Below, in pieces: positions 1-64,000 of a DNA stretch of 64,000 nt (its first letter is position 1; each line of letters opens with the position of its first letter). The translations under genes were made by a program, and so were the position numbers. This stretch comes from Halobacteriales archaeon QH_7_65_31 (GTDB lineage: Archaea; Halobacteriota; Halobacteria; Halobacteriales; Haloarculaceae). The stretch covers positions 1-64,000 of the forward strand of contig PXQU01000013.1 of the NCBI GenBank assembly GCA_003021785.1, given 5' to 3'. A model generated the notes under the pieces. It was given only the letters and a program-made list of their open reading frames with translations, searched no databases and had not been told where the DNA came from.

Positions 1-129
1 CGCGTTGTCCGGAAACACGACGCGGTCAGCACCGAGCGCCCGCGCCGTCAGTCCGACGTGTGTCGTCATCCGGTCGTCCCGACCCGGCCGGTGGCTGAGC
101 CGGCAGACGGCGACCTCGGAGTCGTGCAT
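1..129 (-). CDS. trm56: tRNA (cytidine(56)-2'-O)-methyltransferase, 5' part only
   Basis: Only the first 43 codons lie in the window; the gene runs off the left edge. The reverse strand reads from ATG at 129 into the stretches [19 protein letters not shown] and LGADRV. I recognise these as the conserved N-terminus of archaeal Trm56, a SPOUT-class enzyme that 2'-O-methylates C56 in the tRNA T-loop. The catalytic knot region is outside the window, so activity cannot be judged. It is divergent from the epimerase gene at 200, with about 70 bases between the two starts. Confidence 0.85.
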
Positions 130-199
130 ACCTACACTCGCGAGCGGTCGGGCTTCCTGTTTTCGGAACGTCTACGGTAGCTCGCTCTCGACACCGACT

Positions 200-1126
200 A
201 TGAATATCCAGGACAAACGAATCGTCATCACCGGCGGTGCGGGCTTCGTCGGCTCGCATCTCACCGAACGGCTCGTCACCGACAACGAGATCGTCGTCGT
301 CGACGACTTCCGAAACAGCGAGCGCGAGTGGCTCCACGACGACGCCACGCTCGTCGAAGGAGACCTTACCGACCCCGAGACCGTCGCCGAGGCGATCACG
401 CCCGAGACGGACCTCGTCTTCCACCTCGCCGCCGACAAAGACGCCTCCCGCGACGACATCGAGCAGTACCGGATCAACAACGAGCTCACAGAGACGGTCG
501 TCGAGCGCATGCACGCGGTCGGGGTCGAGAACATCGCGTTCACCTCCTCGTCGGTCGTCTACGGCGAAGCGCCGCGTCCGACGCCGGAGGACTTCGCGCC
601 GCTCGAACCGATCTCTATCTACGGCGCCTCGAAGCTCGGCGAGGAAGCGCTGCTCTCGGTGTTCGCACACAGCCACGACTTCACCGTCTGGAACTTCCGG
701 TTCGCGAATATCGTCGGGCCGCGGCTCCAGCTCGGCTCCGTCATCACGGATTTCATCCAGAAGCTCGAACGCTCGCCCGACGAGCTGGAGATTCTCGGCG
801 ACGGCCGTCAGGAGAAGTCGTATCTCCACGTCGACGACTGCGTGGACGCGATGTGTCACGTCGTCGAACACGCCGACGCGCCGGTCAACACCTACAATCT
901 CGGCACGCGCACGACGACGAGCGTGACGACCATCGCCGACATCGTCGCCGACGAGATGGGGCTCGACCCGGCGTACAGCTTCACCGGCGGGGACCGCGGC
1001 TGGACGGGCGACGTTCCGCGGATGCGGCTCTCCATCGAGAAGCTCTCCGCGCTCGGCTGGGAGCCGACGGCGTCGAGTGACGACGCGGTTCGCCGTGCCG
1101 TACGGGAGCTGCTCGCCGAGGAGTGA
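200..1126 (+). CDS. NAD-dependent sugar-nucleotide epimerase/dehydratase
   Basis: This is a 308-residue extended short-chain dehydrogenase with a Rossmann fold that likely acts on a nucleotide sugar. The NAD-binding glycine motif TGGAGFVG is at residues 11-18, the Ser cluster TSSSVVYG begins near 115, and the catalytic pair Tyr141/Lys145 lies in YGASK. The C-terminal part, which usually sets substrate specificity, does not tell me the sugar. I chose ATG 200 because the glycine motif should begin about 10 residues in; longer forms would add an unrelated basic leader. With the glycosyltransferases at 2.4-4.6 kb it may supply sugars for glycolipids or glycoproteins, but that is inference. Confidence 0.85.
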   Translation: MNIQDKRIVITGGAGFVGSHLTERLVTDNEIVVVDDFRNSEREWLHDDATLVEGDLTDPETVAEAITPETDLVFHLAADKDASRDDIEQYRINNELTETVVERMHAVGVENIAFTSSSVVYGEAPRPTPEDFAPLEPISIYGASKLGEEALLSVFAHSHDFTVWNFRFANIVGPRLQLGSVITDFIQKLERSPDELEILGDGRQEKSYLHVDDCVDAMCHVVEHADAPVNTYNLGTRTTTSVTTIADIVADEMGLDPAYSFTGGDRGWTGDVPRMRLSIEKLSALGWEPTASSDDAVRRAVRELLAEE

Positions 1127-1165
1127 CACCGGCAGACACTTGCCCGTCTCGCCGAACCGATCGGT

Positions 1166-1888
1166 ATGCAGGTCGTCGGCTATCACCCCGTGCCGGAGCC
1201 GGCCCTCGTCCTCGCTGACGGCGGCCCGAGCGAGCGAGTGACGCTCACCCCCGGCACGGAACTCGAGTACGGGCTCGGTGAGCGCCACTGCGCCGGAACG
1301 GTACAGAACGGCCACCACGTCCCGTGCTCGGAGCCGCGTGCCCCGTTCTGTCCTCGCCACACGGCCCGGTTCGACGAGTCCACGCTCCGCGAGCGAACCA
1401 GCGAGCACGCGGTCTATCTCGCCGCCTTCGCGCCGGCGCTGTTCAAAGTCGGCATCACGCGCCGCGACCGACTGCAGACGCGACTCCGCGAGCAGGGGGC
1501 CGACCGGGGTGCACACCTCCAGACTGTCCCCGACGGTGATGTCGCACGCGACGTCGAGGAACGGCTCGGCCGCGATCTCTCGCAGCGCGTCCGAACCCGT
1601 CGAAAGCGTGCGGGTCTCGGCGAACGGATCGACGAGGAGGCGTGGGAGGCGTTGCTCGATAGCCACGATCCGCTCTCGGTGTTCGATTTCGAGTACGGGC
1701 TCGATCTCGCCGGGCAGCCGGTCGACGAGACGCTCGCCGCCGGGACCGTCTGCGGCGTGCAAGGGAGACTCCTCGTTCTCCGGCGCGCGGGAACGACCTA
1801 CGCCGTCGATCTCCGCGATCTCGTCGGCTACGAGCTGACCGACCGCGACACGCGTCCGCTCCAGTCGTCGCTCGGCTCGTTCAACTGA
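1166..1888 (+). CDS. DUF2797 family protein
   Basis: This is a 240-residue protein resembling the DUF2797 family. The N-terminal third has a Cys/His cluster (HCAGT, VPCSE, FCPRH) that looks like a metal site. It is followed by a GIY-YIG-like segment, VYLAAFAPALFKVGITR, near residue 90. Members are conserved in haloarchaea and in some bacteria, and I know of no established function. ATG 1166 lies 39 bases after the epimerase stop, so the two may be cotranscribed. The last codon overlaps nothing, and a 6-bp GC hairpin (1941-1955) lies downstream. Confidence 0.7.
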   Translation: MQVVGYHPVPEPALVLADGGPSERVTLTPGTELEYGLGERHCAGTVQNGHHVPCSEPRAPFCPRHTARFDESTLRERTSEHAVYLAAFAPALFKVGITRRDRLQTRLREQGADRGAHLQTVPDGDVARDVEERLGRDLSQRVRTRRKRAGLGERIDEEAWEALLDSHDPLSVFDFEYGLDLAGQPVDETLAAGTVCGVQGRLLVLRRAGTTYAVDLRDLVGYELTDRDTRPLQSSLGSFN

Positions 1889-2026
1889 TGGCTGCGAAAC
1901 GCACTTGCCACCGGGTCGGAAGATCTACCGGTATTTCAGAGACGCCGCCGGCGTCGCGTGGCCGGAACACCGAATCGGGTAGACGCATCCAGCATCCTTT
2001 TCCGGGTTGCGACGGAACGACGAGGT

Positions 2027-2443
2027 ATGTCAGACGACGATCAGCCGGCCGAGTCGAGCGAGGAAGACGAGGAAAAGTCGTTCCGCGAGCGCGTCGAGGA
2101 GATCCGTCAACAGCGCGCCGACGAGCGCGAGGAGGGAGAGGGCGACGGCTCGCGCGAGGAGCGACTCGAAGAGATGATGGGCGGTGACGGTCCCGACGGC
2201 ATGGGCGGCAACCCGTTCGCCCAGATGATGGGCGGGATGATGGGCGGTGGCCCCGGCGGTGGCATGGGCGGCGGTCCCGGCGGGATGGGCGGGATGGGTG
2301 GCATGGGTGGCGCAGGGTCCGGCGGCGAAAGCGGCGGCTCCTCAAAGGCCGACGAGGAGCTTGTCCGCGAGGTCCGGAAGGTGCGCGACGAGCTTCACGA
2401 TATCCGCCGCGAGCTGGAGCGTATCGGCGAGGCACTGGAGTAG
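2027..2443 (+). CDS. Gly/Met-rich acidic protein with coiled-coil ends
   Basis: I do not recognise this 138-residue family by name. Residues 1-50 are very acidic and helical, with many Glu and Arg. Residues 50-105 are a low-complexity Gly/Met stretch (repeats of GGM, GGMGG, MMGG). The last 35 residues form a regular amphipathic helix (VRKVRDELHDIRRELERI). No membrane segment or signal peptide is visible. This architecture suggests a flexible linker joining two coiled-coil pieces, possibly an oligomer. I chose ATG 2027 because the acidic haloarchaeal N-terminus MSDDD starts there; the 138 bases upstream look non-coding. It is convergent with the next gene, with no gap. Confidence 0.6.
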   Translation: MSDDDQPAESSEEDEEKSFRERVEEIRQQRADEREEGEGDGSREERLEEMMGGDGPDGMGGNPFAQMMGGMMGGGPGGGMGGGPGGMGGMGGMGGAGSGGESGGSSKADEELVREVRKVRDELHDIRRELERIGEALE

Positions 2444-3556
2444 CTACTGAACGGCGTCGTACACGTCTGCGAGCGCGTCGACTGCCGCGCCGACGCCGAT
2501 CTCGTCACGTCGCGCGAGACACGCGTCCCGGAGCGGTTCGTTCGCCGCGAGCGCCCGCTTGACCGCGGCGCGAAACGCCTCGGTGTCACCCTGCTGGAAC
2601 TGATAGCCGGTCTCCCCGTCCACGATCGTCTCCGCGAGCGCGCCGGCGTCGACACCGACGACGGGCGTGCCACAGGCGTTCGCCTCCAGTGCGACGAGCC
2701 CCTGTGTCTCGACCGGACTCGGGAACGCGAACACGTCGAGCGTCGCGTAGAAGCTGGCCAGCTCCTCGCGGTCGAGGAAGCCGAGAAACCGCACGTCCGC
2801 GTCGATACCGTCGGCACGCGTCTCCAGTGACTCGCGGGCCGGTCCGTCGCCGCCGAAGACGATCGTCGCGTCGATGTCGGCGGCGATATCGAGAATCGCG
2901 CCGAGCTTCTTCTCGTAGCCGTGGCGACCGGTGTAGCCGACGAGCGGCCCGTCGGGAAGCCCGTGGCGGGCACGGAACGCGGCCTGCTCGTCGCTCCCGA
3001 CGGGGCGGAACCGCTCGGTGTCGATCCCGTTCGGAACGACCGTGATCGGCGTCTGGACGCCGAGCCGTCGGAGGCTCTCGCGGGTCGACTGGGAGGGAAC
3101 GGTGACGGCGTCGGCCCGATCGAGATACCGGCGCTCGTAGCCCGCTGCGACCGAGGCGAGTGAGTCCGAGAACACGTCGCTGGGGAGATACTCGACGTAC
3201 TCGCTGGTCGGCGTGTGGTACGACGTGACGAGCGGGCGATCGTGTCGGCGGGCATAGCGGTAGCCGGCGATGCCGAGCGAGAACGGCGTGTGCGTGTGGA
3301 CGATATCGATGTCGTGCAGTCCCCGTGGGATACGCGGCGTACTGACGTACAGCCCGTCGTAGAAGGGGAACGAGAGGCTCTCGACCGGATGTTCTCTGGG
3401 CCGCGGCTCGTGTTCGCTGGACGGGTAGACGACGTGCATCCGTCCGCCGCGCCGCTCCCAGCGGTCGCGCCACGACTCGACCGTGTAGGTCGCTCCGTTC
3501 ACGGTCGGGAGGTAGGTGTCGGTGAAAGTGGCAACCGCGGGTCGATTCCGACTCAT
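2444..3556 (-). CDS. GT4-family glycosyltransferase (glycolipid type)
   Basis: This is a 370-residue GT-B fold enzyme of family GT4. The N-terminal TDTYLPTVNGA motif and HTHTPFSLG at about residue 90 are typical of acceptor-domain motifs in diacylglycerol or archaetidyl glycosyltransferases. The donor-binding side shows VPNGID near 185 and the E-x7-E motif (ETQGLVALE) near residue 285. It probably transfers a sugar from a nucleotide donor to a membrane lipid at the inner face; the acceptor is inference. The start ATG overlaps the stop of the upstream glycosyltransferase gene (ATGA), so the pair is translationally coupled. Confidence 0.85.
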   Translation of the reverse strand: MSRNRPAVATFTDTYLPTVNGATYTVESWRDRWERRGGRMHVVYPSSEHEPRPREHPVESLSFPFYDGLYVSTPRIPRGLHDIDIVHTHTPFSLGIAGYRYARRHDRPLVTSYHTPTSEYVEYLPSDVFSDSLASVAAGYERRYLDRADAVTVPSQSTRESLRRLGVQTPITVVPNGIDTERFRPVGSDEQAAFRARHGLPDGPLVGYTGRHGYEKKLGAILDIAADIDATIVFGGDGPARESLETRADGIDADVRFLGFLDREELASFYATLDVFAFPSPVETQGLVALEANACGTPVVGVDAGALAETIVDGETGYQFQQGDTEAFRAAVKRALAANEPLRDACLARRDEIGVGAAVDALADVYDAVQ

Positions 3557-4575
3557 CGCTGTCTGGCAGTGGTGAGATCCCGGTACAGCGAGACGAGCTG
3601 TTCGCCGACGGCGTCGAGAGCGAACCGGTCAGTCTCCGTGTGTGCGCGCTCACCGATCCGCTCGCGTTCGGCGGGGTCGTCGATGAGCCGGCGGAGCGCC
3701 GTCTCGAACCCGTCGACGGAGTCGGCCTTCAGACAGTTCTCGCCGTCGGTGAGCCAGTCGTAGGTGTCGATACCGCGGATGACAGGTGGCGCGCCGGTGG
3801 ACATCGCTTCGAGCAGGGCCATCCCCTCGTTCTCGTTGCGGGTCGGGAAGTAGAAGAGATCGCCCGCGGCGAACGCACCGGCGATGTCGTCCACGTACCC
3901 GGTGAAGGTGCAGTTGTCGGGTGCGGAATCGACGAGCCGCTTCGACGCACTGCTCCGGAGAAACTGCCCGAAGAAGCCGCCTGTCGGGTTCAGATAGCCG
4001 AACCAGACGAAGTCGGTGTCGGGCATCGCGCGTGCCGTCTCGACGAACGTCTCCAGTCCCTTGCGTTCGAGGACGTGTCCGACGGTGAATACGACCGGTG
4101 GGTCGAGATCGTAGCGGTCGAGATACGTCTCCCGGAGATCGGGATCGTCGTGGCCGTCGAGCTTCTCGGGATCGAAGCCGTTCGAGATGACGCGCTTCGG
4201 GACGCCGGTGTACCGGTCGATGACGTCGCGGTTGTGCGCTGACGGACAGACGAGCACGTCGGCGAGTCCGTACGCGTACTCCAGATACGGCCCCATCGGT
4301 CTCGCGAGCAGATTCGAGAGGGCGAAGCTGTCCTCGAAATCGGCGGCCGTCTGGTGCGTGTGGACGACGACCGGCGTGTCTGCCTGTCGTGCTCGACGGG
4401 CGTGGTGCACCGACCGCGGTCCCATGTTGTTGAGATGGAGCAGATCGGCAGACACGTCGGGCGAGGTGGTGTAGGCGATGTCATGGTCAGCAAGCATCTG
4501 TCGCTGATTCGCCACCGACTGGGCCTGACCGCCAGTGATGGCCTGCTCCCACTCGAAGTAGTGGCTGACGCGCAT
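3553..4575 (-). CDS. GT4-family glycosyltransferase
   Basis: This is a 340-residue GT-B fold glycosyltransferase, first gene of a two-gene unit with the GT4 enzyme at 2444-3556. It has an N-terminal HYFEWEQAITGGQAQSV segment, a donor-domain start ISNGFDPEKLDG near residue 150, and an E-x7-E motif (ENEGMALLE) near 250. The open frame extends upstream to 4722, but that leader is basic and overlaps the divergent RNase P gene's promoter, so I start at ATG 4575 (4581 is an in-frame alternative). Substrate is unknown. Confidence 0.8.
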   Translation of the reverse strand: MRVSHYFEWEQAITGGQAQSVANQRQMLADHDIAYTTSPDVSADLLHLNNMGPRSVHHARRARQADTPVVVHTHQTAADFEDSFALSNLLARPMGPYLEYAYGLADVLVCPSAHNRDVIDRYTGVPKRVISNGFDPEKLDGHDDPDLRETYLDRYDLDPPVVFTVGHVLERKGLETFVETARAMPDTDFVWFGYLNPTGGFFGQFLRSSASKRLVDSAPDNCTFTGYVDDIAGAFAAGDLFYFPTRNENEGMALLEAMSTGAPPVIRGIDTYDWLTDGENCLKADSVDGFETALRRLIDDPAERERIGERAHTETDRFALDAVGEQLVSLYRDLTTARQR

Positions 4576-4661
4576 CCCCATTTGCGGGAACTGACCGGGG
4601 CGTCGGCTTGAAACTGCCGGAACACCGGAACGGACAAGCCGCCCGGTCCCGTTTCTCGGGT

Positions 4662-4940
4662 ATGTCGTCGCTCGCAGCCGACCGTATCGACCGGCTCTGT
4701 ACGCTCGCTCGACGGGCCGCACGCGAGGGAGACGACGAACACGCCCGGTCGTACGTGCGCCGCGCTCGCCGGATCGCCGAGCGTCACCGCCTCGACCTGC
4801 CGACGCGGCTGAAGCGGTTCTCGTGTGACGACTGCGACCGGTATCTGATCCCCGGACGCAACGCGCGAGTCCGGACGCGAGACGGCCATGTCACCGTGGC
4901 CTGTGACTGCGGATCGCACGCGCGCTACCCGTATCGGTAG
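4662..4940 (+). CDS. rnp4: Ribonuclease P protein component 4 (Rpp21/Rpr2)
   Basis: This 92-residue protein matches archaeal Rpp21. It has a basic N-terminal helix pair rich in Arg (ARRAAREGDDEHARSYVRRA) and a zinc ribbon built from CDDC near residue 53 and CDC near residue 82. The subunit binds RNase P RNA with Rpp29 and helps 5' maturation of tRNA precursors. Only ATG 4662 gives the expected length. It is followed after 38 bases by the YhbY gene, a conserved archaeal pairing, and the two probably share an RNA-processing operon. Confidence 0.9.
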   Translation: MSSLAADRIDRLCTLARRAAREGDDEHARSYVRRARRIAERHRLDLPTRLKRFSCDDCDRYLIPGRNARVRTRDGHVTVACDCGSHARYPYR

Positions 4941-4978
4941 GCGACAAGTTTCAAATCATACGGTCTCAAAGTCGAGGT

Positions 4979-5221
4979 ATGTCGGAGGATCTACGATCGA
5001 AGGCACACGACGTGGAGACGACACTCCGCGTCGGCAAGGGTGGTATCGCGTCCGTCGCTGACGAGCTCGCCTCGCAGCTCGACGAGCGCGAGCTGGTGAA
5101 GGTGAAGTTTCTCCGGTCTGCCCGCGGGGGGACGACGAGCGAGGCGTTGGCCGAGGAGCTGGCCGACGCCGTCGACGCCGAACTCGTCGAGACCCGCGGG
5201 CACACCGGGGTGTTCCACTAA
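4979..5221 (+). CDS. YhbY/CRM-domain RNA-binding protein
   Basis: This 80-residue protein consists of one CRM (YhbY) domain. The visible hallmarks are LRSKAHDVETTLRVGKGG, with the GxxG-type RNA-binding loop VGKGG near residue 20, and the C-terminal segment ETRGHTGVF. In bacteria and archaea YhbY proteins associate with large-subunit rRNA precursors. It is preceded by rnp4, and its stop overlaps the next gene's start (TAATG), so the channel gene is translationally coupled. Confidence 0.88.
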   Translation: MSEDLRSKAHDVETTLRVGKGGIASVADELASQLDERELVKVKFLRSARGGTTSEALAEELADAVDAELVETRGHTGVFH

Positions 5222-6147
5222 TGCGACTCCAGTCGGGGAGCGGCCCGGCCCCGATCGGAGCGCAGACGGGCGTCGCGAACTTCCTCACCGATCTCGGCGT
5301 CCCGCCGTCGATCGCTGACCCGCTCAGTGCAGCGGTCGTCTTCGTCGCCGTCTTCGCGGCGGTGTATCTGCTCGGACGAGTGCTGGTGCAGCCGTTCGCG
5401 GATCGGCTGCTCGACCGCCGCGGGTTCGATGCCCACGCCAAGCGACCGATGAAGAAGCTCGTCAGCGTCGTCGTCGTCTTCGCCGCCGTCGCAGTGGCGT
5501 TCGGACTGGCTGGCTTCGGCAACTTCCTCCAGTCGCTGGCGACGATCGCGGCGGCGGCGACGCTCGCGATCGGCTTCGCGCTACAGGACGTGCTCGCCAA
5601 CTTCGTCGCCGGGCTGTTCATCTACACGGACAAGCCGTTCCGGATCGGCGACTGGATCGAGTGGGACGGAAACCGCGGGATCGTCGAGGACATCTCGCTT
5701 CGCGTCACCCGTGTCCGCACGTTCGACAACGAGCTGTTGACGGTTCCAAACAGCCAGCTCACGGACGGCGTCATCAAAAATCCCGTCGCGAAGAGCAAGC
5801 TCCGACTGAAGTTCGTCTTCGGGATCGACTACGAGGACAATATCGACCGTGCGACGGAGATCATCATCGAGGAAGCCGAGAACCACTCGGAGATTCTGGA
5901 CGATCCCGAAGCGTCCGTTCGACTGACCGAGCTGGCTGACTCCTACGTCGGCCTGCAGTCGCGAATCTGGATCGAACAGCCGTCGCGTGCCGACTTCATC
6001 CGCACGCGCGGCGAGTACATGACGAACGTGAAGCAGGCGTTCGACGACGCCGGGATCTCGATGCCGTATCCACAGCGCGTGGTGTCGGGTCGCGGACAGA
6101 CGGCGGACGCCCTCGCGACCCGTCAGCTGGTGGAGCGCGACGGCTGA
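5221..6147 (+). CDS. MscS-family mechanosensitive ion channel
   Basis: This is a 308-residue small-conductance mechanosensitive channel. Three hydrophobic segments lie near residues 33-57, 77-100 and 105-140. The last is the Gly/Ala-rich pore helix running into IGFALQDVLANFVAGLFI. The MscS beta domain follows (KPFRIGDWIEWDG, then VPNSQL near 180), and a mixed C-terminal domain ends the protein. Such channels release solutes on hypo-osmotic shock, which matters for a halophile. The start overlaps the stop of the YhbY gene. The 7S RNA gene follows on the same strand after about 40 bases. Confidence 0.9.
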   Translation: MRLQSGSGPAPIGAQTGVANFLTDLGVPPSIADPLSAAVVFVAVFAAVYLLGRVLVQPFADRLLDRRGFDAHAKRPMKKLVSVVVVFAAVAVAFGLAGFGNFLQSLATIAAAATLAIGFALQDVLANFVAGLFIYTDKPFRIGDWIEWDGNRGIVEDISLRVTRVRTFDNELLTVPNSQLTDGVIKNPVAKSKLRLKFVFGIDYEDNIDRATEIIIEEAENHSEILDDPEASVRLTELADSYVGLQSRIWIEQPSRADFIRTRGEYMTNVKQAFDDAGISMPYPQRVVSGRGQTADALATRQLVERDG

Positions 6148-6154
6148 CGCTGAA

Positions 6155-6171
6155 CGAAAGGCCCTTATGTG
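6155..6171 (+). promoter_or_regulatory. Probable promoter of the 7S RNA gene
   Basis: A purine-rich BRE-like CGAAAG (6155-6160) followed by a TATA-like CTTATGT (6164-6170) lies about 22 bases before the predicted 5' end of the SRP RNA. This is normal archaeal promoter spacing. The call rests on position and motif only. Confidence 0.5.
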
Positions 6172-6186
6172 CCACTGCGTTTCTAT

Positions 6187-6501
6187 CAGGTGGACTAGGT
6201 TGGGCGGTTAGGCCTCGCTCGATACCTGCAGTATGGTCTTCAGCAGGGACTAAAACTCGGTCGCGTCTGGCCCGCCCAGCGTGGGCCCCGAGAGCCAACG
6301 TCGAAACCTCGTCTCACGAGGGCAGCGGTTCGCGTTCCAGCCTCTGCAGGGAGGCGTGGTCGCGATTGATCACAGGGAATCCGTCAGGTACGGAAGTGAG
6401 CAGCGGGCCTGTGGACAGCTGTCGCCCGTGAGGTCGCGGGGCGGAGGAGGCAATCGGGACTCCCCGCGCTGGAACGGCCAGGCAACGCCGGGGTCCACTT
6501 C
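6187..6501 (+). ncRNA. Signal recognition particle 7S RNA
   Basis: This stretch of about 315 bases between the channel gene and a convergent membrane-protein gene has the archaeal SRP RNA layout. The 5' AGGTGGAC (6188-6195) pairs with GTCCACTT near 6493-6500 to close helix 1. The Alu-domain signature GGGCGGTTAGGCCTCGCTC follows at 6202-6220. The S-domain helix 8 motif GTCAGGTACGGAAG...GAGCAGC is at 6383-6404, where SRP54 binds. The RNA scaffolds SRP19 and SRP54 for cotranslational targeting. Ends are accurate to a few bases. Confidence 0.9.
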
Positions 6502-6522
6502 CTCACCACGACCACCGCCGAG

Positions 6523-6957
6523 TCACAACAGCCCGAGCTTCCGAGCGAACCAGCCACCGCTGGCCGCGACCGCCGCCGTCGCTCCCACGACCAGATAGCG
6601 GTGGTACTCCAGAAACGTCGCCGCGATACCGCGTACGCTACCGAGCGAGCCGACGAGCGAGTCGGGGTTCGGGATGGTGAGCGTCCACACCAGCGCGACG
6701 AGGGTTCCGAACGCGCCGAAGACGAGCCCAGCGCCCGCCGCGACTGCGGGATCGGTTCGGTCCTCGCGGCCGGCCGCGAAGATGACGATCGAGACGAGCG
6801 CGAACAGCCCGGCCACGAGCGGTGTCACCGTCCCCGCACCATAGTACGTTCGCACCGCCGACGCCTCGGGAACGAGGAGATACGGCGCGAGGAGCAGTCC
6901 GAGCACGACCAGTGCGGCCCCGATACCGAGGGTGGGTGGCGTGCGGAGAGAGACCAT
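6523..6957 (-). CDS. Small haloarchaeal four-helix membrane protein
   Basis: This 144-residue integral membrane protein has four hydrophobic segments, near residues 8-30, 43-62, 74-96 and 117-138. Gly/Ala-rich helices and short acidic loops separate them. I recognise it only as a conserved haloarchaeal family (from memory, the DUF7548 group) and see no catalytic motif. It is transcribed toward the 7S RNA gene. The start ATG 6957 is about 80 bases from the divergent gene at 7041. Confidence 0.65.
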   Translation of the reverse strand: MVSLRTPPTLGIGAALVVLGLLLAPYLLVPEASAVRTYYGAGTVTPLVAGLFALVSIVIFAAGREDRTDPAVAAGAGLVFGAFGTLVALVWTLTIPNPDSLVGSLGSVRGIAATFLEYHRYLVVGATAAVAASGGWFARKLGLL

Positions 6958-7040
6958 ATCCGAACTGCGACCGCGCGACAGTTAATCGTGCCGAGAGACG
7001 GAAGGGAAACAGTCAGGTCGCTCGCCCCAGACAGGACGGT

Positions 7041-7331
7041 ATGGTCGGACTCGGAAACGCCGCCAAGAAGATACAGCAGCTCTCTGATCTCGCCGAGAAG
7101 CTCTACGCCCGCGTGACCGAGCTTCGCGAGATGCTCGAAGCGACACAGGAGCAGGTAGACGACACGCACGAGCGCGTGACGCAGCTCGAACGCCAGCTCG
7201 ACGAACAGCGCGCGCTGGTGGACGCCCTCGCGGAAGAGCAGGGGCTCGACCCGGAGATGCTCACGGCGACGGCAGCGATCGAGGAGGCCGAATCCGGGAC
7301 GGAGCCGGACGCGCCGACCGGAGACGAGTAG
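7041..7331 (+). CDS. DUF5798 coiled-coil protein
   Basis: This is a 96-residue soluble protein. Residues 5-75 form a long, charged, heptad-patterned helix (KLYARVTELREMLEATQEQV and onward to LERQLDEQ), followed by an acidic tail. It resembles the haloarchaeal DUF5798 family, which has no known function; the coiled coil suggests a dimer. ATG 7041 is the first plausible start, 84 bases downstream of the divergent gene's ATG. The next gene follows after 47 bases and may be cotranscribed. Confidence 0.65.
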   Translation: MVGLGNAAKKIQQLSDLAEKLYARVTELREMLEATQEQVDDTHERVTQLERQLDEQRALVDALAEEQGLDPEMLTATAAIEEAESGTEPDAPTGDE

Positions 7332-7378
7332 CGACCCGTCACCAGCGAGACTTTCGGCGTCGCGCCACAACGGCGAGC

Positions 7379-8290
7379 ATGCGACTCAGAACCCTCGCGC
7401 TCGGGACCGCCACCGCTATCGGTGGTCTGCTCGCTGGCAATCGGACGCTGCGTGCCGACGGCTTCGAGCCGCCGTTAGATCGCGAGCAGGCCACCTACCG
7501 CTGGCGCGGCTTCGACGTCGCGTACACCGAACGCGGCGATCCCGACGACGACGATCTCGTCCTGTTGCACGGGATGAACGCCGCCGGCTCCTCACACGAG
7601 TTCGTCCACGTCGTCGAGACGCTGGCCGAGGAGTACCACGTCATCGCGCCGGATCTCCCCGGCTTCGGCGGCTCGCAGCGGCCACCGCTGTTGTACTCCG
7701 GCTCGCTGTACACCGCCTTCGTCACCGACTTCCTGCGCGAGCAGAGCGAGCGCCCGGTCGTCGTCGCCTCCTCGCTCACGGCGGCGTACGCGACCCGCGC
7801 GGCGAGCGAGCTGTCCGTCGCGGAGCTCGTCTTAGTCTGTCCGACGGCGACGACGATCCCCGGTGAACATCCGTTCGTGCGGTCGCTGCTCCGGTCGCCC
7901 GTGCTCGGTGAGGGGCTGTACAACCTGCTCACGTCGAAGCCCTCGATTCGCTGGTTCCTCGCCGACCACGGTTTCTCCGACGCCGAGACCGTGACCAACG
8001 AGTGGGTGGAGTACGACTGGCAGACGGCCCATCAGCCGAACGCGCGGTTCGCACCGGCGTCGTTCGTTGCCGGCTTCCTCGACAGCGACGCCGATCTCGA
8101 AGCCGAACTCGACACACTCGACGCGCCGGTCGAGATCGTCTGGGGGAGCGAGGCGGAGATGCCCGACCCTGAGGTTGGACGGGAGCTGGCAGACGCTGCC
8201 GGCGCGTCGTTCACGAGCATCGAGGGGACGGATCTCCTTCCGCACGCGGAGCGGCCGACGGCGTTTCTGGAGGCGTTCGAGTCGCGTTAG
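7379..8290 (+). CDS. Alpha/beta-fold hydrolase
   Basis: This is a 303-residue alpha/beta hydrolase. The oxyanion-side motif LLHGMNAAGSS is near residue 62, and DLPGFGGS follows near 95. The nucleophile elbow reads VVASSLTAA near residue 125 instead of the usual G-x-S-x-G. The likely acid lies near VWGSEAEMPD and the histidine in LLPHAERP near 285. It starts with a short hydrophobic segment (LALGTATAIGGLLAG) that could be a membrane anchor. Substrate is unknown. Its stop overlaps the end of the convergent idi gene by four bases. Confidence 0.8.
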   Translation: MRLRTLALGTATAIGGLLAGNRTLRADGFEPPLDREQATYRWRGFDVAYTERGDPDDDDLVLLHGMNAAGSSHEFVHVVETLAEEYHVIAPDLPGFGGSQRPPLLYSGSLYTAFVTDFLREQSERPVVVASSLTAAYATRAASELSVAELVLVCPTATTIPGEHPFVRSLLRSPVLGEGLYNLLTSKPSIRWFLADHGFSDAETVTNEWVEYDWQTAHQPNARFAPASFVAGFLDSDADLEAELDTLDAPVEIVWGSEAEMPDPEVGRELADAAGASFTSIEGTDLLPHAERPTAFLEAFESR

Positions 8291-8865
8291 AAGTCGCGCC
8301 GCATCGCGATCTCGAACCACGGACACAGGCGGAGCTGGCGATACCAGCGCGGGTTCTCGTGGAGCCGTTCGTATGGGATCCACATCGTGCCGGCGATCTC
8401 GTCGGGATCGGGATCGAGGGTGCGGTCGTCGAGCGTACATTTGAGCACGGCACACACCTCCCATTCGAGCCCTTCATCGAGGTAGTAGCGCTTGTACTCG
8501 AACTTGTCCGTCACCCGAAGCTCGCCGTACTGGTCGGGGGTGACGCCAAGCTCCTCTTCGAGCCGCTGGCGAGTGGCCTCCTTCTGGGTCTGGCCCTGGA
8601 CGGGGTGGGAGGCGACAGTGCCGTCCCAGTGGGTGTCCCAGAGCCGTTTCCCCGGTGCGCGCTGGCCCAAGAGGACGTGACCGTCACCGTCGAAGACGAG
8701 ACAGGTGAACGCGCGGTGGCGGATCCCGTCGCCGGTGTGGGCCTCCAGCCGGTTGGCGAGTCCCGTCTCCGTGTCGTCGCCGTCGACGGTGATAACGTCC
8801 TGACCGGCGTTCTCGTGGTCGGCGTCTTCGTTGACCGCGCCGCTCGGGTCGGAGTCCGTACTCAT
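8287..8865 (-). CDS. idi: Isopentenyl-diphosphate delta-isomerase, type 1 (Nudix)
   Basis: This 192-residue Nudix-fold protein aligns with type 1 IPP isomerase, which interconverts IPP and DMAPP for archaeal isoprenoid lipids. Visible features are HRAFTCLVFD near residue 50, LLGQRAPGKRLWDTHWDG, the metal-binding SHP histidine, and EWEVCAV carrying the conserved glutamates. The catalytic cysteine found in NSVCGHP or NTCCSHP of characterised enzymes is replaced here by alanine (GTVASHP). The first 40 residues are an acidic haloarchaeal extension. Family membership is clear; the reaction mechanism is open. Confidence 0.82.
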   Translation of the reverse strand: MSTDSDPSGAVNEDADHENAGQDVITVDGDDTETGLANRLEAHTGDGIRHRAFTCLVFDGDGHVLLGQRAPGKRLWDTHWDGTVASHPVQGQTQKEATRQRLEEELGVTPDQYGELRVTDKFEYKRYYLDEGLEWEVCAVLKCTLDDRTLDPDPDEIAGTMWIPYERLHENPRWYRQLRLCPWFEIAMRRDF

Positions 8866-8982
8866 ACGCGTTGGGACGGCAACGGCGGTTAATTACCCTT
8901 CGATGGTCGGCGGCGATCGGAACGACTCGGCGGCCACGGAGCGTGCATCGTCCGGGCGGGCGCAGACCGATCGCTCGGTCGC

Positions 8983-9396
8983 TCACCCGAGCCGTTCGTT
9001 GAGGATGAGCCGCGTCTTCGTCGAGATCACGTCGTCGAGCTCGCGCGCCTTGGTGATGAGCTCGTTCAGTGCGTTGGTGTCCGTCGCGTCGACGACGAGG
9101 ACGATATCCTCGTCGCCGGAGACCTGCCAGACGTAGTCGACGGCGTTCCAGTCGGCCATCGACGCCGAGACGGCGCGGGTGTCCACGTCGACGGCGACGC
9201 TCACCTCGACCATCGCCTTCACGTTGCCCGTCCGAGTCGCCACGGTGAACCGCTCGATGACGCCGTCGTCGAGCATCCCTTCGACGCGGTTGCGGACGGT
9301 TCCCTCCGACGTGCCGACCTGCTGTGCGATCTCCGTGTACGGCGTGCGCGCGTCCCGCCGCAGGATGTCCAGTATCGATCGGTCGAGATCGTCCAT
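8983..9396 (-). CDS. Lrp/AsnC-family transcriptional regulator
   Basis: This 137-residue regulator has an N-terminal HTH (LDRSILDILRRDARTPYTEIA, recognition helix around SEGTVRNRVEGM) and a C-terminal RAM-like ligand domain (VKAMVEVSVAVD, then VSGDEDIVLVV). I use ATG 9396; a GTG at 9423 would add nine residues. It is divergent from carA, and a near-palindromic element sits in the 100-base gap. An almost identical element precedes carB. By position it likely controls carbamoyl-phosphate synthesis and its own gene; the effector is not known. Confidence 0.88.
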   Translation of the reverse strand: MDDLDRSILDILRRDARTPYTEIAQQVGTSEGTVRNRVEGMLDDGVIERFTVATRTGNVKAMVEVSVAVDVDTRAVSASMADWNAVDYVWQVSGDEDIVLVVDATDTNALNELITKARELDDVISTKTRLILNERLG

Positions 9397-9429
9397 GAGA
9401 CCCGAAAGTTCGTCCGGTATCACTTGATG

Positions 9430-9444
9430 ATTGCGAATTTCGTA
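9430..9444 (+). promoter_or_regulatory. Operator-like element before carA and the Lrp gene
   Basis: TTGCGAATTTCGTA at 9431-9444 is close to an inverted repeat (TGCGAA, one base, TTCGTA). The same 14 bases occur before carB. It lies 20 bases upstream of the carA TATA box (GATTAAC, 9464-9470) and about 33 bases from the divergent lrp start. It is a good candidate binding site for the adjacent Lrp protein. Confidence 0.6.
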
Positions 9445-9496
9445 GACTCACTTCGAACAAAACGATTAACATCGGGTGGCGAGTACGAGTCTCGTA

Positions 9497-10555
9497 ATGG
9501 AAACGGCATACGTCGCGCTGGAAGGCGACCGCATGGTGACGGCTCGCACGCGTGCGCCGGGGACCGCACGCGGGGAACTCGTCTTCACGACCGCATACAC
9601 CGGCTACGAGGAGTCGCTGACGGATCCCTCCTACGAGGAGCAGGTGCTCACCTTCTCGTACCCGCTCATCGGCAACTACGGCGTCCGCGAGGAGCGGTTC
9701 GAGTCCGACCGCGTCCATCCACGTGCGGTCGTCGCGCGTGAACTCACCGACGACGTAGCAGCGTGGCTCACCGACGAGGGAGTGCCGGCTGTCGACCAGC
9801 TGGACACGCGTGATCTCGTCACGGGAATCCGCGAGGAGGGAGCGATGAAATGTGGTATCGCCGCCGGTTCCGACGCCACTCCTGACGCCGCCCGAGCGGA
9901 GCTCGCCGACTGCAAGGGGATGAGCGAGCACAACGACATCGGTAGGCAGGTCTCCGTCGCCGAACGACGCACGCACAACCCGGACGGCGACGGTCCTCGC
10001 GTCGCGCTCGTCGACTGCGGTGCGAAAGGCTCGATCGCCGACTCGCTCGTGGCGCGCGACGCCGTCGTGGACACCGTCCCGTACGACGCGACCGTTGCCG
10101 ACGTGCGACAGCTCGATCCGGACGTGCTGTTCATCTCGAACGGGCCGGGCGATCCGGCGAACTTCACCGCCGCCCGTGCGCTCGTCGAGGCGTTCGTCGG
10201 CGACCTGCCGCTCGCCGGCATCTGTCTCGGCCAGCAGGTCATCGCCGGTGCGCTCGACGGCGAGACCGAGAAGATGGACTTCGGCCACCGCGGCGTCAAT
10301 CAGCCGGTTCGTGACCTCCGCTCCGGACGCGTCGTCATGACGACACAGAATCACGGCTACACGGTCGCCGATCCGGGCCGGCTCGACGTGACGCAGGTGA
10401 ACGTCAACGACGACACGCCGGAGGGGTTAGAGAGCGATTCGCTCGACATCATCACCCGCCAGTACCATCCCGAGGCGAGCCCCGGCCCGAACGACTCGCT
10501 GGAGTTCTTCGACGACGTGCTCGCGCTCGCCGACGACGCCCGGCTGCCGGCGTGA
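9497..10555 (+). CDS. carA: Carbamoyl-phosphate synthase, small (glutaminase) subunit
   Basis: This 352-residue subunit hydrolyses glutamine and channels ammonia to CarB for carbamoyl phosphate, which feeds pyrimidine and arginine synthesis. The N-terminal CPSase small domain includes TGYEESLTDPSY near residue 33. The class I amidotransferase domain has the nucleophile in GICLGQQ near residue 240 and the catalytic His in QYHPEASPGP near 330. ATG 9497 lies 27 bases after a TATA-like GATTAAC, so the mRNA is probably leaderless. The stop abuts that of the convergent HTH gene. CarB is encoded 3.7 kb away on the other strand. Confidence 0.96.
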   Translation: METAYVALEGDRMVTARTRAPGTARGELVFTTAYTGYEESLTDPSYEEQVLTFSYPLIGNYGVREERFESDRVHPRAVVARELTDDVAAWLTDEGVPAVDQLDTRDLVTGIREEGAMKCGIAAGSDATPDAARAELADCKGMSEHNDIGRQVSVAERRTHNPDGDGPRVALVDCGAKGSIADSLVARDAVVDTVPYDATVADVRQLDPDVLFISNGPGDPANFTAARALVEAFVGDLPLAGICLGQQVIAGALDGETEKMDFGHRGVNQPVRDLRSGRVVMTTQNHGYTVADPGRLDVTQVNVNDDTPEGLESDSLDIITRQYHPEASPGPNDSLEFFDDVLALADDARLPA

Positions 10556-11560
10556 TCACTCCTTCTCGACCAGCGAGACGACGTTCTCCCGACCGATCCG
10601 GAGCTTCTCGACGCGCGTCTCCTCGGTCAGCCGCGAGACGACGCGGGAGGTCTTCGACGGCGACCACCCGAACTCCTCGGCTATCTCCGCCTGCTTTAGT
10701 CGGCCGTCGCGCTCGGAAAGCAGCCGCTCGACGCGCTCACCGTCCGTGAGGGTCGGGTCGGGCGTCGCCGCCGCTCCTGAGTCCGGTGGTTCATCGTCCT
10801 CCGTTCCTGATTCCGACGGTCCAACGACGGGTGGACCGCCACGCGTTCGGTAGAGATACGCGCCGACACCGCCCGCCGCGAGGAGAGCGAGGAGGACGCC
10901 GATGATAATCGAGGGCGGAACCCTGCTCCCGCCGGTCGCGTTGTCGTCGGTGGCCGTCGCGGCCTGAGTGAACCGGATCGCGGGTCGTTCGTCGGCGAAA
11001 TCGCGCTGTCCCTGCCAGCGAACCGCCTCGTCCGTTCGGCCGTCGGGCGCTGGATCGACGTTCACGCGCGTGTAGCCGGGCGGCGTGGCGACGACGAGCG
11101 TGTCGTTCTCGGCGAGGAAGAACCCGCCTGCGAACACGTCACCGACCGCGAGACGCTCCCCGTCGGCGGTCGCGAACTGCGTCCACGTGAACGAGTAGAC
11201 GACGACGCCCCATCGCCGCGGGAGCTGTCGGATCGCTGTCGATCCGGTGACGTTCCGCGCTTCCATCTGACGGCCGGTCGTCTCTGCGGCCGAGGAGACG
11301 ACTCCCTCGATGCGCGTCCGGAACGGCGAGACATACTGAGAGCTGTTCTCCCTGAACCGCGACTGAAACTCCTCGTAGGCCCGCACCTCCGCTTCCGTTT
11401 CGAGCCGCGTCCGAACCGTGACCGTCCACTCGGCGTCGCCGTCCGGCTGCACGGCGACGCGCGTCACGGTGTTGTCGGCGTCGGGCGTCTGCTGGACACC
11501 GCCGGCGGCGAGCGTGCTGGCGACAAGGAGGAGCGTCGCCGCAACGACCAGCCGTCTCAT
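10556..11560 (-). CDS. Membrane-anchored HTH regulator with extracytoplasmic domain
   Basis: This 334-residue protein has three parts. A signal peptide or N-terminal anchor (VVAATLLLVASTLAAGG) comes first. An extracytoplasmic domain of about 200 residues follows, which I recall as the DUF7345 group. A transmembrane helix (IIIGVLLALLAAGGVGAYLY) near residue 220 leads to a cytoplasmic winged-helix domain (LKQAEIAEEFGWSPSKTSRV), DUF7343-like. This suggests a one-component sensor that carries an outside signal to DNA. The sensor domain is paralogous to the protein at 13506-14207. I start at ATG 11560, 23 bases after a TATA-like TTTATT on the reverse strand. Confidence 0.78.
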   Translation of the reverse strand: MRRLVVAATLLLVASTLAAGGVQQTPDADNTVTRVAVQPDGDAEWTVTVRTRLETEAEVRAYEEFQSRFRENSSQYVSPFRTRIEGVVSSAAETTGRQMEARNVTGSTAIRQLPRRWGVVVYSFTWTQFATADGERLAVGDVFAGGFFLAENDTLVVATPPGYTRVNVDPAPDGRTDEAVRWQGQRDFADERPAIRFTQAATATDDNATGGSRVPPSIIIGVLLALLAAGGVGAYLYRTRGGPPVVGPSESGTEDDEPPDSGAAATPDPTLTDGERVERLLSERDGRLKQAEIAEEFGWSPSKTSRVVSRLTEETRVEKLRIGRENVVSLVEKE

Positions 11561-11658
11561 GGCCGGGGTACTAACGTCCGGAATAAATATCTTGAGACGT
11601 TCGCGAGGAACTATTACCTGTTTGTCTCGATTCCGAAACAGATAGCCGGCGGTAGTAC

Positions 11659-11706
11659 GCAACGGTCTGCAACGGTGTGCAAACGTCCGAAATCGTCTGC
11701 AATTCG
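11659..11706. repeat. 10-bp phased degenerate repeats in a divergent promoter
   Basis: Between the divergent starts at 11560 and 11755, GCAACGG, GCAACGG, GCAAACG, GAAATCG and GCAATTC occur at 11659, 11669, 11679, 11689 and 11699. The spacing is exactly ten bases, so the units face one side of the helix. They lie about 18 bases upstream of a TATA-like TTGATATG (11725-11732) for the rightward gene. This looks like an array of regulator contacts, perhaps for the adjacent HTH protein. Confidence 0.5.
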
Positions 11707-11754
11707 CCGCCAACGTCGACCCGGTTGATATGGGTCGGGCCACTCGGGGTGAGT

Positions 11755-13509
11755 ATGGTCGCACGCAAACTGACCACGGCGCTGTTCGCGATGCTCATGC
11801 TCACGGCAGGGGTCGCGAGCGGGGCAGCCGCGACGGCCGCCCCGGTATCGACAGCTGATCAACAGGCGGAGACGGGGACGACGCTGCAGGAAACGAACAA
11901 CAGCAGCGTCAACGTCACGACCGGCCAGCAGCTCTCGACAGTGCTGGCGGTGACGAGCGACGACGTACAGAGTCAGGTCGAGGAGACGGAGTTCGAGATC
12001 GAGTACGAGAACGCCAGTGATGAAGAGCGGGCAGAGGCGCTCGCGGACCGCGCGGACCGTCTTCGCGAGCGAGCAACGGAGATACGCGATGCGTACCGGA
12101 TCGCGACCGAGGCGTACGAGGCGGGCGAGCTGACGAAGTCCGAGTACGCACAACAGGTTGCGACGCTGAACTCGCAGGCTGGGAACCTCTTCGGCTCGTA
12201 CCAGTCGCTGTCGGCCCGAACGGCATCGCTGTCGGCGCTCGAACTGCGCGCGGCGGGGTTCAACGGCTCGACGCTCGACGAGTCGATGAACGAGCTCGAC
12301 GGCGTCAGCGGCACGGGCGCGACCGCCCTCCTGCGGCAGTTCACCGGACAAGGCGACGGTGAGGTCGAGATCGCCTCGGAGAACGGACTCTCCATCGAGG
12401 TGGAGAGCGAGGACGGTGGGCAGTCGCGCGAGCTGGAACGACCGGGCGACGACTCCACGAATCTGACCGTCACACAGCGCACGGCGCTCGACACCGCACG
12501 CGACGCGCTCACCGACGTGAACTCGTCGTGGCGGCTCGTGAACGGCCGTATCGACCGCGACGACGGTGACTACGAGTTCCGCTTCCACGTGAACACGGAC
12601 ACGACCGTTGGACAGGCCAGCGTGACGGTCGATGGCTCGTCCGGCACGGTCGTCGAGCTGGAAGAGGAGACCCGGCTGAAGGGGACCGCCAGAGCGAACG
12701 AAGCCCAGAAGTCGAACCCCGGGGCCGGTCCCCCGGAGGACGCTGGTGAACGCGGAAACGACGATGACAAGTCCGAAGACGGTGACGAACGAGAGCTCGC
12801 GCTCGTCGTCGCCGACGGTGAGATCGCGCCGAACGGCACGATCACCGTTCGCGCGCTCGCCGACGGCGAGCCGGTGACCGGCGAAGCGGTCCAACTCAAC
12901 GGCGAACAGGTCGGCACGACCGACGCCGACGGAGCCGTGACCGTTACCCTCCCCGCGACCGGTGAGGTGGAACTCACCGCCGGTGAGGGCGAGCTGGAGT
13001 TCGAGCTCGGCGAGGAGGACGAGCGAGACGAGGTCTATCGGAACCTGCTCGCAGATGCGACGCTCGACGGTGACACCGTCACGATGACGGTCCGGTACGA
13101 CGGGAGCGGCGTCAGTGACGCGTCCGTGTACGCGAACGGTGAGCTGGTCGGGACGACCGACGCCGACGGGACCGTCTCGTTCACGATCGCGAACGACACC
13201 GAGTCGCTGGACGTGGAGCTGGTGAAAGGGGAGTTCGAGACCGAGTTCGAGTACGAACGCACCGACGGCACGCTCTCACAGACCGAGGGGCCACACGAGA
13301 GCGACGACGGAAACGAGCGAGCCGAGGAGGCGAGCGAGGACGCTGAGGACGATGAGCAGACAGAGATGGAAGATCACGAGAAAGAGGAGATGGAAGATCA
13401 CGAGAAAGAGGAGATGGAAGATCACGAGAAAGAGGAGATGGAAGACGACGAAGATGACGACCAGACGACCGAGACAGAGACAGAGACGCCGGAGACGGCT
13501 GAACAGTGA
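11755..13509 (+). CDS. Secreted protein with two Ig-like repeats and acidic tail
   Basis: This 584-residue protein starts with a signal peptide (residues 1-30, LFAMLMLTAGVASGAAA). A helical, Ala/Glu-rich region covers about 60-200. Near 390-440 and 470-530 lie two related beta-sandwich repeats, each with VGTTDADG followed by VTVTLP or VSFTIA. The tail is acidic and contains three exact copies of an eight-residue unit (MEDHEKEE). I recall similar proteins as the haloarchaeal DUF7096 group. There is no PGF-CTERM or terminal anchor, so it may be released or held by partners. Its stop overlaps the next GTG start (GTGA), coupling it to the anchored protein at 13506. Confidence 0.7.
   Translation: MVARKLTTALFAMLMLTAGVASGAAATAAPVSTADQQAETGTTLQETNNSSVNVTTGQQLSTVLAVTSDDVQSQVEETEFEIEYENASDEERAEALADRADRLRERATEIRDAYRIATEAYEAGELTKSEYAQQVATLNSQAGNLFGSYQSLSARTASLSALELRAAGFNGSTLDESMNELDGVSGTGATALLRQFTGQGDGEVEIASENGLSIEVESEDGGQSRELERPGDDSTNLTVTQRTALDTARDALTDVNSSWRLVNGRIDRDDGDYEFRFHVNTDTTVGQASVTVDGSSGTVVELEEETRLKGTARANEAQKSNPGAGPPEDAGERGNDDDKSEDGDERELALVVADGEIAPNGTITVRALADGEPVTGEAVQLNGEQVGTTDADGAVTVTLPATGEVELTAGEGELEFELGEEDERDEVYRNLLADATLDGDTVTMTVRYDGSGVSDASVYANGELVGTTDADGTVSFTIANDTESLDVELVKGEFETEFEYERTDGTLSQTEGPHESDDGNERAEEASEDAEDDEQTEMEDHEKEEMEDHEKEEMEDHEKEEMEDDEDDDQTTETETETPETAEQ
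13366..13445 (+). repeat. 24-bp tandem repeat inside the secreted-protein gene
   Basis: Three identical 24-base units begin at 13366, 13390 and 13414, with a partial fourth from 13438. They encode MEDHEKEE and keep the reading frame. Copy number could vary by slippage and change the length of the acidic tail. Confidence 0.9.
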
Positions 13510-14207
13510 GCCGGCGAACGGCGATCACGACCGGGCTGTGTCGGCTCGGCATCGTCGCGCTCGCGCTCGCTGTCGTCGCGAGCGGCGGTGTCGCCGGGGC
13601 GGAGAACGCGTCAGATCCGAACGACGCGTTCGTCGTCACGATGGAGTCGGACGGCGACGCCGAGGTGACGCTGCGAATGACGTTCGACTTGACGACGGAC
13701 AGTGAGCGACAGGCGTTCGAGACGCTCCGTGACAACCAGACGGAGCTGAACCAGCTGCGAGACTCGTTCGCCGACCGGCTCGATAGAGTCGCGTCGTCGA
13801 TGGGCACGGACACCGGTCGGCAGATGTCGATCACGAACGCAGACGCGACGGTGACGACGGCGTCCGACACAGGCGTCATCGAGCTCTCCGCGACGTGGAC
13901 GAATCTGGCTTCGATCGACGGAGAGCAGCTCCGCGTCTCGGAGCCGTTCGCCAGCGGCTACAGCCCGGATCGGACGTTCGTGGTGCGACCGCCCGACGGG
14001 TATCAGCTCTCGGCGACGCCGACGCCGGATACAGAGACGGACGGCACGCTCAGCTGGGAGCCGAACACCGAACTCGACGGGTTAGCGATTACCGCGACCC
14101 CAGACGAGTCGACCGGAGCGACCGCCGGTGATCAGCCGGGGTTCGGTCCGGCGGTCGCGCTCGCGGGGCTGTTCGCCGTGGCGCTGTTCGCCCGGCGACG
14201 GACGTAG
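13506..14207 (+). CDS. PGF-CTERM anchored paralogue of the HTH sensor domain
   Basis: This 233-residue protein has a signal peptide (LGIVALALAVVASGGVAGA) and one extracytoplasmic domain. It ends in a PGF-CTERM archaeosortase signal (QPGFGPAVALAGLFAVALFA plus an RRRT tail). The domain matches that of the membrane HTH protein at 10556-11560: both have the DGDAE, TGRQM, W-T-x-x-A-x-x-DGE-L and PPGY/PPDGY landmarks in the same order. It starts at GTG 13506 inside the previous stop. A role as a sensing partner or decoy of the HTH protein is inference. Confidence 0.75.
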   Translation: MSRRTAITTGLCRLGIVALALAVVASGGVAGAENASDPNDAFVVTMESDGDAEVTLRMTFDLTTDSERQAFETLRDNQTELNQLRDSFADRLDRVASSMGTDTGRQMSITNADATVTTASDTGVIELSATWTNLASIDGEQLRVSEPFASGYSPDRTFVVRPPDGYQLSATPTPDTETDGTLSWEPNTELDGLAITATPDESTGATAGDQPGFGPAVALAGLFAVALFARRRT

Positions 14208-14224
14208 AACAGCACGCAAAAAAG

Positions 14225-17200
14225 CTACCGCGTGCCCCAGTCGCGGCGCTCGGTCGGTCGCGCCGAGAGCGCCGACACGTCGAGGGGTTCTCCGCTGGCT
14301 TCGATGGCTTCGAGGGCCGCACGCGTGCTCGGAACCGTCGAGAAGTACGTTATCTCTTCTTCGACCGCTGTTTCGAGCAGCGAGCGGTCGCGCGAACAGA
14401 TGAGATCCAGCTCGCCGCGCCGGACCGCATCCGAGAGATCGTCGTAGCCGTCGGGCGTCGTCACGTCGAAGTTACGGGCGAGTCCCGTCTCGATATCGGA
14501 GAGGCCCTCGGTCTTCTGGCTCAGCCCGCGGAGGGTTTCGACGTCGAGGAGCGCGGTTCCGCCGGTCGGGATCGGCTTTCCGGTCGCGTCCTGTGCCTTC
14601 AGATACGCCTTGCCGAAGGAGCGAGCCGTGCCCATCACTTCGCCAGTCGATTTCATCTCCGGGCCGAGACGCGGGTCTGACCCCGGCAGGCGGTCGAACG
14701 GCAGGACGACCTCCTTCACGGAGACGTGTTCCGGGACCTGCTCGTGGGCGTCGAGCGCCGACAGCGACGCGCCGGCCATCACCTTCGCCGCCAGCTTCGC
14801 AATCGGGACACCCGTCGCCTTCGAGACGAACGGGACCGTCCGCGAGGAGCGCGGGTTCGCTTCGAGGACGTACACCTCGCCATCGCGGACGGCGAGTTGG
14901 ACGTTCAACAGCCCCACCGTGTCGAGCGCCGTCGCGATGTCCTCGGTGACCGCGCGGACGCGTTCGAGCGTCTCGGTCGACAGCGACCGGGGCGGGATCA
15001 GACACGCCGAATCGCCCGAGTGGACGCCCGCGGACTCGACGTGTTCCATCACGCCACCGATGAGCACGTCCTCGCCGTCGGCGACCGCGTCGACGTCGAG
15101 TTCGACGGCGTCGGCGAGAAACTCGTCGACGAGGATCGGCTTGTCCGGCGACACCCGGACCGCCTCCTCGATATACGTCCGAAGCTCGTCGTCGGAGTAG
15201 ACGACCTCCATCGCGCGGCCACCGAGGACGTACGAGGGGCGGACGAGCACCGGATAGCCGAGATCGTCGGCCAGATCGAGCGCGCCCGCCTCAGAGGTGG
15301 CCGTGCCGCCGAGCGGCTGGGCGATCCCCATCTCGTCCATCAGGGCGTTGAACCGGTCGCGGTCCTCCGCGAGGTCCATCGCCTCGATGCTCGTGCCGAG
15401 GATCTCGCAGTCGAGTCCGCGGCGGTCGAGCTCCCGTTCGAGCGGTTCGCCCACGTTCACCGAGGTCTGCCCGCCGAACTGCACCATCACGCCGTCGGCG
15501 TTCGTCGCCGCGACGGCGTCGGCGATCTCCTCGGCGGTCACCGGCTCGAAGAACAGCCCGTCGGAGGTGTCGTAGTCGGTCGAGACGGTCTCGGGGTTGT
15601 TGTTGACGACGTGGGTTTCGATCCCCTGTTGACGGAGCGCGCGCACCGCGTGGACCGCACAGTAGTCGAACTCGACTCCCTGACCGATACGAATCGGGCC
15701 GCCTCCGACCACGACGACGCTCTCTGCGTCGGTATCGACCTGCAGCTCCTCGCGGGCGATCTCCGAGCGCGGCTCGCGAGCCGAGTAGTAGTACGGCGTC
15801 GAGGCGGCGAACTCACCGGCGCAGGTGTCGACCTGCTTGAACCGGCGGTCGATGGCCGTCTCCTCGACCGTCTCGACCGCCGCGTCCGTGCCCGCGCCGT
15901 CGGCGGCCAGCTCGTCCGGCTCGTCGCCCGTCTCGACGCGGAGCGCGGCCGGGAGCCACGAGGCGTGGGTGTCGTTGAACTCCCCGCCGGCCATCGCCGT
16001 CGCCTCCTGATTCGTGAAACCGATAGCCGTGGCGGCGTCGGTGTCACCGGCCATCGCCTTCTGGGCGGCGGTCGCGACGTTGCCGAACCGCTCGACGTAC
16101 CACTCGTGAATCCCCGTGAGCTCGACCAGCTCGTCGGCGTCGTAGCCGCGACGGAACGCCTCGAACAGCGCGTACGGGCGGTCGGGCGTCGGCGTCACCA
16201 GATACTCCGATTCGAGCGTCTCGTCGTCGATAGCCGCGAAATCGACCGCGGGGTCGTACTCCGAGGAGCGCAGCGACTTCAGCAGCGACTCCTCGAAAGT
16301 GCGACCGATGGCCATCGCCTCGCCGGTCGATTTCATCGCCGTCGACAGCTCGAACTCCACATCGCCGAACTTGTCGATGGGCCAGCGGGGGACCTTCGTG
16401 ACGACGTAGTCGATTGCCGGCTCGAAGGCGGCGGTCGTCTCCCCCGTGATCTCGTTGTCGATCTCGTGGAGCCGCTTCCCGAGTGCGACCTTCGCCGTCA
16501 CGCGGGCGATGGGGTAGCCCGTCGCCTTCGAGGCGAGCGCCGAGGAGCGCGAGACGCGCGGATTCACCTCGACGACGCGGTACTCGCCACCCGGCGTCCC
16601 GTCGTCGCGCCACGCGAACTGGATGTTACAGCCGCCCTGAATGCCCAGCTCACGGATGACGCCGAGCGCGGCGTCGCGCATCTCTTGGTGTCCCTCGTCG
16701 GGGATGACCTGTGAGGGAGTCACGACCGTCGACTCCCCGGTGTGGATCCCCATCGGGTCGATATTCTCCATGTTGCAGATGATGATACAGGAGTCGTCGG
16801 CGTCGCGCATCACCTCGTACTCCAGCTCGACCCAGCCGGAGATGGACTCGGTGACGAGCACCTCGGCGTTGCGGGAGAGCCGCAGTCCCTTGCGGACGCG
16901 CTCGTACAGCTCGTCGATGTCGTCCACGACGCCCGAGCCGGAGCCGCCGAGCGTGTAGGTCGTCCGGGAGATGACCGGCAGCCCGCCGACCGCGGCCACG
17001 GCGCTGTCCACGCGGTCCTGTAACCCCTCGGCCGTGAGATCCGTCACGGACTCATCGTCGGCCAGCTGGATCGTCGTCGAGCGCGGGACCGGCTGGCCGA
17101 TCGACTCCATGCGCTTGCGGAACAGATCGCGGTCCTCCGTCGCGTAGATCGTCTCCAGCGGCGTGCCCATGATCTCGACGTCGTACTCGTCGAGGACGCC

Positions 17201-17515
17201 TTCTTCGGCGAGTTCGGCGGTGACGTTCAGCCCGGTCTGCCCACCCAGTCCGGCGATGACGCCATCCGGGCGTTCCGTCGCGATGATCTCCGAGATCGCT
17301 TCAACGGTGATCGGCTCGACGTACACTTCGTCGGCCATCTCGGAGTCGGTCATGATGGTAGCCGGGTTCGAGTTGACGAGGACGACCCGCGCGCCCTCCT
17401 CCTGAAGTGCGCGACACGCCTGTGCGCCCGAGTAGTCGAACTCGGCGGCCTGTCCGATCTGTATCGGCCCGCTCCCGATGAGGAGAATCGTTCTGTCCTC
17501 GCCCTCGTCGCTCAT
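14225..17515 (-). CDS. carB: Carbamoyl-phosphate synthase, large subunit
   Basis: This 1096-residue subunit combines bicarbonate, ammonia and two ATP to make carbamoyl phosphate, working with CarA. Two homologous ATP-grasp halves are visible. The first starts at IGSGPIQIGQAAEFDYSG near residue 13 and the second at VGGGPIRIGQGVEFDYCA near 590. Each has the PRxSRS or PRSSRT active-site segment. A C-terminal MGS-like domain follows (residues 960-1096). ATG 17515 lies 27 bases downstream of a TATA-like TTTATT on the reverse strand. The 14-bp element shared with carA lies just upstream, so the two separated subunit genes are probably co-regulated. Confidence 0.97.
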   Translation of the reverse strand: MSDEGEDRTILLIGSGPIQIGQAAEFDYSGAQACRALQEEGARVVLVNSNPATIMTDSEMADEVYVEPITVEAISEIIATERPDGVIAGLGGQTGLNVTAELAEEGVLDEYDVEIMGTPLETIYATEDRDLFRKRMESIGQPVPRSTTIQLADDESVTDLTAEGLQDRVDSAVAAVGGLPVISRTTYTLGGSGSGVVDDIDELYERVRKGLRLSRNAEVLVTESISGWVELEYEVMRDADDSCIIICNMENIDPMGIHTGESTVVTPSQVIPDEGHQEMRDAALGVIRELGIQGGCNIQFAWRDDGTPGGEYRVVEVNPRVSRSSALASKATGYPIARVTAKVALGKRLHEIDNEITGETTAAFEPAIDYVVTKVPRWPIDKFGDVEFELSTAMKSTGEAMAIGRTFEESLLKSLRSSEYDPAVDFAAIDDETLESEYLVTPTPDRPYALFEAFRRGYDADELVELTGIHEWYVERFGNVATAAQKAMAGDTDAATAIGFTNQEATAMAGGEFNDTHASWLPAALRVETGDEPDELAADGAGTDAAVETVEETAIDRRFKQVDTCAGEFAASTPYYYSAREPRSEIAREELQVDTDAESVVVVGGGPIRIGQGVEFDYCAVHAVRALRQQGIETHVVNNNPETVSTDYDTSDGLFFEPVTAEEIADAVAATNADGVMVQFGGQTSVNVGEPLERELDRRGLDCEILGTSIEAMDLAEDRDRFNALMDEMGIAQPLGGTATSEAGALDLADDLGYPVLVRPSYVLGGRAMEVVYSDDELRTYIEEAVRVSPDKPILVDEFLADAVELDVDAVADGEDVLIGGVMEHVESAGVHSGDSACLIPPRSLSTETLERVRAVTEDIATALDTVGLLNVQLAVRDGEVYVLEANPRSSRTVPFVSKATGVPIAKLAAKVMAGASLSALDAHEQVPEHVSVKEVVLPFDRLPGSDPRLGPEMKSTGEVMGTARSFGKAYLKAQDATGKPIPTGGTALLDVETLRGLSQKTEGLSDIETGLARNFDVTTPDGYDDLSDAVRRGELDLICSRDRSLLETAVEEEITYFSTVPSTRAALEAIEASGEPLDVSALSARPTERRDWGTR

Positions 17516-17559
17516 TACGACGACGGAGTTCGCACATCGCAATAAATCCGGCGGAACGT

Positions 17560-17575
17560 TACGAAATTCGCAAAT
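17560..17575 (-). promoter_or_regulatory. Operator-like element before carB
   Basis: On the reverse strand this reads ATTTGCGAATTTCGTA. Its last 14 bases are identical to the element before carA at 9431-9444. It lies about 11 bases upstream of the carB TATA-like TTTATT (near 17541-17549). The adjacent Lrp protein is the obvious candidate binder. Confidence 0.6.
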
Positions 17576-17641
17576 CGGGTTCGTTATTCGTACTCAGCAG
17601 CGCCAGACGGCCCGCTACGGGGGCGGTGAGGACACGGCCTG

Positions 17642-18127
17642 TCACGCCTCGGTGAAGAACGGGGCCGGCTGGTCGTGCCGGAAGTGGACGAACTCCTCGG
17701 CGAGACTCCGGATATGCGTCCGGAGCACGCCGTCCTCGGTCGCGAGCGTCCGGAGCGTGTCCTCGCCCTCCTCGTCGAAGTAGAGCGGACAGCAGATCGC
17801 GCGCTCGGCTGCCGCCGATTCGAGCACGAGCAACAGGAACGTCACGTCCGTGTCGCTGCGATACACCTGATGGTCCGGAAAGGAGGTCCCGTCGGTCCAG
17901 TCGCGCAACCGGTCGAACTCGCCGTCGGGGACGAGCACGTCGAACCCGCGATTGCTCTCGGTGACGACGGTCACGTCGCCGGGGTGGAGTTCGAGTACGT
18001 CCCAGCCGGCCGCCCGGAACTCGTCGGCCGTCGTCTCCATATCGGCGACGAGCGACTCCCAGTGGCGTCGAAGCGCCGTACCGATGTCGTCGCTCGCGAA
18101 CGGCGGAACAGCGGCTTCGTCCGTCAT
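17642..18127 (-). CDS. Conserved haloarchaeal protein, function unknown
   Basis: This is a 161-residue soluble acidic protein. The N-terminal half is helical and contains W22-ESLVADMETTADEFRAAGW, followed by a beta-rich segment (VLELHPGDVTVV, then FDVLVPDGEF) and a C-terminal helical part. I see no nucleotide-binding motif, membrane segment or metal site. I recall similar haloarchaeal proteins (possibly DUF7529) with no known function. It lies between carB and the peptide transporter operon and has its own start, ATG 18127. Confidence 0.6.
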   Translation of the reverse strand: MTDEAAVPPFASDDIGTALRRHWESLVADMETTADEFRAAGWDVLELHPGDVTVVTESNRGFDVLVPDGEFDRLRDWTDGTSFPDHQVYRSDTDVTFLLLVLESAAAERAICCPLYFDEEGEDTLRTLATEDGVLRTHIRSLAEEFVHFRHDQPAPFFTEA

Positions 18128-18169
18128 ACCCTCGCTCTCGGAGTCCGAGGTAAAAACGGCTCGGCTTCG

Positions 18170-19232
<1,063 letters not shown>

Positions 19233-19240
<8 letters not shown>

Positions 19241-20402
19241 CGGAACCCTCCTCGAAGTAGTCGTCTGGCAGTGCGGTCGCGGGATCGTAGGCGTCGTCCG
19301 CGAGGACACACCGCGCCGCGTGCTCGGGGTCGTCACAGCTCCGCTCCGTCTGCGGGTCGAGACAGGCCTCCATCGCCTTCGGACAGCGGTCGGCGAAGTA
19401 ACCCCGGTCGCCCATCTCGTCCGCGCGGAGGCTGGGAACGTTCCCCTCGATCGGCTGGAGCCGCGGTCGCGGGTCGTCGAGATCGGGGATCGATCCGATG
19501 AGCCCCTGCGTGTACGGGTGAACCGGGTCGTCGAATACGTCACCCAGCGTGCCTCGCTCGACGATCTCTCCGGCGTACATCACGGCGACGCGGTCGCACA
19601 TCCGCGCGATGACGCCCAGATCGTGCGTGATGAGCACGACCGACATGTCGCGGTCGGCCTGTATCTCACGGAGCAGTTCGAGGATCTGTGCTTGGATCGT
19701 CACGTCGAGGGCGGTCGTCGGCTCGTCGGCGATGAGCACGTCCGGCTCACCGGCGAGCGCCTGTGCGATCATCGCGCGCTGTAACATGCCACCGGAGAAC
19801 TCGTGTGGATACTCCCGTGCACGCTCGTCCGGGTCCGGAATGCCGACCTGTTCGAGCAGCTCGACCGCCCGCTCGTGGCTCGCATCGTCGGTGTACGCGC
19901 GGCCGGGAACGATCCCGTCGAGCAGATAGGAGCCGAGCCCGTAGCCGTCGGTTCGCGAGCGGGTCGAGCGTGGCGTCGCACTCGCGCGCCGCTGGACCTC
20001 GACCGCCTCGGCGATCTGTTCGCCGACGGTGAGCGAGGGGTTGAAGCTACTCATCGGGTCCTGAAAGATAGTCGAAAACGTCGGCCCGCGGAGCGACCGC
20101 CGGGTCCGGTCGGGAAGCTCCCGCAGATCGACGAATTCACCGTCCTCGTGTGCGGCCTCCGGGTACGACTCCGCGAGCGGCGGGTTTCGGAGCCACAGCT
20201 GGCCGGCCGTCACCTCACCGGGGGAGTCGACGAGATCGATGAGCGACAGCGCCGTCACCGATTTGCCGGAGCCGGACTCGCCGACGATACCGAGGATCTC
20301 GCCCGCTCGCACGTCGAAGCTCACCGACTCGACGGCGTTCACCTGCGCGTCGCTGGTGAAGAACCGCGTCGAAAGCCCCTCGACACGGAGGATATCCTCC
20401 AT
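19233..20402 (-). CDS. Oligopeptide ABC transporter ATP-binding protein, OppD type
   Basis: This 389-residue ATPase has Walker A GESGSGKS near residue 40, the signature [15 protein letters not shown] near 195, and Walker B VLIADEP. The C-terminal domain has a four-cysteine cluster ([11 protein letters not shown], then [11 protein letters not shown]), a site that binds an Fe-S cluster in some Dpp/Opp ATPases. It pairs with the OppF-type ATPase. A linker of about 30 residues between Q-loop and signature (residues 135-165) is longer than usual. Its ATG shares a base with the permease stop (TGATG). Confidence 0.92.
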
Positions 20403-21511
20403 CAGACGCCACCTCCTTCGCCCTCGATGCTGGGATCGAGGGCGTCACGGAGCCAGTCACCGACGAGATTCACGCCGATGACCGTGATCACGATTGCGAG
20501 CCCGGGCATCGCCGCGATCCACCACGCCGTCGTCTGGTACTCGCGACCGGCGGCGATGTCGAAGCCCCACGAGAGGTTCGCCCCCGAGAAGCCGAGGAAC
20601 GACAGGGAGCTTTCCAGCAGGATGATGGCCGCGATCTGGATCGTCGCGAGCACGAGGATCGGCGTCACGCTGTTCGGGAGGATATGTCTGCGGATGACGT
20701 ACCGGTTCGATCCACCCAGCGCCTTCGAGGCCGTGACGTACTCCTCCTCGCTGACGCCGAGCGCCTCACCTCTGGCGACGCGGGCGAACCAGACCCAGTT
20801 CACGATTCCGACGACAAGGATGACCGTCCCCGGGAGGGCAAACGTCTCGGGCATCCCCGGCGGGTAACTCAACCCACCGGGAAGCGAGACGAGTCCCCGA
20901 AGGAACTCCGAAAGCCCGCTGGTGACGAACGGGTCCGGGACGTTCACCGTCGCCTGTCCGAAGAGGCCGACCAGCGCGATCGCCAGAACGAGCGAGGGGA
21001 ACGCGAGACTCACGTCCGCGATCCGCATCAGTGCGTCGTCGACGCGTCCCTTGTAGTAGCCGGAGATCAGCCCGATCGGCACGCCGATCGCCATCGCGAG
21101 CACCGTCCCGAGCACGCCGACGAGCAGGGAGGTGCGCGCGCCGTAGATAACGCGGGAGAGCATATCCTGTCCGAGCGCATCGGTCCCGAGCGGATGCGCC
21201 ACCGTCGCGTCGATGTACTCCGTCTCCTCGACGATCTGTACCTCGCCGTCGACCATCTCCTGTGACACCTGCGTCTCGGCGCGGCTGAAGCCGAGCGGCG
21301 GCTGCTGTTTGTCGTCGAGCGTCTGTGCGGTCGGGTTCCACGGCGCGATCAGGGGGGCGAACACCGCAGACACCAGCACGACGATCAGGATACCGACACC
21401 GAGCTTCGCGAGGAGACTCGAGTCGAGCTCCGAGCGCAGATTCCGTCTCGTTCGCGGTGAGACACGATCGGTGAGCCACTCGTACAGCGAACGCGGATCG
21501 AACGGAGCCAT
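20402..21511 (-). CDS. Oligopeptide ABC transporter permease, OppC type
   Basis: This 369-residue inner-membrane permease has a long N-terminal cytosolic stretch and a first helix near residue 35. A loop of about 60 residues (residues 55-110) follows. The transporter core of five helices comes after the typical DALGQDMLSRVIYGARTSL segment. The EAA coupling loop is near residue 240 (REALGVSEEEYVTASKALGG). It forms the pore with the OppB-type permease. It lies two bases after that gene and overlaps the next start. Confidence 0.92.
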   Translation of the reverse strand: MAPFDPRSLYEWLTDRVSPRTRRNLRSELDSSLLAKLGVGILIVVLVSAVFAPLIAPWNPTAQTLDDKQQPPLGFSRAETQVSQEMVDGEVQIVEETEYIDATVAHPLGTDALGQDMLSRVIYGARTSLLVGVLGTVLAMAIGVPIGLISGYYKGRVDDALMRIADVSLAFPSLVLAIALVGLFGQATVNVPDPFVTSGLSEFLRGLVSLPGGLSYPPGMPETFALPGTVILVVGIVNWVWFARVARGEALGVSEEEYVTASKALGGSNRYVIRRHILPNSVTPILVLATIQIAAIILLESSLSFLGFSGANLSWGFDIAAGREYQTTAWWIAAMPGLAIVITVIGVNLVGDWLRDALDPSIEGEGGGV

Positions 21512-21512
21512 G

Positions 21513-22535
21513 TCAGTCCATCACCTGTGGGTTGAGCCGCGCGTACAGCGCGTCGACGACGATGTTCACGACGACGAAGCCGGTCGCGACGACGACGAGA
21601 CTCCCCTGAATCAGCGGCCAGTCGCGGGCGTTGATCGCGTCGATGATGAGCGAGCCGAGCCCCGGCCAGTTGAACACCTGCTCGGTGATGACCGCACCGC
21701 CGACGAGCGTCCCGAGCTGGAGTCCGACGACGGTGATGATCGGAATGAGCGTGTTCCGGAGCACGTGGTGGTATCGGACTCGCGTCTCCGGGAGTCCCTT
21801 CGCTCTCGCGGCCTGCACGTAGCTACGACCGAGCTGGTCGAGCATCCCGGAGCGTGTCAGCCGCGTGATGAGCGCCGTGAAGTAGGTCCCGAGCGTGAGT
21901 GCCGGTAGCGTGATATACCGCAGCCACGTCGCGAACGCGTCGGAGAAGCCGGCGACGTCGAGGGGAAATCCGACACCGCCCGAGACCGTGACGAGATGGC
22001 CGGCGGCGTCGATGAGACCAACCGGACGCGCGCTCGTCGGGAAGATCCGAAACTGGACGCCGAAGAGGATGACGAGCATGACCCCGAGCCAGAAGTTCGG
22101 CGTCGAGATACCCAGAAGCGAGAACAGCGTCGCCGCGTAGTCCGGTCCCTCGTGTCGGCGCGTCGCCGAGAGGACGCCCAGCGGGATCGACAACACGACG
22201 GCGACGATTGTCGCCGCGCCGGCCAGTTCGAGCGTCGCCGGCAGCTTCGAGAACACCCGCGGTCGGACGGCCGTGGACGACCGGTACGCGAAGCCGAACT
22301 CCCCCTGTACCAGCGAGAGGACGTAATCGACGTACTGGACGTATATCGGCTCGTTGAGCCCACGCGCTTCGGCGATGGCTCGTCTCGTCTCCTGATTCGC
22401 GTCCAGCGGTGCGATGAAATCGACCGGGCTACCCGGCGTGACGTGTCGAAGCACGAACAACACCGTAATCACGCCGAGGACGACCAGCGCTCCTTGGAGC
22501 GTCCGTCGCAGTAGAAACCGACCGAACGAGGCCAT
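21513..22535 (-). CDS. Oligopeptide ABC transporter permease, OppB type
   Basis: This 340-residue permease has the OppB hallmark FGRFLLRRTLQGALVVLGVI at the N-terminus, including the TM1 helix. The TM region runs from about residue 100. The EAA loop is QAARAKGLPETRVRYHHVLR near residue 245, and GGAVITEQVFNWPGLGSL follows. It partners the OppC-type permease. It lies 30 bases downstream of the binding-protein gene and is evidently cotranscribed with it. Confidence 0.93.
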   Translation of the reverse strand: MASFGRFLLRRTLQGALVVLGVITVLFVLRHVTPGSPVDFIAPLDANQETRRAIAEARGLNEPIYVQYVDYVLSLVQGEFGFAYRSSTAVRPRVFSKLPATLELAGAATIVAVVLSIPLGVLSATRRHEGPDYAATLFSLLGISTPNFWLGVMLVILFGVQFRIFPTSARPVGLIDAAGHLVTVSGGVGFPLDVAGFSDAFATWLRYITLPALTLGTYFTALITRLTRSGMLDQLGRSYVQAARAKGLPETRVRYHHVLRNTLIPIITVVGLQLGTLVGGAVITEQVFNWPGLGSLIIDAINARDWPLIQGSLVVVATGFVVVNIVVDALYARLNPQVMD

Positions 22536-22565
22536 CTCAGCTCACCACTCGCGGCTGCATTCAGC

Positions 22566-24176
22566 TTAGTTCTGACTCCCCATGCTCTGGGCCTGCTCGA
22601 CGAGCTCGTCGACACGATCGTCCTCGTACGAGGTGAGCGACCCGTCGGAGGTGAGCGTCGGGATGATCGTCTGGCTGGCGTCGAACGTCGCGTTCCCCCA
22701 TCCGATGAGATAGAAGTCGGGTCCCGTCGTGATGTCGCCGTCGACGAGATCATTCGCCAGCGAGCCGAAGTCGCGCTGCTTCACGCTCGCCGAGACGTTC
22801 GAGAGATCGTCGAGGAACCCGACGACCGCCTGTGCGATTTCGAGGTCCTGCAGATACCGCCCGACCGGCGTGTGAAGCGTTATCTCTGCGCCCGCGTAGC
22901 CGCTCTCCTCGACGAGCTGCTCGGCGCGCTCTACGTCGTACTCGTACGGGTCGACGTCGCCGTTGTAGCCGAAGAACCCTTCGACCGTCGGCTGACTGAT
23001 CGCAGCACCGAACGACGAGAGCACATTCTCGATGATGCTCTCCATGTCGACCGCGTGGTTCATCGCCTGTCGGAACTCCACAGAGTCGAACGGCTCGCGG
23101 TCGTACATCATTCCGTTGTAGAGGACGCGCGTGCTCGGGACCGCAGAGATCTCCGTATCCTCCGAGTTCCGCACCTCGGAGACGCTCTGTGGCGGGACGT
23201 TCACCGCGATATCGGTCTCGCCGGTGAGCAGCTGGTTCACTCGCGTGCTCGACTCGGGCGCGCCCTTGATGACGAGGGAGTCCGCCGCCGGCGCGTCCCC
23301 GTAGTAGTCGTCGTAGCTCGTGAAGACGACCTCTACGTCCTGCTCGTACGTGTCGAGCATGAACGGCCCGGTCCCGTTCATATTGGTGTTGATGTACGCC
23401 CGCTCGTTGCTCGTGATCCACGACTTGTTCACGATATCACAGTAGGTCGCGAAGCTGGCGAAGACGATCGGGTTGATACCGTCTGAGTTGACCCGGACCG
23501 CGCTGTTTCCGTCGACGACCTCCGCGCCGGTGACGCCCGGAAGCTGATCAGCCTGTGGACTGGTAATGCCGACGTCGTCCTGTACCATCCGGTTGATCGA
23601 GAAGGCGACGTCCTCTTTCGTCATCGAGTCGCCGGTGTGGAACGACACGCCCGAACGGAGACCGAACTCGACGACGCCCGGCTCGATGCGCTCGTAGCTG
23701 CTCGCGAGCTGTTTGGTGACCCGTCCCTCGCGATCGCGAGTGAGCAGCCCCTCGTACGCCTGCAGGACGATGTTATCGGTCGTCGTCTCGCGGTGGTCGT
23801 GCGGGTCGAGCCCAGTACCGAGCCCGGACTGCGTGATCGTGACCGTGGACTTCGATCCCAGCGGCTCGATAGCGTCGCCGTCGATACGCTCGTCTCGGCG
23901 CGCCTCCCACTCGACATCGGTCGACTTCCCGTAGACGCTGTACTGCCGGTTGAGGTAGATCCACGGCGCGTCTTGATTGAGTAGCAGATTCGCCCGCTGA
24001 AGGTAGTCGTCGCGCGTCTCCGGCTCGGGGAGCGACTCCTCGGCGTCCGTCGACGTGCCGCCGTCTCCAGAGTCGTTCGGCTCGGTTCCACCGTCGCTAC
24101 AGCCGGCGAGCGCCGCAGTGCCGGCGACGCTCCCGGCGAGCGTGAGGAACGTACGTCTATCTGTCTCTCGTGACAT
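22566..24176 (-). CDS. Oligopeptide-binding lipoprotein (SBP family 5), apparently permuted
   Basis: This 536-residue substrate-binding protein is the first gene of the transporter operon. A Tat-type twin-arginine signal (DRRTFLTLAG) and a lipobox ending at Cys26 (ALAGC) anchor it outside the membrane. Residues 53-102 (YLQRANLLLNQDAPWIYL, then VYGKSTDVEW and RRDERI) look like the C-terminal strand-helix segment of family 5 proteins. The normal N-terminal core starts only at about 109 (TITQSGLGTGLDPHD). The chain then ends at VDELVEQAQSMG, where that segment would normally follow. This suggests circular permutation. The ligand is inferred from family. Confidence 0.85.
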   Translation of the reverse strand: MSRETDRRTFLTLAGSVAGTAALAGCSDGGTEPNDSGDGGTSTDAEESLPEPETRDDYLQRANLLLNQDAPWIYLNRQYSVYGKSTDVEWEARRDERIDGDAIEPLGSKSTVTITQSGLGTGLDPHDHRETTTDNIVLQAYEGLLTRDREGRVTKQLASSYERIEPGVVEFGLRSGVSFHTGDSMTKEDVAFSINRMVQDDVGITSPQADQLPGVTGAEVVDGNSAVRVNSDGINPIVFASFATYCDIVNKSWITSNERAYINTNMNGTGPFMLDTYEQDVEVVFTSYDDYYGDAPAADSLVIKGAPESSTRVNQLLTGETDIAVNVPPQSVSEVRNSEDTEISAVPSTRVLYNGMMYDREPFDSVEFRQAMNHAVDMESIIENVLSSFGAAISQPTVEGFFGYNGDVDPYEYDVERAEQLVEESGYAGAEITLHTPVGRYLQDLEIAQAVVGFLDDLSNVSASVKQRDFGSLANDLVDGDITTGPDFYLIGWGNATFDASQTIIPTLTSDGSLTSYEDDRVDELVEQAQSMGSQN

Positions 24177-24213
24177 ACCAACATGGGCCGCGCCCTCGCA
24201 CTTTAACCCCGTG

Positions 24214-24222
24214 GTCAGACAG
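24214..24222. promoter_or_regulatory. GTCAGACAG motif before the transporter operon
   Basis: One copy of GTCAGACAG lies just upstream of the TATA-like TTAAAGT (reverse strand, 24201-24207) of the binding-protein gene. The same nine bases occur twice before the small gene at 24245-24475, so they may bind a shared regulator. Confidence 0.4.
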
Positions 24223-24244
24223 CGGCGAGTGGGCCGGGTCGAAG

Positions 24245-24475
24245 CTACGACGAGTCGGTGTCGAGTCGGTAGCGATAGGGGTGTCCGCGGATGATTTCCA
24301 CGTCGTCTTCGTCCGCGCGTCGACCGAGCACCGTCGCAACCCGGTGGGGACTATCGAAGGACGCGCCGTGCTCGTCGAGAAGCGCGTGTAGCTCCTTCGC
24401 CGTCAGCGGCTCGTCGACGCCAGCTCGTTCGACGATACGGCGTATCTGCTCGAACTCACCCCGGCGTATGCGCAT
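24245..24475 (-). CDS. Small winged-helix-like protein upstream of the transporter
   Basis: This is a 76-residue basic protein of the form MRIRRGEFEQIRRIVERAG, then EPLTAKELHALLDEHG and VATVLGRRADEDDVEII. The pattern of helix, helix-turn-helix and a terminal hairpin (HPYRYRL) fits a minimal winged helix, but I do not recognise the family. It lies 68 bases before the transporter operon on the same strand and has its own promoter: TATA-like GATATAAG near 24500, reverse strand. Two copies of a GTCAGACAG motif flank that TATA box. A role as local regulator is inference. Confidence 0.6.
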   Translation of the reverse strand: MRIRRGEFEQIRRIVERAGVDEPLTAKELHALLDEHGASFDSPHRVATVLGRRADEDDVEIIRGHPYRYRLDTDSS

Positions 24476-24507
24476 ACGTACCCGTCGCACGCTATCTGCT
24501 TATATCC

Positions 24508-24529
24508 CTGTCAGACAGTAGTCAGACAG
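24508..24529. promoter_or_regulatory. Tandem GTCAGACAG operator, one copy palindromic
   Basis: CTGTCAGACAG at 24508-24518 is a perfect 5-1-5 palindrome. A second GTCAGACAG starts 11 bases on, at 24521-24529, one helical turn away. Both lie directly upstream of the TATA-like GATATAAG of the small gene at 24245-24475. A third copy sits before the transporter operon. Confidence 0.5.
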
Positions 24530-24608
24530 CAGTTCGGCGGAATCGGCAGACGGTCGGCAGATAGCTCGTCTGTTCCTGTCGGACGATCCGTCGCCCGCGA
24601 TGGAAGAT

Positions 24609-25139
24609 TCAGGCCGGCGAGTCGTGTTCGCTGGCGAACGCTCGGTCCCGCCGGTACGCCTCGACGAACGCCTCCACGTCGAACTCGCGGAGCTGTGACT
24701 CGAACTCCCCGACCGCGCTCTCGTCGTCGGCGTGGCTCACCGCGTGGTCCATCAGCTCGACGACGAGTTCGACGACGATTCCGTGAAGCCGACGGGAGTC
24801 GAAGTCAGTCGCCCACACCATCGCGTATCCGACCTCGCCGTCGTCGCTCACGTCCGCGGCGACGACCTCCTCGGGAAACTCCTCCAAAACGACGCCCATC
24901 AGATGCCTCATCGAGAACGCAGCGCCGGAGGTCGTCTCGATCGCGTCTCGGAGCACGTCCGCGAGCGACTCCGGCACGAACCGCGAGAGGGGATGCACGT
25001 CTACGACGACGGCGTGGATCTCACCACAGCCGCAGTCGAACTCGCGCAGCCCCATGTCCAGCTCGTAGACGGGTTTCGTCTCGCCACACGGCAGCTCCAA
25101 CACTTCGCCGCGACCGCCCGGAACCCGTGGCTCTGCCAT
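24609..25139 (-). CDS. DUF5815 family protein
   Basis: This 176-residue soluble protein matches what I recall as the haloarchaeal DUF5815 family. The N-terminal third is beta-rich with cysteines (LPCGE, then CGCGE) that could bind zinc. It continues with HAVVVDVHPLSRFVPESL and a helical C-terminal half that ends in an acidic stretch. No function is known. The reading frame extends upstream, but the added residues are Arg/Thr-rich and look non-coding, so I start at ATG 25139. Confidence 0.65.
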   Translation of the reverse strand: MAEPRVPGGRGEVLELPCGETKPVYELDMGLREFDCGCGEIHAVVVDVHPLSRFVPESLADVLRDAIETTSGAAFSMRHLMGVVLEEFPEEVVAADVSDDGEVGYAMVWATDFDSRRLHGIVVELVVELMDHAVSHADDESAVGEFESQLREFDVEAFVEAYRRDRAFASEHDSPA

Positions 25140-25191
25140 TACCCGGGGTCTGCCCGCGCGGGCTAAAAGCTCTCTCCTCCCTCGATCGCCG

Positions 25192-26037
25192 CTACTCGGG
25201 TTCCGGTATGTCGTCGGGACCCAGCGGCGCGTCGTACGGGTCCTCGTCGTCGGTCGACGCGTCCGACCCCCCTGATACAGCGGCGTCACCCGACTCGTCG
25301 CCGGAGTCGCGCAGGGCGAGATACGTCCGTCCGACGACGCCCGCGGAGAGGAGGGCGGCCAGCCCGCTCGTCGCGCCCATGACGACGACGCCGGCGGTTC
25401 CGGGGATGAGCGGGGCGAACGCCCGGGGTGTCGCGTACAGCGCGACGAGCATCAGCCCGACGCTCACCACCTCGAACCGGCGACCGGCGGTGAGCGCCCA
25501 CGAGCGACCGAACGCTTCGAGGGGGCCGGCGTCGTCGATTGCGATGCTCGCGTGGACGAACAGGAGCGAGACGCCGACGAAGATCCCCGGCAGCACGAAC
25601 GCCGTCAGCCCGACGACGAACAGCGCCCGAACCGCCGTTCCAGCGAGGAAGCCGAAGACGAGCGTCCGACCGATCCGTCGCGTCGCGGCCCGTCGCGGCG
25701 CTTCGCCGGCGACGATGCGGAGCGTGAGGATGCTCCCGTACTCGGCGAGCAGTGCGACGACCAGAAGCGAGACGACGGCCACGCCGTACGGGAGATCGAC
25801 CGCGAGCGGCGTCGGAAGCTCGGCCAGTGCCGGCAGCTGGCTCTGTTGGACGCCGAGATCCGTGTAGAACGCGGTGACCGAATCGACGACCGCCTGTCGT
25901 TCGGTGATGAGCGCGAGGAGCGAGTCACGCACGACAAGCGACGCGACGCCGACGGCTGCGAACAGCGCCGCGAGCGCGGTTCCGCCGCGGTCCCGGAGTT
26001 CACGTATCGCCTCGGTGAGTGCGGTGGGTCCGTCCAT
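25192..26037 (-). CDS. Multi-helix membrane protein (DUF7847-like)
   Basis: This 281-residue membrane protein has an N-terminal amphipathic helix and about six hydrophobic segments, near residues 20-45, 80-110, 125-165, 185-205 and 210-235. It ends in a 50-residue acidic tail rich in Asp and Ser. The layout recalls the membrane domain of glycerophosphodiester phosphodiesterases and the haloarchaeal DUF7847 group, but no catalytic residues are present. It abuts the next upstream gene (26038) with no spacer and is probably cotranscribed. Confidence 0.65.
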   Translation of the reverse strand: MDGPTALTEAIRELRDRGGTALAALFAAVGVASLVVRDSLLALITERQAVVDSVTAFYTDLGVQQSQLPALAELPTPLAVDLPYGVAVVSLLVVALLAEYGSILTLRIVAGEAPRRAATRRIGRTLVFGFLAGTAVRALFVVGLTAFVLPGIFVGVSLLFVHASIAIDDAGPLEAFGRSWALTAGRRFEVVSVGLMLVALYATPRAFAPLIPGTAGVVVMGATSGLAALLSAGVVGRTYLALRDSGDESGDAAVSGGSDASTDDEDPYDAPLGPDDIPEPE

Positions 26038-26457
26038 CTACGGCCAGTCGTCGCGCTCGTCGTCCCCTTCACGCGCCGTACGCGTCTCCTCCGGGTCGCC
26101 GAGCTCCCACTCCGCGGCGTCTGCGGCCTGCTCGACGGGGAGGAACTCCCAGTCCACTTCGGTCGCCACGTCCTCGTCCTCGCCCGGCGGCGCGATGAAG
26201 ACGTGACGGTCGGTGTCGAACTGCCGTTTCACGTTCTCCAGCGACTCCGACTTGCCGCGGGGACCGGAGAAGAAGTCCTGTCGGATTCGGTTCTTCCGCG
26301 TGAAGTTCGTCACGACGTAGGTGGGCCTGTCGCTGACGACACCGACGTACTCGCTCCACGTCCGGGCGTCCGCGAACACCGCCTCCGGGTCCGCGAGCCG
26401 TTTGAGTGCCGACAGCTCGAACGCGAGGGTCATGTCCGTAGAGCCTCCACCTTGCAT
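26038..26457 (-). CDS. DUF7124-type haloarchaeal protein
   Basis: This is a 139-residue soluble protein. The core runs TLAFELSALKRLADPEAVFADARTW, then YVVTNFTRKNRIRQDFF, followed by an acidic tail (DDERDDWP). I recall this as the DUF7124 family, function unknown. I start at ATG 26457; a TTG two codons earlier is possible. The gene precedes the membrane protein at 25192 with zero spacing, so the two likely form one mRNA. Confidence 0.6.
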   Translation of the reverse strand: MQGGGSTDMTLAFELSALKRLADPEAVFADARTWSEYVGVVSDRPTYVVTNFTRKNRIRQDFFSGPRGKSESLENVKRQFDTDRHVFIAPPGEDEDVATEVDWEFLPVEQAADAAEWELGDPEETRTAREGDDERDDWP

Positions 26458-26634
26458 ACTCAAACGCCGACGCGAGAGGGAGAAAACGCTTCGGTCTGTA
26501 GCTGTGCATACCGCCGGACAGACGTTCGCGAATATCTAAATCGTCAGTTCCGCTGTATCGGCGGCGCTCTCGTGTCTCAGTGGAGCAGGATTACATCCTA
26601 AAATGGCGTTACATCAGTCACAGCTTTCGACTTA

Positions 26635-26964
26635 CTACTGTACGTACTTCCGGCGGGTGTATATATACTGCCCGAGCAGTACGATGTTGAATACGACTGG
26701 TACTCCAATCAGGTAATACAACCTCGACGGGGTCCACTCCGTTTGCTCTGCTACCGCCTGCCGGTCGAAAGAAACCGCCAGCACTGTAAACGGAATGAGA
26801 ATTACAACAGCATAGAGCGGTACTGTGATTACTGCTTGTGGAAGATATTTGATAAATCCTAGGTTGTAGTAAATGATAACCAGCCCGATAAACAACAGTT
26901 CAGCGAATAAGTACACAAGCAACACCGAATAAGCACGCTTGCGGAAAGACTGTAGTATATCCAT
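26635..26964 (-). CDS. Small three-helix membrane protein in an AT-rich insert
   Basis: This 109-residue protein has three hydrophobic helices, near residues 12-35, 42-64 and 82-102, and a short loop (EQTEWTPSRLYY) between helices 2 and 3. It ends in a basic tail (TRRKYVQ). I do not recognise the family. Codon use is notably AT-rich (many AAT, ATT, ATA, AAA) compared with the genes on both sides, and the flanking 170 and 90 bases are also AT-rich. This points to recent transfer or an insertion. No mobile-element gene is visible. Confidence 0.6.
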   Translation of the reverse strand: MDILQSFRKRAYSVLLVYLFAELLFIGLVIIYYNLGFIKYLPQAVITVPLYAVVILIPFTVLAVSFDRQAVAEQTEWTPSRLYYLIGVPVVFNIVLLGQYIYTRRKYVQ

Positions 26965-27058
26965 TAGTGGATGTTACGTTCTATGTCAAAGAACCTATTG
27001 AAAATACGAACCTTGGACGGGAATCAGTTCCGAGTTAAAATCGGTACGTCCGGCAGTA

Positions 27059-28315
27059 TCAGACGAACGAGTCCACGAGATCGCCAGCGACCCGACCGGA
27101 TTCCAGCGACCCCTGAATGGAACACCAGCGGGTGTAATCGCCCGCGAGCACGACGTTCCCGTCAGGTGCATCCGGCTCGGGCAGACCGCTCCGGTAGCCC
27201 GGCGGCTGCGGGAACTGCGCGAACTCGACGCGATCGGTGTGGCGCAGTTCAAGCTCGTCGAACCGCGTCTCGGGGAACCACCCGGACATCGCCTCCCGGA
27301 CCTGTGTCGCCAGCTCCGCGTCCGACGTCTCCCGCTCGCCGATGAAGTTCGCGACGAACAGCTGGCTGTCGTCGGGCGCGTATGCGGGCTGTGCGTCCGT
27401 CGTCGGCGAGACCGTGTTCGGGCGACCGTCCGTCATGTTCAGGATGATGCGCCGCCCGGTGCGGAGATCCCGATGGCCGGGGAAGGTGAACTGCTGGGTG
27501 ACACACGATTTCACGCCGTCGGGGGTATCGACGCCCGTCAGCTCGCCGGCGGTGTGGGGATCGGTCGCGACGACGACGGCGTCCGACTCAATCGTTTCAG
27601 AACCGACTTCGACCGTCGCGCCCGTCCCGTCGGCCTGTACGTCGGTCACACCGCGACCGAGTTCGATGCGCGCGCCGGCGTCCCGGGCGCGGGCGGCCAG
27701 CTGCTCGGGAATCGCGGCCATCCCGTCGGCGGGTAAGCCGACTTTCCCCTCCGAGAGCGCCTTGTACGTGTACTGGAAGACGTTCGCCGCGGTCTGGAGC
27801 GAGCGATCAAGCGTGATCCCGCCGTAGAAAGGAGCGACGAACCGCTCGATGTACGCGTCCGAGAAGCCGAACTCCCGGAGATACGCGGCGATCGTCTGCT
27901 CGTCACGCTCCAGCAGGTCGGCGTAGTCGTCGCGAGCGAGCGAACGCTGGAGTCGGAGCGTGTTCAGCTTATCCCGCAGTCGCACGTCGCGGTTGAGCGC
28001 CGAATCGACGAGCGTCGAGGGCGCACGCAACGGGTCGGCGAGCGTCGAACGGTGATTCTCCCGTGCGAGCGTCGCGCCGGGGACGAACGCGCCGATATCG
28101 AGCGCGTCGACGTCAAGCTCCCGCTGGACCGCCGGATACCCAGTGAAGAGCACCTGATACCCCCGGTCGAAGGTGTAGCCGTCTTCGCGGGTCGAGCGCA
28201 CGCGCCCGCCGACTGTCTCGCGCGCCTCGAAGACCGTTACTTCGTGGCCGGTCTCGGCGAGTCTGGCAGCGGCGACGAGTCCCGACAGCCCCGCGCCGGC
28301 GACAGTGACCTGCAT
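27059..28315 (-). CDS. FAD-dependent amine-oxidase-type oxidoreductase
   Basis: This 418-residue flavoprotein has the dinucleotide-binding start VTVAGAGLSGLVAAARLAE at residues 3-21, then FEARETVGGRVRS and a C-terminal FAD site VVLAGDYTRWCSIQGSLESG. It belongs to the broad protoporphyrinogen-oxidase, phytoene-desaturase and amine-oxidase family; the substrate cannot be told from sequence. I use ATG 28315, because the glycine motif should fall at the start; a 21-residue extension upstream lacks typical features. It lies alone on its strand between the AT-rich insert and the PGF-CTERM protein. Confidence 0.82.
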   Translation of the reverse strand: MQVTVAGAGLSGLVAAARLAETGHEVTVFEARETVGGRVRSTREDGYTFDRGYQVLFTGYPAVQRELDVDALDIGAFVPGATLARENHRSTLADPLRAPSTLVDSALNRDVRLRDKLNTLRLQRSLARDDYADLLERDEQTIAAYLREFGFSDAYIERFVAPFYGGITLDRSLQTAANVFQYTYKALSEGKVGLPADGMAAIPEQLAARARDAGARIELGRGVTDVQADGTGATVEVGSETIESDAVVVATDPHTAGELTGVDTPDGVKSCVTQQFTFPGHRDLRTGRRIILNMTDGRPNTVSPTTDAQPAYAPDDSQLFVANFIGERETSDAELATQVREAMSGWFPETRFDELELRHTDRVEFAQFPQPPGYRSGLPEPDAPDGNVVLAGDYTRWCSIQGSLESGRVAGDLVDSFV

Positions 28316-28417
28316 ACCGCGGCTACGGGTCTCCCGATGAAAAGCTCCCACATCGAGCGAACGATCGCGTCTCAGCAATCAGTCACCGTCGAAAATAAAA
28401 GCGACAGAAACGGAACG

Positions 28418-29569
28418 TCAGGGCCGCCGATACGCGTAAAGCGCCACGGAGAGCAGCGCGAGGAGCGCAACGCCGACACCGAATCCTGGGAGACCCGTAC
28501 TCGTTTCATCGTCCGCTGTGCCGTTCTCGTTCCCACCGTCTCCCTCCGTCATCGTGATCTCACGGGTGGAAAAGTGGTTGACGGCGACGAGGACATCTGC
28601 ACTCGCCTCGGCGCTCGACTGCTGGCGCACGAGGAACTTCGACGAGTCGCCGCCGTCGGTCGCACTTTCGAGTTCGCTGTAGGAGGAGGCCCGTGCGGCC
28701 GCCTCGCCGTCGACGGTCACTTCGAGATCCTCGGTGGAGCTGATCGCCTGCTCGGAGACGGAGGTGAGGAGTATCTTCCCTTCCTCCTGTGAGCGCTCGG
28801 CGGTGATCGTGACGGCTCCTTCGCTCGTCTCGGTCACTTCGACGGCCGTGTCCTCGCTGTACTGGACAACGTCCGCCGCGAGTTCGCCGCCCTGCTCGCC
28901 GGTCTGCATCACGTACACCTCACCGGCGGCTTTGCCCTCAGAGATGGACCGCTCTTCCTGCTGGTCCTCGCTGTCGCGGCTATCGGGGTACGACCGGAAG
29001 ACGAGCTTTCCGTCGCTACCGACTTCGGCGGAGACGTTTCCGTTGTCGTTCACGGTGACTTCGCCGTCACCGACGACGAGGAACGCGCCCTCCGTGCCGT
29101 CTTCGGTCGTCACGACGACCCGCTGGTCGCTCTCGGTTTCGGCCCGTGCGCTACTGGAGACGTTGGCCGTGAGATACTGCGACTCGTCGCCTGTCCGAAC
29201 GACGAGGATCCCCTGCGAGTTATCGTGCGCCTGCATGGACGCCCCGCTCTCGGCGGTGACCTCCGCGTCGACCTCCGTCTTCGAGTCGAGGCCCAGCGAG
29301 GAGCCCGCGAGCTCAGTGACGGCCGATAGGGAGAGCCCGGCGCTCACCTGTCCCTGACTCTCCGCGCTGCTCTGTGACTGGACGGCCATCGACTGGAGCA
29401 TCGTCTCGCCGTCGACGGCGTAGTCGACGATAGCACTGTTCGACGTCTCGAAGGAGACGTGGGTCCCCGCGTACCCTTCCGCCTGTTGGTCGGCTGCCGT
29501 TACAGCGCCGGCCGGAAGCCCGCTGGCCCCGACGAGAAGGACCACGAGTACAGTTGCTACTGTTCTCAT
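28418..29569 (-). CDS. PGF-CTERM anchored surface protein
   Basis: This 383-residue protein has a signal peptide (VATVLVVLLVGASGLPAGAV) and a long beta-rich, Ser/Glu-rich ectodomain. It ends in a PGF-CTERM archaeosortase signal (LPGFGVGVALLALLSVALYA followed by YRRP). I do not recognise the ectodomain family; it contains repeated acidic-hydrophobic strands and no cysteines apart from none conserved. The start ATG 29569 is 24 bases after a TATA-like ATTATAT on the reverse strand. It likely sits on the cell surface under the S-layer. No operon partner is evident. Confidence 0.7.
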   Translation of the reverse strand: MRTVATVLVVLLVGASGLPAGAVTAADQQAEGYAGTHVSFETSNSAIVDYAVDGETMLQSMAVQSQSSAESQGQVSAGLSLSAVTELAGSSLGLDSKTEVDAEVTAESGASMQAHDNSQGILVVRTGDESQYLTANVSSSARAETESDQRVVVTTEDGTEGAFLVVGDGEVTVNDNGNVSAEVGSDGKLVFRSYPDSRDSEDQQEERSISEGKAAGEVYVMQTGEQGGELAADVVQYSEDTAVEVTETSEGAVTITAERSQEEGKILLTSVSEQAISSTEDLEVTVDGEAAARASSYSELESATDGGDSSKFLVRQQSSAEASADVLVAVNHFSTREITMTEGDGGNENGTADDETSTGLPGFGVGVALLALLSVALYAYRRP

Positions 29570-29842
29570 TCCGCGCTGACGTACACGGGCATCCGATATA
29601 ATCCTTCTCACTAATCCAAACCGGACGCGCTCGTGGAGTTTCTTCGCCGTTGTGACATCGGGCTGAAACGACCACGGACATCGGGATTCCATCGTCCGAG
29701 ACGGTGTCGAGACGCGCGGATGCAGGGAGCCTCCGAACCGAGCCGTCGAGCGTCCCCGCATTCTGTCGTTCCTCGGTCACCGCACTGAACACCGTTCCGG
29801 CGAGAGGGACAGACGTTACATCCGTCCGCGAGTACGACGGCT

Positions 29843-31033
29843 ATGGAGACGACAGCTGCGTTCACTGGCCTCCGATGTACGGACTGTGATGGACTGTTCG
29901 ACGCGGGCGACGCGCCCGGCCGGTGTCCCGACTGCGACGGCATCCTCGACCCGGCGTACGACTACGACGCGCTCGATCTGACGCGAGAGACGCTCTCCGG
30001 CGACGAACCGGGGCTGTGGCGCTACGAGTCGCTCATGCCGTTCCCGGCGTCGGTCGCCGTCTCGCTCGACGAGGGGAACACGCCGCTCGTCGAAGCACCG
30101 ACGCTGGCCGACGAGCTCGGCGTCGGGGAGGTGTACATCAAGGACGAGGGGCGCAACCCGACGGGGACGTTCAAGGACCGCGGGCAGGCGATGGCGATGA
30201 CGGCGGCGGCCCAACACGGGGCGGAGACGGTGGCGCTCGCTACCGCAGGCAACGCCGGGCAGGCCGCGAGCGCCTACGCGGCGAACGCCGACATCGACTC
30301 CGAGGTGTTCGTTCCGACGCGGGCCTCGTTCGTCAACAAGGCGATGATAAACGTCCACGGCGGCGAGATGACGGTCGTGGAGGGACGCATCGGTGACGCC
30401 GGCGCGGCCTACGACGACGCCATCGCTGAGAACGAGGCGTGGCACTCCGTCAAGACGTTCGTGACGCCGTACCGTCACGAGGGGAAGAAGACGATGCTGT
30501 ACGAGACGGTCGAACAGCTCGACTGGGCGGTCCCCGACCACGTCGTCTATCCGACGGGCGGCGGTGTCGGTCTCGTCGGGATGCACAAGGCCGCCCGCGA
30601 GCTTCGGACGCTGGGACTCACCGACGAGCTGCCGGCGATGTGGGCCGCCCAGTCGGAGGGGTGTGCGCCCGTCGTAGACGCGTTCGAGTCCGGCGCGGAC
30701 GAACACGAGCCGTGGGACCAGCCGGACACCATCTGTGGCGGGATCGAGATTCCCGACCCCGGCGCAAGCCCGCTCATCCTCGACGCGTTAGCGGAGTCCG
30801 GTGGCGGCGCGGTCGCGACCCCCGACGACGAGATCCTCGAAGCCGCACTCACCGTCGCAGAGACGACCGGCATCGAGATGGGCGTCACCTGCTCTGCGGC
30901 CACGTCGGGCGCACAGCAACTCGCGCGCGAGGAGCAGTTCGACGAGGACGACACGGTCGTCCTGCTCAACACCGGCGCGGGGAGCAAGGACGCAGACGTG
31001 GTTCGCTCACATCTGATGAGTAAGGGAATCTGA
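29843..31033 (+). CDS. thrC: Threonine synthase
   Basis: This 396-residue PLP enzyme converts O-phosphohomoserine to threonine. An N-terminal zinc ribbon (CTDC and CPDC pairs, residues 12-30) is typical of archaeal forms. The PLP lysine is in NPTGTFKDRG near residue 107. ATAGNAGQAAS near 135 and the glycine-rich phosphate loop PTGGGVGLVG near 236 complete the active site. ATG 29843 follows a TATA-like GTTACATC by about 24 bases. The 273-base gap upstream shows only two promoters and a repeated GACATCGGG. Confidence 0.93.
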   Translation: METTAAFTGLRCTDCDGLFDAGDAPGRCPDCDGILDPAYDYDALDLTRETLSGDEPGLWRYESLMPFPASVAVSLDEGNTPLVEAPTLADELGVGEVYIKDEGRNPTGTFKDRGQAMAMTAAAQHGAETVALATAGNAGQAASAYAANADIDSEVFVPTRASFVNKAMINVHGGEMTVVEGRIGDAGAAYDDAIAENEAWHSVKTFVTPYRHEGKKTMLYETVEQLDWAVPDHVVYPTGGGVGLVGMHKAARELRTLGLTDELPAMWAAQSEGCAPVVDAFESGADEHEPWDQPDTICGGIEIPDPGASPLILDALAESGGGAVATPDDEILEAALTVAETTGIEMGVTCSAATSGAQQLAREEQFDEDDTVVLLNTGAGSKDADVVRSHLMSKGI

Positions 31034-31056
31034 ACAGCAGCGCGACGGCGACCGAC

Positions 31057-32019
31057 TCAGGCCATCGGAACGCCCTGCTCAGCCTCCAGCAGCTCGTGAT
31101 ACCGGTTTCGAATCGTGACTTCGGAGATGTCGGCGACCTCCGAGACCGCCGCCTGTGTCGTCTTCTCGTTCGTGAGCAGCGCGGCGGCGTAGACGGCAGC
31201 CGCGGCCAGTCCGACGGGCGATTTACCGGAGTGGACGCCCTGCTCTTTCGCGTTCTTCAGGAGCTGGCGCGCGCGGTTCTCCGCCTCGTCGGAGAGACCG
31301 AGATCGGAGGCGAATCGCGGGACGTAGCTCTCGGGGTCGGCAGGCGCGACCTCCAAGCCGAGTTCGCGCACGACGTATCGGTAGGTGCGAGCGATCTCGT
31401 CCTTCTCGACCCGGGACACGTCGGCGATCTCGTCGAGACTCCGAGGGACACCGGCCTGTCGGGCGGCCGCGTAGACGGCAGACGTCGAGACGCCCTCGAT
31501 GGAGCGACCGGGCAGGAGATTCTCGTCGAGCGCGCGCCGGTAGATGACGGAGGCGGTCTCTCGGACGTTTTCGGGGAGGCCGAGGGCGCTGGCCATGCGG
31601 TCGATCTCGCCGAGGGCCTGTTTCAGGTTGCGCTCTTTGGAGTCGCGGGTACGGAACCGCTCGTTCCACTTCCGGAGCCGCTGCATCTTCTGTCGCTGGT
31701 TCGAGGAGAGGGAGTTACCGTAGGCGTCCTGATCGCGCCAGTCGATGTTCGTCGAGAGCCCCTTGTCGTGCATCATGTTCGTCGTCGGCGCACCGACGCG
31801 GGACTTCTTGTCCTTCTCGGCAGAGTCGAACGCGCGCCACTCCGGCCCGCGGTCGATGTTGTCCTCGTCGACGACGAGGCCGCAGTCCTCACAGACGGTC
31901 TCGTGATCGCTGGTGGTGGTGACGTTTCCGCCACACTCCGGGCAGCCGGTCTCGGTCTCCTCGTTGGTCTCGGTCGCTTCTTCCTCGTCTGACGTGTGAA
32001 TACGAAGGTGGTCGCTCAT
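31057..32019 (-). CDS. tfb: Transcription initiation factor IIB
   Basis: This 320-residue basal factor recruits RNA polymerase to TBP-bound promoters. The N-terminal zinc ribbon has CPECGGN and CEDCG (residues 26-48). The B-finger follows (RGPEWRAFDS, then VGAPTTNMMHDKGLST). Two cyclin-fold repeats cover residues 120-320, and the second carries a recognition helix like SEVTIRNRYHELLE. Haloarchaea have several TFBs and I cannot tell which paralogue this is. The mRNA seems to have a leader of about 50 bases, judging from a TATA box near 32101-32108. Confidence 0.95.
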   Translation of the reverse strand: MSDHLRIHTSDEEEATETNEETETGCPECGGNVTTTSDHETVCEDCGLVVDEDNIDRGPEWRAFDSAEKDKKSRVGAPTTNMMHDKGLSTNIDWRDQDAYGNSLSSNQRQKMQRLRKWNERFRTRDSKERNLKQALGEIDRMASALGLPENVRETASVIYRRALDENLLPGRSIEGVSTSAVYAAARQAGVPRSLDEIADVSRVEKDEIARTYRYVVRELGLEVAPADPESYVPRFASDLGLSDEAENRARQLLKNAKEQGVHSGKSPVGLAAAAVYAAALLTNEKTTQAAVSEVADISEVTIRNRYHELLEAEQGVPMA

Positions 32020-32100
32020 GGATGATGACTGGCGAGAGCTACCGGATGTGGAGATCCAGATGACCCGATAGCGAGCGCGTGACCTGACATTCTCGAACAC

Positions 32101-32190
32101 GGTATAAGAGTATTCTGGTCGGATCCGACGAAACGGCGCATCGATCGTGAACGACTCGACTTTTCCCAGCTACTACTACCTGTTTATATC
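32101..32190. promoter_or_regulatory. Divergent promoter of tfb and the house-cleaning NTPase
   Basis: The 219-base gap between the two starts carries a TATA-like CTTATACC on the reverse strand (32101-32108) for tfb. It also carries TTTATATC on the forward strand (32183-32190) for the NTPase gene. No clear inverted repeat or other operator is seen between them. Confidence 0.5.
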
Positions 32191-32238
32191 GATACCTGCG
32201 TGCCAACACACAAACCAGTGGACGCTGTGGTGGTCTCT

Positions 32239-32742
32239 ATGCATATCGCAGTCGGCAGCGGCAACCCGGTGAAGCGCGAGGCGGTCGCGACGGCGGTCGA
32301 GTGTACCGTCGAAGCCGTGGCAGTCGCCTCGGGCGTGAGCGAACAGCCGTTCGGCTTGGCCGAGACGATCGAGGGCGCGGAGACGCGGGCAGAGAAGGCG
32401 CTCGCGGCCACCGACGCGGATCTCGGCGTCGGATTGGAGGGCGGCGTCGCCCGGCTCCCCGACATCGACGGGCTGTGGCTCGTAATGTGGGGCGCAGCGA
32501 CGGACGGGGAGAGCTGGGGCCGCGGCGGTGGCCCGTCGGTCAGACTCCCCGACGGTATCGCCGCACGCGTCGACGCCGGCGAGGAGCTGGGTCCCGTCAT
32601 GGATGACGTACTGAGCGAGGAGGACGTAGCCGAGGGTCGGGGGGCGGCGGGCGCACTCACCGGTAACGCGACCGGACGGACGGAGGCGTTACGAACGGCG
32701 GCGGCGGGCGCACTCGGGCCGTTCCTCACGACTCGGTACTGA
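32239..32742 (+). CDS. Inosine/xanthosine triphosphatase (YjjX/DUF84 family)
   Basis: This 167-residue protein matches the YjjX/DUF84 family, which hydrolyses non-canonical purine nucleoside triphosphates. The N-terminus MHIAVGSGNPVKREAV and the later GVGLEGGV and GAAGALTGNATGR segments are characteristic. I start at ATG 32239, because the family motif begins there; GTG codons at 32200 and 32218 are in-frame alternatives. Its last 17 bases overlap the end of the convergent aglD-like gene. Confidence 0.82.
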   Translation: MHIAVGSGNPVKREAVATAVECTVEAVAVASGVSEQPFGLAETIEGAETRAEKALAATDADLGVGLEGGVARLPDIDGLWLVMWGAATDGESWGRGGGPSVRLPDGIAARVDAGEELGPVMDDVLSEEDVAEGRGAAGALTGNATGRTEALRTAAAGALGPFLTTRY

Positions 32743-34564
32743 CGGACTCCTCGACGTCGGCGGCTCCTTCGACCGCCTCGACGAGCGAGACGTTGAAGAC
32801 GAGCGTCGAGACGACGCCGCCGATCATCGTGACGACGTTCTTGACGGCGTGATCGACGACGGCGACGGCGATCGCGACCGGTGCAGTGATCGTGGCCGTC
32901 AAGCCGACGACGATGAGCGTGAACGCCCCCTCGTAGAGACCGATCCCGCCCGGGGAGAGCGGGACGATCTTCGCGAGATTGCCGACGCTGACGGCGAAGA
33001 AGGAGACCGCGACGAGATACGGAGTGATCGCCACGTCGAACGCCGCGAGCACGGCGATCGCCGTCGCCACGTCGCCGCCCCACACGAGGAGACTGGACAG
33101 GCCGATGCGGGAGAACGCGCCGCGGTCGCCAGCGACGGCCTGTACGTCACCGACGAACCGACCGATCGCCGTCGAGACGTACTCCGCGTAGGAGTCGTCG
33201 CTGATCCTGCTGACGAGTCGGTGGACGAGATCCGTGTCTCGCCGCGCGCTCGCCACGATGACGGCGACGCCGGTGACCGCGAGCACGCCGACGACAGCGG
33301 CGACGCGGAGGGCCGTCCGGGCGGCTGCACCCGGTGCAATCGACTGGCCACCGATGTCGACAGTGCCGATATCGGCGGCGATCGCCGCCGCCAGTCCGTC
33401 CGTCCCGCCGGTAGCGAGCAGTCCGACGAGTACGCCGCCGCCGAGCACCGTGATCGCGAGGAGATCGAAGACGCGCTCGACGGCCAGCGAGGCGAAGCCG
33501 CTCGGATACGGTATCTGCCGGCGTGCCTTCACGACGTACGCGCGCACGGCGTCACCGGCTCGCGCGGGGAAGACGAGATTCCCCGTCTGTGAGATAAATA
33601 TCGCTCCGGTCAGGAACAACAGGTCGCCGTCGTAGCCGAGTTCGTGCAGGATGTCGCGATACCGTTGCCCACGGAGGGGCCACGAAAGGAGATACACCCC
33701 TCCCGAGAGCACGACCAGCCGGTAATCTGCACCCGTGATAGCGTCGAGAATCGCGTCCGGGTCGAGATACACCGTCATGAGCGCGAGCGCGACGAGGGTG
33801 AGCACCGTCCCCGCGGCGAGTCCGACCCGGCGGGTCGCACGCGGCTCGACAGAGAACTCCCACCAGACGCGGAGGATCTGGCTCCCCATCCCGAGCACGT
33901 CGCGCACGAGATCGACCGTCGTGTCGCCCTTCGGCGTCCACTGGACGGGAAACTCGTTGATATCGTAGCCCGCTCGCTGCGCGCGCACGAGCACCTCGGT
34001 GTCCCAGAACCAGTGGTCGTCCTCCACGTCTTCGAGGAGCTCGAACAGCACGTCTCGGTCGAACGCTTTGAACCCGCACTGATGGTCGTAGAGGTCAGAG
34101 CGCAAGAATAGCGTGACGAGGGCGTTGTACCCCGTCGATGCGACACCGCGTTCCGGCTCGCGGTCCTGCCGTTCGCCGGGCATCCGACGCGAGCCGGTCG
34201 CCACGTCGTATCCTCCGGTGTGAACGGAGTCGACCAGCTGTTCGAGATGCGACATATCGGTCGCGAGGTCGGTGTCGAAGTAGACGAGCGTCTCCCCGTC
34301 GCTGGCGCGGAAGGCGCGTTCGAGCGCGCCGCCGCGACCGAGCCGCTCGTCAGAGTGGAAATGCCGGACACAGGACTCCTCGGCGGCGAGTCGGTCGGCG
34401 ATCTCGGGGGTGGCGTCGTCGCAGCCGTCCTCGGCGACGATCACCTCGAAGCTCCCCGGAGGAAGGAAGTCGGCGAGGGTGTCGAGGGTCGTGTGAACGG
34501 TGTGTTCGATGGTGGCCTCCTCGTTGTACGCCGGGAGGACGACGCTCACCGCGGCCTCAGTCAT
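32726..34564 (-). CDS. aglD: AglD-like dolichol-phosphate hexosyltransferase with flippase-like C-terminus
   Basis: This 612-residue protein fuses a GT2 domain (residues 1-230) to a multi-helix flippase-like domain (about 245-600). The GT2 domain shows VVLPAYNEE at 8-16 and the DTD metal motif at 97-99. Asp182 and Asp188 lie in EDDHWFWDTE. These four Asp positions match, with a constant offset of 13, the essential D110, D112, D195 and D201 of Haloferax volcanii AglD. AglD handles the final dolichol-linked sugar in S-layer N-glycosylation. The linked sugar here is not known. The frame runs far upstream, but the conserved start is ATG 34564. Confidence 0.85.
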   Translation of the reverse strand: MTEAAVSVVLPAYNEEATIEHTVHTTLDTLADFLPPGSFEVIVAEDGCDDATPEIADRLAAEESCVRHFHSDERLGRGGALERAFRASDGETLVYFDTDLATDMSHLEQLVDSVHTGGYDVATGSRRMPGERQDREPERGVASTGYNALVTLFLRSDLYDHQCGFKAFDRDVLFELLEDVEDDHWFWDTEVLVRAQRAGYDINEFPVQWTPKGDTTVDLVRDVLGMGSQILRVWWEFSVEPRATRRVGLAAGTVLTLVALALMTVYLDPDAILDAITGADYRLVVLSGGVYLLSWPLRGQRYRDILHELGYDGDLLFLTGAIFISQTGNLVFPARAGDAVRAYVVKARRQIPYPSGFASLAVERVFDLLAITVLGGGVLVGLLATGGTDGLAAAIAADIGTVDIGGQSIAPGAAARTALRVAAVVGVLAVTGVAVIVASARRDTDLVHRLVSRISDDSYAEYVSTAIGRFVGDVQAVAGDRGAFSRIGLSSLLVWGGDVATAIAVLAAFDVAITPYLVAVSFFAVSVGNLAKIVPLSPGGIGLYEGAFTLIVVGLTATITAPVAIAVAVVDHAVKNVVTMIGGVVSTLVFNVSLVEAVEGAADVEESVSTES

Positions 34565-34696
34565 TGCCGTCGGTTGCGAACAAGCGGATATGAACCTTCT
34601 GGGAGCGAGCCCTGTCGCGGACGCAAGCAATAACTGAACGCGGGTTCGCGTCTCCTGTATGCACCCGTCTCCGGCTCTCGGTGTCGCCCCTGCGCG

Positions 34697-34713
34697 CACC
34701 GTCCGTGACGGTG
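34697..34713 (+). other. Perfect hairpin in the dapA leader region
   Basis: CACCGTC, a CGT loop and GACGGTG form a perfect 7-bp stem with a 3-base loop in the 249-base gap before dapA. It lies about 100 bases upstream of the start. It could be a terminator for an upstream transcript or a leader structure; sequence alone does not decide. Confidence 0.35.
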
Positions 34714-34813
34714 ACTGCTCGAAGCCGAAGCGCGGCTGATCCTGACTCTCGGCGGGGTAACGGCCCGTCGTTGGTCGAATCGAGCATCGTCTTCGAGTAT
34801 CTACCACCACCAG

Positions 34814-35704
34814 ATGACACACGACACACTCACCGGCGTGATGCCGGCACTCACGACCCCGTTCCACGAGGACGGCAGTATCGACTTCGAAACGTTTCGG
34901 GCGAACGTCCGGCGCGTCGAGCGCGAGGGCGTCCACGGCGTCGTTCCCGTCGGCACGACCGGCGAGTCGGCAACGATGACCCACGACGAACATATCGCCG
35001 TCGTTGAGGCGGCCGTCGAGGCGGTCGATTCGATCCCCGTCGTCGCCGGCTCCGGCTCGAACAACACCGAGGAGGCGCTCGACCTCTCCCGACGCGCGAA
35101 GGACGCCGGCGCGGACGGCTTGCTCCTCATCTCGCCGTACTACAACACGCCCGAGCCGGCGGGCATGGAGAGACATTTCCGCACGATCGCCGACACGGTG
35201 GATCTCCCGCAGATCATCTACAACGTGCCCGGTCGGACCGGCCGAACCATCGCCGTTGAGACCACCGAGACGCTCGCGAGCCACGAGAACATCGTCGGCT
35301 ACAAGGCCGCTTCCGGTGATCTCGGTCGGGTCGGCGAGGTGATCGAGCGCACCCGCGAGGAGACTTTCGCGGTCCTCTCTGGAGACGACGCGCTGACGCT
35401 CCCGGTGATGGCACTCGGCGGGGAGGGGGCGATCTCCGTCGCCGCGAATCTCGTTCCGAGCCGGGTGAGCGAGCTGGTCGAGCACGCACTCGACGGGGAG
35501 TACGGGGCCGCCCGCGAGCTGCAGTTCGAGCTCGGGCCGCTGTTCCGGACCCTGTTCGTCGAGACGAATCCGATCCCGATCAAGGAGGCACAGGCGATGT
35601 GCGGTCAGCAGCCGGTGACGATGCGACCGCCGCTCTCTCGGCTCCGCGACGATCATCACGAGGAGCTACGTCCCGTCCTCGCCGAGCTCGGGGTTCTGGA
35701 ATGA
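34814..35704 (+). CDS. dapA: 4-hydroxy-tetrahydrodipicolinate synthase
   Basis: This 296-residue TIM-barrel enzyme condenses pyruvate with aspartate semialdehyde at the first committed step of lysine synthesis. VVPVGTTGES near residue 43, the tyrosine in YYNTPEP near 113 and IIYNVPGRTGR are hallmarks. The Schiff-base lysine is in GYKAASGD near 161. It is the first of four tightly coupled genes (dapA-dapB-dapD-lysA), each stop overlapping the next start as ATGA. The promoter lies in the preceding 249 bases. Confidence 0.95.
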   Translation: MTHDTLTGVMPALTTPFHEDGSIDFETFRANVRRVEREGVHGVVPVGTTGESATMTHDEHIAVVEAAVEAVDSIPVVAGSGSNNTEEALDLSRRAKDAGADGLLLISPYYNTPEPAGMERHFRTIADTVDLPQIIYNVPGRTGRTIAVETTETLASHENIVGYKAASGDLGRVGEVIERTREETFAVLSGDDALTLPVMALGGEGAISVAANLVPSRVSELVEHALDGEYGAARELQFELGPLFRTLFVETNPIPIKEAQAMCGQQPVTMRPPLSRLRDDHHEELRPVLAELGVLE

Positions 35705-36444
35705 GGGCCGCCGTCGCCGGCGCGACCGGTCGCACCGGAAGTGAAGTCGTCACGGAGCTCCGTGAGCGCGGCCACGACGCGCTCGCGCTCTCTCGCGAGC
35801 CGACGGACGACCAGCGCGATATCGGTGACCTCGCGGCCGTACTCGACGAGAGCGACTCCGACGCGCTCATCGACTTCACCGTTCCCGAGGCGACCGTGCA
35901 CCACGCTACTGTCGCCGCCGAGGCGGGCGTCCCGCTCGTCATCGGGACGACCGGGTTCGACGAGGACGGACTGGCCGCCCTCACCGACGCCGCTCGCGAG
36001 ATCCCGGTGCTCCGGGCCTCGAACTTCGCGAGGGGCGTCCACGCGCTTCGCGAGATCGTGCAGGCGGGCGTGGAGGCGCTCCCTGACTACGATATCGAGC
36101 TGACGGAGACACATCACAGCGGAAAGCGAGATGCGCCCTCGGGCACGGCGCGCACCCTGTTGGACGATATCGACGCCGCTCGCGGTGAGCGCGGTGAACG
36201 GCTCGACCGCACGCACGGTCGCGAGGGCAAGCACGAACGCGACCCCGCGGAGATCGGCGTGCACGTCCGCCGCGCCGGCAACGTGCGCGGCGAACACGAG
36301 GTGCTGCTCGCCGGCAACGACGAGCTGCTCACACTCACGCATCGCGCCGAATCGCGCCGCGTCTTCGCGGCGGGCGCGGTCGATGCGGCCGAAGCAGTCG
36401 CCGGGCGACCGGCCGGCGAGTACGAGTTCACGGAGGTAGTATGA
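35701..36444 (+). CDS. dapB: 4-hydroxy-tetrahydrodipicolinate reductase
   Basis: This 247-residue enzyme reduces the DapA product with NAD(P)H. The Rossmann start is RAAVAGATGRTGSEVV at residues 2-17. IGTTGF near 81 and the catalytic/substrate segment ELTETHHSGKRDAPSGTA, near 138-155, with its His and Lys, are clear. ATG 35701 overlaps the dapA stop (ATGA), so translation is coupled. The interdomain part around 50-70 is shorter than in bacterial enzymes. Confidence 0.95.
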   Translation: MRAAVAGATGRTGSEVVTELRERGHDALALSREPTDDQRDIGDLAAVLDESDSDALIDFTVPEATVHHATVAAEAGVPLVIGTTGFDEDGLAALTDAAREIPVLRASNFARGVHALREIVQAGVEALPDYDIELTETHHSGKRDAPSGTARTLLDDIDAARGERGERLDRTHGREGKHERDPAEIGVHVRRAGNVRGEHEVLLAGNDELLTLTHRAESRRVFAAGAVDAAEAVAGRPAGEYEFTEVV

Positions 36445-37274
36445 CACTGAACGCAGAGATCACGAGCCTGTGGAACCGCTATCAGACCGACGACGTCGAC
36501 GTCGACTCCGCCGATACCGACGTGTACGCTACGCTCGACGCCTTCCTCGACGCGTTGGAAGCCGGCGACGTGCGCGCCGCCGAGAAGCGCGACGGCGAGT
36601 GGACGGTTAACTCGTGGGTGAAACGGGGGATCCTCCTCAACTTCGGGCTGCGCGCCATCGAGACCGTCGAGCACGGCGACGTCGCGTACCACGACGTGCT
36701 CCCGCTCCGCGACACGGACGACCTCCCGACGCGGGGGACGCGTAACACCCCTGACGGGACCGTCATCCGCCGCGGTGCGCATATCGGTTCCGACGCGATC
36801 ATGATGTCACCGAGCTTCGTCAACGTCGGCGCACGCGTCGGCGACGGGACGCTGGTGGACTCGTGTGACACCGTCGGCTCCTGTGCACAGATCGGTGCGG
36901 ACGTGAAGCTCGGCGCGAACACGCTCGTCGGCGGTGTCCTCGAACCGGTCGAGAGCGCCCCGGTCATCATCGAGGACGGCGTCTCGCTCGGCGCTGGCTG
37001 TCGGGTCACCAGCGGCTTCGTCGTCGGGGAGAACTCGGTCGTCGGGGAGAACACCCTGCTCACGCCGCGCATCCCGGTGTACGATCTCGTCGAGGAGGAG
37101 ATTCGGTACGGCGAACTCCCCTCCGAGCGACGGGCGTTCATCCGGTACGTCGAGTCGAGCGTGGGAGGACACGATCTCTTCGAGGGCGGGGCGTACAAGC
37201 CGGCGGTCGTCGCCACCCACGTCGAGGAGCAGACGCTCGAAGCCACCCGGCGCGAGGAGGCCCTCCGCGAATGA
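36441..37274 (+). CDS. dapD: Tetrahydrodipicolinate N-succinyltransferase
   Basis: This 277-residue acyltransferase transfers succinyl from succinyl-CoA to tetrahydrodipicolinate. The N-terminal helical domain covers residues 1-105. From about 110 the left-handed beta-helix shows hexapeptide repeats (VNVGARVGDGTLVDSCDTVG, then IGADVKLGANTLVGG, IIEDGVSLGAGCRV and VVGENSVVG). A C-terminal segment closes the trimer. It places this organism on the succinylase branch of the DAP pathway. It overlaps dapB and lysA by ATGA junctions. Confidence 0.94.
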   Translation: MTLNAEITSLWNRYQTDDVDVDSADTDVYATLDAFLDALEAGDVRAAEKRDGEWTVNSWVKRGILLNFGLRAIETVEHGDVAYHDVLPLRDTDDLPTRGTRNTPDGTVIRRGAHIGSDAIMMSPSFVNVGARVGDGTLVDSCDTVGSCAQIGADVKLGANTLVGGVLEPVESAPVIIEDGVSLGAGCRVTSGFVVGENSVVGENTLLTPRIPVYDLVEEEIRYGELPSERRAFIRYVESSVGGHDLFEGGAYKPAVVATHVEEQTLEATRREEALRE

Positions 37275-38491
37275 GCGACCGAGTCAGGCGGCTGGCCAAC
37301 TGGAACCGCGACCGGCTCGAACGGCTCGCGACCGAGCACGAGACCCCGCTGTACGTGCTCGACACCGACCGCGTGCGGGCCAACTACGAGCGGTTCGCCG
37401 CCGCCTTCCCCGACGCCCACGTGATGTACGCCGCGAAGGCACACACCGGGCAGGCGGTGTTGTCAACACTGCTCGACGCCGGGGCGGACATCGAATGCGC
37501 CGCGTGGGGTGAGCTCCGGCGCGCGATCGACGCCGGCGCGGATCCGAACAGCCTCCAGTACACGGCGGTCAATCCACCGGACCGCGATCTCGACAGGGCG
37601 GTCGAACTCGCCGCTGAGTATCCGGGGCTCACCGTCACGGGCGGGGCGCGCGACACCTTCGATCGGCTCGAAGCGCGCGGCTACAGCGGTCGCGTGGCGA
37701 TTCGAATCAATCCGGGCATCGGGACCGGCCACCACGAGAAGGTCGCGACGGGCAAGGACGCGAAGTTCGGGATCCCCGAGACCGATGTCGAGACGGTTGC
37801 CGATGACGTGCGCGAGCGGTTCGATCTCGTCGGTATCCACGCACATATCGGGAGCGGCGTTCTCACCGACGACGTGGCCGAACACGCGCGTGCAGTCGGC
37901 AAGGTCGCCGATATCGCTCGCGCCGTCGGTGACGACGAGCTGGAGTTCGTCGATATCGGCGGTGGCTACGGCGTGCCGTATCGCGAGGACGAACCACCAC
38001 TCGACATGGAGACCGTCGCCGACCGGATTCGCGATGCCGTCGGAACACTGGACGCACGGCTCGCGCTCGAACCCGGTCGCTACGTCGTCGCCGACGCTGA
38101 GCTCATCCTCACGGAGGTGAACACGGTGAAGGAAGCGCCCCAATCGACCGTCGTCGGCGTCGATGCGTCGCTGGCGACGCTCATCCGACCGGCGATGTTC
38201 GACTCGTACCATCCGATCCGGAACGTCACCGCACCCGAGCGTGACCCGCGACCGGTCGCCGTCGGCGGTCCGTGTTGTACGAGCGCGGACGTGTTCTGTA
38301 CCGACCGTCCGATCGCCGAGCCGCGGCGTGAGGACGTGCTCGCAATCGGAAACGCGGGCGCGTACGGCTACGAGCTCGCGAATCAGTTCCACTCGCAGCC
38401 GCGGCCAGCAGAGGTCGCTATCGCGGGCGACGAAGCTCGCGTCGTCCGGCAACGTGAGAGCGTGGAGGACGTAATCAGCGTCGAGCGGTAG
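37271..38491 (+). CDS. lysA: Diaminopimelate decarboxylase
   Basis: This 406-residue PLP enzyme decarboxylates meso-diaminopimelate to lysine, the last step of the pathway. The PLP lysine is in MYAAKAHTG near residue 57. HAHIGSG near 195 and GGGYGVPY near 233 bind the cofactor phosphate. The C-terminal beta domain includes GGPCCTSADVF with the substrate cysteine and NAGAYGYE. It ends the operon. The dapE and dapF genes needed between DapD and LysA are not in this window. The gap after it holds a TTTTTAC box that serves the next gene. Confidence 0.95.
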   Translation: MSDRVRRLANWNRDRLERLATEHETPLYVLDTDRVRANYERFAAAFPDAHVMYAAKAHTGQAVLSTLLDAGADIECAAWGELRRAIDAGADPNSLQYTAVNPPDRDLDRAVELAAEYPGLTVTGGARDTFDRLEARGYSGRVAIRINPGIGTGHHEKVATGKDAKFGIPETDVETVADDVRERFDLVGIHAHIGSGVLTDDVAEHARAVGKVADIARAVGDDELEFVDIGGGYGVPYREDEPPLDMETVADRIRDAVGTLDARLALEPGRYVVADAELILTEVNTVKEAPQSTVVGVDASLATLIRPAMFDSYHPIRNVTAPERDPRPVAVGGPCCTSADVFCTDRPIAEPRREDVLAIGNAGAYGYELANQFHSQPRPAEVAIAGDEARVVRQRESVEDVISVER

Positions 38492-38532
38492 ACCGTCGCG
38501 CCGTTTTTACGACAGTGAGCCGAAACTGAGTC

Positions 38533-39609
38533 GTGCAGCTCTCCAGACGCGACGTGCTCCGTGCGAGCGGCACACTCGCGGGTGCACAGATCGGCGTTAC
38601 CGGGCCGATAACGTCGAGAGCGGTCACGGTCGCGACACAGAACCTCGGACTGGGGGTTCCGCTGCTCGATCTGCTGACGGAGGAGCAGGTCGATCCCGTG
38701 CTCGTCGGTGAACGGTTCGCGAAGCTCCGAGCGAGTGTGGTCTCGGAGCGGATGGCCGCGCTGGCGGCCGAGCTGACCGCCGAGTCGCCGGCGATCATCG
38801 GCGTACAGGAGGGAGTGCTCGCCGAACGAAACGGCGAACCGGTCGTCGATTTCCTCGCGTCGCTGGAACGCGGGTTCGAGCGAGCCGGCGGTCGGTATCG
38901 GCGGGCCGCTGTGTCGCCGAACGCCGACATCACGCTGCCTGCGGAGCACGACGGCGAACGCTTCGACGTCCGCTTTCACGACCGAGACGCGCTGTTCGTT
39001 CGCGAGGACGTCGCCGTCGATGCGACGGACGCGTCGACGTTCGCGATCAACGCGAGCCGGCGACTCGACGGCCGCCGACTGGTCGCCACGCGCGGCTTCT
39101 GCCGTGCCGACTGCGTCGTCGGGGGCGTTCCGGCCGTCGCCGTCTCGACACATCTCTCGGCGGCCGACCGTCGCATCCGTTTGGTGCAGGCACAGGCGCT
39201 CGCGAACCAGCTCCCCGACGACGGGGCGGTCGTCGTCCTCGCAGACCTGAACAGCGCGCCGATCGAACGCGATCCCTCGGCGTACAGTCTACTCGCGGGA
39301 GAACTCACCGACGCGGCGGCGGCCGTCGGCGAGCCGGAGCTCACCTGCTGCCGAGAGCCGGCGCTCGACGGCGGCGAGCTCGGGTTCCGGCTCGACTGTG
39401 TCCTAACCGGCGGCCCGGTGACGCCTCTGTCGACGCGACTGACCGCCGTAGACGAGTCTGCACGCGTCCGAGCCGGCGACCGGTCGCTGTGGCCGTCAGA
39501 TCACGCCGGCGTAGTGGCCGATCTGCGCGTCGGTGTCGGGCTGCGTCGGCTCGGTGACGCCGTACGCGCGCTGGTAGCGCGGCTGTTCGGCGCGAATCCC
39601 TTCGCGTGA
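38533..39609 (+). CDS. Tat-exported endonuclease/exonuclease/phosphatase-fold protein
   Basis: This 358-residue protein starts with a twin-arginine motif (LSRRDVLRASG), so it is probably exported by Tat. The EEP fold is visible as VATQNLGLG near residue 36, IIGVQEGV near 95, VVLADLNSAP near 240 and WPSDHAGVVADL near 320. The EEP catalytic residues Asn, Glu, Asp-x-Asn and Asp-His are all present. It may be a secreted nuclease or phosphodiesterase; substrate is unknown. The start is GTG 38533, 26 bases after a TATA-like TTTTTAC. Confidence 0.78.
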   Translation: MQLSRRDVLRASGTLAGAQIGVTGPITSRAVTVATQNLGLGVPLLDLLTEEQVDPVLVGERFAKLRASVVSERMAALAAELTAESPAIIGVQEGVLAERNGEPVVDFLASLERGFERAGGRYRRAAVSPNADITLPAEHDGERFDVRFHDRDALFVREDVAVDATDASTFAINASRRLDGRRLVATRGFCRADCVVGGVPAVAVSTHLSAADRRIRLVQAQALANQLPDDGAVVVLADLNSAPIERDPSAYSLLAGELTDAAAAVGEPELTCCREPALDGGELGFRLDCVLTGGPVTPLSTRLTAVDESARVRAGDRSLWPSDHAGVVADLRVGVGLRRLGDAVRALVARLFGANPFA

Positions 39610-39648
39610 ACGCGAAAGCCGTATCACGCCGACCCGACATCTCGCCGT

Positions 39649-40155
39649 ATGGACGCTACCGAACGAGAACAGCTCGCGACCGTCGCCGACTACCAGTTCG
39701 GTCGCGGGGCCGGCGCGGCGCTGTTTCCGGCCGACGAGGAGCCGGAAATCCGCCGGACGACCTCCGGTCGCCCGTCACAGATCCACGTCGGGCCGAACGC
39801 CGGTGGACACGACGACCTCGGTCGGCCGGCCGGTGAACGGCTCGTCTCCTACGGCGACGACGGCCGATTCCGACTGGGGCTCGCCGGCGGACGGCGGCTC
39901 GTCGAGGCGCTGCCGGAGCCGACCGCGCGGGTCGTCGTTGGCGACGAGTCCGAACCGTTCGTCCGCGATGGAAAGAACGTCTTCGCGAAGTTCGTACAGA
40001 CCGTCGGCTCAGAGATTCGATCCGGTGACGAGGTGGCAGTGGTCCACGAAGACGGCCGACTGCTCGCTGTGGGACGCGCAGAGCTTCCGGCGTCGGCTAT
40101 CGAGCGCTTCGAGACCGGGATGGCGGTAAAGGTGAAGTCGGGAAACGAGGGCTAA
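39649..40155 (+). CDS. PUA-domain RNA-binding protein
   Basis: This 168-residue protein has an N-terminal helical part (residues 1-80) and a C-terminal PUA domain. The PUA domain is seen as RVVVGDESEPFVRDGKNVFAK near residue 95, with EIRSGDEVAVVHEDGRLLAVGRAEL and a final VKVKSG strand. Archaeal PUA proteins of this length are often linked to tRNA or rRNA modification, but I cannot name a target. It is upstream of nac on the same strand, separated by a 148-base gap with two hairpins. Confidence 0.78.
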   Translation: MDATEREQLATVADYQFGRGAGAALFPADEEPEIRRTTSGRPSQIHVGPNAGGHDDLGRPAGERLVSYGDDGRFRLGLAGGRRLVEALPEPTARVVVGDESEPFVRDGKNVFAKFVQTVGSEIRSGDEVAVVHEDGRLLAVGRAELPASAIERFETGMAVKVKSGNEG

Positions 40156-40169
40156 CAGGCCGGCTACCG

Positions 40170-40232
40170 CCTCGCGGGACTGCCGGCACGACCGCGAACC
40201 CCCGCGAGGGTGAGGTCACGTCACGGGACGTG
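40170..40232 (+). other. Two strong hairpins upstream of nac
   Basis: A 9-bp perfect stem (CCTCGCGGG at 40170-40178 with CCCGCGAGG at 40201-40209, loop of 22) is followed by a 6-bp stem (CACGTC at 40217-40222 with GACGTG at 40227-40232, loop of four). They lie in the 148-base gap between the PUA gene and nac. They could form a small RNA or an end structure for the PUA transcript; nothing known matches. Confidence 0.4.
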
Positions 40233-40312
40233 TGATGCGTTATGTGATTTAAACCTCCGCCGACAGCGACACAAAGGGAGTACTTTTCATCCGCCGGATC
40301 GAGATGACAGAT

Positions 40313-40711
40313 ATGTTCGGAGGAGGCGGCGGCATGAACCCGCGCAAGATGGAACAGATGATGGAGCAGATGGGGATCGACCTCACCGAGATCGATGCGA
40401 ACGAAGTCATCATCCGCACCGACGACGAGGAGTACGTCTTCGACGACGCGGAGGTCCAGAAGATGGACGCACAGGGGCAGGCGACGTATCAGGTCGTCGG
40501 CGAGCCGGAGACCCGAGCGGTCGGCTCCGGAGACGTCGAGGTGGTCGATAGCTCGCCGGCAGACGGAGACGACGGGGACGAGCCGGCCGGAATCCCCGAG
40601 TCGGACGTGGAGATCGTCGCCGGACGAACCGGTGTCCCCGCTGAGGAGGCACGGGACGCGCTGGAGGCGACCGACGGCGATCTCGCGGCGGCCGTCGAAC
40701 GGCTGGAGTGA
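40313..40711 (+). CDS. nac: Nascent polypeptide-associated complex protein (alpha-NAC)
   Basis: This ribosome-associated chaperone of about 132 residues has a Gly-rich start ([19 protein letters not shown]). The NAC core follows with [23 protein letters not shown] (residues 20-45) and [10 protein letters not shown]. The C-terminal UBA domain reads [20 protein letters not shown]. It binds near the exit tunnel and guides nascent chains. I choose ATG 40313, which gives the family-like N-terminus; ATG 40304 is an alternative. Its stop overlaps the GTG start of trmI (GTGA), a pairing conserved in archaea. Confidence 0.92.
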
Positions 40712-41433
40712 GCTACCTGTTCGTCCGCGAGAACCGCGAGCTACTGTTAGCTCCCGGCGAGCGCCACGAGTCCGATCTCGGTGTGCTCACCGTACCGGAG
40801 GACGTCCAGCCGGGCGACACCGTCGAGACCCACATCGGCGAGCGGTTCAGCGTCCGCGAGCCGCGCGGCCCGGATCTGTTCGATCACCTCGATCGCACCG
40901 GCGCGCCGATGATGCCTCGCGACATCGGTCTCATCCTCGGCGAGTTCGGACTGGGCGAGGGCGACCGCGTCCTCGACGCCGGAACGGGATCCGGAATCCT
41001 GTCCGTCTATCTCGCGCGCCACGGTATCCGGGTCGTGACCTACGAGCGGGACGCCGAGTTCGCCGACGTAGCCCGGGAGAACATGTCCACGGCAGGCGTC
41101 GCTGACCGCGTCGACGTGCGGACGGGCGACGTGACCGACGAGCTCGACTCGCTGTCGGGGTTCGACGGGCTGACGCTCGACACCGGGGACGCAGCGAGCG
41201 TCGTGGCGCGTGCGCCCGATCTGCTCGTTCCGGGTGGCCCGCTCGCGGTCTACTCGCCGTTCGTCGAGTCCGCTCGCGACTGCGTCGAGACGGCTCGCGA
41301 GACCGGACTGGTCGGCGTCGAGACCGTCGAGACCATCCAGCGCGAGATGACGTTCGACGACCGCGGCTCGCGGCCGTCGACGCGCGGCGTCGGCCACACC
41401 GGCTATCTCACGTTCGCGCGACGCGGTCTATGA
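40708..41433 (+). CDS. trmI: tRNA (adenine-N1)-methyltransferase TrmI
   Basis: This 241-residue enzyme methylates N1 of adenine 57 and 58 in archaeal tRNA with S-adenosylmethionine. The beta-rich N-terminal domain runs to about residue 70. The Rossmann methyltransferase follows, with [17 protein letters not shown] near 93-109, [11 protein letters not shown] near 115 and a short GRD-like DTGDA segment near 155. It starts at GTG 40708 inside the nac stop and is coupled to it. Its end overlaps by six bases the convergent gene at 41428. Confidence 0.9.
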
Positions 41434-41970
41434 GACGTTCCGGAGTAGCTCCGACAGCTCCGCGCGGTACGCTCGCTCGTCGTCGCGTTCGAGGTGGGGG
41501 TAGCCGCCGCCGGCGACGAAGAACCCGTCTGCCCGCCACACCGCGAGCAGTCCGGTCGCCTCGATCGAGCGATCGGCCACGCGACACCGGCCCCGAACGG
41601 TCGTCCGTTGCCCGTCGTAGCCGTCGCTGGTCTGGAAGTCGTCCCGTGTGCGGGAGTCGAGTCCGGAGAACCCGCGGTCACGTAGCGTCTCGAGAAACCG
41701 CGAGCGCGCCTGCCGACGGATCAGCGGCTCGACGAGTCGGGCCGCGCCCGAGGAGAGATTCGGCTCGAAGCCGAGCCGCGTCGCGAAGAAGAAACAAAGC
41801 GGCTCGTCAGTGTCGAGTCGCTCGCTCACGCTCGGCTCCTCGTACATGAGCGTGTGACCCTCGACCGTCACGCGTGGGAGCTCGAACAGCCGCTCGCGAG
41901 TTCGATCGGCCAGCTGCCACGCTCCTGCGTCGAGTCGCGTCTCCGGAACTCTCGGCCACCGGTCGGTCAC
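41428..41970 (-). CDS. Conserved haloarchaeal protein, function unknown
   Basis: This 180-residue soluble protein has no motif I recognise. It reads as an alpha-beta fold: ERLFELPRVTVEGHTLMYEEP near residue 30, then FFFATRLGFEPN, a helix-rich middle (IRRQARSRFLETLRDRGF) and a beta C-terminus (LAVWRADGFFVAGGGYPHL). The start is GTG 41970. The gene lies between trmI and the transcription factor S gene and is convergent with trmI by six bases. A haloarchaeal-only family is likely. Confidence 0.55.
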   Translation of the reverse strand: MTDRWPRVPETRLDAGAWQLADRTRERLFELPRVTVEGHTLMYEEPSVSERLDTDEPLCFFFATRLGFEPNLSSGAARLVEPLIRRQARSRFLETLRDRGFSGLDSRTRDDFQTSDGYDGQRTTVRGRCRVADRSIEATGLLAVWRADGFFVAGGGYPHLERDDERAYRAELSELLRNVS

Positions 41971-42010
41971 ATCAGGTCAACGTCGCACTGCTACGAAAAG
42001 GTACGTCCGG

Positions 42011-42340
42011 TCAGTTGTCGTCTTCGCGCCACTTCTTGCCGCACTCGACGCAGGTGAAAAACCGGGTCTCGGACTCGTCTGCGGCCCGAATCTGTTTCAT
42101 CTCGTACCGGGCGCGTTCACCGTCGCAGTCGTCGTTGGGACACCGCGCGTCGGTCGTCGGCCCGATCTCGGTGTCCTCCACCTCGGACATGTCGACGACG
42201 TCGTCGTCCTCCTGACCCTCCGTGGTGGTCATCGCACTCTCGCTGGCTGAATCGCGCGGCTCCTCGTGCCCGCAGGAGCGACACTCCCAGCTGTCGCCGT
42301 CGGCGTGCATCATCGAGCCGCACTCGTCGCAGAACTGCAT
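42011..42340 (-). CDS. tfs: Transcription factor S (RpoM/TFIIS-like cleavage factor)
   Basis: This is a 109-residue two-zinc-ribbon protein. The N-terminal ribbon uses C4, C7, C20 and C23 (FCDECGSMM, then WECRSCG). The C-terminal ribbon uses CPNDDCDG near 70 and TCVECGKKW near 97. Archaeal TFS stimulates RNA cleavage by stalled RNA polymerase, which the C-terminal ribbon carries out through acidic residues. The middle is an acidic linker. ATG 42340 is the only sensible start. It lies on the reverse strand, upstream of the unknown gene at 41428. Confidence 0.92.
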   Translation of the reverse strand: MQFCDECGSMMHADGDSWECRSCGHEEPRDSASESAMTTTEGQEDDDVVDMSEVEDTEIGPTTDARCPNDDCDGERARYEMKQIRAADESETRFFTCVECGKKWREDDN

Positions 42341-42424
42341 CGTATCTCCGTTGGCTCGGGGCTACACTTAACTCCGGGGTTGTCCGGACGAAACACCTTC
42401 ACTGGTGGACACGGAGGTAACGGT

Positions 42425-43437
42425 ATGCCATCTCGTCGTCGCGTCATCCAGACCGGCGCGCTCGGTGTCGCCGCGCTCGCCGGCTGTACGGCCCTCGACG
42501 ACGGCCCGCCCCGCTCTGCCCGCTGGTATCACGACGCGAGTGCGGTGTTCGACACCGACCGCTACGCCTACGCGGCGCTCGACGTCCCGACGCTCCGCGC
42601 GAACGCCGACCGGCTCCCTCCCGAGGCGCAGACGGGTCTCGATCGCGTCCGGTCGTTCTCCGAGTCGATCGCGATCGACGATATCGACCGCCTGCTCGCG
42701 ACTGGGTACGGCCGGCCACAGCAGGGGCGAGCCGGTCTCACCCTCGTCGCGACGGGGAGCTTCGACGCCGACGAGATCGACGCCGAGATACAGGAGACGT
42801 TCCAGCCCGTAGCGGACGGTCTCGTCACGCCGGAAGGGACGCATCGCGGCTTCCGGTGTTACGCCTCCGCCCCGGCACTCGGGGAGGATTTGACGCAGTT
42901 CCGGGGACCCGACCAGCCCGACGCGCCCGACCTCACCGTCGGCGTCGGCCACAGCAGTGACGCCCTCGTCGCGACTGTCGCCCTCGGTCTCGAACTGGAC
43001 GCACTCGACGGGGTACGGGCGGCTATCGACGCCCAAACTGGGAACGCGACGCGACTCACCGAGCGTGCACCCGTCGGCCACTGTCTCGCGGTGACCGACG
43101 GCCACGGCTTCGTCACCGGGCTCTCGGCGGCGGGACTGGAGACGCTCCGGCGCGAGACGTCCGGCGACACCGAGGAGTCGCTCGCGCTGACGGAGGGACT
43201 CGTCGTCAGCTACCGCTTCGATCCAGACCGGCTCCGCGTCGCGTTCGTCTTCGACCCGTCCGAGGGCTGTTCGACACCGACGGAGAGGGCGGCCCGGACC
43301 TCGAAATCGAGCAGATCGGCGTCGCGCGCGACGGCCACGTCATCTACGCCGATATCGCCGTCGGACCGGACGCGATTCGCCGACTCACCGAGCAGACGAC
43401 GCCGACGGCACGGCAGGCAGTCGGTCTCTGGATTTAA
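42425..43437 (+). pseudogene. Tat/lipoprotein gene broken by a frameshift near 43264
   Basis: The open frame from ATG 42425 begins with a Tat-lipobox start (RRRVIQTGALGVAALAGC) and reads well to about residue 281 (VAFVFDPSEG). After that it becomes Arg/Ser low-complexity. One base short in the GGG run at 43264-43266 explains this. With the shift, LFDTDGEGGPDLEIEQIGV and GHVIYADIAVGPD follow and end at TAA 43435-43437, a credible acidic C-terminus. The result is about 338 residues. It may be a real pseudogene or a sequencing error. The family is haloarchaeal and has no known function. Confidence 0.72.
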
Positions 43438-43463
43438 GACGTAGTCGCGTTTACTTCCGGTAG

Positions 43464-44759
43464 ATGGCTCTGGGGACAGACAATCGCGTGTTCGCCCTCG
43501 CGTTCGCTCGGATGGCCGACTCGCTCGGCAACTCGTTTCTCATCATCGTGCTTCCGCTGTACATCGCGTCGGGAGAGGTGTCGTTAGCCGGTCTCGACGG
43601 CGTCTCGACAGAGCTGCTCGTCGGGGTCGTGCTCTCGCTGTTCGGCCTGCTCAACAGCTCCCTCCAGCCGTTCACCGGTCGGCTCTCCGACCGGACCGGC
43701 CAGCGAACGCGGTATATCCTCGCCGGACTGCTCGTGCTCGCGCTCGGGAGCGTGATCTACCCGTTCGTCAGCTCCTACTGGGCCGTTCTCGGCGCGCGAG
43801 CGATGCAGGGTATCGGCGCGGCGCTGACCGTTCCGATCGTCCTCGCGCTAGTCAACGACTACACCGACGATACGGGTCGCGGCAACGACTTCGGCGTCTT
43901 CAACACGTTCAGACTCATCGGCTTCGGCTTCGGTCCCATCGTCGCCGGGCTGCTCATCACCGGCGGTGTCGCCTCCGAGACGGTCGTGAGCTACGACGTG
44001 TTCGGCGTGACGGTCTCGGGGTTCGATGCCGCCTTCGCCGTCGCCGTCGCCGGTGCGCTCGTCGCGTTCGCCCTCGTCTCGCTGCTCGTGAGCGATCCCG
44101 AGGACCTCGACGGGGAGGCGAGCGAGGACCTCTCGGTTCGCGTCCGAACCGAGGACGGTCTCGATTCCGTCTTCGTGGTCGGGCTCGGAACGTTCTTCAT
44201 GGCGACCGGCATCGCCATCTTCGCGACGCTGCAAGAGGTCATCAACGCGCAGCTCGGACAGACGCCGTTCCTCTTCTCGATCCAGTTCGCGGCGGTCGTC
44301 ATCGCGAACGTCGTCTTTCAGGTCCCCATCGGGCGCGCCTCAGATCGTTACGGTCGGCGTCCGTTTCTCATCGGAGGGTTCGCCCTGCTGATCCCCTCAC
44401 TCGCGGTGCAGGGGCTGATACCGGCGTTCGTCGGCTCGCTGCCCGCGACGGTCGCCGGCGTCGGAACCGGTTCGCTGCTGATGCTCGTGTTCCGACTGCT
44501 TCAGGGGATCTCCGTGGCGATGGTGTTCGCGCCCGGGCTGGCGGTCGCGGGTGATCTCGCGAGAGAGGGGGAGTCGGGAACGACGCTGTCGGTGCTCACG
44601 ACGGCGTTCGGCTTCGGGATCGCCGCCGGCCCGCTCATTTCGGGCGTGTTGATCCGGTTCGGCTTCGCGTGGCCGTTCTTCACGGTCGCGGGGCTGGCGG
44701 CCGTCGCGCTCGTGTTGACCTACGCCGAGGTCGAGGAGACAGCGCCCGCGTTGACCTGA
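43464..44759 (+). CDS. Major facilitator superfamily transporter
   Basis: This 431-residue MFS carrier has 12 helices. The loop 2-3 motif is GRLSDRTGQRTRYILAGL near residue 73. The matching motif in the second half is GRASDRYGRRPFLIGG near 295. A cytoplasmic loop with an acidic segment (DPEDLDGEASEDLSVR) separates the halves. The family includes drug and sugar efflux pumps, and the substrate cannot be told. It follows the frameshifted lipoprotein gene by 26 bases, so the two might once have been cotranscribed. Confidence 0.85.
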   Translation: MALGTDNRVFALAFARMADSLGNSFLIIVLPLYIASGEVSLAGLDGVSTELLVGVVLSLFGLLNSSLQPFTGRLSDRTGQRTRYILAGLLVLALGSVIYPFVSSYWAVLGARAMQGIGAALTVPIVLALVNDYTDDTGRGNDFGVFNTFRLIGFGFGPIVAGLLITGGVASETVVSYDVFGVTVSGFDAAFAVAVAGALVAFALVSLLVSDPEDLDGEASEDLSVRVRTEDGLDSVFVVGLGTFFMATGIAIFATLQEVINAQLGQTPFLFSIQFAAVVIANVVFQVPIGRASDRYGRRPFLIGGFALLIPSLAVQGLIPAFVGSLPATVAGVGTGSLLMLVFRLLQGISVAMVFAPGLAVAGDLAREGESGTTLSVLTTAFGFGIAAGPLISGVLIRFGFAWPFFTVAGLAAVALVLTYAEVEETAPALT

Positions 44760-44865
44760 TCGCTCGACCGTCGGCTTGCGGGGCTGGCTCAGCGAGCTAT
44801 GACGCCATACGCGGCGATCTCCGAAGTAGAGCCATTAAAGTCACTCGTCTACCTCCGGACGATAG

Positions 44866-45924
44866 ATGCAGCTGGGGACTCCACAGTCGTTCTCTCGCGT
44901 GCTCTCGTCGATGTGCACGGAGCCGCACCCGGCCGCTCGCGAGGCCGCAGAGCGGTTTCTCGCGACGAATCCGGGTGACCCCGGCACGTACGAGACCGTC
45001 GCCGACCTCGAACGGACGGTCGTCGAACGGCTCGGGGAGATCGTCGGGCTGAGCGACCCCGCCGGCTACCTCGCCTCCGGCGGGACCGAAGCGAACATCC
45101 AAGCACTGCGGCTCGCGCGCAACCGCGCTGACAGCACCGAGCCGAACGTCGTCGTCCCGGCGTCGGCGCACTTCTCGTTCACGAAGGCGGCCGACGTGCT
45201 CGGTCTCGAACTCCGGGTCGCCCCGCTCGACGGCTACACCGTCTCGCTGCCGGCCGTGCGCGAGCTCGTGGATGAGGACACCGTCGCCGTCGTCGGCGTC
45301 GCCGGCTCGACGGAGTACGGTCGCGTCGACCCGATTCCCGCGCTCGCGGATGCCGTCGCGGACGCTTCCGGCGACCCGCTGTTCCACGTCGATGCCGCGT
45401 GGGGCGGATTCGTGCTCCCGTTCACCGAGCACGCGTGGAGCTTCGCCGACGCGGCCGTCGATACGCTCACCATCGACCCGCACAAGATGGGGCAAGCAGT
45501 CGTCCCGGCCGGCGGACTCATCGCTCGCGACGAGTCGCTGTTGGCCGACCTCGCTGTCGATACGCCGTATCTCGAATCGACCAGTCAGATCACGCTCACC
45601 GGGACGCGCTCGGGCGCGGGCGTTGCGAGTGCTGCGGCCGCGCTCGACGCGCTGTGGCCCGCTGGCTACCGCGAGCAGTACGAGCGGTCACAGGCGAACG
45701 CCGAGTGGCTCGCAGCGGAGCTTCGGGCGCGCGGCGACCGCGTCGTCTCGCCGACGCTCCCGCTCGTCGCGGCCGACATCGGTCGCGACGCCATCGACGC
45801 CGTTCGCGCCGAGGGGTGGCGACTCTCGCGAACCGAACAGGGCGAGGCCCGGTTCGTGCTGCAGCCGCACGTCACGCGAGAGACGCTGACGGCGTTTCTC
45901 GATGAGCTGGATCGGGTCCGGTAG
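44866..45924 (+). CDS. mfnA: L-aspartate/tyrosine decarboxylase, MfnA type
   Basis: This 352-residue fold-type I PLP decarboxylase carries the PLP lysine at residue 207 in TIDPHKMGQ. It also has [15 protein letters not shown] near 67 and FHVDAAWGG near 173. In haloarchaea and methanogens this family includes the aspartate decarboxylase that makes beta-alanine for coenzyme A and, elsewhere, tyrosine decarboxylase. Sequence alone does not choose between them; in a haloarchaeon the aspartate role is likelier. A TATA-like ATTAAAG near 44833 lies 33 bases before the ATG. Confidence 0.85.
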
Positions 45925-45964
45925 AGAGCGATACGCTTACGCGGAGGGGCTTCGAGCAGCCGAT

Positions 45965-46540
45965 GTGTCACTGGTTCCGCTGGTTCTCGGCGTGGACTTC
46001 TCGCCGTTCGTCGAGTTCGTGCAGTCTGCCGGCGGTGGACTCACCGAGTTCGTTAAATCGACGAGCGGGCTGCTCTCGCTGCTCGCCGTGGGGGTGTACT
46101 CCTTTCTCATCGCTGTCGTCCTGCCGCTCCCGAGCGAAGTCGTGTTACTCGCGACACCGAGTCTCGGACTCCCGCCAGCGGTCGAGCTGACGATACTCAT
46201 CCTCGTCTCGGGCGTCGGGAAGACCGTAGGGTCGGTGTTCGCGTTCCGCATCGGCCACGGGGTGAAGCAGTCCGGGCCGGTGATCCGGGCGCTCCGTCGG
46301 TCTCCGGTCGAGGTGGTCGCGTGGTCGGAGCGCAAGACCGTCGCGGTGGCTCGCAACTACGGCTACATCGGGCTAACGCTCGCGCTCTCGGTTCCGCTCT
46401 TCCCCGACACCATCTCGATCTACGCGTTCACCGTGCTCGAAGAGGACTACACGAAGTTCGCCGCCGCGACGTTCGTCGGCAGCGTCGGTCGGCTGCTCGT
46501 CATCATCGCCTTCTTCGGAACCGTGATCTCGGTGTTGTAG
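45965..46540 (+). CDS. VTT-like (YqaA/DedA-type) membrane protein
   Basis: This 191-residue protein has four to five hydrophobic segments. Near residue 60 is the characteristic VLPLPSEVVLLATPSLGLP, with an acidic residue and prolines as in DedA/VTT proteins. The middle has GKTVGSVFAFRIGHGV, and the last helix is near 165-190. I start at GTG 45965 because it lies about 25 bases after a TATA-like GCTTACGC; the ATG at 45902 lies inside mfnA. DedA proteins act in lipid scrambling or membrane homeostasis, but the role here is unknown. Confidence 0.7.
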   Translation: MSLVPLVLGVDFSPFVEFVQSAGGGLTEFVKSTSGLLSLLAVGVYSFLIAVVLPLPSEVVLLATPSLGLPPAVELTILILVSGVGKTVGSVFAFRIGHGVKQSGPVIRALRRSPVEVVAWSERKTVAVARNYGYIGLTLALSVPLFPDTISIYAFTVLEEDYTKFAAATFVGSVGRLLVIIAFFGTVISVL

Positions 46541-46605
46541 ACCGAGGAGCGCGCCGTGGCACGCAAACCAGCGGGATTTAGGTCCTACACCGGAGTAGTA
46601 TAGCC

Positions 46606-48732
46606 ATGACACGCGACGACTACCCCACTGACGCGCCGGCGGTCGTCACCTGCGGGCTGCCGTACCCGAACGGTGACCTCCACGTCGGGCATCTCCGCTC
46701 GCTCGTGAGCGGCGACGCGTTCGCGCGCGCACTCGACAGCCTCGGTCAGGAGACGGCGTTCGTCTGCGGAACCGACATGCACGGAACGCCGGTCGCGCTC
46801 AACGCCGCCGACGCCGACACTGATCCCGAATCCTACGCGAGCGCGTACCACGAGCAGTTCGCGGAGACGTTCCCGCAGTTCAACGTCGATTTCGACCACT
46901 ACGGCACGACCCACGACGAGGCGAACGTCGATCTCACGCAGTCGTTCGTCCGGTCGTGGCTCGACGAGGAGTACGTCTTCGAGCGGGAGATACAGGTCGC
47001 GTGGGACGCTACCGAGGACCGGGCGCTGCCGGATCGCTACGTCGAGGGGACCTGTCCCTACTGCGGGGAGACGGCCCGCGGCGACGAGTGTGACGACGGC
47101 TGTCAGCGCCACCTCGAACCCGGTGAGATCGAGAATCCGGTCTCGACGCTCACCGGTAACCCGGCGGAGTATCGCACCCGTGAACACGAGTTCCTCCGGC
47201 TGTCCGAGTTCCAGGAGTATCTCTCGGGCTTCCTCGACCGACTCGACGGAACCGACAACGCTCAGAACCAGCCCCGCGAGTGGGTCGAGGGCGAGCTGGA
47301 GGACCTCTGTATCACCCGCGACATGGACTGGGGGATCGACTACCCCGGAGACGGCGAGGAGGATCTCGTCCTCTACGTCTGGGTCGATGCGCCAATCGAG
47401 TACGTCGCCGCGACGAAGCAGTACAGCGAGCAGTCGGCGTTCGACTGGGAGCAGGCGTGGCAGTTCGACGGCGAGACCCGCCCCGGGACGCAGTGGGACG
47501 ACGACTGGACCGACGACGGCGGCGAGCTCATCCACGTCATCGGGCAGGACATCATCCAACACCACACCGTCTTCTGGCCGGCGATGCTCCGGGGCGCGGG
47601 CTACAACGAGCCGCGGGCAGTGCTGGCCTGCGGCTTCGTCAACCTCGCTGGAGAGGCGTTCTCGACGAGTCGGAATCGGGCGGTGTGGGCCGACGACTAT
47701 CTCGACACGGGGTTCCACCCCGACCTGTTCCGCTATCAGCTCATCACCGGCTCGGAGTTCACCGCCGACGTGAACTTCTCGTGGGAGACGCTTCAGGAGC
47801 GGACGAACAGCGATCTCGTCGGCGTGCTCGGCAACTTCGCGTACCGGTCGATGCTGTTCGCCGAGCGCAACTTCGACGGTACGCCCGACGCCGAGGTGAG
47901 CGAGGCGGTTCGCGAGCGTATCGACGGTGCAATTGGTGCAGTCCACGAGGCGGTCAACGACTACTCGGTGCGCGGGCTCGGCGAAGCGCCCGTCGATCTC
48001 GCGCGCTTCGGCAACGAGTATATCCAGCAGAACGAGCCGTGGAAGCTCACCGACGACGACCCCGAACGGGCCGCACAGGTCATCCGCGACTGCGTTCAGC
48101 TGGTGAAGGCGACGGCCGTCCTGATGGAGCCGGTGTTGCCGGGGAAGGCCGAGGAGCTGTGGACACAGCTCGGTGAGTCCGGCAGCGTCCACGACGCCTC
48201 GCTCGACGCCGCACTCGATGCGCCGCCGACAGAGTTCGGTGAGCCGACGGAGCTGTTCGCACAGATCGAAGACGACGACATTGCGACGCTGAGTGCCGAA
48301 CTCGAAGCACAGACGGATCCGGAGGCGAACGAAGCGGAGGACGAGACGGAGCCGGCTGATCCGACCGACGACAGTGCGATGGGCGAGGACCTCGACCTCG
48401 AACCGATCACCGAGGAGCGTATTGGCTTCGAGACGTTCCAGCGTCTCGATCTCCGTGTCGGGGAGATACAGAGTGCCGAGGGAATCGAGGGAGCCGACGA
48501 CCTCGCGCGACTGGAGGTGGACATCGGTCACGAGGTCCGCCAGATCGTCGCCGGCATCAAACAGCTCCACGAGCTCGACTCACTTCCGGGGACGCGGGTC
48601 GTCATCGTCGCGAACATGGAGCCGACGGAGCTGTTCGGCGTCGAGTCGAACGGGATGGTGCTTGCCGCCGGCGAGCAGGCCGACCTGCTGACGACCCACG
48701 GCGACAGCGCGCTCGGCACGCGGGTTCGATGA
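46606..48732 (+). CDS. metG: Methionyl-tRNA synthetase
   Basis: This 708-residue class I synthetase attaches methionine to tRNA-Met. The HIGH-like motif is HVGHLRSL in PNGDLHVGHLRS near residue 25. A zinc knuckle follows (CPYCGETARGDECDDGC near 150), and the KMSKS-like loop is FSTSRNRAVW near 350. The anticodon-binding helical domain ends near 560. The C-terminal EMAP/Trbp111-type tRNA-binding domain starts at ERIGFETFQRLDLRVGEIQS near 605. An acidic linker precedes it. TATA-like GATTTAG lies about 26 bases before ATG 46606. Confidence 0.95.
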   Translation: MTRDDYPTDAPAVVTCGLPYPNGDLHVGHLRSLVSGDAFARALDSLGQETAFVCGTDMHGTPVALNAADADTDPESYASAYHEQFAETFPQFNVDFDHYGTTHDEANVDLTQSFVRSWLDEEYVFEREIQVAWDATEDRALPDRYVEGTCPYCGETARGDECDDGCQRHLEPGEIENPVSTLTGNPAEYRTREHEFLRLSEFQEYLSGFLDRLDGTDNAQNQPREWVEGELEDLCITRDMDWGIDYPGDGEEDLVLYVWVDAPIEYVAATKQYSEQSAFDWEQAWQFDGETRPGTQWDDDWTDDGGELIHVIGQDIIQHHTVFWPAMLRGAGYNEPRAVLACGFVNLAGEAFSTSRNRAVWADDYLDTGFHPDLFRYQLITGSEFTADVNFSWETLQERTNSDLVGVLGNFAYRSMLFAERNFDGTPDAEVSEAVRERIDGAIGAVHEAVNDYSVRGLGEAPVDLARFGNEYIQQNEPWKLTDDDPERAAQVIRDCVQLVKATAVLMEPVLPGKAEELWTQLGESGSVHDASLDAALDAPPTEFGEPTELFAQIEDDDIATLSAELEAQTDPEANEAEDETEPADPTDDSAMGEDLDLEPITEERIGFETFQRLDLRVGEIQSAEGIEGADDLARLEVDIGHEVRQIVAGIKQLHELDSLPGTRVVIVANMEPTELFGVESNGMVLAAGEQADLLTTHGDSALGTRVR

Positions 48733-48834
48733 CAGCCGGAGTACGAGCCAGAGCGGCCTCGATCTGGCGAAGACCGGTCTCGGTGGAAGCCGCGGTTCAC
48801 CGAGTGTCGAAGCTGTGGGTGGGTCCAGAGCTAA
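48733..48834 (+). other. In-frame zinc-ribbon-like remnant after metG
   Basis: Directly after the metG stop, in the same frame, 33 codons read QPEYEPERPRSGEDRSRWKP and then RFTECRSCGWVQS before a stop at 48832. The CxxC and the aromatic tail look like the end of a zinc-ribbon protein. No start codon is available for it, so it is most likely a gene remnant or a coincidence. Confidence 0.3.
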
Positions 48835-48915
48835 ACACACACTGATCGTTCGGACTACCCCGGAGAGAGTAACGCCCGCAGCATCTATACCGACTCGTAC
48901 ACAACGTACACGAGA

Positions 48916-49167
48916 ATGAGTAAGACAGTCCGGCTGGACGAGGATGTTCACGCACGGATCAAGGAGCAGAAACGTGCCGACGAGACGATGTCCGAGACCA
49001 TCGAGCGGCTCACGTCCGACTACTCACTGCTCGAGTTCGCGGCAGGCGGCGAGAGTGACGATACCGAACAGCTCCGCGAGCTACTCGACGAAGCCAACCG
49101 CGCGGATACCGCGATGGCTCGCGCCCGGCTCGACGAAAGCGAGGAGCGATTCCGCTCTGACTCGTGA
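48916..49167 (+). CDS. vapB: VapB-type antitoxin
   Basis: This 83-residue protein starts with the ribbon-helix-helix pattern SKTVRLDEDVHARIKEQKRA, then ETMSETIERLTSDY, followed by an acidic helical tail. It is typical of the haloarchaeal antitoxin group annotated DUF7557. The downstream GTG start of the toxin gene overlaps its stop (GTGA), a standard toxin-antitoxin layout. Such antitoxins usually bind their own promoter; the TATA box is CTATACC near 48885. Confidence 0.85.
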   Translation: MSKTVRLDEDVHARIKEQKRADETMSETIERLTSDYSLLEFAAGGESDDTEQLRELLDEANRADTAMARARLDESEERFRSDS

Positions 49168-49565
49168 TTCTCGATACGTCATTTCTCGTCGCACTACGCG
49201 ACCAAGAGCCGCGAGCCAAAGAGATCGCCGCCGAGGCTGAAGCCGCCGGTCGTCCGACTCGTATCCCGACGCCGGTTATCCACGAAATCTACACCGCGGT
49301 CGGGGCGGGGACCGATCCGGTCATCAACCAGTCCGACTACGAGGCGCTGTTTGCGAATCGCCCCGTTATCGTTCTCGACGAAGAAGACGCCCGCCGCTCG
49401 GGCGTGCTGTTCGGTCGCCATCTCGTGAGTGACACGAAGCGACGGTTAGACCGCGTCGATGCGATGGTCGTCTCTCTTGCCCTCGGGCTGAACGAGCCGC
49501 TCGTCGGTCGGGACAGCGACTTCTCCGACGTCGAGGCAGACAGCTTCGAACTCATCACCATCTGA
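49164..49565 (+). CDS. vapC: PIN-domain toxin, VapC type
   Basis: This 133-residue PIN-fold ribonuclease has the first acidic residue at Asp4 (ILDTSFLVAL). Glu follows in HEIYTAVG near 40 and Asp in RLDRVDAMVVSLAL near 97. GRDSDFSDVE near 116 completes the active site. Homologues cleave specific tRNAs or rRNA when unbound. The start is GTG 49164 inside the antitoxin stop. It has slightly lower GC than the neighbours, fitting a mobile defence or stress module. Confidence 0.87.
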   Translation: MILDTSFLVALRDQEPRAKEIAAEAEAAGRPTRIPTPVIHEIYTAVGAGTDPVINQSDYEALFANRPVIVLDEEDARRSGVLFGRHLVSDTKRRLDRVDAMVVSLALGLNEPLVGRDSDFSDVEADSFELITI

Positions 49566-49622
49566 CGCACACGCCGTCCGGTAGCCCGCGATACTTTTGT
49601 TTCCGACACCGGTAGCCGTGGC

Positions 49623-49859
49623 ATGGCCGACGACGAACGCGAGTGGGACGATCCGCCGGGCGTGTGGGACGGAGACGACGGCGAGGGGGACGACGGCGAC
49701 GAACCGACTGCCACGGCAGACGGGGAGACGCCCCGGCCACGCGAGGAGCGCGAACCGCTGACGCCGAGTGAGATTTCGACGGAGCACGCGACGTTCGTCC
49801 TGCTTGGGGCCGCGCTGGCGACGGTCGTCCTGTTCCGACTAGCGAACGGCGTGCTCTGA
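49623..49859 (+). CDS. Small single-helix membrane protein (DUF7312-like)
   Basis: This 78-residue protein has an acidic N-terminal half (DDPPGVWDGDDGEGDDGD) and one C-terminal transmembrane helix (TFVLLGAALATVVLFRLANG). I recall the haloarchaeal DUF7312 family. It lies immediately upstream of the NfeD gene and is probably part of that membrane cluster. Function is unknown; it might serve as an adaptor for the NfeD/SPFH pair. TATA-like GATACTTTT lies near 49590. Confidence 0.6.
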   Translation: MADDEREWDDPPGVWDGDDGEGDDGDEPTATADGETPRPREEREPLTPSEISTEHATFVLLGAALATVVLFRLANGVL

Positions 49860-49896
49860 GGCGAACGCTTACGCGACCGGGGAGCCTACCGGGGGT

Positions 49897-50457
49897 ATGG
49901 TCGACGTATTCGGGTTCCCCCTGTCGCTGCTGTTGTTGCTCGTCGGGACGGGGCTGATGGTGGCGGAGGCGCTCGCGCCGGGGGCGAACTTCATCGTCGT
50001 CGGGTCCGGGCTGACGGTCGCCGGGATCACTGGCGTGCTCCTGAGTCCGGTGCTCGGAGGAGCGGGGCTAATCCTCCTGATGACGGTCGCGCTACTGGCA
50101 GCGAGCGCGGCGACCCTCTCCGGTTACCGACGGCTCGGTATCGGCTCCGGCGAATCGGGAAGCAAGACCTCGGACTCGGCGTCGCTGCGCGGACAGACCG
50201 GAACCGTGACCGAACGCGTCACCGACAGCGACGGGGAGGTGAAGCTCGACGACGGGGGGTTCAATCCCTACTACCGGGCGCGGGCCGCCGACCGACCGAT
50301 CGAGACCGGGACGGACGTGATGGTGATGGATCCCGGTGGCGGGAACGTCGTCACGGTCGCCGCCACCGAGGAGGACGAGATCGACCGCGCGCTGCGGGAG
50401 GGACGCGAGGAACGTGAGACGGACGACGGCTCGAACGCGGAAGCGGAGTCGGCGTAG
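49897..50457 (+). CDS. NfeD-like membrane protein
   Basis: This 186-residue NfeD-family protein has a hydrophobic N-terminal region of three helices (residues 8-30, 33-58 and 60-85; GTGLMVAEALAPGANFIVVG is typical). A soluble OB-fold follows (SLRGQTGTVTERV, then YYRARAADRPIETGTDVMVM). NfeD proteins work with SPFH-domain proteins in membrane microdomains. Here the SPFH gene follows after 50 bases, which supports a shared function. The C-terminal tail is acidic. Confidence 0.85.
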   Translation: MVDVFGFPLSLLLLLVGTGLMVAEALAPGANFIVVGSGLTVAGITGVLLSPVLGGAGLILLMTVALLAASAATLSGYRRLGIGSGESGSKTSDSASLRGQTGTVTERVTDSDGEVKLDDGGFNPYYRARAADRPIETGTDVMVMDPGGGNVVTVAATEEDEIDRALREGREERETDDGSNAEAESA

Positions 50458-50507
50458 CCCGTCGAAACAGGGGAATCCTTATGCTGTGTTTGGCCTAACG
50501 TGAAGCT

Positions 50508-51671
50508 ATGTTGGTAGCACTTCAAGCGGGCTTGGTGGGACCGGTGGTCGCGCTCGTTTTACTCACGCTCGCGATCATCATGGTGTCCTCCTCGGTCGCT
50601 ATCGTGCAGGCGTACGAGAAGCAGGCACTCACCCGATTCGGTGAGTTCCAGCGGCTGCTCGAACCCGGGTTCAATCTGGTCGTCCCGTTCGTCTCCGCGA
50701 CGTACGCGTTCGACATGCGGACACAGACGCTCGACGTGCCGCGACAGGAGGCGATCACTCGGGACAACTCCCCGGTGACCGCCGACGCCGTCGTCTACAT
50801 CAAGGTGATGGACGCGAAGAAGGCGTTCCTCGAAGTCGACGATTACAAACGGGCCGTCTCGAATCTCGCACAGACCACACTGCGTGCCGTCCTCGGTGAC
50901 ATGGAGCTGGACGACACGCTCAACAAACGACAGGAGATCAACGCGCGTATCCGGAGAGAGCTGGACGAGCCGACCGACGAGTGGGGCGTCCGCGTCGAGT
51001 CCGTCGAGGTGCGCGAGGTGAACCCGAGCAAAGATGTCCAGCAGGCGATGGAACAGCAGACCTCCGCGGAGCGCCGCCGCCGTGCTATGATCCTCGAAGC
51101 GCAGGGCGAACGACGCTCGGCCGTCGAGGAGGCAGAGGGTGAAAAGCAGTCCAACATCATCCGCGCACAGGGTGAAAAGCAGAGTCAGATTCTGGAGGCA
51201 CAGGGTGACTCCATCTCGACGGTGTTGCGGGCGAAATCCGCCGAGTCGATGGGTGAGCGCGCCGTCATCGACAAGGGGATGGAGACGCTCGCGGAGATGG
51301 GAACCAGCGACTCCACGACGTTCGTGCTTCCACAGGAGCTTACGTCACTCGTCGGTCGCTACGGCAAACACATGACCGGCTCGGACGTAGAGCAGACCGA
51401 GAGCGTGCTCGACTCGATGGAGTTCGACGACGAGACCCGCGAGATGCTCGGACTCGACGATATCGAGGAGATCCTCGGTCGCATCGATCAGGACGCCGAG
51501 ATGGACGTCGAGCAGATGGAGGCGGAAGCCGAGGCCATCAAGACCGGCGTGGACGAGGCGAATATCAAGAGCGCCGACGACGTCATCTCCGAGATGGACG
51601 CGGACGTGGACGCCGAGACGGAAGCGGATATGCGCGAGGCGATGACCGACACCGAGCCGGAGGCGGAGTAG
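50508..51671 (+). CDS. SPFH-domain (stomatin/prohibitin-like) protein
   Basis: This 387-residue protein has one N-terminal membrane helix (residues 8-30). The SPFH domain follows (VQAYEKQALTRFGEFQRLLEPGFNLVVPF, then TLDVPRQEAITRDN). A long coiled coil carries ERRRRAMILEAQGERRSAVEEAEGEKQS and repeated QGEKQSQILEAQG units, and the tail is acidic. It forms membrane scaffolds and likely partners the NfeD-like protein encoded just upstream. The tail after residue 300 is an unusually long acidic extension. TATA-like CTTATGC near 50478 precedes the ATG by about 24 bases. Confidence 0.88.
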   Translation: MLVALQAGLVGPVVALVLLTLAIIMVSSSVAIVQAYEKQALTRFGEFQRLLEPGFNLVVPFVSATYAFDMRTQTLDVPRQEAITRDNSPVTADAVVYIKVMDAKKAFLEVDDYKRAVSNLAQTTLRAVLGDMELDDTLNKRQEINARIRRELDEPTDEWGVRVESVEVREVNPSKDVQQAMEQQTSAERRRRAMILEAQGERRSAVEEAEGEKQSNIIRAQGEKQSQILEAQGDSISTVLRAKSAESMGERAVIDKGMETLAEMGTSDSTTFVLPQELTSLVGRYGKHMTGSDVEQTESVLDSMEFDDETREMLGLDDIEEILGRIDQDAEMDVEQMEAEAEAIKTGVDEANIKSADDVISEMDADVDAETEADMREAMTDTEPEAE

Positions 51672-51708
51672 CCGAAGCCGTTTTATCGGTTACTGACCCA
51701 TCGACGGT

Positions 51709-52317
51709 ATGGACGGGGTAGACGAGAGCAAGCGGGCGACGCTCAAGCGGTTCGGCGCGATCGGTGCGGTGTCGCCGTTCGCCCGCTTTGCCGGCGACGA
51801 CGAGCAGGACGGCTCGGATCGCCGCGACGCCATCGTCGGCTACCTCGCTACGACGCCGGGTGCGCATTTCTCGAAGCTCCGTGACGATCTCAAACTCGGA
51901 ACCGGGGAGACACAACATCACCTTCGCCGGCTTGAGGCCGACGGTGTCGTCGATTCCGAGAAGGACGGCGACTACCGACGCTACTTTCCGAGCGGTGAGT
52001 TCTCCGCGTTCGAGCGGCGTGCACTCGGCTATCTCCGTCGAGAGACGGCACGGAAGCTCGTGCTCGCGCTGTTGGCCGAGCCGGATGCAACCGGCAGTGA
52101 ACTTGCCACGGAGCTTGGGGTCTCGCGCCCGACGGTGAGTCGGTACGTCGGCGAACTCGAATCAGCCGGGCTGCTCTCACGAGAGGACGGCTACGCGCTC
52201 GTCGCGCCCGAGCGACTGCTCGTGCTCGTCGTCCGGTACGCCGACTCGTTCGACGCCGAGACGGTCGCGTTCGCCGACGACGCGAGCGACCTGCTCTCGT
52301 ACGATCCTACGCCGTGA
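51709..52317 (+). CDS. Double winged-helix transcription regulator
   Basis: This 202-residue protein has two HTH modules. The first is RRDAIVGYLATTPGAHFSKL, then LKLGTGETQHHLRRLEADG (residues 40-80). The second is KLVLALLAEPDATGSELATE, then LGVSRPTVSRYVGELESAGL (residues 110-160). The first 30 residues include a hydrophobic stretch (FGAIGAVSPFARF) without a strong membrane helix. It could read DNA or contribute to a cluster role with NfeD/SPFH. TATA-like TTTTATC near 51681 lies 27 bases before the ATG. It converges with the gene at 52307 by 11 bases. Confidence 0.75.
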   Translation: MDGVDESKRATLKRFGAIGAVSPFARFAGDDEQDGSDRRDAIVGYLATTPGAHFSKLRDDLKLGTGETQHHLRRLEADGVVDSEKDGDYRRYFPSGEFSAFERRALGYLRRETARKLVLALLAEPDATGSELATELGVSRPTVSRYVGELESAGLLSREDGYALVAPERLLVLVVRYADSFDAETVAFADDASDLLSYDPTP

Positions 52318-52549
52318 CCATCCAGGTCGTGCCCGACGAGTAGCCCCACTTCTCGACGTCGAGACCGAACTCGCCGTCACGAATCGCGGTCATGTTCGTG
52401 CCGACCTCCTTGGCCGAGAGACCGAGCTCCGCACCGATCTCCCGGGACTTGAAGTAGGTCTCCGTCCTCGCCGCCTCGCGGAGATACGCGAGGATGCGCT
52501 GTTGTTTCTCACTCAGCTCCGGAGCCGTAGGCGCGGCCGTGGCGCTCAT
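52307..52549 (-). CDS. Small winged-helix protein (DUF7123)
   Basis: This 80-residue protein is a single winged helix: LSEKQQRILAYLREAARTET, then FKSREIGAELGLSAKEVGTN and MTAIRDGEFGLDVEKW. I recall it as the DUF7123 family, found across haloarchaea. It may act as a small DNA-binding regulator. It lies on the reverse strand and converges with the double winged-helix gene, overlapping by 11 bases. Downstream of it, a 150-base gap leads to the TRAM gene and shows no clear feature. Confidence 0.7.
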   Translation of the reverse strand: MSATAAPTAPELSEKQQRILAYLREAARTETYFKSREIGAELGLSAKEVGTNMTAIRDGEFGLDVEKWGYSSGTTWMVTA

Positions 52550-52700
52550 ATCTCATCGTCTCGTGCACGGATAAAAGCCGGTTTGGTACGCGCTATTAAT
52601 CCGACCGCAGTCGTTCGGTTTTCCGTCTGCCACGGGCGAGAGCAGGGCCCGATCGCTGTGACGGAGCCTCGCGCTGGTAGAGGAGCGAAACGCTTCGTCG

Positions 52701-53114
52701 CTACTCGATGACCTCGCCGACGGCGAAGTTGGATTTCACTTCCGTCACCTCGACTTTGACGCGCTCACCGATGTCGGTGTCGGGGACGATGATGACGTAG
52801 CCGCGCTCGACGCGGGCGATCCCGTCCCCTTGTTTGCCGATGTCCTCGACCTCGACGTAACGGATCTCACCCGGCTCGACAGGTGGGCGCGGTTCGCTGC
52901 TCGTCCCCTCGTCGGTGGTCGCGGCGGGGTCGGTCTCGATCGTCGCGGCGTCTTCCTCCTCGGCGGCGATGAGGGCGACGCGGTAGGTCTCGCCGGTCTC
53001 GATGCTCCCCGTATCGAGCTCGCGGCGGGGCATCTCGACGACGTAGCGGTCGTCGCTCTCGTCGCGTTCGATATCGGCGCTGAACAGACAGAGGAGTCGC
53101 TCGGAAATCTCCAT
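52701..53114 (-). CDS. TRAM-domain RNA-binding protein
   Basis: This 137-residue protein has an N-terminal region (residues 1-70, beta-rich, then an acidic linker). The C-terminal TRAM domain reads VEVEDIGKQGDGIARVERGYVI and VKVEVTEVKSNFAVGEVI. TRAM domains bind RNA, and haloarchaea often carry stand-alone TRAM proteins thought to act as RNA chaperones. Some others form N-terminal parts of tRNA methyltransferases, but here no enzyme domain follows. I start at ATG 53114. Confidence 0.78.
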   Translation of the reverse strand: MEISERLLCLFSADIERDESDDRYVVEMPRRELDTGSIETGETYRVALIAAEEEDAATIETDPAATTDEGTSSEPRPPVEPGEIRYVEVEDIGKQGDGIARVERGYVIIVPDTDIGERVKVEVTEVKSNFAVGEVIE

Positions 53115-53152
53115 AGACGACCGAGTTGTCTCACGGGGGATGTAAAGCTCTT

Positions 53153-53803
53153 TCACTGCTCGATCGGGCGACCGTCCGGTCGCTTCGCGCCCTCGGAGTC
53201 GTGGACGATCACCTCGCCGTCGGTCGGCTCGACCGGCTCGTACTCCTCGCGAACGCCGATAGACTCGACCAGCTCCCGGACAGCGCGTTGCTTGAGCGCG
53301 CTGGCCAACTCCTCGGCGTCGGCCCGCGAGATATCGCGACCCAGTCCCTCGCACTCGTGGGCGCGGACCATCCCTTCGCTGTCGACGGCCTCGCCCATCG
53401 GCTGGGACGTGCCGCCGAGCGCGACGGAGAACGGGTAGGTGTGACAGATGAGCGGGCGGTCGGCGTGGGCGGTACAGCCGCCCGACTCGTCGCCGTCGTA
53501 GAAGACGCAGTCGCCACAGGCGTCCGTCTGGAGCGCCCACTCGAAGGTCTCGCCCTCGGGACCGTCCGGCCCCTCGCGTAGCCCGTACGGCATCGGGCGA
53601 GCCACGTCGCGCCACTCGCCGTCGTCGGATTCGAGCTCGCGCACCTCGTCGGGAAACACAGTCGCGGTGTGGTCGTCGTCGGCTTCGGCGGTACAGCAGG
53701 CCCCGCAGTGGGTGCACTCGAAGCCGATGGATTCGATTGCGTCGGCGAGCTGCGACACGTCGAGATCGCGGGCGCGAGCGAGTTCGGCTTCGAGTGAGTC
53801 CAT
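53153..53803 (-). CDS. YkgJ-family cysteine cluster protein
   Basis: This 216-residue protein has the YkgJ cysteine cluster: FECTHCGACC near residue 30, then ACGDCVFYDGDESGGCTAHADRPLICHTYPF near 95-125. The Cys residues likely bind a metal or an Fe-S cluster. The C-terminal part is helical. Members act as zinc or iron-sulfur accessory proteins, but the partner is unknown. It lies on the reverse strand between the PPOX and TRAM genes. ATG 53803 follows a 36-base gap. Confidence 0.8.
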   Translation of the reverse strand: MDSLEAELARARDLDVSQLADAIESIGFECTHCGACCTAEADDDHTATVFPDEVRELESDDGEWRDVARPMPYGLREGPDGPEGETFEWALQTDACGDCVFYDGDESGGCTAHADRPLICHTYPFSVALGGTSQPMGEAVDSEGMVRAHECEGLGRDISRADAEELASALKQRAVRELVESIGVREEYEPVEPTDGEVIVHDSEGAKRPDGRPIEQ

Positions 53804-53839
53804 ACCGGCCCTTGTCCTACGGAGGCAGAAAGATTCCGC

Positions 53840-54241
53840 TCAGCCGGTGTGGGTGATCGACTCGGGCGTGATACGGACGAGGACGCGCTCGCCGTCCTCC
53901 TCGCCGTGGTGTGGATACTCGTCGACGCCCATGTAGCGAGCCGCCAGCTCGTCGATATGCTCGACTGCACCGTCGGTCGTGAGTTCGGCGGTCCCGCGCA
54001 CGGCGAGATACCGATAGCCGTCGTCGGGATCAGTCATGCTGACCGCGACACGCGGGTCTTGTCGGAGGTTCTTCTCCTTGCGGCGGCCGCGTGCGGTGTT
54101 GACGAGGAGATCGTTCGCGTCGCTGTCGTAGTCCACCCAGACGGGAGTGGTCTGAGGCGCGCTGTCCGGCAGCAGCGTCGCGACGTGTGCGAACGTCCGT
54201 TTCTCGAACAGGTCGTGGAAATCCGAGGGGATCCTCGCCAT
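53840..54241 (-). CDS. Pyridoxamine 5'-phosphate oxidase-fold protein
   Basis: This 133-residue split-barrel protein has FAHVATLLPDSAPQTTPVWVD near residue 18 and LLVNTARGRRKEKNL near 48. DPRVAVSMTDPD near 64 and YLAVRGTAEL follow, and RKEKN fits a flavin phosphate-binding site. It is a PPOX-class general stress-type FMN- or F420-binding protein; the substrate is not known. It is divergent from the small HTH gene at 54406, with a palindrome midway. Its TATA box is GTATTT on the reverse strand near 54270, so the mRNA is probably leaderless. Confidence 0.78.
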   Translation of the reverse strand: MARIPSDFHDLFEKRTFAHVATLLPDSAPQTTPVWVDYDSDANDLLVNTARGRRKEKNLRQDPRVAVSMTDPDDGYRYLAVRGTAELTTDGAVEHIDELAARYMGVDEYPHHGEEDGERVLVRITPESITHTG

Positions 54242-54313
54242 ACACGACGGCGTGCACGGCCGAAGGTAAATACTGTCGCGACTTTCGCTCGCGTCAAATA
54301 TGACAGCCTTCGA

Positions 54314-54334
54314 TGTATAAGGGGTAATTATACA
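54314..54334. promoter_or_regulatory. Perfect inverted repeat between the PPOX and HTH genes
   Basis: TGTATAA (54314-54320), a seven-base spacer and TTATACA (54328-54334) form a perfect inverted repeat. It is centred between the divergent starts at 54241 and 54406, about 72 bases from each. It is a plausible operator for the small HTH protein. The surrounding 160 bases are AT-rich. Confidence 0.5.
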
Positions 54335-54405
54335 CTTGGTGGTGTTTCGAGTGTTATAAGTTGAATATAGGGAACACTTACCACCGCTCACAGGGAGCAG
54401 AACGT

Positions 54406-54678
54406 ATGAGCACACTGACCGAGACGGCCGCCGACGAGGACCCGCTGTCCGACCCCGAGTTTCGCGAGTGTCTGCGCGAACTGCCGCCGAGCGCGAAGCT
54501 CGTCGCCAAGGTGTTGGACGACGACAGTCCCCTCTCGCAGGGCCAGCTCGCCGAGGAGTCGCTGCTGCCCGATCGCACCGTCCGCTACGCGCTGAATCGC
54601 CTCGAAGACGAGGAGCTCGTCGGGTCCCGCTACAGCTTCCACGACGCCCGCAAGCAGGTCTACTTCCTCGCAAGCTAA
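54406..54678 (+). CDS. Small MarR-type HTH regulator
   Basis: This 90-residue protein consists of a winged helix with an acidic N-terminus: LPPSAKLVAKVLDDDSPLSQ, then EESLLPDRTVRYALNRLEDEEL and a wing with VGSRYSFHDARKQVY. It resembles haloarchaeal MarR-like or TrmB-like HTH proteins and lacks a separate ligand domain. It is divergent from the PPOX gene, and a 7-7-7 inverted repeat lies between. A TATA-like AATATAG near 54365 precedes the ATG, which gives a short leader of about ten bases. Confidence 0.75.
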   Translation: MSTLTETAADEDPLSDPEFRECLRELPPSAKLVAKVLDDDSPLSQGQLAEESLLPDRTVRYALNRLEDEELVGSRYSFHDARKQVYFLAS

Positions 54679-54702
54679 GTCGAATCCCTTCGTTCGACGA
54701 CC

Positions 54703-55464
54703 GTGCACGTCCACCGGCTCCCGGTCGCGTATCCGAACGTTCCGACCGGCTCCGTCAACGCGTATCTGCTCGTCGGTGACTCGACGGTGCTCGTCGATCC
54801 ACCGGAACGCCACGACGATATCGATGACCTCGTCGCCGACCACGGACTCGACTGCGTGCTCGCGACCCACCACCATCCCGATCACGCCGGTGGCGTCGCC
54901 CGCTACGCCCGTGAGTACGACGCCACCGTCGCCTGTCGCGCTGGCCGCGAGGAGCAGTTCGCGGACGCGACCGGCGTCCGACCCGACCGCACGTATCGCG
55001 AGGGATCGACCGTCGCCGGCGTTCGCGTGCTCGACACCCCCGGTCACGCTCCCGAACACGTCGCGTTCTCGACACCGTCCGGACTCCTCGCCGGTGATCT
55101 CGCTATCGACGAGGGATCAGTCGCCGTCGCCACGCCGGAGGGGGACATGCGTGCGTACTGCTCGTCGCTGCGCCGGGTGTGGGCGCGCGCACCGGCCCGT
55201 ATCTATCCCGGTCACGGCCCCGTCATCGAGGAGCCGCGCGCGACCTGCGAGCGACTGCTCGCCCATCGCCGCACGCGCGAGCGCCGGATTCTCGCTGTCG
55301 TCACAGACGGTGCGTACACCCTCGATGCGGTGACCGACGGCGCGTACGACAAGGACATCTCCGCCGTTCGGGAGCTGGCGGTGGCGACCGTCGAGGCGCA
55401 CGTCGAGAAGCTGGCCGTCGAAGGGAGGATTCGGTGGGACGGCGAGCGGGTGCGACCGGTCTGA
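54703..55464 (+). CDS. Metallo-beta-lactamase-fold hydrolase with C-terminal winged helix
   Basis: This 253-residue MBL-fold protein has the zinc motif THHHPDHAGG near residue 54, LDTPGHAPEH near 115 and IYPGHGPVI near 168. A C-terminal helical/winged segment (residues 195-253) resembles that of LACTB2-like enzymes. It may hydrolyse thioesters, lactams or RNA ends; the substrate is not set by sequence. The start is GTG 54703, 24 bases after the HTH gene's stop, and the two may be cotranscribed. Confidence 0.82.
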   Translation: MHVHRLPVAYPNVPTGSVNAYLLVGDSTVLVDPPERHDDIDDLVADHGLDCVLATHHHPDHAGGVARYAREYDATVACRAGREEQFADATGVRPDRTYREGSTVAGVRVLDTPGHAPEHVAFSTPSGLLAGDLAIDEGSVAVATPEGDMRAYCSSLRRVWARAPARIYPGHGPVIEEPRATCERLLAHRRTRERRILAVVTDGAYTLDAVTDGAYDKDISAVRELAVATVEAHVEKLAVEGRIRWDGERVRPV

Positions 55465-55509
55465 GCCGGGACTCGAAATTCCCAAGCCCACGGGGTCACT
55501 CGGAGACGT

Positions 55510-56421
55510 ATGGACGACCCGCTCGCCCGCTACGAGCCGCTCATCGACGACTACGAGCAGTTCCGAGCCGTCTGTGCCGAGCCGCTCCCGCAGGTCGTCC
55601 GGGTGAACACCGTCAAGACGACCGTCGAGCGAGCGAAAGCCGCACTCGACGAGTGCGGTATCGCCTACGAGCAGGCCGACTGGTACGAGCAGCTCCTCCG
55701 AGTGAATATCGAAAAGCCCGGCAACACGTGGCCGTACGTCCACGGCTGGCTCTACGGGCAAGAGGAGGTGTCTGCGATCCCCGGGCTGGTCTGTGACCCA
55801 CAGCCGGGCGAGCGCGTCCTCGACCCGTGTGCCGCACCCGGCTCGAAGACGACCCATCTCGCTGCCCTGATGGACGACACCGGGCTGCTCGTCGCCAACG
55901 ACTCGAATCTGGGGCGGCTGTCGGCGCTCCGTTCGAACACCGAGCGATGCGGACTCACGAACGTCGCCGTCAGGAACACGGACGCGCGAAGCTTCTCGCT
56001 GAAGCCGTTCGGCGGCGAGCGGTTCGACCGCGCGCTCGTCGACGTCCCCTGCTCGTGTGAGGGGACCGTTCGCAAGAACCCGGACACGTTCGACGAGTGG
56101 AGCATCGACCACGTTCGCGGCGTCGCCGGCGTGCAGAAGGGCGTGCTCTCGCGTGCTATCGAGACGACGAAATCCGGCGGGACGGTCGTCTACTCGACGT
56201 GCACCTTCGCGCCCGAGGAGAACGAGGCCGTCCTCGATCACGCGCTCGGGGAGTACGACGTCTCGCTCGTCGAGTACGATCTCCCGCTGGAGACGCGTCC
56301 CGGCGTCACTGAGTGGAAGGGCGAGACGTTCGACAGCTCGATGCAGACGGCAAAGCGCGTCTACCCCCACCTCAACGACACGGGAGGCTTCTTCTGTGCG
56401 AAGCTGGAGGTCGGAGCATGA
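55510..56421 (+). CDS. NSUN/RsmB-type RNA (cytosine-C5) methyltransferase
   Basis: This 303-residue SAM-dependent m5C methyltransferase has PQVVRVNTVKT near residue 29 and the SAM motif LDPCAAPGSKTTHLAALM near 105-122. RALVDVPCSCEGTVRKNPD near 170 carries the TCPS-like DVPCS with the catalytic cysteine, and STCTFAPEENEAV near 230 the second catalytic cysteine. The target is probably tRNA or rRNA. Its stop overlaps the start of the next gene (ATGA), so the two act together. Confidence 0.9.
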   Translation: MDDPLARYEPLIDDYEQFRAVCAEPLPQVVRVNTVKTTVERAKAALDECGIAYEQADWYEQLLRVNIEKPGNTWPYVHGWLYGQEEVSAIPGLVCDPQPGERVLDPCAAPGSKTTHLAALMDDTGLLVANDSNLGRLSALRSNTERCGLTNVAVRNTDARSFSLKPFGGERFDRALVDVPCSCEGTVRKNPDTFDEWSIDHVRGVAGVQKGVLSRAIETTKSGGTVVYSTCTFAPEENEAVLDHALGEYDVSLVEYDLPLETRPGVTEWKGETFDSSMQTAKRVYPHLNDTGGFFCAKLEVGA

Positions 56422-56924
56422 GGGCCAACGACGGCCACCGGTTCGGACGGCTCCCGGCGACCGACGACGACCGCGAGGTCGAGGGTCGACCGACGCGCGA
56501 GGCAGTCGTCGCGTTCTGGCAGGACCGGTACGGGATACCGATCGAGACGTGGACCGATTACAGCTTCTGGGAGCGCGGCTCGGGGAAGCTGTGGGCGTTC
56601 CGCGGCGACGTGCCCGCGCCCGCCGAGATGCAGGGGCTCGGGATGTCGGTGCTCCGGACCAACCACGATCACTGGAAGCCGACGACGAACGCCGTCCAGC
56701 GGTTCGGCGGGCTGGCGACCGACTGTGTCATCCGGCTCGACGAGCCGGAAGCGACCGCGTTTCTCGCCGGTCACGATCAGGAGATCGACCGCTGGGACGG
56801 CGACTGGGGGTATCTCGTCGTCACACACGAGATCGCTGGTGAGCCGGAGCCGATCGGGACGGGGCTGTATCTGTACGGCGAGCTTCGCTCACAGATGCCG
56901 AAGGGCCGCCAGCGGGAACTATAG
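56418..56924 (+). CDS. Partner of the m5C methyltransferase (DUF7122-like)
   Basis: This 168-residue protein has a fold like the C-terminal RNA-binding part of NSUN/RsmF methyltransferases: YGIPIETWTDYSFWERGSGK near residue 40, then LWAFRGDVPAPAEMQGLGMS and LRTNHDHWKPTTNAVQRFGG. I recall it as DUF7122. The ATGA overlap with the methyltransferase gene suggests a split enzyme whose RNA-binding module is encoded separately. This is inference. It converges with the SatD-HTH gene by six bases. Confidence 0.7.
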   Translation: MRANDGHRFGRLPATDDDREVEGRPTREAVVAFWQDRYGIPIETWTDYSFWERGSGKLWAFRGDVPAPAEMQGLGMSVLRTNHDHWKPTTNAVQRFGGLATDCVIRLDEPEATAFLAGHDQEIDRWDGDWGYLVVTHEIAGEPEPIGTGLYLYGELRSQMPKGRQREL

Positions 56925-57542
56925 CTGTTCGATTCGTGCATCCAGTCGCTGCTCGACACGCTGCGCAAGCTTCCATCCAGAGCGTTCGAGCGTGTCGGAA
57001 ACCGTCTGTTGGGTAACGTCGAGTCTATCTGCGGCCGCGGTCTGTGTCCCGGTTTCTTCGTATGCCCTGATCGTCTGAAACTCTCGATCTGTCGTTCTGT
57101 AACGGAGTTCTAACAGCAGGTTGATCTCATCTGCAATGGCACGCCCGATTCCCGACTGCGATATCTCCATATCGAACCAGAGCCCCTCCGATTCGATAGT
57201 AGACAACAGATCCGCTGCACGGTGAAACGCGTCTCCGTCCATCCGCGCGATCGATCTCTCGTCCTCGTCGGAGGTAATGCTACCACGTGCAAGAGCAAAC
57301 CGGATCCTCTGTGGTCGAACGCTGTCTAAGACCGTGACGAGGATCGGATACACTGAGCGAAGACTGTCCAACACGCCCCCGAACTCATCGATTCCTTTGA
57401 GTATCTTGAAATCAGCTGTGAGCTGTCCTTCGTACCGCGTATTGACGGTATCGAGTGCCGTCGTTAGCTCTGTGTGAAACGCATTCCGGTGCTCGATCTG
57501 GCGAGAGCGAACGACATCGGCTAAGACGACCAACCCGTTCAC
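56919..57542 (-). CDS. SatD-like protein with C-terminal HTH
   Basis: This 207-residue protein has a SatD-type start (NGLVVLADVVRSRQIEHRNA). A helical middle (KILKGIDEFGGVLDSLRSVYP) and a ligand-like segment follow (RIRFALARGSI). The C-terminal HTH reads YEETGTQTAAADRLDVTQQTV, then SDTLERSGWKLAQRV. The lower GC than its neighbours hints at acquisition. I start at GTG 57542. A perfect 7-7-7 inverted repeat lies just upstream and could be its own operator. SatD is named from a streptococcal acid-stress gene; its biochemical role is unknown. Confidence 0.72.
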   Translation of the reverse strand: MNGLVVLADVVRSRQIEHRNAFHTELTTALDTVNTRYEGQLTADFKILKGIDEFGGVLDSLRSVYPILVTVLDSVRPQRIRFALARGSITSDEDERSIARMDGDAFHRAADLLSTIESEGLWFDMEISQSGIGRAIADEINLLLELRYRTTDREFQTIRAYEETGTQTAAADRLDVTQQTVSDTLERSGWKLAQRVEQRLDARIEQL

Positions 57543-57565
57543 GGCGGAATGTACAAGCCGTGAAA

Positions 57566-57586
57566 CTTGTAAACTGCGGTTACAAG
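57566..57586. promoter_or_regulatory. Perfect inverted repeat at the SatD-HTH promoter
   Basis: CTTGTAA (57566-57572), a seven-base spacer and TTACAAG (57580-57586) form a perfect inverted repeat, 24 to 44 bases upstream of the GTG at 57542. Extra half-sites (TACAAG at 57552, CTGTAAG at 57602) flank it. Overlap with the core promoter suggests autorepression. Confidence 0.55.
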
Positions 57587-57636
57587 CAAGCGATAGACAA
57601 CCTGTAAGCTGATACGGCTGGCCACGAAGGAGAGCC

Positions 57637-58131
57637 ATGGACCGGCAGTTTCTCGCCGTGACGGTCGTCTCGGTGCTGTTGCTCGTCGGCGGTATCGGTG
57701 CAGGCGTGTATCTCGACTCGACGGGGGCGTTCGACCAGCGGAACGAGGTCACGCCGGCGGTCACCTACTTCGATGGCGGCAACGCCACCTGTCTCCCGGC
57801 ATCGACCGAGCCGCCGTCTGTCACCGTCAACAACGACAGCGAGGGGAGCTATCTCACGGTCGAGGGAGCGATACCGGTGAGCGGGAGTCGCGCCCGTATC
57901 ACGAACGCCACGCTCGACCGGCTCGACCGCACCACCTACGAACTCAGCTACGACACGGCCCCCCGATCGCTCGACTGTCCCGCCGGCCGTGCGCCGGCGG
58001 TCGACGCACAGACCACGGTTCAGGTCCCGCATCCCGGGCCGGCGCTGTTCGGCGTCGAACTGCTCTACCCCGGCGGAACCACGTACCGGGTCCGCAAGAC
58101 CGGCGACGGTGCGACGGTCGAAGAGACCTAA
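57637..58131 (+). CDS. Membrane-anchored haloarchaeal protein
   Basis: This 164-residue protein has one N-terminal membrane helix (LAVTVVSVLLLVGGIGAGVY) and an extracytoplasmic domain. The domain has two cysteines (ATCLPAS and LDCPAG) that may form a disulfide, and acidic and Thr/Ser-rich strands. I do not recognise the family. A good Shine-Dalgarno-like GAAGGAG lies about six bases before ATG 57637, unusual here because most genes are leaderless. It converges with the Bax1 gene by four bases. Confidence 0.6.
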   Translation: MDRQFLAVTVVSVLLLVGGIGAGVYLDSTGAFDQRNEVTPAVTYFDGGNATCLPASTEPPSVTVNNDSEGSYLTVEGAIPVSGSRARITNATLDRLDRTTYELSYDTAPRSLDCPAGRAPAVDAQTTVQVPHPGPALFGVELLYPGGTTYRVRKTGDGATVEET

Positions 58132-59633
58132 TGTTTCTCCCTGACGGTTCCGCCCTCAAGCCCCGCCCACTCGATCCGGTAGCCGAGCCGCGAGAGGACG
58201 GCGCTCGTGTCAGAGAGTCCGTGCTCGGCGAGACGCGACTCGGCCGTCTCAAGCGACTGGCCCGGTTCGACCGCATCGCGCACCGAATCGAGTACCGACG
58301 GTCGGACGAGGGTCCGTCCGACGAGCTCGTGGTCGGGAAACGCCACCGAGTCGAGCGCCTGTTCGCTCACGCCGCGGTCGTCGGCGAGATCGGCGAGCGA
58401 CACCACGTCGGGGTCGGGCGTCAGCTCGTCGGGGAGCGACCGCCGTGCGTCCGCGACGAGGTCGGTCTCGTACTCGCGGAGCGCGTCCACTACGTCCTTG
58501 ACGCGGACGGTCCCCGAGTAGGGGATCGCGCCGTCGGTGAGCGCGTCGACCTCCTCGCCGACGCCCAGCGACTCGTCGACGGCGACGAGAAACGTCACGT
58601 CTTCGAGATCACCGAATCGGGCGAGCTTCTTCGCGACGTACTCGGGCGTCCAGAACCCCATCACCTCGAAGAAGACGCGGAAGTCGCCGTGGTTCCAGTC
58701 GAAGGCGAAATCGGGGATGACGACGTGCTCACCGGCGGCGAGCGGCTCGGGTTCACGCACCAGCGACCAGTCCAGATCGAGCGACTGGAACCGCGCCGCG
58801 AAGTCGGCCTCCACCCCCGAGTCGAACGTCATCTCGGTCACCGGCTCGACGCCCGGGACCGACACGTCGGTCTCGTCCAGCCGGAGCGTGCGCTCCGTCC
58901 CCCGGTCGTCGATGGTCGCCTCGATCGTCCACTCGCTCGCGGTCGCGACCGTCCGGAGGAGGCGAGCGAACCGCGTCCCGTAGCGGCGCGAGCGCGAGAA
59001 CAGCGCGTCCGGGCCGGTGACGACGACCTCCCGTCCCTCGTCTGTCCGGCGAATCTCGTACAGCAGTCGGAGCCGCTTCACCGTCGAGACGAGCGTCGCC
59101 GGCTCCGAGGAGCGAACGCGCACCTCCGTCGCGTCGAACAGCGCCGTCTGTGCGAGCGAGAGGTCGTACTGCTCGCACAGGTCCTCGGGCGTCCACCGCG
59201 AGTCGAACGCCGCGAGGCGCTGGTTCACGTCGCGGTCGGCGTAGAGCGACCGCTCGATCTCGTCGATCGAGACGCGCATCCCGTCGGCGGCCTGCCGGAG
59301 CGCCCGCTCGCGGTCAGATTCGCTCGTGACGCCGATCGATTCGCTACACTCGAAGACGGTACGACGGGTGCGTTCGGGATCGAGCGGCGCACGCGTCTCG
59401 AAGGTCGCCTCGCGTTCGAGGAGCTTCGCGAAGCCGCGCACGAGCTTGAACGCGAACTCGGCTTCGAGGTCCGCGAGGGCACGGTCGAGATCGCCGCGCG
59501 TCTCCCCGACGTGGCCCTGATACACACCGAGCGTGCGGGCCGCGAGATCACGCGCGTCGGCGTCGTCGCCGACGAACTGTGGGTGGTAGCCACCGCCGCG
59601 TCGCGAGACGCGAAGCAGCGTTTTCGTCAACAT
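58128..59633 (-). CDS. Bax1 nuclease (DUF790 family), partner of XPB
   Basis: This 501-residue protein belongs to DUF790, the Bax1 family, and follows the xpb helicase gene on the same strand. It has a basic N-terminus (TKTLLRVSRRGGGYHPQFVG) and a long helical region. A PD-(D/E)xK-like nuclease segment reads VVIPDFAFDWNHGDFRVFFEVMGFWTPEYVAKKL near residue 310-340, with the acidic residues and a lysine. Bax1 binds XPB and cuts the DNA that XPB unwinds in archaeal nucleotide excision repair. Its ATG shares one base with the xpb stop. Confidence 0.88.
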   Translation of the reverse strand: MLTKTLLRVSRRGGGYHPQFVGDDADARDLAARTLGVYQGHVGETRGDLDRALADLEAEFAFKLVRGFAKLLEREATFETRAPLDPERTRRTVFECSESIGVTSESDRERALRQAADGMRVSIDEIERSLYADRDVNQRLAAFDSRWTPEDLCEQYDLSLAQTALFDATEVRVRSSEPATLVSTVKRLRLLYEIRRTDEGREVVVTGPDALFSRSRRYGTRFARLLRTVATASEWTIEATIDDRGTERTLRLDETDVSVPGVEPVTEMTFDSGVEADFAARFQSLDLDWSLVREPEPLAAGEHVVIPDFAFDWNHGDFRVFFEVMGFWTPEYVAKKLARFGDLEDVTFLVAVDESLGVGEEVDALTDGAIPYSGTVRVKDVVDALREYETDLVADARRSLPDELTPDPDVVSLADLADDRGVSEQALDSVAFPDHELVGRTLVRPSVLDSVRDAVEPGQSLETAESRLAEHGLSDTSAVLSRLGYRIEWAGLEGGTVREKH

Positions 59634-61015
59634 CAGCGCCTCCGCGCCGCGACGCGCTCCTCGCTCGTCTCCTCACTCACGACCTCGTACAGCAGGGCGC
59701 GGTCGCCGAGCGACGACTCCGCTGACACCTCGACCTCGGCCTCCGAACCGCTGTCCGTCTTCGGACGCAGGATGCGACCGAGCCGCTGGGTGAACTCTCG
59801 CTGACTCCCCGATCCAGAGAGCACGACCGCGACGTTCGCGTCCGGCACGTCCACTCCCTCGTCGAGCACGTTCGCAGTCACGACGCGACTGTACTCCCCG
59901 TCGCGGAACCGGTCGAGCGTCTCTCGGCGCTCGCTCGTGCCGGTCTCGTTCGTGATCGCCGGGAGGAGAAACCGCTCCGAGAGCCGGTAGACGAGGTCGG
60001 TGTACGCCGTGAAGACGATGATTCGGTCTCCGTCGTGGCGGTCGAGGATATCCGCGAGCGTCTCGACTTTCGCGTCGGCGTTGGCGATAATCTCGCGGGC
60101 GCGCTGTTTGGCGAGCAACGCCTCCCGCGCCTCGGGGTCGGTTCCCGATCGCTTGACGAGCTCCTGATAGTCGCTCCCCGACCGGAGCTGGATGTTCGAG
60201 TCGCGGAGGTAGTCGGTGAAGGTCCCCTGTGCCTGCTCGTAGCGCTCGCGCTCGGCCGAACCGAGCGACACCTCGATGCGTCTGATGTCGTACGGTGCGA
60301 GGTGGTCGCCGGCGAGATCGTCCGCGTCGAGATCGTACACCTTCGAGCCGACCAGCTCCGCGATGGTCTCGTGTGCGCCGTCCGGTCGCTCGAAGGTCGC
60401 CGTCAGCCCGAGGCGAGCGGGAGCGGCAAACAGCCGTGCGATGTCTCGATACCCCTCCCCGCCGAGATGGTGGACCTCGTCGAAGACGAGCAGCTCGAAC
60501 CGGTCGCCCAGCTCGTCGGCGCGGAGATACGCGGAGTCGTAGGTGGCGACGGTGAGCGACTCGACCCGCTGGTCACCGCCGCCGAGCTGCCCGATCGGAA
60601 CGTCGAACTCGGCCCGTAGCTCCTCGCGCCACTGGTTCAGCAGGTCGATCGTCGGGACGACGACGAGCGTCGGCGTCGCGAGCCGCTCGATCGCACCGAT
60701 GGCGATGACGGTCTTCCCGCTCCCGGTCGGGAGTTCGAGGACGCCGCGACGGTCGGCCGACTCCCACGCGTCGAGCGCGTCACGCTGGTACTCGCGGAGG
60801 TCGTACGAGGAGTGCAGGTCGGGCACGTCAGCGAGATCGAGCACGTCGTCTCGCACGTCGCTCGCGAGCGGGGCGAGCGCGTCTCGGAGCTGGGCGTACC
60901 GGTAGGCTGGCGCGCGACCCGACTCCGAGCGCGGGTCGCGCTCGACGCCCGGCAGCGGGACCGACACCTCGCCGTCCACGCGTATCGTCCCCGCGTCGTA
61001 CGTGAGCGACACCAT
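59633..61015 (-). CDS. XPB-type DNA helicase
   Basis: This 460-residue superfamily 2 helicase is the archaeal XPB/Rad25 homologue. The Walker A LPTGSGKT lies near residue 97, and VFDEVHH is the DExH box near 175. LGLTATFERPDG is motif III near 200. Motif VI QRLGRILRPK is near 415 (FTQRLGRILRP). An N-terminal damage-recognition-like region of about 70 residues precedes the helicase core. It pairs with Bax1, encoded next to it, for DNA repair. The promoter lies in the 304-base gap before the gene. Confidence 0.93.
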   Translation of the reverse strand: MVSLTYDAGTIRVDGEVSVPLPGVERDPRSESGRAPAYRYAQLRDALAPLASDVRDDVLDLADVPDLHSSYDLREYQRDALDAWESADRRGVLELPTGSGKTVIAIGAIERLATPTLVVVPTIDLLNQWREELRAEFDVPIGQLGGGDQRVESLTVATYDSAYLRADELGDRFELLVFDEVHHLGGEGYRDIARLFAAPARLGLTATFERPDGAHETIAELVGSKVYDLDADDLAGDHLAPYDIRRIEVSLGSAERERYEQAQGTFTDYLRDSNIQLRSGSDYQELVKRSGTDPEAREALLAKQRAREIIANADAKVETLADILDRHDGDRIIVFTAYTDLVYRLSERFLLPAITNETGTSERRETLDRFRDGEYSRVVTANVLDEGVDVPDANVAVVLSGSGSQREFTQRLGRILRPKTDSGSEAEVEVSAESSLGDRALLYEVVSEETSEERVAARRR

Positions 61016-61116
61016 ACCCGGGCGGTCGGCGGTCGCGGATAAAAGTCCGCCGCGTCCGGTCGGCGGTGTTTGGTAAAGGAGATTCAGCGGCTAGAGACGG
61101 TGAAGACGATGCTTCC

Positions 61117-61220
61117 GAAAGCCCCCTCCCGCTCGCGGGCTGCGCCTCGCTGTGCGCGGCCTTCGGCCGTGCTTGCGTCGGCTCGCTCCGCGACCGCTCG
61201 GCCCCTTTCGAATTCCCACC
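61117..61220. repeat. GC-rich candidate dispersed repeat
   Basis: The 304-base gap 61016-61319 holds a promoter for xpb (GGATAAAAG near 61036) and one for the next gene (TTTTTTATCC near 61289). Between them is a GC-rich stretch, open in several frames on both strands, with a CGGCC-TTC-GGCCG hairpin at 61157-61169. From memory it resembles a sequence that recurs in other haloarchaeal genomes, where it is often called as short spurious genes. I could not check the copy number. Confidence 0.4.
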
Positions 61221-61319
61221 CAACGCCGGCTTCTCGGTCAAGGCGCGACCTGCTTATTTGAACAGTACCCCGGTCGCTCCTGAGAGGTTTTTTATCCTCG
61301 CCGCGGGGAACCAGAGGTA

Positions 61320-62372
61320 ATGCGGATCGCCGTCGTCGCCTTCGAGACCAGCCACCGGACAGCCCGTGCCGGGATCGCTCGCACCGAGACGCTGGCACGG
61401 GCGCTCTCCCGGCGCGGCCACGACGTCACCGTCTTCTGTGCGCAGTGGTGGTACGGCCCAGACGCCGGTCCATGGCGCGTCGACGACGATCTCAGATTCC
61501 GCCGCATCGATATCGCGCCCGACGTCCCGACCGCGGTCGCTCGGCTTCCGGCCCAGCTGGCGCGGTTCGGCCCGGACGTGGTCCACGCGACGCCGACTCC
61601 GCCCGCGGTGCTGGTCGCGGCGCGGGCCGGTGCGACGCTGGCGCGCGCACCCCTCGTCTGTGACTGGTACGGGGACGAACGGTTCGACTCGCCGCTCGAC
61701 GGCCCGGCTCGGCGCGCCCCGACCCACAGTATCGTCCCCTCCGAGTACGTCGAGTCCGGGCTGCGCGAACGCGGCGTTTCCAGCGACGACCTCACCGTGC
61801 TCCCTGAGTTCTTGGCGTTCGAGACCATCGAGTCGGTCGATCCCGCCGGCGAGGCGAACATCGTCGCCGGGCGCAGGCTCGATGCCGACGCGAATCTGGA
61901 GTCGCTGTTTCTCGGGCTTGCCGAGCTTCGCCGCGAGGACTGGTCCGTCACCGTCATCGGTGACGGGCCGGCTCGCTCGGAGTTCGAGCAGGCCGCTGCC
62001 GACCTCCGGATCGCCGACCGCGTGACGTTCGTCGGTGATATTCCCCGCGCCGAGCGAATCGCCCACTACCGGAGTGCTCACACCTTCGTCCACACCGCCC
62101 GTCGGGAGTCGTTCGCCACTGAACTCATGTGGGCGCTCGCGTGTGGCTGTACCGGCGTCGTGGAGTATCAGGGCGACTCCGCGGCCCACGAGCTGGTGGA
62201 GCGTCGCCCCCGCGGGTTCCGCGTCACGACCTCCGAGGAGATCGCCGGCGCGATTCAGGACGCCCGCGAGCTGGACCACCGGACGATCGACCGCTCCCTC
62301 TCGGCGTTCGACCGCGAGCAGGTGCTTGGACGACTGATAGGATTGTACCAAGAGCTGGACGCCAGCCATTGA
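61320..62372 (+). CDS. GT4-type glycosyltransferase
   Basis: This 350-residue GT-B enzyme has the N-terminal RIAVVAFETSHRTARAGIART segment with GHDVTVFCAQWWYG, then VHATPTPPAVLVAARAGA near residue 85. The donor side has VAGRRLDADANLESLFLGLAEL near 183. The VHTARRESFATELMWALACG segment near 257 carries a partial E-x7-E motif. The acceptor is unknown, but envelope glycolipid or S-layer modification is a fair guess. The start ATG 61320 follows a TATA-like TTTTTTATC by about 24 bases. Confidence 0.8.
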   Translation: MRIAVVAFETSHRTARAGIARTETLARALSRRGHDVTVFCAQWWYGPDAGPWRVDDDLRFRRIDIAPDVPTAVARLPAQLARFGPDVVHATPTPPAVLVAARAGATLARAPLVCDWYGDERFDSPLDGPARRAPTHSIVPSEYVESGLRERGVSSDDLTVLPEFLAFETIESVDPAGEANIVAGRRLDADANLESLFLGLAELRREDWSVTVIGDGPARSEFEQAAADLRIADRVTFVGDIPRAERIAHYRSAHTFVHTARRESFATELMWALACGCTGVVEYQGDSAAHELVERRPRGFRVTTSEEIAGAIQDARELDHRTIDRSLSAFDREQVLGRLIGLYQELDASH

Positions 62373-62458
62373 TGTAGCCCCGTACCGCCGCGCTGAAATC
62401 ATATCGAGTATGTTACCATACCGATAGTTTTACGTGTGTTCGGAGTAGGATTTGTTGA

Positions 62459-63052
62459 ATGAAAGTTGTCGTCTGTGGACCGTCACACTCCGGAAAGAGC
62501 ACGTTCACCGCCGGACTGATTCGGCTCCTGCGAGCACGAGCGTGGGAACGTGTGTTCAACCGTTCATTCACGTGGTTGACGCTTGACGTGACGGACAACA
62601 CCCTGCCAACCCTCGTCGATCCTGACGGGAAACACAGACGCAAACGGGATGTGGAGTGGTCGACGGAACGTGCCCAAGAGCGGCGGGCGGGGTTCGAACA
62701 CCGAGACGAATCGCTGGTGTTGGCGGATGCCCCCGGTCGGATTACCGACGAGCTGCGGCTCGTGACGGAGCCGGCCGACTGTATGATACTGTTGTGTAGC
62801 CTGGAAAAGCGCGATGAGCGGCAGAGCTGGCTGGGATTCGCCGAGGAAACCGGGATCGAACTGTACGCCGACATGACGACAGTTCTACGGGAACGAATCG
62901 AACCTGGGTGGAACGACCGGAGCGACCGAAACGGAACAGTTCGGAGTGTATCACGTTCTGCCTTCGACACCTGTCAGACAACCGCATTCGACGATACGAG
63001 CCACCGGATGCTCAAACAGCTAGCGACGGATCTTCTGAACGACAGTCAGTGA
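62459..63052 (+). CDS. P-loop NTPase resembling the Csx3-associated ATPase
   Basis: This 197-residue protein has Walker A GPSHSGKST at residues 7-15 and a Walker B-like LVLADAPGR at 86-94. The hydrophobic strand MILLCSLE is at 109-116, then WLGFAEETGIELYAD. The order resembles the P-loop domain that accompanies Csx3 in CRISPR-linked proteins, but no Csx3 domain and no CRISPR locus are in the window. GC is lower than the core genes. The gene has its own start, ATG 62459, and converges with an unknown gene at 63058. Confidence 0.6.
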   Translation: MKVVVCGPSHSGKSTFTAGLIRLLRARAWERVFNRSFTWLTLDVTDNTLPTLVDPDGKHRRKRDVEWSTERAQERRAGFEHRDESLVLADAPGRITDELRLVTEPADCMILLCSLEKRDERQSWLGFAEETGIELYADMTTVLRERIEPGWNDRSDRNGTVRSVSRSAFDTCQTTAFDDTSHRMLKQLATDLLNDSQ

Positions 63053-63057
63053 AGTCG

Positions 63058-63768
63058 TCAGTTCTCGGGAGCGATCTCCGCGAGCGCCGACTCCATCGCA
63101 CTGACCGTGGCTTGTAACTCCTGTAAAGACGTGTTCAGCGATGTACGGTAGCAGACGAGTTTCGCTGACACCGTCCCACGAGTCGAGAGCTGCTCAAGCG
63201 TCTCCGGGTCTGGGCCATCGTCGGTTTCGTAGTTCGGCGAGCTCCGAAGTCGCTGCCAATTACCCTCACTGTCGTCGACGGAAACACGCAGATGTTTCCG
63301 ATGTGCGACGGCCTGGAGCTGCCGGTATCGGTCGATATCTCCCGTGACGTCGATTGGATCCGTCTCGACTTCGACGTTGTTAGCAGCACTACCGGCAATC
63401 CACGCCTCGGAGTCGATTTCAATCCGAACGTTCCCCGTCGGGTTCCGATACGTCAGGTACCACTCGCTGTCATCGGCGTAACGGTCGGTCTGCTCCCAAC
63501 CCGCCGAGTCGGCGAACGTCTCCAGATCCTCAAGCGTGAATCCCGCTGGGATATTCCCGATTCGGAACTCGATATCGCCGTCAATCTCGACAACTCGAAC
63601 GTCAACCTTCGTATCTGGATCGAGTCCGTACCGCTTGGCGGTCGACGAGTCGATGTGTAGTGCAACACCGTCACTGCTGCCGCTCTTCGAGAGGGGTTTA
63701 CTGAACTGTTCCACGGCGTGCTCACGAAGCCCACCGTCGTGTTCAGTTCCCTCGGTCTCTCGGGGCAT
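63058..63768 (-). CDS. Unknown protein with an AbrB-like N-terminal segment
   Basis: This 236-residue acidic protein has residues 34-72 with a swapped-hairpin pattern (VALHIDSSTAKRYGLDPDTK, then VDVRVVEIDGDIEFRIG) as in AbrB/SpoVT DNA-binding domains. The rest is unrecognised: a beta-rich middle (WYLTYRNPTGNVRIEIDSEA) and a helical C-terminus (LNTSLQELQATVSAMESALA) that could dimerise. GC is lower than in the core. It converges with the P-loop gene by a five-base gap, so both are probably one accessory insert. The function is unknown. Confidence 0.55.
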   Translation of the reverse strand: MPRETEGTEHDGGLREHAVEQFSKPLSKSGSSDGVALHIDSSTAKRYGLDPDTKVDVRVVEIDGDIEFRIGNIPAGFTLEDLETFADSAGWEQTDRYADDSEWYLTYRNPTGNVRIEIDSEAWIAGSAANNVEVETDPIDVTGDIDRYRQLQAVAHRKHLRVSVDDSEGNWQRLRSSPNYETDDGPDPETLEQLSTRGTVSAKLVCYRTSLNTSLQELQATVSAMESALAEIAPEN

Positions 63769-63838
63769 ATCAGAACCTATAGACGCGATAGTAATAAAAC
63801 CGAGGTATTGTGTACTACTCGTAGTTTGCCTTTATTAA

Positions 63839-64000
63839 CTACCACTTCCCGTACGGGAGGAACTTCCCCTCGTAGGTGATCCGCACGCGGTCGCCGTCGT
63901 CGCGCTCAATTCTGTCAACGTGACACTCGAAGTCGATGGCCGACATGATCCCGTCTCCGAACTCCTCGTGAACGCAGGCCTTGATCGCGTCCCCGTACAC
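63839..64000 (-). CDS. cynS: Cyanate hydratase (cyanase), 3' part only
   Basis: Only the last 53 codons and the stop at 63839 lie in the window; the start is beyond the right edge. Reading VYGDAIKACVHEEFGDGIMS, then AIDFECHVDRIERDDGDRV and GKFLPYGKW, it matches the C-terminal domain of cyanase. The enzyme turns cyanate and bicarbonate into ammonia and carbon dioxide. The serine in GIMSAIDF is a conserved catalytic residue; the Arg and Glu of the active site lie outside the window. This end is clear although the rest cannot be seen. Confidence 0.9.
   Translation of the reverse strand: MYGDAIKACVHEEFGDGIMSAIDFECHVDRIERDDGDRVRITYEGKFLPYGKW

Follow-up and report, generated by a model that had tools for sequence, protein, structure and literature searches.

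For many natural circular permutants, the only known examples are pairs of proteins whose divergence makes the event hard to trace. Among the binding proteins of ABC importers, the closest precedent for the protein described here lies in another cluster of solute-binding proteins (SBPs): TpMglB-2 (Tp0684), a circularly permuted glucose-binding lipoprotein for which a cluster Bc, or Type Ic, was proposed (PMC4990184). According to the available text, TpMglB-2 binds its ligand and changes shape, the first three strands of its N-lobe stand near the C-terminus, and its authors name membrane tethering as a possible driver of the permutation (PMC4990184).

The protein studied here is encoded in a 64,000-nucleotide stretch of the genome of Halobacteriales archaeon QH_7_65_31 (the window; contig PXQU01000013.1). 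Judged by its sequence, the window protein belongs to a DppABCDF-type ABC importer, as a family-5 solute-binding lipoprotein that has been circularly permuted in nature. It shares with TpMglB-2 the permuted order and the role of a tethered importer binding protein, as far as the text on the latter goes (PMC4990184), but TpMglB-2 belongs to the sugar-binding SBP cluster B; with its family-5 profile and a different cut, the window protein falls outside cluster Bc. Canonical family-5 proteins (DppA, OppA, NikA, AccA; PF00496) have the same core domain and an operon with two permeases and two ATPases, but their terminal segment is C-terminal, whereas in the window protein this helix–strand segment is N-terminal, at residues 53–103, which makes it a permuted variant of the canonical SBP_bac_5 order. 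Canonical haloarchaeal relatives (Haloferax, Halogranum, Halorussus, Halovenus) resemble it in operon, tether length, the segment itself and the core, which is 51–61% identical in blastp where the match is the core only; they differ in carrying the segment at the C-terminus. As in a natural permutant, one relative carries homologues of both parts of the window protein, with their order swapped and neither duplicated. No natural permutation of a family-5 SBP was found among the matches listed for titles and abstract openings of the open-licence literature.

The account of TpMglB-2, in its available text, contains no comparison of permuted and canonical orthologues from one operon (PMC4990184). 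Here, permuted and canonical relatives have their operon in common, tethers of similar length and at least half of their core residues. This, and an order that seems to have switched at least twice, opens the event to direct study, together with its breakpoints and its effect. Since both forms have a lipobox and a tether, tethering alone does not demand permutation, a point that bears on the driver named for TpMglB-2. For engineers, the family shows where evolution has tolerated a cut in a family-5 binding protein; more broadly, it represents a natural experiment, apparently run at least twice, on where binding proteins can be cut and tethered.

Gene, domain order and operon

The 536-residue open reading frame at 22566-24176 (-) is a real gene for a dppA-type binding protein. 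The Pfam profile PF00496 (SBP_bac_5) matched residues 153–512 with an E-value of 7.6e-60 and 203.4 bits, against a curated cut-off of 32.4. The features of the gene and its operon are listed below.

24099..24176 (-): residues 1–26, a signal peptide bearing a lipobox and a twin-arginine-like motif, Cys26 being the predicted lipid anchor (sequence)
24027..24098 (-): acidic low-complexity tether, residues 27–50 (sequence)
23868..24020 (-): moved segment, residues 53–103, homologous to the C-terminus of canonical orthologues (blastp, segment profile, model)
within 23868..24020 (-): helix 55–69 and long strand 73–85 of the moved segment (model, secondary-structure comparison)
23844..23867 (-): short joint from the former C-terminus to the former N-terminus, residues 104–111 by pairwise alignment
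22587..23843 (-): family-5 solute-binding core, residues 112–530 (PF00496 and alignment to the canonical relative L028)
22566..22586 (-): stop codon and, before it, the new C-terminus (final residues of AQSMGSQN), in the former core–segment loop
21513..22535 (-): dppB-type permease, same operon (PF00528)
20402..21511 (-): dppC-type permease (PF00528, PF12911)
19233..20402 (-): dppD-type ATPase (PF00005, PF08352)
18170..19222 (-): dppF-type ATPase, gene start approximate (PF00005, PF08352)
17642-18127 (-): DUF7529 gene beside the operon (Pfam)

The lipobox, LAGC, occupies residues 23–26 and marks the product as a predicted lipoprotein; a lipobox-like pattern is present in all 54 permuted proteins of the comparison set described below. 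The twin arginine is present, with the Pfam TAT_signal profile remaining below threshold (14.1 bits, cut-off 22.7). The tether between the cysteine and the domain has a median length of 35 residues in the 54 permuted proteins versus 36 in 57 canonical ones (Mann–Whitney p 0.14), five further canonical proteins having no lipobox by the pattern used.

The core of the window protein is 59% identical to that of the canonical L028 over 424 aligned positions. The chain ends with VDELVEQAQSMGSQN, within the loop that joins core and segment in canonical proteins and that measures 4–7 residues in 62 of them. At the other junction, 8–13 residues lie between the profile ends of segment and core in the 54 permuted proteins, and this joint opens with the canonical C-terminal tail: canonical L171 ends in AYAIEPAQ, and in permuted L139 the first core strand is preceded by AYAIEPANDDGDD. 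Almost nothing was thus lost from the old ends when they were fused, and a single loop holds the new ends.

An earlier note on this DNA, made from the letters alone, had described a C-terminal-type segment between the lipobox and the core, a chain that stops where the segment should continue, and what looked like a true circular permutation between domain ends lying close in the fold. The first two points agree with blastp and profile searches, in which canonical orthologues carry the same segment terminally, and with the position of the chain end in the short core–segment loop. The placement between lipobox and core stands, with the boundaries slightly shifted: the segment aligns at 53–103, not 53–102, and the core runs from about residue 112. 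The order, the boundaries and the single copy fit a permutation of the mature domain that left the signal peptide where it was, and with so short a joint the two domain ends should lie close in the fold.

The start of dppB is 30 bases past the dppA stop, and the operon encodes BPD_transp_1 permeases and ABC ATPases with oligo_HPY tails, as in SBP_bac_5 systems. By family and operon, as in Dpp/Opp systems, peptides are the likely ligand, and the nutrient captured by the window protein is probably peptides. Matches to dppB and dppC stand behind dppA in all 56 loci long enough, of both orders; dppD follows in 55 of the 56, the remaining locus ending before it, and a separate dppF lies downstream in 47, with nine loci showing no separate downstream copy. 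Beyond the DUF7529 gene, downstream of the operon, the large chain of carbamoyl-phosphate synthase is encoded. DUF7529 matches also occur next to some dppABCDF operons, permuted and canonical, in some cases upstream and on the opposite strand. Upstream of dppA, a 76-residue open reading frame (24245-24475, (-)) appears helix-turn-helix-like by eye only and has no Pfam match. One locus of the collection, L050, contains two canonical dppA-type genes (1-1048 and 5766-7446) about 4.7 kb apart on one contig, possibly a duplicated operon.

The segment and its position in relatives

Loci for comparison were collected from 84,980 species genomes (53 loci) and, in addition, from 146 family genomes, 132 of which matched. 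When the window protein was aligned by blastp to the open reading frames of 85 loci, most canonical relatives gave two separate hits, the core followed by the segment at the C-terminus. In L025, for example, query residues 112–529 matched subject residues 108–526, and query residues 53–103 matched 532–582 with 53% identity and 63 bits. The segment hit reached 42–67% identity and 46–79 bits across the two-hit canonical relatives, compared with 13% identity between the last 100 residues of TpMglB-2 and the canonical first 100 in the available account. The canonical set comprises Haloferax, Halogranum, Halorussus, Haloarchaeobius, Halovenus and others, while the other relatives align colinearly with the window protein and form the permuted set. 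Four canonical proteins (L047, L049, L050 and L053) gave no second blastp hit; in these the segment profile places a C-terminal copy with 68–76 bits. Among the matches listed, AccA structures also pair residues 48–92 with their C-terminus, at 4.4 bits, non-significant alone.

Core and segment profiles were applied to 120 distinct proteins with a core span of at least 370 residues and at least 450 bits. Of these, 54 were permuted, 64 canonical and 2 unreadable, and none had two copies of the segment, be it as an intermediate or as the C-terminal second copy that the earlier note had named as an argument against permutation. The unreadable pair, L042 and L081, was considered as a case of segment-less proteins and rejected as such: L042 carries the segment in another frame after a frameshift, and L081 is broken inside it. 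A six-frame profile search of each gene and up to 900 bases on each side, as far as each locus reaches, found exactly one segment copy in 95 of 101 genes and zero matches in 6, with no second copy or decayed remnant near any of the 101. The segment evolves under purifying selection, with dN/dS of 0.03–0.37 in 12 permuted pairs (core, 0.06–0.27) and 0.03–0.39 in 8 canonical pairs, the segment values being point estimates from 47–51 codons.

To describe the distribution, residues 48–160 were searched in 392 genomes of the order, 213 of which matched in some way. In 39 of the 392 (own genome included; by a count of the match listing), one unbroken match spans the segment and the start of the core, i.e., the permuted order. 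Complete chromosomes with this order are those of Halosimplex pelagicum (L005), H. aquaticum (L008) and Halorarius halobius (L006). A sample of the phylum gave matches in 24 of 294 genomes, all from this order, to which many of the unmatched genomes may belong as well. A single plasmid record out of 72,556 matched, with 42% of the query covered and the segment part only.

These data also bear on whether an assembly or annotation artefact explains the swapped order, a concern that the earlier note had raised together with a look at other haloarchaea. The source genome is a 16-contig assembly, 90.6% complete, which gives this reading some ground; against it stand the same order in 38 other genomes of the 392 and in complete chromosomes, and the purifying selection on the segment. 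We rejected the artefact as vanishingly improbable. The permuted order occurs in several haloarchaeal genera, in complete genomes and in almost half of the distinct relatives (54/120).

Two individual loci deserve mention. One genome (L181 / G442) holds a permuted gene (62% identity) and a canonical gene (50%) 0.6 Mb apart on the same contig. The permuted gene of L092 (4610-7418) lies in a 936-residue frame in which the core match ends at residue 599, perhaps through a frameshift in a draft genome.

Predicted fold and possible route

AlphaFold2 models were generated from alignments of 40 sequences for the window protein and 25 for the canonical L028, reaching a mean pLDDT of 72.3 (pTM 0.60) and 71.6 (pTM 0.63), respectively. 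For the successive ten-residue blocks that cover 51 to 100 in the permuted model, pLDDT is 66, 71, 55, 90 and 75. Within the limits of these modest-confidence models, secondary structure is equal in both orders at 96% of the 51 segment positions and at 94% of the 424 core positions. The segment is modeled as a helix, three residues and a 13-residue strand. This strand has no partner strand of at least three residues inside the segment of the permuted model, so, going by the list of elements, it should pair with the core.

Foldseek searches returned family-5 SBPs for the permuted and canonical models alike. With 5u4o, the permuted model gave a TM score by target of 0.60 over 447 columns, and the canonical model 0.76 over 490; for 5u4o, 1uqw and 1dpe alike, the canonical model aligned over more columns and with a higher TM score. 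The shorter sequential alignment of the permuted model is in line with a permutation, with model quality as a possible contributor. Going by the models, the segment most likely docks on the core at the canonical place with the two-lobed fold kept, and the window protein is most likely an ordinary Venus-flytrap lipoprotein tethered via its former C-terminal helix.

Another arrangement would have residues 53–103 act in trans, completing a neighbouring molecule in a domain-swapped dimer or contacting the permease. The position of the segment beside the tether permits swapping, and monomer models are compatible with it; the joint of only 8–13 residues, and a segment equal to the canonical C-terminus in sequence and predicted structure, make this reading very unlikely.

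By sequence, the last ~50 residues of the domain, a helix and a long strand, stand before the core and behind the signal peptide and tether. The old C-terminus is joined to the old N-terminus by the 8–13-residue joint, with the new ends in the 4–7-residue loop. Under the preferred reading, docking in cis, the segment would dock where it always did, preserving two-lobed Venus-flytrap capture, and the membrane tether, which leads to the first core strand in the canonical order, would now attach to the former C-terminal helix.

Known routes to permutation are permutation by duplication and fission–fusion, and, in the available text of their description, they have in common with the present case a new order, a fold that is kept (in the window protein, probably) and an expectation of duplicated intermediates (PMC3320104). 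The window protein differs from them in keeping its signal peptide in front. For this reason, plain tandem duplication with a new start and stop would be insufficient, and with both signal peptide and tether remaining in front, copying of the segment followed by loss of the original is favoured. The 3' segment would have been copied behind the tether to give a two-copy protein, and the original copy would then have been lost via a stop in the core–segment loop.

Number of origins

The 84-row dppA core tree was obtained by dropping 17 of 101 rows as distant or outlying, and the 93-row core tree by removing 5 named rows from 120 and then 22 rows more than 92% identical. The dppBCD tree was built from 95 loci with all three genes, 19 of which were left out as more than 94% identical. 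In the core trees, from which the segment was omitted, permuted proteins fall in two distant places: a large lineage with Halosimplex, Halorarius, Halomarina, Halorubrum, Halobium and the window protein, and a small lineage of L086–L090 and L160.

The dppA core rejected a single clade for all permuted proteins, on 84 rows (p 6.2e-5) as on 93 (p 3.5e-39), and so did the DppB+C+D tree (p 1.3e-44, 76 rows). The all-permuted group was set by the trait, and the division into two lineages was drawn once the first tree was available, which makes the p-values for the parts less strict. As a single clade, the large lineage is not rejected by the core (p 0.52, 0.30 and 0.12) and is rejected by dppBCD (p 0.0008); the small lineage is likewise not rejected by the core (p 0.12 and 0.14) and is rejected by dppBCD (p 0.029). 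A mixed clade uniting the Halobium group and two canonical rows also escapes rejection by the core (p 0.145), and a 33-row clade of the dppBCD tree is rejected by it (p 0.0038), i.e., the histories of dppA and dppBCD conflict. Given this conflict, dppA was probably exchanged between operons, separately from the transporter.

The fewest order changes, gain or loss, amount to 4 on the 93-row core tree and 6 on the dppBCD tree, and well-supported branches force at least 2 (84-row core), 3 (93-row core) and 4 (dppBCD) changes. Without losses, the core tree needs 5 gains and the dppBCD tree 6, corresponding to five and six separate permuted clades. A single gain would have to be followed by 11 losses on the core tree, or by 8 on that of dppBCD.

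The segment itself carries a further record. At its column 47, Asp is found in 5/5 small-lineage permuted proteins and 5/5 of their canonical neighbours, and does not rank among the three commonest residues in any of the three remaining groups. His at column 26 and Gln at column 27 are present in the same 5/5 and 5/5 proteins, and also in a minority of the large lineage. Small-lineage permuted segments have a mean identity of 47% to those of canonical neighbours, against 45% to the permuted segments of the large lineage; the latter are 38% identical to the segments of the small lineage's canonical proteins. With the segment only, the p-value against one permuted clade is borderline, at 0.0505, and a clade of small-lineage permuted and canonical proteins is not rejected (p 0.42). 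Both permuted lineages begin the segment alike, e.g., LPEPETR and LPEDPTR, and a proline at the segment start is also found in 6/7 outgroup canonical proteins. The shared start may reflect a helix cap needed at the new front end, or common descent.

These observations can be weighed against a single ancient permutation, with the canonical order restored repeatedly afterwards and with lateral exchange. Such a history would suit the similar segment starts, a segment identity between the permuted lineages (45%) equal to or above most cross-order values (38–47%), the borderline segment-only rejection and a dppA that is probably mobile between operons, as the conflict between its tree and that of dppBCD suggests. 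It would, however, call for the 11 or 8 losses given above and for a permuted clade that both dppA core and dppBCD reject; moreover, those of the more distant rows in which a segment is recognised have the canonical order, and columns 26, 27 and 47 of the small-lineage segments agree with canonical neighbours. We regard a single origin as rather improbable.

With a single permuted clade rejected by core and dppBCD trees, and many losses otherwise needed, we infer that the permutation arose at least twice, in the same loop, among haloarchaea of this order, and hold this to be likely. The conflict between trees within each lineage would reflect either exchange of dppA or additional origins; two origins are claimed here. 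Taken as a whole, the data are best explained, with good probability, by a permuted family-5 lipoprotein that kept its fold, moved its tether and originated at least twice. The probable recurrence goes beyond what the earlier note had described.

A bolder version is conceivable, and we offer it tentatively: the loop before the last helix–strand unit might be a permutation hot spot, where the order switched four to six times via a short-lived two-copy state, both orders being interchangeable under weak selection on the tether site.

As a minor observation, the window protein's own tail, QSMGSQN, has no proline. Many new ends carry one, in tails such as QSLPGEN, RTIPE and NQTPEE and in the segment starts of both lineages quoted above.
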